From Candidatus Zixiibacteriota bacterium (GTDB lineage Bacteria; Zixibacteria; MSB-5A5; SM23-73-2): a stretch of 14,990 bases of DNA. Of the stretch, positions 1 through 14,990 are shown piece after piece. The translations under genes and the position numbers were made by a program. A model generated the notes under the pieces. The model saw nothing but the letters and a program-made list of their open reading frames with translations, made no database searches and had not been told where the DNA came from. Every line of letters starts with the position of its first letter. Within the stretch, counting starts at the first letter, position 1. The stretch spans positions 1-14,990 of the forward strand of contig JAUWYR010000052.1 in assembly GCA_030615745.1 (NCBI GenBank), given 5' to 3'.

Positions 1-2319
1 ATCTGTAAGATAGCAGCTCCCTGAGCCATCGAAATCTGTTGGTGGGTCACCACGATCGCCACCGCCAACAGGAACGCCGCGTTCCCAGGCGCCATCAGTA
101 AGAGAAGTGCTATTTTCCACAATCCAGCCAAGATCAGTTTCGCAGTTGTCAACGAACACAGGTATGAGCTCTCCAACGATCGAAGAGTAGGTAGTGGCAG
201 GAGCATCAGATGGGCTGTATATCACTCCAGCCAAGACTCCTTCGGCGCTGAAATAGTATTCTGGCGTGTCATCACAGCTCGCTGGTGACAATGTGGCTTC
301 ATAAAGGCCTCCGCCTAAAGATACAAGCGGTGAGGTAAGATAGGTGCCACCGTCGTAACGATAATGAAGCATCCCTGTCCCCGGGATATACGAATCAGAG
401 AATTCTTTGATCTGTACTGTGATAGTGGTAGGAACACCCGGGTCAAGGTACTCAGGCAGACCATCAGGTAAAAGGATGCTCAAAAGTGGAGGAGGAGCTC
501 CAAGATCAGGATTGCCCCAAAGTGCTCCCCACTCAAACATTTCATACTTAACATCAGACCATAGCCCGTTGGTGTACATTTCTCTCAGTGCCCATTGATG
601 AGCATTACCCTGAGTGTAATCTCCAGAGGTAACACAGGTGGTAAAAAAGTAATCTAACGACTGACTGGAGCCGTCGTTTGGATCGTTCCAGCCTGGCATT
701 CCATAGGCAACCTTAGTAGCTCCTACAAAACCAACTGCACCCTGTTTTAGCATGGCCTGACCAATGTTAAGATAATCAGTATCAGAATTGCTGCAGGCAT
801 CAGCAAATACAATGGCAGGATAGTCATCATTTAGAGAAGGACAGTCACTTGATGCGATAAATGCAGGTGCACCAAGCCCATAAATGTGACATGATGTTGG
901 TGAACCATGTCCTGCCCAATTGACAAAAGCGTATTTGCCAGCAGGCCAAACTGACATAACATTACTATGTAAAAGCGGGTAATCACAATCATACGAGGAC
1001 CAATAATCTGAATTTTTCTCATACATTCTTGTCATAGTCCAATCAGACATCCACGGCTGGTCGACCTTCGCTTCCATAAGAACTGCATTGTCGGTGTCAT
1101 ACCAGAAGAAGGCGCCCAAAAGGAGAATGTTTTTCCTAAATGTTGGGTCATCGTTATGTTCATAAGCAACAGACTTTTCACAAATGCTTAAAACAGTTGC
1201 AGGATCGCTCCAGGGGATGCGACCAACGTTTACTTCTGAATAAAAATCAATGGGATCTGAGTCTTCACCATATTGATGATCCCCATCAGCATCCCAGGAC
1301 TGACTATCCGGAAGGGAGAGCTCAGCATAGTAGAAATCGGTCTCTGGTTTTCCATATCCCACGTCCTGCCATGTACGGCGCATGGGCACATCATCGTAAT
1401 GACCAACAAGTAACACATCTTCAATGCCCCATTCACCTGAGGGGTATTTATCTCTGAGAAAATTTCTCATTTTCTCAGCCAGATCGTAACCATCATAGTT
1501 GGAATCGATCCAAGAGGTCGTTACTACCTTCACGGTTCTGCCTTTGTAGACTTCCCAGTCCACCAAAGGCGCCACAGATGAGGTCAATGACTCAAGAGTA
1601 ATGATAACAAAATCATAGTCTTCTCTACCTGTCGTACCGCTTGGGTACCAGTTCTTAGCTTGATCACAATTTAGGATAAATTCCTCCGCGATTCGTTCTG
1701 TCCGCGGAATGTTATCAATCATAATATCTTCAAAAGAAAAATTTTCCGGAATAGTATAGCTTATGTGGACAGTGACTTCAGGATAATACGTTAATTGACC
1801 AGACAGAGGACGATAGGTAAACGGTGTGACTCTCACATCTACCAAGTTATACCTTCTGAAACCTGCGGTGCGAACAACTTCTCCAACCGAAGCTGGGTAT
1901 GACTCATCGCTTCCATAAACTGAGTTAAAGTTCTCCTCATACATTTTTTTATCTTGTTCATAGATAAGAGGATCTTCCTGGCCTATCACTCTGGGTAAAG
2001 GCGCAGGAGAAATTTCGTAGATTCCAGGAAGCGTTATACCTTCATGAGTATCAAAGGTAACTTCATCAACCTCAGCTCCAGAAGGAATTGCTATAGCGAA
2101 GATTTTTGATGGTAAGTTTGGCTTTCCTGGAACTAGTAGACGACCAAAGTTCTCAACAGAGATCTCATATCCTTGTTCAGTGTCTTTAATCTCATATGTT
2201 CCAATAGGTATGGTTACACTAATTTCTTCATCAGCAGTTACGACAACACTGGTTATCATCAGCATCACTACAAAAAAAACCACTACCATTCTGTCCCTTT
2301 TCATCTTAGCATTTTTCAT
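1..2319 (-). CDS. Secreted gingipain-family (C25) cysteine peptidase, C-terminus beyond window
   Basis: The frame stays open from ATG 2319 to base 1 (773 codons), so the C-terminus is missing. An AGGAG ribosome site (2326-2330) lies six bases before the ATG. Residues 1-28 form a signal peptide (basic [11 protein letters not shown] followed by a V/F/M-rich core). Residues of about 30-230 resemble the C25 propeptide. The catalytic domain then carries the expected His-Cys pair: His471 in NWAGHGSP and Cys509 in FADACSNSD, 38 residues apart, as in gingipains. After about residue 600 comes a beta-rich region containing DNCETDLGW and [17 protein letters not shown], a pattern common in large extracellular proteins of uncultured bacteria. 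It is probably an exported or surface endopeptidase. Family assignment is firm; substrate specificity and sorting signal cannot be judged without the C-terminus. No stop or frameshift is seen. Confidence 0.9.
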
Positions 2320-2386
2320 TTTTTTCTCCTTTTTAAGGTTATAGGCTCACCACATTCTATGCTATAATATATTTGAAACCACTAAG

Positions 2387-2414
2387 ATTATAACTCAAAA
2401 ATGCAAAAAGTCAA
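2387..2414 (-). promoter_or_regulatory. Sigma70-type promoter for the C25 peptidase gene
   Basis: On the minus strand a TTGACT -35 box (2409-2414) is separated by 16 bases from a perfect TATAAT -10 box (2387-2392). Transcription would start near 2380 and leave a leader of about 60 bases before ATG 2319. This is the clearest promoter in the window and indicates that the peptidase gene has its own transcript. Confidence 0.7.
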
Positions 2415-2442
2415 GCGTAAATCTCGCAAAATTATTCTGTAG

Positions 2443-2494
2443 GGGAGAGGCTTGTTGAGCTTAGCGAAATCCCGATTTATCAGGGTCCTCTCCC
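2443..2494. repeat. Nested palindromic element upstream of the peptidase gene
   Basis: An 8-bp perfect inverted repeat, GGGAGAGG (2443-2450) and CCTCTCCC (2487-2494), encloses a second imperfect stem, CCCGAT (2471-2476) with ATCAGGG (2479-2485). No T-tract follows on either strand, so it is not a simple intrinsic terminator. It looks like a REP-type intergenic palindrome. It lies upstream of the peptidase promoter. Confidence 0.45.
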
Positions 2495-2540
2495 AACCAC
2501 CTGCAGGAAACCACAAGGGCCTCCCTACCTATTTTCAGGA

Positions 2541-2571
2541 CTGTCGGGGGTTTTTTTATACCACCCGACAG
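2541..2571. repeat. Hairpin with 8-bp stem
   Basis: CTGTCGGG (2541-2548) is the exact reverse complement of CCCGACAG (2564-2571). The 15-base loop contains a run of seven T. The T-run sits in the loop rather than after the stem, so terminator function is doubtful. Confidence 0.4.
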
Positions 2572-2597
2572 AACCTTAAGCACAGAGGAGAGTTTTC

Positions 2598-2791
2598 GAC
2601 GCAACTATTTAAGAGCAGAACAGAGGGGTAACCTTCTGCTACCTCCTTTCGGTTATTTGGTTAAAATCAATATGCGTATGCATGCGTTCCGTATAACGAC
2701 TTCAAACCAAAGAAGGTAGCCTTTCATAAAATTACGCGTAGAGGAGCCTTTTTTAAGCGTCGGTAGTAGAGCTCCTGACGCAACTATTTAA
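2598..2791. repeat. Direct 15-mer repeat and nested inverted repeats in non-coding DNA
   Basis: The 15-mer GACGCAACTATTTAA occurs at 2598-2612 and again at 2777-2791, 179 bases apart in the same orientation. Between the copies are two longer imperfect stems. GCTACC (2638-2643) pairs with GGTAGC (2715-2720), with further T/C-rich against A/G-rich pairing inside. GCGT plus AGGAGC (2736-2747) pairs with GCTCCT plus ACGC (2771-2781). I see no credible ORF here. The layout suggests remnants of a small non-autonomous repeat element. Confidence 0.4.
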
Positions 2792-2805
2792 AAGTGGTCA
2801 CAAAA

Positions 2806-2836
2806 GCTGGGGCAGGGGATAAACCCCTGCCCCAGC
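2806..2836. repeat. Perfect 13-bp GC-rich hairpin
   Basis: GCTGGGGCAGGGG (2806-2818) and CCCCTGCCCCAGC (2824-2836) form a perfect 13-bp stem around a five-base loop. On the minus strand the stem is followed by only TTTTG, so it is at most a weak back-up terminator behind the stronger one at 2859-2905. It may instead belong to the palindromic repeat cluster. Confidence 0.45.
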
Positions 2837-2858
2837 AAAAATAAACTAAATTTTTCCT

Positions 2859-2905
2859 AAAAAAAACACCTTTGCCCACGCTCCCTCCTAACACGTGGGC
2901 AAAGG
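2859..2905 (-). terminator. Intrinsic terminator closing the folC transcript
   Basis: CCTTTGCCCACG (2869-2880) and CGTGGGCAAAGG (2894-2905) make a perfect 12-bp stem. Read on the minus strand, the stem is followed by TG and then eight T (2866-2859). It lies about 265 bases past the folC stop, with no gene between, and is the natural end of the long minus-strand run. On the plus strand no T-tract follows. Confidence 0.8.
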
Positions 2906-3170
2906 TTAGCAGAAGAGTTAATCCGGGAAGGGGGCTTTACTGCCATTGTTCTATATAACAAAATCTATGCCATAATTAACAGAATACCAAATAAACTTGA
3001 CTACTATAATTCTTTATCTATAAACAGCTTAGGCGGTCGCAGAAAAAATCCAAACCTGAAAGAACAGATTAACCGCAGATTTCTGCGATAAGAAATCTGG
3101 GGCAGATTTAAAAATCTGTCCCTACTTCTCAAAAATACTAAAGGTTAAAAAAATATTAATTTCCCACTTA
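2906..3170. other. Non-coding 3' region of folC with two hairpins
   Basis: No gene is seen. CAGATTTCT (3076-3084) pairs with AGAAATCTG (3091-3099) around a six-base loop. Immediately after, GGGCAGATT (3100-3108) pairs with AATCTGTCCC (3113-3122) with one bulge. The two stems share the CAGATT/AATCTG sequence, so alternative pairings are possible. A plus-strand TTGACT (2997-3002), 16 bases, TATAAA (3019-3024) resembles a promoter that would read antisense into folC; this is weak evidence on its own. Confidence 0.35.
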
Positions 3171-4460
3171 TCAACGCAATTTTTTGCGTTTCTCCTCGAA
3201 AATCTCTAATAATTCTCCAACCACAAAATGAGAACCAGTTACACAAATAGCATCTTTTAAACTCACCTTACTTAAAGCAAACTTATAAGCATCTTCTATT
3301 TTTGAAATAACAGCATAGGTCACTTTATGCTTTTTTATCTCTTTTTCAAGTAGGGCAACATCTAAAGCCTTGTGATACGAGGGTTGAGTGAGGATGATAA
3401 AATCAGCATATCCAGAAAGGGTTTTAAGCATTTTGGGGTAATCTTTCCCCTCGACTACCCCGAAGATAATTATCATCTTCTTATCAGGTATAAGCTTTTT
3501 AAGTGAACGGACTAAAACCTTTATTCCCTCTGGATTATGTGCAACATCGATTATAACCAAAGGTTTTTTTCTTAAAACCTCAAGCCTCCCTTTCCAATCT
3601 ATCTTATTTAAACCCTTTCTAATCGCCTCCTCAGTAATATTCCAACCCTTTTTTTCGATTTGTTCACAAGCACAAACAGAGGTAACTGCATTCAAAACCT
3701 GATGTTCTCCTGCTAAATTTATTTTTAAGTTTTTATATTCTACCGAATCTAAAAACAAAGAAAAAACAGACCCTGAAAAAGTGCTTTTTTCGATCTCCCA
3801 CTTACAAGAATTTCCAATTGGGATAAACAGGGAGTTTTTTTCAGAACACAGGGATTCAAAGACTTCAAGTATCTCATATTTTCCATCCATAACAATGGTA
3901 GGAACACCTTTTTTTATTATCCCTCCCTTTTCTGATGCTATCTGAAGCAAGGTCTTTCCCAAATGTTCAGTGTGATCAAAACTGATTTTAGTTATGACAG
4001 CAATTTCAGGATTTATCACATTGGTAGAGTCCAACCTACCCCCTAATCCTGTCTCCACCATAGCTAAATCAACTTTTTTTTCAGCAAAATAAGAAAAAGC
4101 TAAAGCGGTATTCACCTCAAAAAAAGTGTATTTGTTCTTATCGATTTCCCGTTTGACATTTTTAACAAATGATAAAATGAAATCTTTTTCTATTTTTTTA
4201 CCGCACACTCTCACCCTTTCCCTGAAATCGACCAGATGAGGTGAGGTAAAAAGTCCAGTTTTATATCCCGCTTCACATAGAATCGACTCAAGCATTGAAG
4301 CCACAGACCCTTTTCCATTAGTTCCAGCTATATGAATCGACTTAAATTTGAGATGCGGGTTTCCAACATAGCTTAAAAGTGAGGTTATGTTCTCAAGACC
4401 TAATTTTATCCCGAATCTTTCTAAGCCAAAGATATAGGCGAGAGTTTGCTGGTAATTCAT
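3171..4460 (-). CDS. folC: Folylpolyglutamate synthase / dihydrofolate synthase
   Basis: This Mur-ligase-family enzyme adds glutamate to (dihydro)folate using ATP in the cytoplasm. From ATG 4460 it is 429 residues, normal for FolC. MNYQQTLAYIF and LERFGIKLGLENI are the typical N-terminus. The ATP-binding loop GTNGKGS is at about residues 46-52. SFDHTEHLG and the following EKGGIIK lie in the central domain, and DVAHNPEG opens the C-terminal domain. The frame also remains open to a GTG at 4502 that would add 14 residues; I prefer ATG 4460 because it matches the family start, although neither has a clear ribosome site. It is the last gene of the run, separated from accD by 286 bases with several hairpins, so its expression may be partly independent. 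The terminator at 2859-2905 follows. Confidence 0.93.
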   Translation of the reverse strand: MNYQQTLAYIFGLERFGIKLGLENITSLLSYVGNPHLKFKSIHIAGTNGKGSVASMLESILCEAGYKTGLFTSPHLVDFRERVRVCGKKIEKDFILSFVKNVKREIDKNKYTFFEVNTALAFSYFAEKKVDLAMVETGLGGRLDSTNVINPEIAVITKISFDHTEHLGKTLLQIASEKGGIIKKGVPTIVMDGKYEILEVFESLCSEKNSLFIPIGNSCKWEIEKSTFSGSVFSLFLDSVEYKNLKINLAGEHQVLNAVTSVCACEQIEKKGWNITEEAIRKGLNKIDWKGRLEVLRKKPLVIIDVAHNPEGIKVLVRSLKKLIPDKKMIIIFGVVEGKDYPKMLKTLSGYADFIILTQPSYHKALDVALLEKEIKKHKVTYAVISKIEDAYKFALSKVSLKDAICVTGSHFVVGELLEIFEEKRKKLR

Positions 4461-4746
4461 AACTAATCTGATGCATCGGCAAAAGGATTTGCTGATGCTC
4501 ACAGCTTCAAAAAATCAACAAGGTCAATCCTGATAAATCCTAAGTTCCGGGCGGATGTTATCATCCGCCCTTATTCCAACTATTGAATCAAAAAATCGGT
4601 TAATTCGACACATTTCTCTCAAATATCATTCTCCCTTGTTCCTCATTAGCAAAAACAAGTTTTCGCACTCCTTTCTGGAATGTAACAACTTGTTGTTACA
4701 AATACTCTTTCCTCTCTGGATGATAACATCCAGAGAGAACGAAATA
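4461..4746. repeat. accD-folC spacer with three hairpins, two sharing an inverted core
   Basis: Three perfect stems occupy this gap. GGGCGGATG (4549-4557) pairs with CATCCGCCC (4562-4570) around TTAT. TGTAACAAC (4681-4689) pairs with GTTGTTACA (4692-4700) around TT. CTCTCTGGATG (4712-4722) pairs with CATCCAGAGAG (4727-4737) around ATAA and begins ten bases past the accD stop. The 14-base core of the first (4553-4566) is the exact reverse complement of the core of the third (4718-4731). None is followed by a T-tract on the minus strand. They may stabilise or process the transcript, or be ends of a small repeat element. No convincing ORF is present. Confidence 0.5.
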
Positions 4747-5583
4747 TTAACTCAGATATTCCAACATCAAAGAAATTATTCTTTTCAAATCCTTTCTTTC
4801 TGCTATTACATCCAAAAATCCGTGCTCTAAGAAAAACTCAGAGGATTGGAATCCCTCGGGTAGTTTTTGCCCTATGGTTTGCTGGATCACCCTTGGTCCT
4901 GCAAAACCTAAAAGAGCTTTAGGCTCAGCGATTATCACATCTCCTAGGGAGGCATAGCTTGCCATCACCCCTGCGGTGGTAGGATTAGTTAAAACTGAGA
5001 TGTAAGGTATCCTTAAGTCGGAAAGTCTTGCTAAAAGGGCGGAGGTTTTAGCCATCTGCATAAGGGATAGTATCCCCTCCTGCATCCTGGCTCCACCTGA
5101 ACAGGAAACGATAACCAAAGGGATTTTTCTCTCAGCAGAACGCTCAATTGCACGTGCGACCTTCTCACCCACCACAGAACCCATACTCCCTCCAATAAAA
5201 CCGAAATCCATAACCCCAAAGCTAACCTCCATTCGGTTGATTTTACCTATCCCGGTGATAACAGCATCGGATAAACCAGTCTTTTTCTTGGAATTCTTTA
5301 CCCTATCTGGATACCTTTTTGAATCCTTGAATTTCAAAGGGTCAGCGGAGGTTAAATTCTTGTCATATTCCTCAAGGTTTCCTTTATCCAGAAGTATATT
5401 TATGTAATCTCTGCTTTTAAGCTTGAAATGAAATCCACAGCTTTTGCAAACCCAGAAGTCCTTCTCCAGCTCCTTCATATAGATTATCTCACCACAACCC
5501 TCACATTTAGTCCACAAGCCGTCAGGAATCTCCTTTTTTTTCTGGGAGATTAAACCCTCTTTTACTTTTCTAAACCACTCCAT
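4747..5583 (-). CDS. accD: Acetyl-CoA carboxylase carboxyltransferase beta subunit
   Basis: With AccA this subunit transfers the carboxyl group from carboxybiotin to acetyl-CoA, giving malonyl-CoA for fatty acid synthesis. The 278 residues match the usual AccD length. An N-terminal zinc ribbon is visible as Cys27/Cys30 and Cys46/Cys49 (KCEGC and VCKSC). The crotonase-like carboxyltransferase domain follows, with VSCSGGARMQEG, LTNPTTAGVMAS, GFAGPRVIQQTIGQ and a C-terminal LEHGFLDVI. Start is ATG 5583, 34 bases after the rimI stop, without an obvious ribosome site. accA and the biotin carboxylase genes are not in the window. A hairpin begins ten bases after the stop. Confidence 0.96.
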   Translation of the reverse strand: MEWFRKVKEGLISQKKKEIPDGLWTKCEGCGEIIYMKELEKDFWVCKSCGFHFKLKSRDYINILLDKGNLEEYDKNLTSADPLKFKDSKRYPDRVKNSKKKTGLSDAVITGIGKINRMEVSFGVMDFGFIGGSMGSVVGEKVARAIERSAERKIPLVIVSCSGGARMQEGILSLMQMAKTSALLARLSDLRIPYISVLTNPTTAGVMASYASLGDVIIAEPKALLGFAGPRVIQQTIGQKLPEGFQSSEFFLEHGFLDVIAERKDLKRIISLMLEYLS

Positions 5584-5617
5584 AGTAAATTTTAAAATAA
5601 AACTAAATTTATTTTTA

Positions 5618-6076
5618 TCAAAGAAGAATTTTCTCCAATATTAACGAATCTTCCACGGGGAATCTATAATAACTTTTCCTTTTTCCTATTATTTTAAATC
5701 CGAATTTATTATAAAGATTTATCGCCTCCTTATTAAATTTTCTTACGTCTAAAGTTATCCTTTTTAAAAAATTTAATTCTGCATAACTTATTATCTTCTC
5801 CATGATTTTTTTCCCTATTCCTTTTTTCCTAAAAAGAGGTGCCACCGCGATATTAGCTATCTGAAGCTCACCTAAAAATATCCAGAGGCAGGCATATCCG
5901 ACCACATTTTGATTCAGCTTAGCGACCAAGGGATAGGCTAAAGCGTTACTAATCTCGTCTAAAAAGAATTCTTTTTTCCAGGGGTCGGAAAAACTTTGGT
6001 TCTCTATTTCGACTACTTCATCTACATCATCGACTCCCATCTTTTTTATAATTAAATTTTTTAAATCCTCATTCAT
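5618..6076 (-). CDS. rimI: GNAT N-acetyltransferase, RimI-like
   Basis: RimI proteins acetylate the N-terminus of ribosomal protein S18 using acetyl-CoA, and related N-alpha-acetyltransferases are often encoded beside t6A genes. The single GNAT domain is visible: early IENQSFSDPW, the acetyl-CoA loop in IAVAPLFRKKGIGKK, and the late NLYNKFGFKIIGKRKSYY region typical of RimI. I start it at ATG 6076 (152 residues), which overlaps the tsaB stop by eight bases (ATGAATGA) and implies translational coupling. An in-frame ATG at 6112 would add 12 residues and overlap tsaB by 44 bases. The gene neighbourhood strengthens the RimI call over a generic acetyltransferase; the true substrate is not shown by sequence. 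Confidence 0.88.
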   Translation of the reverse strand: MNEDLKNLIIKKMGVDDVDEVVEIENQSFSDPWKKEFFLDEISNALAYPLVAKLNQNVVGYACLWIFLGELQIANIAVAPLFRKKGIGKKIMEKIISYAELNFLKRITLDVRKFNKEAINLYNKFGFKIIGKRKSYYRFPVEDSLILEKILL

Positions 6077-6758
6077 TTTTGAACTTAAGCTCAGCCTCCG
6101 ATTCTCTGACATATAAGGGGACTAATAAGCTTAAATCCTCGATTTTATTCTTTTTGAACTTTTCAAGACCCAATTTCGCAACTGCCACACCACTGGGCAA
6201 AGAATTTTCACCTAAAAGATAATGAACTTTCTTCCTTTTTACAATCTTTTCTAACCTTTCTTTGAAAACAAAGACACCAGGACCAGAAAAAAGGACTTTA
6301 TCTGGTAGATTTTTTACTAACTTTTCCAAAGATAACACAAAATAAGGTGATTTTCTTTTGACCACACCATCTTTTGTATCGTAGACCGCAGAATAAACCT
6401 GTTTTTTTTTGGCATCTATCAAAGGAACCACAGAATATAAAGAGAAAAGGGAAAGTGAAGCTAATGCATCCAGGGTAGGGACAGCTACCACAGGCTTCCC
6501 AGTTGCAAAACTTAAACCTTTGATTGTGGAAAGCCCAATCCTTAAACCAGTAAAAGAGCCGGGACCTATGGAGATTGAGAAACCATCCAGATCAGTTGTT
6601 TTAAGTTTTAAACTCTTCAGAAGATAATCAATAAAATTCAGAAGAATTTCTGAGTAAGTGATTTTAACATCGAATTTCATCTCAGCTAAAACTTTTCCAT
6701 CCTCAATTATTCCTATTGAGGCGAGCATCGTCGCAGTATCTATTCCCAATATCTTCAT
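6069..6758 (-). CDS. tsaB: tRNA t6A biosynthesis protein TsaB
   Basis: TsaB is an ASKHA-fold partner of TsaD. Together with TsaE they transfer threonylcarbamoyl to A37 of ANN-decoding tRNAs. The 229-residue protein opens with MKILGIDTAT, the phosphate-1-like strand. It carries SISIGPGSFTGLRIGL followed by IKGLSFATGKPVVAVPTLDAL, which is diagnostic of the TsaB/YeaZ family. Length is normal. The ATG at 6758 overlaps the tsaE stop (ATGA, four bases), and its own stop overlaps the rimI start. tsaD and tsaC are not in the window. Confidence 0.95.
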   Translation of the reverse strand: MKILGIDTATMLASIGIIEDGKVLAEMKFDVKITYSEILLNFIDYLLKSLKLKTTDLDGFSISIGPGSFTGLRIGLSTIKGLSFATGKPVVAVPTLDALASLSLFSLYSVVPLIDAKKKQVYSAVYDTKDGVVKRKSPYFVLSLEKLVKNLPDKVLFSGPGVFVFKERLEKIVKRKKVHYLLGENSLPSGVAVAKLGLEKFKKNKIEDLSLLVPLYVRESEAELKFKNE

Positions 6759-7198
6759 TTGTCTTCGATCTTTTTTATTTTTATCTCCCTTTTTTTCTCA
6801 GAGAGTATTTTTAAATTTATATCGATTCTATCTTTGGGCAAAAGTTTTTCTGCCTTTTCTGCCCACTCCACAAGGCAAACACCCTCACCGAAAAAATATT
6901 CCTCATAACCTAAATTCTCAAGCTCCTCTTTTTTCTCTAACCTGAAAAGGTCAAAATGATAGATCTTTAATTTCCCATAATATTCATTTATTATAACAAA
7001 GCAAGGGCTTGTAACATTTTTTTTTACACCCAGACCCTTACATATCCCTTGAATCAAGCAGGTCTTACCCGATCCCAAGGGACCGAATAAAGCCACCACA
7101 TCACCAGGTTTTAAAAATCTGGCAAATCTTTTTCCTAATTTTTGCGTCTCCTCACAAGATGAGGTAACAATTTTTTGGTTTAAAAAATCTTTAGGCAA
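6755..7198 (-). CDS. tsaE: tRNA t6A biosynthesis ATPase TsaE
   Basis: TsaE is the small P-loop ATPase that drives turnover of the TsaB-TsaD complex in t6A formation. The Walker A motif GPLGSGKT is at residues 39-46. VTSPCFVIINEY (62-73), HFDLFRL (81-87) and LVEWAEK (109-115) follow in the order seen in the family. At 147 residues it is a normal length. The only suitable start is a TTG at 7198, six bases after the upstream regulator's stop, with no strong ribosome site, so coupling to the upstream gene is likely. It overlaps tsaB by four bases. Confidence 0.94.
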   Translation of the reverse strand: MPKDFLNQKIVTSSCEETQKLGKRFARFLKPGDVVALFGPLGSGKTCLIQGICKGLGVKKNVTSPCFVIINEYYGKLKIYHFDLFRLEKKEELENLGYEEYFFGEGVCLVEWAEKAEKLLPKDRIDINLKILSEKKREIKIKKIEDK

Positions 7199-7204
7199 AA
7201 GATT

Positions 7205-8779
7205 TTATCTTTTAGGTCTTAAAGTGGCTATAGGGATGATCATCTCCTCCAGGGAGATGCCTCCATGCTGGAAGCTATTACGATATTCTCTCTGATATTG
7301 GCTAAATTTAGTCGGGTAGACGAAATAAAAATCCTCTTTGGCTATTATGTATGTTGTCCCCATGCTGTAAAGAGGAAGTTTATATTCTTTTGGATCTTTA
7401 ATAAATAAAGCCTCCTTAGGATTACAACCTAAATTATCCCCATATTTATATCTTAGATTAGTCGAGGTATCTTTTTTTCCATAGGCGACGGTCCCTTTGA
7501 TCCCTAAAATACTTCCGTGGTCTGTGGTCAAAACCACCACACAATCCTGGGTAGATAGATATTTTAATATCTCGAACAAGGAGGAGTGTAAAAACCAGGA
7601 TTTCATCAATGACCTGAAAGCAGACTCATCCGGGGTTATCTCCTGCAAAATCTCAGACTCTGATCTACCATGAGCCAAAAAGTCTAAGAAGTTATAAACT
7701 ATGGAAAACAAAGGGGTGTTTCGGTAAGTGGAGATTTTTTTAGCTAAATTCTCTCCTTCAGAAGCACTCAAAATCTTTACATATTTCGGCTCAGACTTAA
7801 AAGATAATCCCAATCTTTTAAGCTGAAAATCCAGAAGTTGGTGCTCATATCTGTTTCTTGAAAGATCATCTTTTGTGCCCGTCTTCCACAACTCAGGATA
7901 TTTCACTTCAAGCTCAGAAGGAAAAAACCCGGAGAAAATAGCGTTTCGTGAATAAGGAGTGGCTGTTGGCAAAATGGAATAATAATATTCCCTTTTTATA
8001 TCGAAATATTCATTTAAAACTGGTTCAACAGAAAGCCATTGATCCAATCTCATGCAATCTAAAACAATGAAAAAAACCTTTTCTCCTGCAACTAAAAGTG
8101 GGAAAAGATATTTTTTAACTATATCACGAGATAGGACAGGTGGGTCAACACCTTGAAGCCATAAAGTGTAGTTTTTCTCTACGAATTTACCGAACTCTGA
8201 ATCGCACTCCTTTTTCTGTGCCTTATGAGTGGTTAAAAGATCTGAATCCCTTAAGGTCTCAAGCTCCAGATCCCATTCTGACAAAACCCGGTGGACTTCC
8301 ACCCAATCCCTGAAATTTGTAGAAGAACCCAAAAGAACATTTATCCGATTGAAATCCTCGACATATCTTTTCGAAAGATGATCTTCTCTAATCTTTTTTG
8401 CATCTAAGATTTTCTTAATGGTAGAAAGTATCTGAGATGGATTTACCGGCTTGGTCAAATAATCGTCAATCTTTTTTCCGATTGCCTGATCCATAAGGTC
8501 TTCCTCTTCTGATTTGGTAACCATTATCACCGGGAGATGGGGACTTTTCTCCTTAAGCTCCTCAAGAGTAGTAAGACCATCTTTTCCTGGCATCATCTCA
8601 TCTAAAAGGACTAAATCGAAATATCTTTTCTCCACCAATCTAACAGCGTCATCGCCATTAGACACGGGAAAAACCTCATAACCTTTTTCCTCAAGAAAAA
8701 TAATATGGGATTTCAGCTGACCGATCTCATCATCCACCCATAAAATTCTTTTTGGTTTTTCTTTTTTCGAGGAAAACAA
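7205..8779 (-). CDS. porX: PorX-like response regulator with PglZ (alkaline phosphatase superfamily) domain
   Basis: Residues of about 10-125 are a CheY-like receiver: acidic pair Asp16/Asp17, phospho-acceptor Asp60 in LVLLDEMMPG, Thr88 and Lys110 in LTKP. A helical linker (about 130-225) leads to a PglZ-type domain. There FFIVLDCMRLDQW (Asp241), PTATPYSRNA (candidate nucleophile Thr272 or Thr274), NFLDFLAHGR, TTDHGS (Asp420/His421) and QHGGISLEEMIIP (His505) supply the expected metal ligands. This is the architecture of PorX, which regulates type IX secretion in Bacteroidota and has metal-dependent phosphodiesterase activity on oligonucleotides. Length (524) also fits. The start is TTG 8779, just before the receiver; no ATG suits. 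The neighbouring histidine kinase, 65 bases upstream, is the probable partner. The family is clear; a role in secretion here is inferred. Confidence 0.88.
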   Translation of the reverse strand: MFSSKKEKPKRILWVDDEIGQLKSHIIFLEEKGYEVFPVSNGDDAVRLVEKRYFDLVLLDEMMPGKDGLTTLEELKEKSPHLPVIMVTKSEEEDLMDQAIGKKIDDYLTKPVNPSQILSTIKKILDAKKIREDHLSKRYVEDFNRINVLLGSSTNFRDWVEVHRVLSEWDLELETLRDSDLLTTHKAQKKECDSEFGKFVEKNYTLWLQGVDPPVLSRDIVKKYLFPLLVAGEKVFFIVLDCMRLDQWLSVEPVLNEYFDIKREYYYSILPTATPYSRNAIFSGFFPSELEVKYPELWKTGTKDDLSRNRYEHQLLDFQLKRLGLSFKSEPKYVKILSASEGENLAKKISTYRNTPLFSIVYNFLDFLAHGRSESEILQEITPDESAFRSLMKSWFLHSSLFEILKYLSTQDCVVVLTTDHGSILGIKGTVAYGKKDTSTNLRYKYGDNLGCNPKEALFIKDPKEYKLPLYSMGTTYIIAKEDFYFVYPTKFSQYQREYRNSFQHGGISLEEMIIPIATLRPKR

Positions 8780-8844
8780 TTTACTGCTCTCTTTTCAAGT
8801 TTTCATTCATTTTACGCTTTTTTGTCCAATTCTTTTTGTAAAAC

Positions 8845-10071
8845 TCATCCTTTCACTTTTATTGGAAGAACCACAAAAAAGGTGGTTTTAACATTCGGAA
8901 TACTTTTACCCAGATATATCAACCCAGAGTGGTAATCCTCAACAATCCTTTTAGCTAAGGAGAGTCCTAATCCCCAACCTCTTTTTTTAGTGGTATATCC
9001 TGGGGTAAATATCTTTTTCTGCTCCTTCGGTAAAATTCCTTTACCATTATCTGTAACCTCAATTATAACTTTCTTTTTACCTTTATCCATCTTAGTGTTC
9101 ACCTCAATAATCCCAAACTTAGGTTCAACAGCTTCCAATGAATTCTTTAATAGATTCTCCAAAACCCAGCTTAAAAGCTCTGAGTTAACCTCAACAGGTT
9201 CTAACTCCCCCAAATTTTCTTTGATCACAACCCCCAATCCATTATGGGGAAGTCTAACTTTGAAATAATTGACCACATCTGAGACCACAGAATTCAAATC
9301 GACTGACCTGAGTTCAGGAACACTCCCTATCTGACTAAAGCGGTGGGCAATCTTCTCTAAGTTTTCCACATCTTTTTCCATCTTCTCAATAGTTTCCTTA
9401 GTCTGGGGGTCTGATTTTGACTTCAAAATCTCCAACCATCCTAAAATCGAGGAGATAGGAGTTCCCAATTGATGAGCTGTCTCCTTTGACATACCCACCC
9501 AGATAGAATGCTGTTCTGCTTTTTTTATATTGCTGAAGGTTATAAATCCAATAAGACCTAAGATAACTAAAACCCCGATTTCAATCAAAGGTAAAAACCT
9601 GAGTTGGCGAATCAATCTTGGATCAGCATAATGAAGATATAATGCCTGTTTTTTATCCTCACCATAAAAAATAGGAATAGGCTCTTTCTCTTTATCCATC
9701 TGTTGAACTCTTTTTTTTAACCTCTCTTTGGATTTATAAGTAGTGTCATCCCAGGCGATACCAACTTCCCGCCAGGCTTGAGGATTCCCCTCAAAATCTG
9801 TTACAACGATAGGAAAACGACTTTTTTGAATCACCTCCTCAAAAATCAAATTGACCTCTTCACCTGTTGTCGATTCCATGGCAACCAACTGCCATAACCT
9901 CGCATAGGCGGTTACAACTTGAGTTGAGTTTTTCTTTAACCCTCCGATCACCTCCTGAGTATAATAAAAGAAAACTAAAGCAACAATCACAACCCCCAGA
10001 ACGAGGCTTACCTTGAAGAAAAGGGGATATTCAGTATAACCTCTCAGATATTTCTTATTAATTTGGTTCAA
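8845..10071 (-). CDS. Membrane sensor histidine kinase, probable partner of the PorX-like regulator
   Basis: An N-terminal membrane helix (about 17-37) and a second one (about 160-180) enclose an extracytoplasmic sensor region of some 120 residues that I do not recognise. The dimerisation helix has His200 in MSKETAHQLGTPISS. The ATPase domain has the N box ENLLKNSLEA (305-314), G1 DNGKGI (341-346), an F-box region PGYTTKKRG and G2 GWGLGLSLAKRI. All catalytic elements look intact, so it should autophosphorylate and pass phosphate to the regulator 65 bases downstream. It starts with TTG 10071, chosen because AAAGGAG lies just five bases upstream. The TTG overlaps the TGA of a 26-codon ORF. No receiver or HAMP domain is evident. 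Confidence 0.9.
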   Translation of the reverse strand: MNQINKKYLRGYTEYPLFFKVSLVLGVVIVALVFFYYTQEVIGGLKKNSTQVVTAYARLWQLVAMESTTGEEVNLIFEEVIQKSRFPIVVTDFEGNPQAWREVGIAWDDTTYKSKERLKKRVQQMDKEKEPIPIFYGEDKKQALYLHYADPRLIRQLRFLPLIEIGVLVILGLIGFITFSNIKKAEQHSIWVGMSKETAHQLGTPISSILGWLEILKSKSDPQTKETIEKMEKDVENLEKIAHRFSQIGSVPELRSVDLNSVVSDVVNYFKVRLPHNGLGVVIKENLGELEPVEVNSELLSWVLENLLKNSLEAVEPKFGIIEVNTKMDKGKKKVIIEVTDNGKGILPKEQKKIFTPGYTTKKRGWGLGLSLAKRIVEDYHSGLIYLGKSIPNVKTTFFVVLPIKVKG

Positions 10072-10148
10072 CTTTTCTCCTTTAATCCATCTAAGTAGGT
10101 CTTTTGATTATCTGGATCTGGATTCCCATTTAAAATTGTTATTTTCAT
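10068..10148 (-). pseudogene. Probable remnant: N-terminus of a flavodoxin-fold NAD(P)H oxidoreductase
   Basis: A 26-codon ORF begins MKITILNGNPDPDNQK, which closely resembles the first strand and phosphate loop of NAD(P)H-dependent FMN-binding oxidoreductases (pattern MK.TILNGNP). It stops at once with TGA, overlapping the TTG start of the kinase. The normal protein would be about 170-200 residues, so only the very start survives. It could be a gene fragment left by rearrangement or, less likely, a leader peptide that couples translation of the kinase through its internal AAAGGAG. Confidence 0.4.
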
Positions 10149-10152
10149 AAGC

Positions 10153-10224
10153 CTACTTCCCTTGACCTTTTTTTGTTAAAGCTTCAAAAGATTCATACCA
10201 TTTAAATGTTTCTACTGTTGTCAT
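10153..10224 (-). CDS. Small ORF of 23 codons with strong ribosome site
   Basis: ATG 10224 is preceded by GGAGGT seven bases upstream, one of the best ribosome sites in the window, and the ORF ends with TAG four bases before the next small ORF. The product begins MTTVETFKWYESFEALTKK. I do not recognise it. The good start signal on such a short frame suggests either a genuine leader or small protein for the kinase operon, or the beginning of a gene whose remainder is lost. Confidence 0.3.
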   Translation of the reverse strand: MTTVETFKWYESFEALTKKGQGK

Positions 10225-10239
10225 TTTTACTACCTCCAT

Positions 10240-10251
10240 ATTATAATTATA
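10240..10251 (-). promoter_or_regulatory. Tandem -10-like boxes upstream of the kinase operon
   Basis: Two adjacent perfect TATAAT hexamers lie on the minus strand at 10240-10245 and 10246-10251, just upstream of the GGAGGT of the 23-codon ORF. I find no good -35 box at the right distance. If used from the upstream hexamer, the transcript would begin almost at the ribosome site. Plausible but unproven start of the kinase-porX-tsaE-tsaB-rimI-accD transcript. Confidence 0.3.
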
Positions 10252-10295
10252 TTTGTCCTCTTACATCTTACTATTTTTGACGGGATCGCAATTTC

Positions 10296-10377
10296 CGATA
10301 ACATTTTCGGGCTTTGTGAAGTTCCGCTGAAGGCGGAATTTGGGTCAACGAAGCGAACCGCATACACCGTGTTATAC
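10296..10377 (-). repeat. Degenerate attC-like element after the antiporter gene
   Basis: On the minus strand the element opens with GTATAAC (10377-10371, resembling the RYYYAAC box) and closes with GTTATCG (10302-10296, a poor match to GTTRRRY). Inside, a 6-bp hairpin TTCCGC/GCGGAA with loop CTTCA and short outer pairings (CGG/CCG, GCTT/AAGC) are visible. The first nine bases, GCGTATAAC, are the perfect reverse complement of GTTATACGC at the other end of the antiporter segment (plus-strand 12260-12268). This is what an integron cassette should show: its own two half-sites match. The distal half is degenerate, so the call rests mainly on that pairing. Confidence 0.4.
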
Positions 10378-10501
10378 GCAGTGCGACATTCTGGATATGT
10401 CTGCTCAAGATGAAAACTCGTGCTAATCATTGTCTGAAATATTGGATTTACCATCTTAATTGTCTTCTGGATTATGGAATAACCCCGGCAACTTTGGCAA
10501 T

Positions 10502-12208
10502 TTATCTGGACCCAAGCATATCGTAGTCCTCTGATCTTATTTCATCGATATATTTCTCGATCTCATCTCTGGGAACAAGGTATTTTTGCAAAACTCGTGC
10601 AAAGATCTCTACAGAGGTCTCAAATTCCTCGGGAATAACTTCATCCGCCCCTAATCCATGCAAGGTTTTCACTTCTGGGAGAAAGCGAGTTCGCACTATA
10701 ACATAAACCCCGGGGTTGAGTTTCCGAACAAGCTCAACAATCCTGCGAGTTGCCGCGGGGTCAGAGATGGCCACTACCACAACCTTCGCATCTTTGATGG
10801 CTGCGCGCCCAAGTACCGCTTCATGGGTTGCGTCGCCATAATAAATTGGTTCACCTTTTGCTTTTTCTTCCCTCACCGTCTCAGGATTCATTTCAATAAT
10901 ACAGTAGGGAATACCCCTTACCGTGGCAGCCCGCGCCAGATTTCTTCCGTTAAATCCAAATCCAATGATGACAAGGTGATCTTTTTTGCCCGCCAACTTC
11001 ACCTCTTGCACAGGAGAGAAACCCGTTCTTAACCTTCCCGGCATTGGCAACTGCAAGACAAAATCTGCGGTCCGAGGCGCAAAAGCTATAATCATTGGTG
11101 TTAATGCCATGGTCAGCACAGAGACAGCCAGAAACATCTGATAAATATCCCCGGCAAGTAAACCATATTCAATACCGGTTTTAGAGAGAATGAAAGAAAA
11201 TTCACCGACCTGACTGAGTGCCAGACCAACCAAAACTGCCGTGCGAATTGGAAATCCCAATAAAGTGGTTGCAAAGCCAGCAAGGATGGTCTTTAATGCC
11301 AGAACGCCTAAAGCAATCAGCACAATGAGACCCGGGTGCTGGAATAGAAAACCGACGTCCAGAAGCATTCCAATGGAGATAAAAAAGAAACTCATAGAGA
11401 TATCGTGGAGCGGCAAAATATTGCCAAGTGCTTGATGAGCGTATTCAGATTCGGATATGATCAGTCCTGCTAAAAATGCACCCAATGCCAGGGACAGTCC
11501 TGCACTGGAGAACAGCCACGCAAAGCCAAAACATATTATGACAACACTCAGTAGAAATAGTTCACGGTTGCGTGTTCTTGCAATTTGATACAATACCTGT
11601 GGCACAATCCATTTAGAACTAACAATCACAAAAGCGATGATTCCTACTCCTTTGGTCAGAAGAATAAGAGGGGATTCGCCAAAATTGGCTGTCGCCCCAA
11701 CCAGTAGAGGCGTGAACAGCATCATGGGAACAATAATGACATCCTGGTAAATCAAGATGCCAAGAGTTGTACTTCCATGAGGACTATCAACCTCAGCTCT
11801 TTCCTGGATGACTTTGAGCACAATTGCCGTGCTACTGAGCGATATAAGAAATCCTAAAAAAATCGATTCACTAAAGGACTGACCGAGTTTCATAGCTATG
11901 ACAAAAGCAGCTAAAAAAGTTAGCCACATCTGAAGCGATCCGCCCATCAAGATCGATTTCTTGATTCGCAACAGGCTTTTAAGTGAGAACTCCATTCCAA
12001 TAGTAAAAAGCAACAACACAACCCCGATTTCAGCTAAGATTTCAACTTCGTGAACCGCTTTTATCAAGCCCAGTCCGTGAGGCCCTGCCAACATCCCGGT
12101 CAAGAAAAATCCCACAATTGTGGGTATTCGAAGGTGACTGCATACGAAGAGCACTACAATGGACAGCCCAAGTATGATGACAATGTCAGTTAGTAAAGGT
12201 ATTCCCAT
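10502..12208 (-). CDS. KefB/YbaL-type monovalent cation:proton antiporter with NAD-binding RCK domain
   Basis: An inner-membrane CPA2 antiporter, likely exchanging K+ or Na+ for H+. Residues 1-385 form about 12-13 membrane helices, including SSTAIVLKV (125-133) and ILIYQDV with the conserved Gln155-Asp156 pair of KefB/KefC-type transporters. A cytoplasmic RCK_N (TrkA-N) Rossmann domain follows at about 410-530: GFGFNGRN (416-423), an acidic residue ending strand two in IIEMNPE, and YYGDAT. There is no RCK_C domain. Its 568 residues match YbaL-like proteins rather than longer KefB forms, so it appears complete. Start ATG 12208 has AGGAG 11 bases upstream. By eye it is more GC-rich than the tsa genes, and it is flanked by inverted core sites, both suggesting acquisition as a mobile cassette. 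The transported ion is uncertain. Confidence 0.9.
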   Translation of the reverse strand: MGIPLLTDIVIILGLSIVVLFVCSHLRIPTIVGFFLTGMLAGPHGLGLIKAVHEVEILAEIGVVLLLFTIGMEFSLKSLLRIKKSILMGGSLQMWLTFLAAFVIAMKLGQSFSESIFLGFLISLSSTAIVLKVIQERAEVDSPHGSTTLGILIYQDVIIVPMMLFTPLLVGATANFGESPLILLTKGVGIIAFVIVSSKWIVPQVLYQIARTRNRELFLLSVVIICFGFAWLFSSAGLSLALGAFLAGLIISESEYAHQALGNILPLHDISMSFFFISIGMLLDVGFLFQHPGLIVLIALGVLALKTILAGFATTLLGFPIRTAVLVGLALSQVGEFSFILSKTGIEYGLLAGDIYQMFLAVSVLTMALTPMIIAFAPRTADFVLQLPMPGRLRTGFSPVQEVKLAGKKDHLVIIGFGFNGRNLARAATVRGIPYCIIEMNPETVREEKAKGEPIYYGDATHEAVLGRAAIKDAKVVVVAISDPAATRRIVELVRKLNPGVYVIVRTRFLPEVKTLHGLGADEVIPEEFETSVEIFARVLQKYLVPRDEIEKYIDEIRSEDYDMLGSR

Positions 12209-12261
12209 ATCCTAATATGCTCCTGATTTCATTATTCATTGACTATATTCCCCTGCATAGC

Positions 12262-12350
12262 GTATAACGGCCCGAGCGTATCTGAAAGTCCAGCAAAGCT
12301 ATATTTGGGCATAGTGCCGAAGGCACGAAGCCAGATACGCTCTGTTAGGC
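12262..12350 (-). repeat. attC-like recombination site between the HD gene and the antiporter gene
   Basis: On the minus strand it opens with GCCTAAC (12350-12344, a perfect RYYYAAC box) and closes with GTTATAC (12268-12262, one base off GTTRRRY). Just inside, GAGCGTATCTG (plus 12274-12284) and CAGATACGCTC (12332-12342) form a perfect 11-bp stem, and GTGCC-GAA-GGCAC (12314-12326) makes an inner hairpin. The 89-bp length, position 43 bases after the HD gene stop, and orientation toward the gene's 3' end all fit an integron attC (59-base element). The spacers between boxes are unequal (1 and 5 bases), which is atypical. No integrase gene is in the window. Confidence 0.55.
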
Positions 12351-12392
12351 GACCCGAAGGGCAGCGAAGCCGAGTTACCAGCACGACAATTT

Positions 12393-14285
12393 TTAATTTT
12401 CAGCATAATTCCCTATTTCTCTTGGTTTTGTTAGACTTTTCTCCGTTATTATTGCCTCTATTCGATCAGGAGGAACGATGTCCTCACGCGGATTATAATT
12501 TTCATAAGTCTCTATTTCAGGTTCAAACGATACGTCTGCAGTAAGCCATTGATTCCCCCGTTGAAGTTTTGGATCTCTGTGATAATCGCCTATTTTCAAT
12601 GAATCTGCAATTACAAGCACACGAACACCGTAAATTTTTGCCATATCAGCTATTGCTAAATGGCCTAAAGTGTGAGCCACATGACCGCTGCGATCGATTC
12701 CATTAGCCCCAAACAATACCTTTTTTATGTCTCCTCCTGAAAAGAGATTTGATGCACAGGAATCTGCAATGTAACTAATATTTTCTATTCCCGTTCTCTC
12801 TTTAAGTTCTTTGAGGTATTTAATTCCATCGCAGTAAATAAGTCGGTTGTTATACCGATACCTATTCTTTGTTACGCCTTGACAAATATACACTTTTAAT
12901 GACTTTTTCATAGTATCATGTTTTTCAACAAGATATTTTAGACACTCAACAATCGAACTACTATACCCATATAAAAGAATTGCAAAACCATCTGCAAGAA
13001 CCGGATAAGCCATTTCTGGCAGCTTCTCCATCGCATCTGTTTTCTTTTCCTGCCACGCACTGATAGCTTTTTGAATTTTTTCGAAAACTTCATTGCCGTC
13101 TTCTTCAGTCAACTTATTTGAATTAGAAATATTTTTGTCTAACAAATCTTTGACCTTCCACAAGAAAACATGACAGGGGCGATCTTTTACAATAGCGTCT
13201 AAAACGTTTGTTTTGTAATCGTTCAGAAGACTGATACTTCCACACTTATCTGTTGGATCAAGAATTAAAGTGATTTGCCTCAGAACAATATCAATAACTG
13301 ATGTTGCGTTAGGGCTCATTGTCGGGTCAAATAATTCAATATCGGTCAGCAATTCTTCGAGTTCTTTTACATCCTTTGGATCCATGTTTTTATATTCTCT
13401 GTATTTGCACTCCACAGTTAGATAAACAGGTAAAGACCCTTTTATTAAAATCTCTCTTACAGCATCAACTTCATCTTGAAGTTCTATCTCTATCGTACGC
13501 CTTAAAGGTTCCATCCTTTTATCCGGATATTGTGGAGGTTTTTTAAGTACAATACTTATTTTAAACATATCTCTAATGGGAGTTATCTCCCAAGCATACT
13601 TGGACTTAAGCCAATGAATCTTTGAAATTACATCTAACCCAAGCGCCATATAGGTCTTAAATTTTCTATCATCTGCTCTATGTGGTATATGGAGCGCATC
13701 TGCAAGTCTCAAGCATACAGTTAATAAAGGAATATGTACAGGGATGCTTGATATATCCCATTCCCAATTTTCTTTTGCAAACGCTTGTAATTCCTTATAT
13801 TTTTTGTACCTATGACGCATGCATATCTCAATCAATGCATTTGCCTCATCATCTGTTAACCGCAGAATGTCTTTTTTTTCTCTAATGTATTTTGTTGTTC
13901 TTTCTTCATGCTCTTCTCTTACTTTTTTGTCCCATTTAACTGTTTCTTCTTTTCCCCGTGGTTCTTTATCTTCAGGGAAAAGCTTGGGGATCATGCCAAT
14001 ATCATGTAACCATACCGAGACAAGAAGTAAAAATAGATCTTCTGACGATAACTTTTCATTCAATTCTTCTGGTGGAAAGAGTTTGTACAATATCTCTTCG
14101 ACCCTTATATTGTGGGTATGGTCATGCGGGGTGTATGGATACGGATGGCGTACTCTTTCCCATTTTGATGCAACATGCTCGCATATATTGTTTAGTCTTT
14201 TTATGTTCCTCTGTAGTTTTGGTATGTTGTCTCTTCTCCTCTTTATTTCTTCAAATGTAATTTGTATATCTTCTGGTATGTTCAT
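12393..14285 (-). CDS. HD-domain protein fused to an eIF2B/MtnA-like (IF-2B) domain
   Basis: Residues of about 45-210 form an HD phosphohydrolase-type domain: His54-Asp55-His56 with His58, WLHDIGMI (His94-Asp95), His158 and Asp196 in RLADALHI. It resembles the HD-CE type described in prokaryotic conflict-system proteins. Residues 230-300 look beta-rich, then comes a helical linker (300-425). Residues of about 430-565 match the IF-2B fold shared by eIF2B subunits, methylthioribose-1-phosphate isomerase and ribose-1,5-bisphosphate isomerase: ILLYGYSSSIVECL, YIADSCASNLF, VLFGANGIDRSGHV, LAIADMAKIYGVRVLVIADS. The catalytic Cys and Asp of the isomerases appear to be replaced (YGYSS; GANGI for GADAI), so this half may bind a sugar phosphate or nucleotide rather than isomerise it. 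ATG 14285 follows a strong AGGAGGAGG (14291-14299). Boundaries look cassette-like. Function is unknown; nucleotide or phosphosugar sensing with phosphohydrolase output is a guess. Confidence 0.75.
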   Translation of the reverse strand: MNIPEDIQITFEEIKRRRDNIPKLQRNIKRLNNICEHVASKWERVRHPYPYTPHDHTHNIRVEEILYKLFPPEELNEKLSSEDLFLLLVSVWLHDIGMIPKLFPEDKEPRGKEETVKWDKKVREEHEERTTKYIREKKDILRLTDDEANALIEICMRHRYKKYKELQAFAKENWEWDISSIPVHIPLLTVCLRLADALHIPHRADDRKFKTYMALGLDVISKIHWLKSKYAWEITPIRDMFKISIVLKKPPQYPDKRMEPLRRTIEIELQDEVDAVREILIKGSLPVYLTVECKYREYKNMDPKDVKELEELLTDIELFDPTMSPNATSVIDIVLRQITLILDPTDKCGSISLLNDYKTNVLDAIVKDRPCHVFLWKVKDLLDKNISNSNKLTEEDGNEVFEKIQKAISAWQEKKTDAMEKLPEMAYPVLADGFAILLYGYSSSIVECLKYLVEKHDTMKKSLKVYICQGVTKNRYRYNNRLIYCDGIKYLKELKERTGIENISYIADSCASNLFSGGDIKKVLFGANGIDRSGHVAHTLGHLAIADMAKIYGVRVLVIADSLKIGDYHRDPKLQRGNQWLTADVSFEPEIETYENYNPREDIVPPDRIEAIITEKSLTKPREIGNYAEN

Positions 14286-14333
14286 TTTTACCTCCTCCTA
14301 ACATTTGGCATTTAAATTTTGTTTTTTATAAGG

Positions 14334-14355
14334 CGTGCTGGTAATTTCGCCCAAC
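14334..14355 (-). repeat. Candidate 5' cassette boundary with terminal inverted repeat
   Basis: On the minus strand GTTGGGC (14355-14349) is a perfect GTTRRRY core 64 bases before the HD gene start. With flanking bases it matches the reverse complement of the box at the gene's other end (TCGCCCAAC at 14347-14355 against GTTAGGCGA at 12344-12352, eight of nine). Next to it, plus-strand CGTGCTGGTAA (14334-14344) is the exact reverse complement of TTACCAGCACG (12375-12385), just past the gene's stop. Two nested inverted repeats therefore bracket the gene. Confidence 0.45.
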
Positions 14356-14725
14356 TCGTTCATATCCGAAATAGGCTCGGATATCCTTCCCTGGCCGGGC
14401 AGGCTGATATAGAAGTATAGGCAAACTATGTTCGGACATATCTCTTGATCGTTGCCGACACCCTTCTGGCTGACCTATCCTTCAGCCCTGTTTCCTCCTC
14501 CTTTCCTTGACTCTAATTTAATCTCCCAAAGGAGTTTCGCAAGACCTTTTCTACCCCCCAACACTAACAAATCTATGCGAAGCATCTTGATGATTGATGC
14601 ATACACACTTTTTCAAAAAATTCTCCTGTTAGCTCAGACAGCCATTTATGTCAAGCAGTCCTGCCTCTGGGGGACATGCTTGACCTACAAATCTCTTGCC
14701 CCTTGACCCCCGACCCTTGACCCTT
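14356..14725. other. Non-coding gap downstream of serS with hairpins
   Basis: No believable gene is present. ATATCCGA (14362-14369) pairs with TCGGATAT (14377-14384), adjacent to the cassette boundary. GTCAAGCA (14650-14657) pairs with TGCTTGAC (14677-14684), with an inner GTCC/GGAC stem, forming a strong hairpin downstream of serS; it lacks a T-tract, so terminator function is uncertain. The short unit CCCTTGACCC recurs around 14698-14725, right after the serS stop. A T-run on the minus strand near 14610-14622 follows only a weak stem. Confidence 0.35.
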
Positions 14726-14990
14726 CTAATTTATCTCCTCAATCCCATCCATATAGGGCTTTAGAACCTCAGGAACTTTAACTGTTCCCTTTTTTGTCTG
14801 ATAGTTTTCCAAAATACAGATCATAGTTCTTGGCAGAGCCACTCCTGAGCCATTTAAGGTATGTAAAAATCGGAGCTTATTTTCTTTTTTTGTTCTATAT
14901 TTGATTCCGATTCTTCTTGCTTGAAAATCCTCGTAGTTACTGCAGGAGGAAACCTCAAGATATTTTCCCAATCCAGAAGCCCAGGTTTCA
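14726..14990 (-). CDS. serS: Serine--tRNA ligase, C-terminal 88 residues (5' part outside window)
   Basis: The frame is open to the right edge and ends with TAG at 14726-14728. It begins [18 protein letters not shown] and continues [11 protein letters not shown], then [20 protein letters not shown], the class II motif 3 of seryl-tRNA synthetase with its ATP-binding Arg, and ends [12 protein letters not shown]. These are the SerS C-terminal motifs in normal order and spacing. The enzyme charges tRNA-Ser in the cytoplasm. It runs in the same direction as the other genes but is separated from them by the cassette-like segment. Confidence 0.95.

Follow-up and report, generated by a model that had tools for sequence, protein, structure and literature searches.

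A probable integron-type array of two gene cassettes without an integrase between serS and a histidine kinase gene in an uncultured order

In known integrons, the bottom strand folds and is cut at G^TT by a tyrosine recombinase, and attI, which lies beside intI, is the insertion target, with L and R boxes and direct repeats. Clusters of attC sites without an integron integrase are termed CALINs (IntegronFinder 2.0, PMC9024848); in Xanthomonas, integrase-less clusters occur at several chromosomal loci (PMC12444791), and the integrons of archaea and uncultured lineages have attC types common to an order and many CALINs (PMC9668308). The window considered here (the whole stretch of DNA that was analysed, 14,990 bases) is the entire contig C47 of a draft genome of 2.28 Mb in 74 contigs, 98.6% complete. 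Like a CALIN, it has at least two tandem attC-type sites, cassette cargo and no nearby integrase; it differs from one in that its sites are missed by a class-1 attC model, in that an attI-like hairpin stands at the head of the one- or two-cassette arrays, and in that its cassettes measure about 2 kb. With class 1 cassettes (attC of aadA, dfrA1, qac and others) it has in common the GTTRRRY/RYYYAAC cores, a folded stem, a variable loop and complementary own ends. However, own-end complementarity covers about 12 nt in class 1 and 22 nt in the variant family to which the window belongs, where the A.C mismatch at position 11 is fixed, and the spacers measure about 5/5 in the former and 1/4-5 in the latter. 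Archaeal attC sites fold as bacterial ones do (PMC9668308), in which they too differ from the variant family.

We consider it very probable (about 0.86) that two integron-type cassettes form an array without an integrase here, i.e. a CALIN, between serS and a kinase gene, and that a tyrosine recombinase placed them; that the cassettes are of integron type is well supported. A preliminary description of this DNA had proposed just such an integrase-less cassette pair, and its interpretation is supported by the sites that a lineage-specific model recovers and by empty alleles in relatives, with the qualifications that the sites are non-canonical and that the second of them is damaged.

The serS-kinase interval and its alleles

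The region 10296-14355 (minus strand) comprises two cassettes, one of about 2.0 kb with an HD-CE/IF-2B gene and one of about 1.9 kb with a KefC-like antiporter gene, and both cargo genes, serS and the histidine kinase gene all lie on the minus strand (Table 1). The best NCBIfam match of the antiporter is KefC, under the cut-off. Within its HD part, the first cargo gene has a stretch similar to the C-terminal region of UG24, a defence reverse transcriptase (E 2e-6), and beside the kinase, at 7205-8779, there is a response-regulator receiver fused to a PglZ domain. An Rfam scan of the window gave no relevant match.

Table 1. Positions of features in the window, in order along the minus strand
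Feature	Position	Strand	Basis
serS 3' end, native left flank	14726..14989	-	PF00587
attI-like left-end hairpin (candidate), ATATCCGA-loop-TCGGATAT, then GAACGA, abutting first cassette	14356..14386	-	
HD cassette 5' end, core GTTGGGC and 22-nt own-end repeat	14334..14355	-	20/22 complementary to 3' end, insert omitted
Cargo 1, HD-CE/IF-2B fusion gene, 630 aa	12393..14285	-	PF24391 E 9e-26, PF01008 E 5e-18
HD cassette 3' end, own-end repeat split by 20-nt insert (12353-12372)	12344..12385	-	gapped match
attC1: R'' GCCTAAC, 1-nt spacer, 11-bp stem, loop, 5-nt spacer, R' GTTATAC	12262..12350	-	model R3
Cargo 2, KefC-like monovalent cation:proton antiporter with TrkA_N, 568 aa	10502..12208	-	PF00999 E 4e-58, PF02254 E 9e-24
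attC2: core boxes present, inner stem arms CGGTGTATGCG/ACAAAGCCCG unpaired	10296..10377	-	model R3
Third-cassette start (GTTATCGGAAATTGC) and decayed remnant reaching kinase	10072..10302	-	sequence reading
Histidine kinase, native right flank	8845..10071	-	PF02518/PF00512

The serS gene is 65-91% identical to that of eight relatives and each time lies upstream of the kinase gene, which is present in 36 of 39 genomes. An alignment of this interval in relatives, proposed in the preliminary description as a search for an empty site, bore the idea out, with serS and the kinase gene adjacent in seven relatives, where the gap is roughly 30-450 bases and no left hairpin is found. In the only same-genus genome (G001) the gap is 2.9 kb and holds other cargo, namely a Fic gene and another ORF, together with one attC of the variant family that ends in GTTATACGC, the core of the R' of attC1 in the window. 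The cargo genes themselves are unevenly distributed: among 146 genomes the HD gene is matched only once more, at 28% identity, and it is absent from 144 of 145 relatives, and the antiporter is patchy, being found in 76 of 146 genomes and missing from G001.

A variant family of attC sites

The first members of the site family came from integrase-like places in the genome and its relatives: contig C8 contributed two sites and G008, a genome of the same order, several. The common layout is RYYYAAC, 1 nt, an 11-bp stem, a variable loop in which CCCAAAT is usually present, the second stem arm, 4-5 nt and GTTRRRY, such that the central spacers are asymmetric (1 and 4-5 nt); AAC..GTT is almost invariant, and some sites have a 2-nt bulge past the stem. 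Both attC1 and attC2 carry the attC boxes (R'' RYYYAAC, R' GTTRRRY) with one to two departures each, reading GCCTAAC/GTTATAC and GTATAAC/GTTATCG respectively. In the family and in attC1 the two halves of the site pair around a variable loop, but not in attC2. The stem arms of attC1 (GAGCGTATCTG/CAGATACGCTC) pair over 11 bp and an inner hairpin is present too; the fold has a z-score of -2.9 with none of 200 shuffles as good, so the stem and inner hairpin that had been described for this middle element are real. attC2, which folds weakly (11 of 200 shuffles as good), is of the same site family as attC1, but damaged or chimeric.

Three covariance models were used to delimit the family. Model R1, from six sites with attC1 of the window included, brought up one new site, on C70 (E 1.6e-5), with weaker matches on C46, C26, C52 and C40. 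Model R3, from 15 sites with no window sequence, is only partly independent of the window, because its rows were collected with R1, of whose six seeds attC1 was one, and its seeds were originally chosen under the integron hypothesis; with that reservation, it recovers attC1 at 52.3 bits (E 9e-11) and attC2 at 34.9 bits (E 1.2e-6) in a search of the window, and at E 1.4e-8 and E 1.9e-4 respectively genome-wide. On other contigs the same genome-wide search finds sites on C46, C8 (two), C70, C52, C40 and C26, with C35 weak, so that the further sites, for which the preliminary description had proposed a search, lie on at least six other contigs. Matches at E 1e-4 or better occur in ten other genomes of the phylum set, seven of them from the same order. 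Across an alignment of 22 sites, which was fitted to the structure and therefore biases both scores upward, 83.6% of cells in the two helices are paired, as against 67.7% after shuffling, and the covariation score is 0.424, as against 0.172 when shuffled and 0.06-0.10, no higher than 0.098, when slid. A search of the genome for close DNA copies of attC1 returned just short chance matches, and the family is a structural one; a pattern scan of viral contigs and a phage/plasmid BLAST for the site gave no match.

Model R2, from eight class-1 attC sites, detects, in L071, a class-1 cassette site outside its training set (E 9e-10); within this genome it finds a single canonical attC, on contig C54 (E 1e-4), and it has no match in the window. 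The genome thus carries a canonical attC near an IntI remnant as well as the variant family, and the window sites fall outside the attC family when this is modelled on class-1 sites. The attC model search that had been suggested earlier consequently has a divided outcome, in that the class-1 model misses the window and the lineage model built without it finds both sites. The site family is a variant of the integron attC type. Elsewhere in the order, contig C141 of G010 (L126 2826-2906 and 3603-3689) has two attC-type sites with the right core CGATAGG replacing GTTRRRY and the left core CGATAAC.

Left ends and the source of the recombinase

A hairpin precedes the first cassette at seven loci: the window, C8, C70, contig C89 of G001, G012, G005 and G008, in the last of which it adjoins an integrase gene. 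Its form is often like ATAAACGAA-loop-TTCGGTTAT, followed by 3-6 nt and then the core; the left end in G003 is similar to this type, and that on C52 is not. We read the left-end hairpin as a candidate attI-like element.

The window has no integrase gene. Within the 98.6%-complete genome no full IntI was found, with no gene reaching the IntI cut-off (TIGR02249, 265 bits), and contig gaps may hide one; an intI beside attI and cassettes, as in a complete integron, is found neither in the window nor in the genome. The search for intI proposed in the preliminary description therefore yielded C-terminal remnants and no full gene. One fragment, on C1 (L016 15490-15594), is 83% identical over 35 aa to the IntI of G010, and another, on C54 (L017 14152-14250), shows 70% identity over 33 aa; both adjoin palindromic TATACAGACTGTATAA elements and a GTTRGRCG core. 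The two loci appear to be decayed canonical integrons, with intI directed toward attI. A third, more distant IntI C-terminal fragment lies on C8, shortly upstream of the attI-like hairpin of the array there; the order at this locus (L018 9753-9949) is tRNA-Pro(ggg), a short integrase C-terminal piece, the attI-like hairpin and two cassettes. As the genome has no full integrase and only IntI remnants, the array is CALIN-like, with at least two attC sites (by model R3) and no integrase in the cluster.

Fuller integrase genes occur in the same order. In G010, part of an IntI scores 362 bits and exceeds the cut-off; its gene seems to be frameshifted, and the 3' end of this gene points toward an attI-like region and the beginning of a cassette at the edge of the contig, an arrangement that resembles archaeal and uncultured-lineage integrons in having attI downstream of intI (PMC9668308). 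The near-complete IntI on contig C318 of G010 (L048 9051-10066) has its apparent frameshift after the N-terminal third, with mraZ/ftsI-like genes on the contig. The integrase gene of G008, which is interrupted by an N run, adjoins a hairpin and at least four variant-family cassettes; both of its halves match TIGR02249 under 265 bits, and the N run covers the region of the IntI-specific domain. Searched for across the class at E 1e-30, this integrase was found in G008 alone. The array loci of eight more relatives have no adjoining integrase, and no variant-family sites lie near the integrase-like genes of G118 and G137.

These left ends and integrases bear on how the genes came to lie here. An ordinary IntI could have placed them at chromosomal attG-type secondary sites, with the left hairpin incidental; cassettes can enter such attG sites (Loot et al. 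2024, as cited in PMC12444791 and PMC11023631), the sites are scattered in this genome, and attG-integrated cassettes, as far as those citations describe them, resemble the window in having no intI near. We nevertheless think this unlikely. A similar left-end hairpin at seven loci, most of those here, would be unexpected from random secondary sites and sets the arrays apart from attG-integrated cassettes as those citations portray them, and integrase remnants or genes adjoin the C8 and G008 arrays. It is because of the left hairpin that array decay or attI-type insertion is ranked above random attG insertion. Movement of the cassettes by housekeeping XerC/XerD is a very improbable alternative: the only complete tyrosine recombinases found in the genome are two genes, both Xer-like on reading their sequences, and no full intI was found, but the activity is more simply traced to the IntI remnants here and to the IntI-type genes of the order.

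Cassette ends, array assembly and implications

The four nine-base ends listed in the preliminary description were located as given, all on the minus strand (GTTGGGCGA at 14347-14355, TCGCCTAAC at 12344-12352, GTTATACGC at 12260-12268 and GCGTATAAC at 10371-10379), with GTTGGGCGA/TCGCCTAAC complementary in 8/9 positions and GTTATACGC/GCGTATAAC in 9/9. Though correct over nine bases, that description stopped early, as the HD ends match in 20 of 22 positions once the insert is omitted; the ends of the antiporter cassette agree at 9/9 bases of the core and, over the first 14 positions, at 12. Because of the 20-nt insert, the HD 5' boundary is not significant in an ungapped own-end scan (54 of 200 shuffles as good), and three other features fix its position: the left hairpin, agreement with the 5' consensus, and the match with the gap allowed.

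That own ends match better than neighbours' ends, as had been claimed for the two genes, holds in a comparison of the two ends of each of 17 related variant cassettes. Own ends agree at 3.65 of 4 variable core positions as against 2.16 with other cassettes' ends, and at positions 13-22 at 6.35 of 10 as against 2.69 (0/20000 permutations in each case); past position 22 own ends agree no better than background. Where the start is fixed by the preceding attC, independently of the end match, as in seven cassettes, positions 13-22 give 6.29 versus 2.45 (12/20000). Position 11 is A at the 5' end and G at the 3' end on the reverse complement in 15 of the 17, i.e. an A.C mismatch in the hairpin. The own-end rule also holds in nine class-1 cassettes, to about position 12 only (3.44 versus 2.43 at positions 13-22). 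Literature searches turned up no report of 22-nt ends, which is weak evidence of absence.

Inverted matched ends of about 22 nt flanking single genes could alternatively be the terminal repeats of a non-autonomous transposon or MITE family, but positions 13-22 are cassette-specific and not family-wide, the ends carry GTTRRRY/RYYYAAC cores and a folded site with covariation, and the cassettes abut head to tail with one core in common, which leaves this reading scarcely plausible. Chance hairpins or terminator-like repeats by two ordinary genes are barely conceivable given the model matches, the covariation, the own-end permutation test and the empty-site alleles, even if attC2 alone barely beats its shuffles, and both readings were rejected on these grounds.

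Under the favoured reading of an integron-type array, each cassette would begin with the T that follows the G of its GTTRRRY core and end with the G of its own attC. The recombinase may have been supplied formerly by an integron that is now a remnant in this genome, or in trans; it would have cut the folded site at G^TT, with circular cassettes placed serially behind the attI-like left end, probably in that order. Within the array, the outer stem (positions 12-22) would span two different cassettes and could not pair; in the excised circle it could. As array neighbours mismatch at positions 12-22, the outer stem would pair in the excised circle alone, so the circle would fold more readily than the array site, favouring re-integration. 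At the other end of the array, a deletion probably fused two sites into attC2, leaving a dead fusion with the cassette between them lost, since the left arm of attC2 is nearly that of the first C8 site and its right arm is from another stem. The sequence beyond attC2 starts like a third cassette, in agreement with the 5' consensus GTTRRRYGAAATNGC of the variant cassette family, and decays into the kinase flank. More tentatively, and with some doubt, the family might represent a separate integron lineage. Its cassettes would each be bounded by a 22-nt terminal inverted repeat in which the A.C mismatch is fixed, and the full hairpin would form in the excised circle alone, which would bias the system toward integration; its short, scattered arrays would each begin with an attI-like hairpin and might be served by a G008-type integrase.

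The first cassette on C8 (L018 10099-10875) encodes a CAP12/PCTIR TIR protein that matches the candidate defence family PDC-S35 (E 1e-78). Candidate defence genes, for a TIR protein of this PDC-S35 type and for a Fic protein, are among the cargo of the cassette family. The locus extends integron-type gene capture to an uncultured order, and, as the variant layout is missed by a class-1 attC model, such cassettes may be undercounted. The 22-nt ends mark cassette boundaries without reference to the gene and, being cassette-specific, offer a testable idea for how a free circle could be told from an array.
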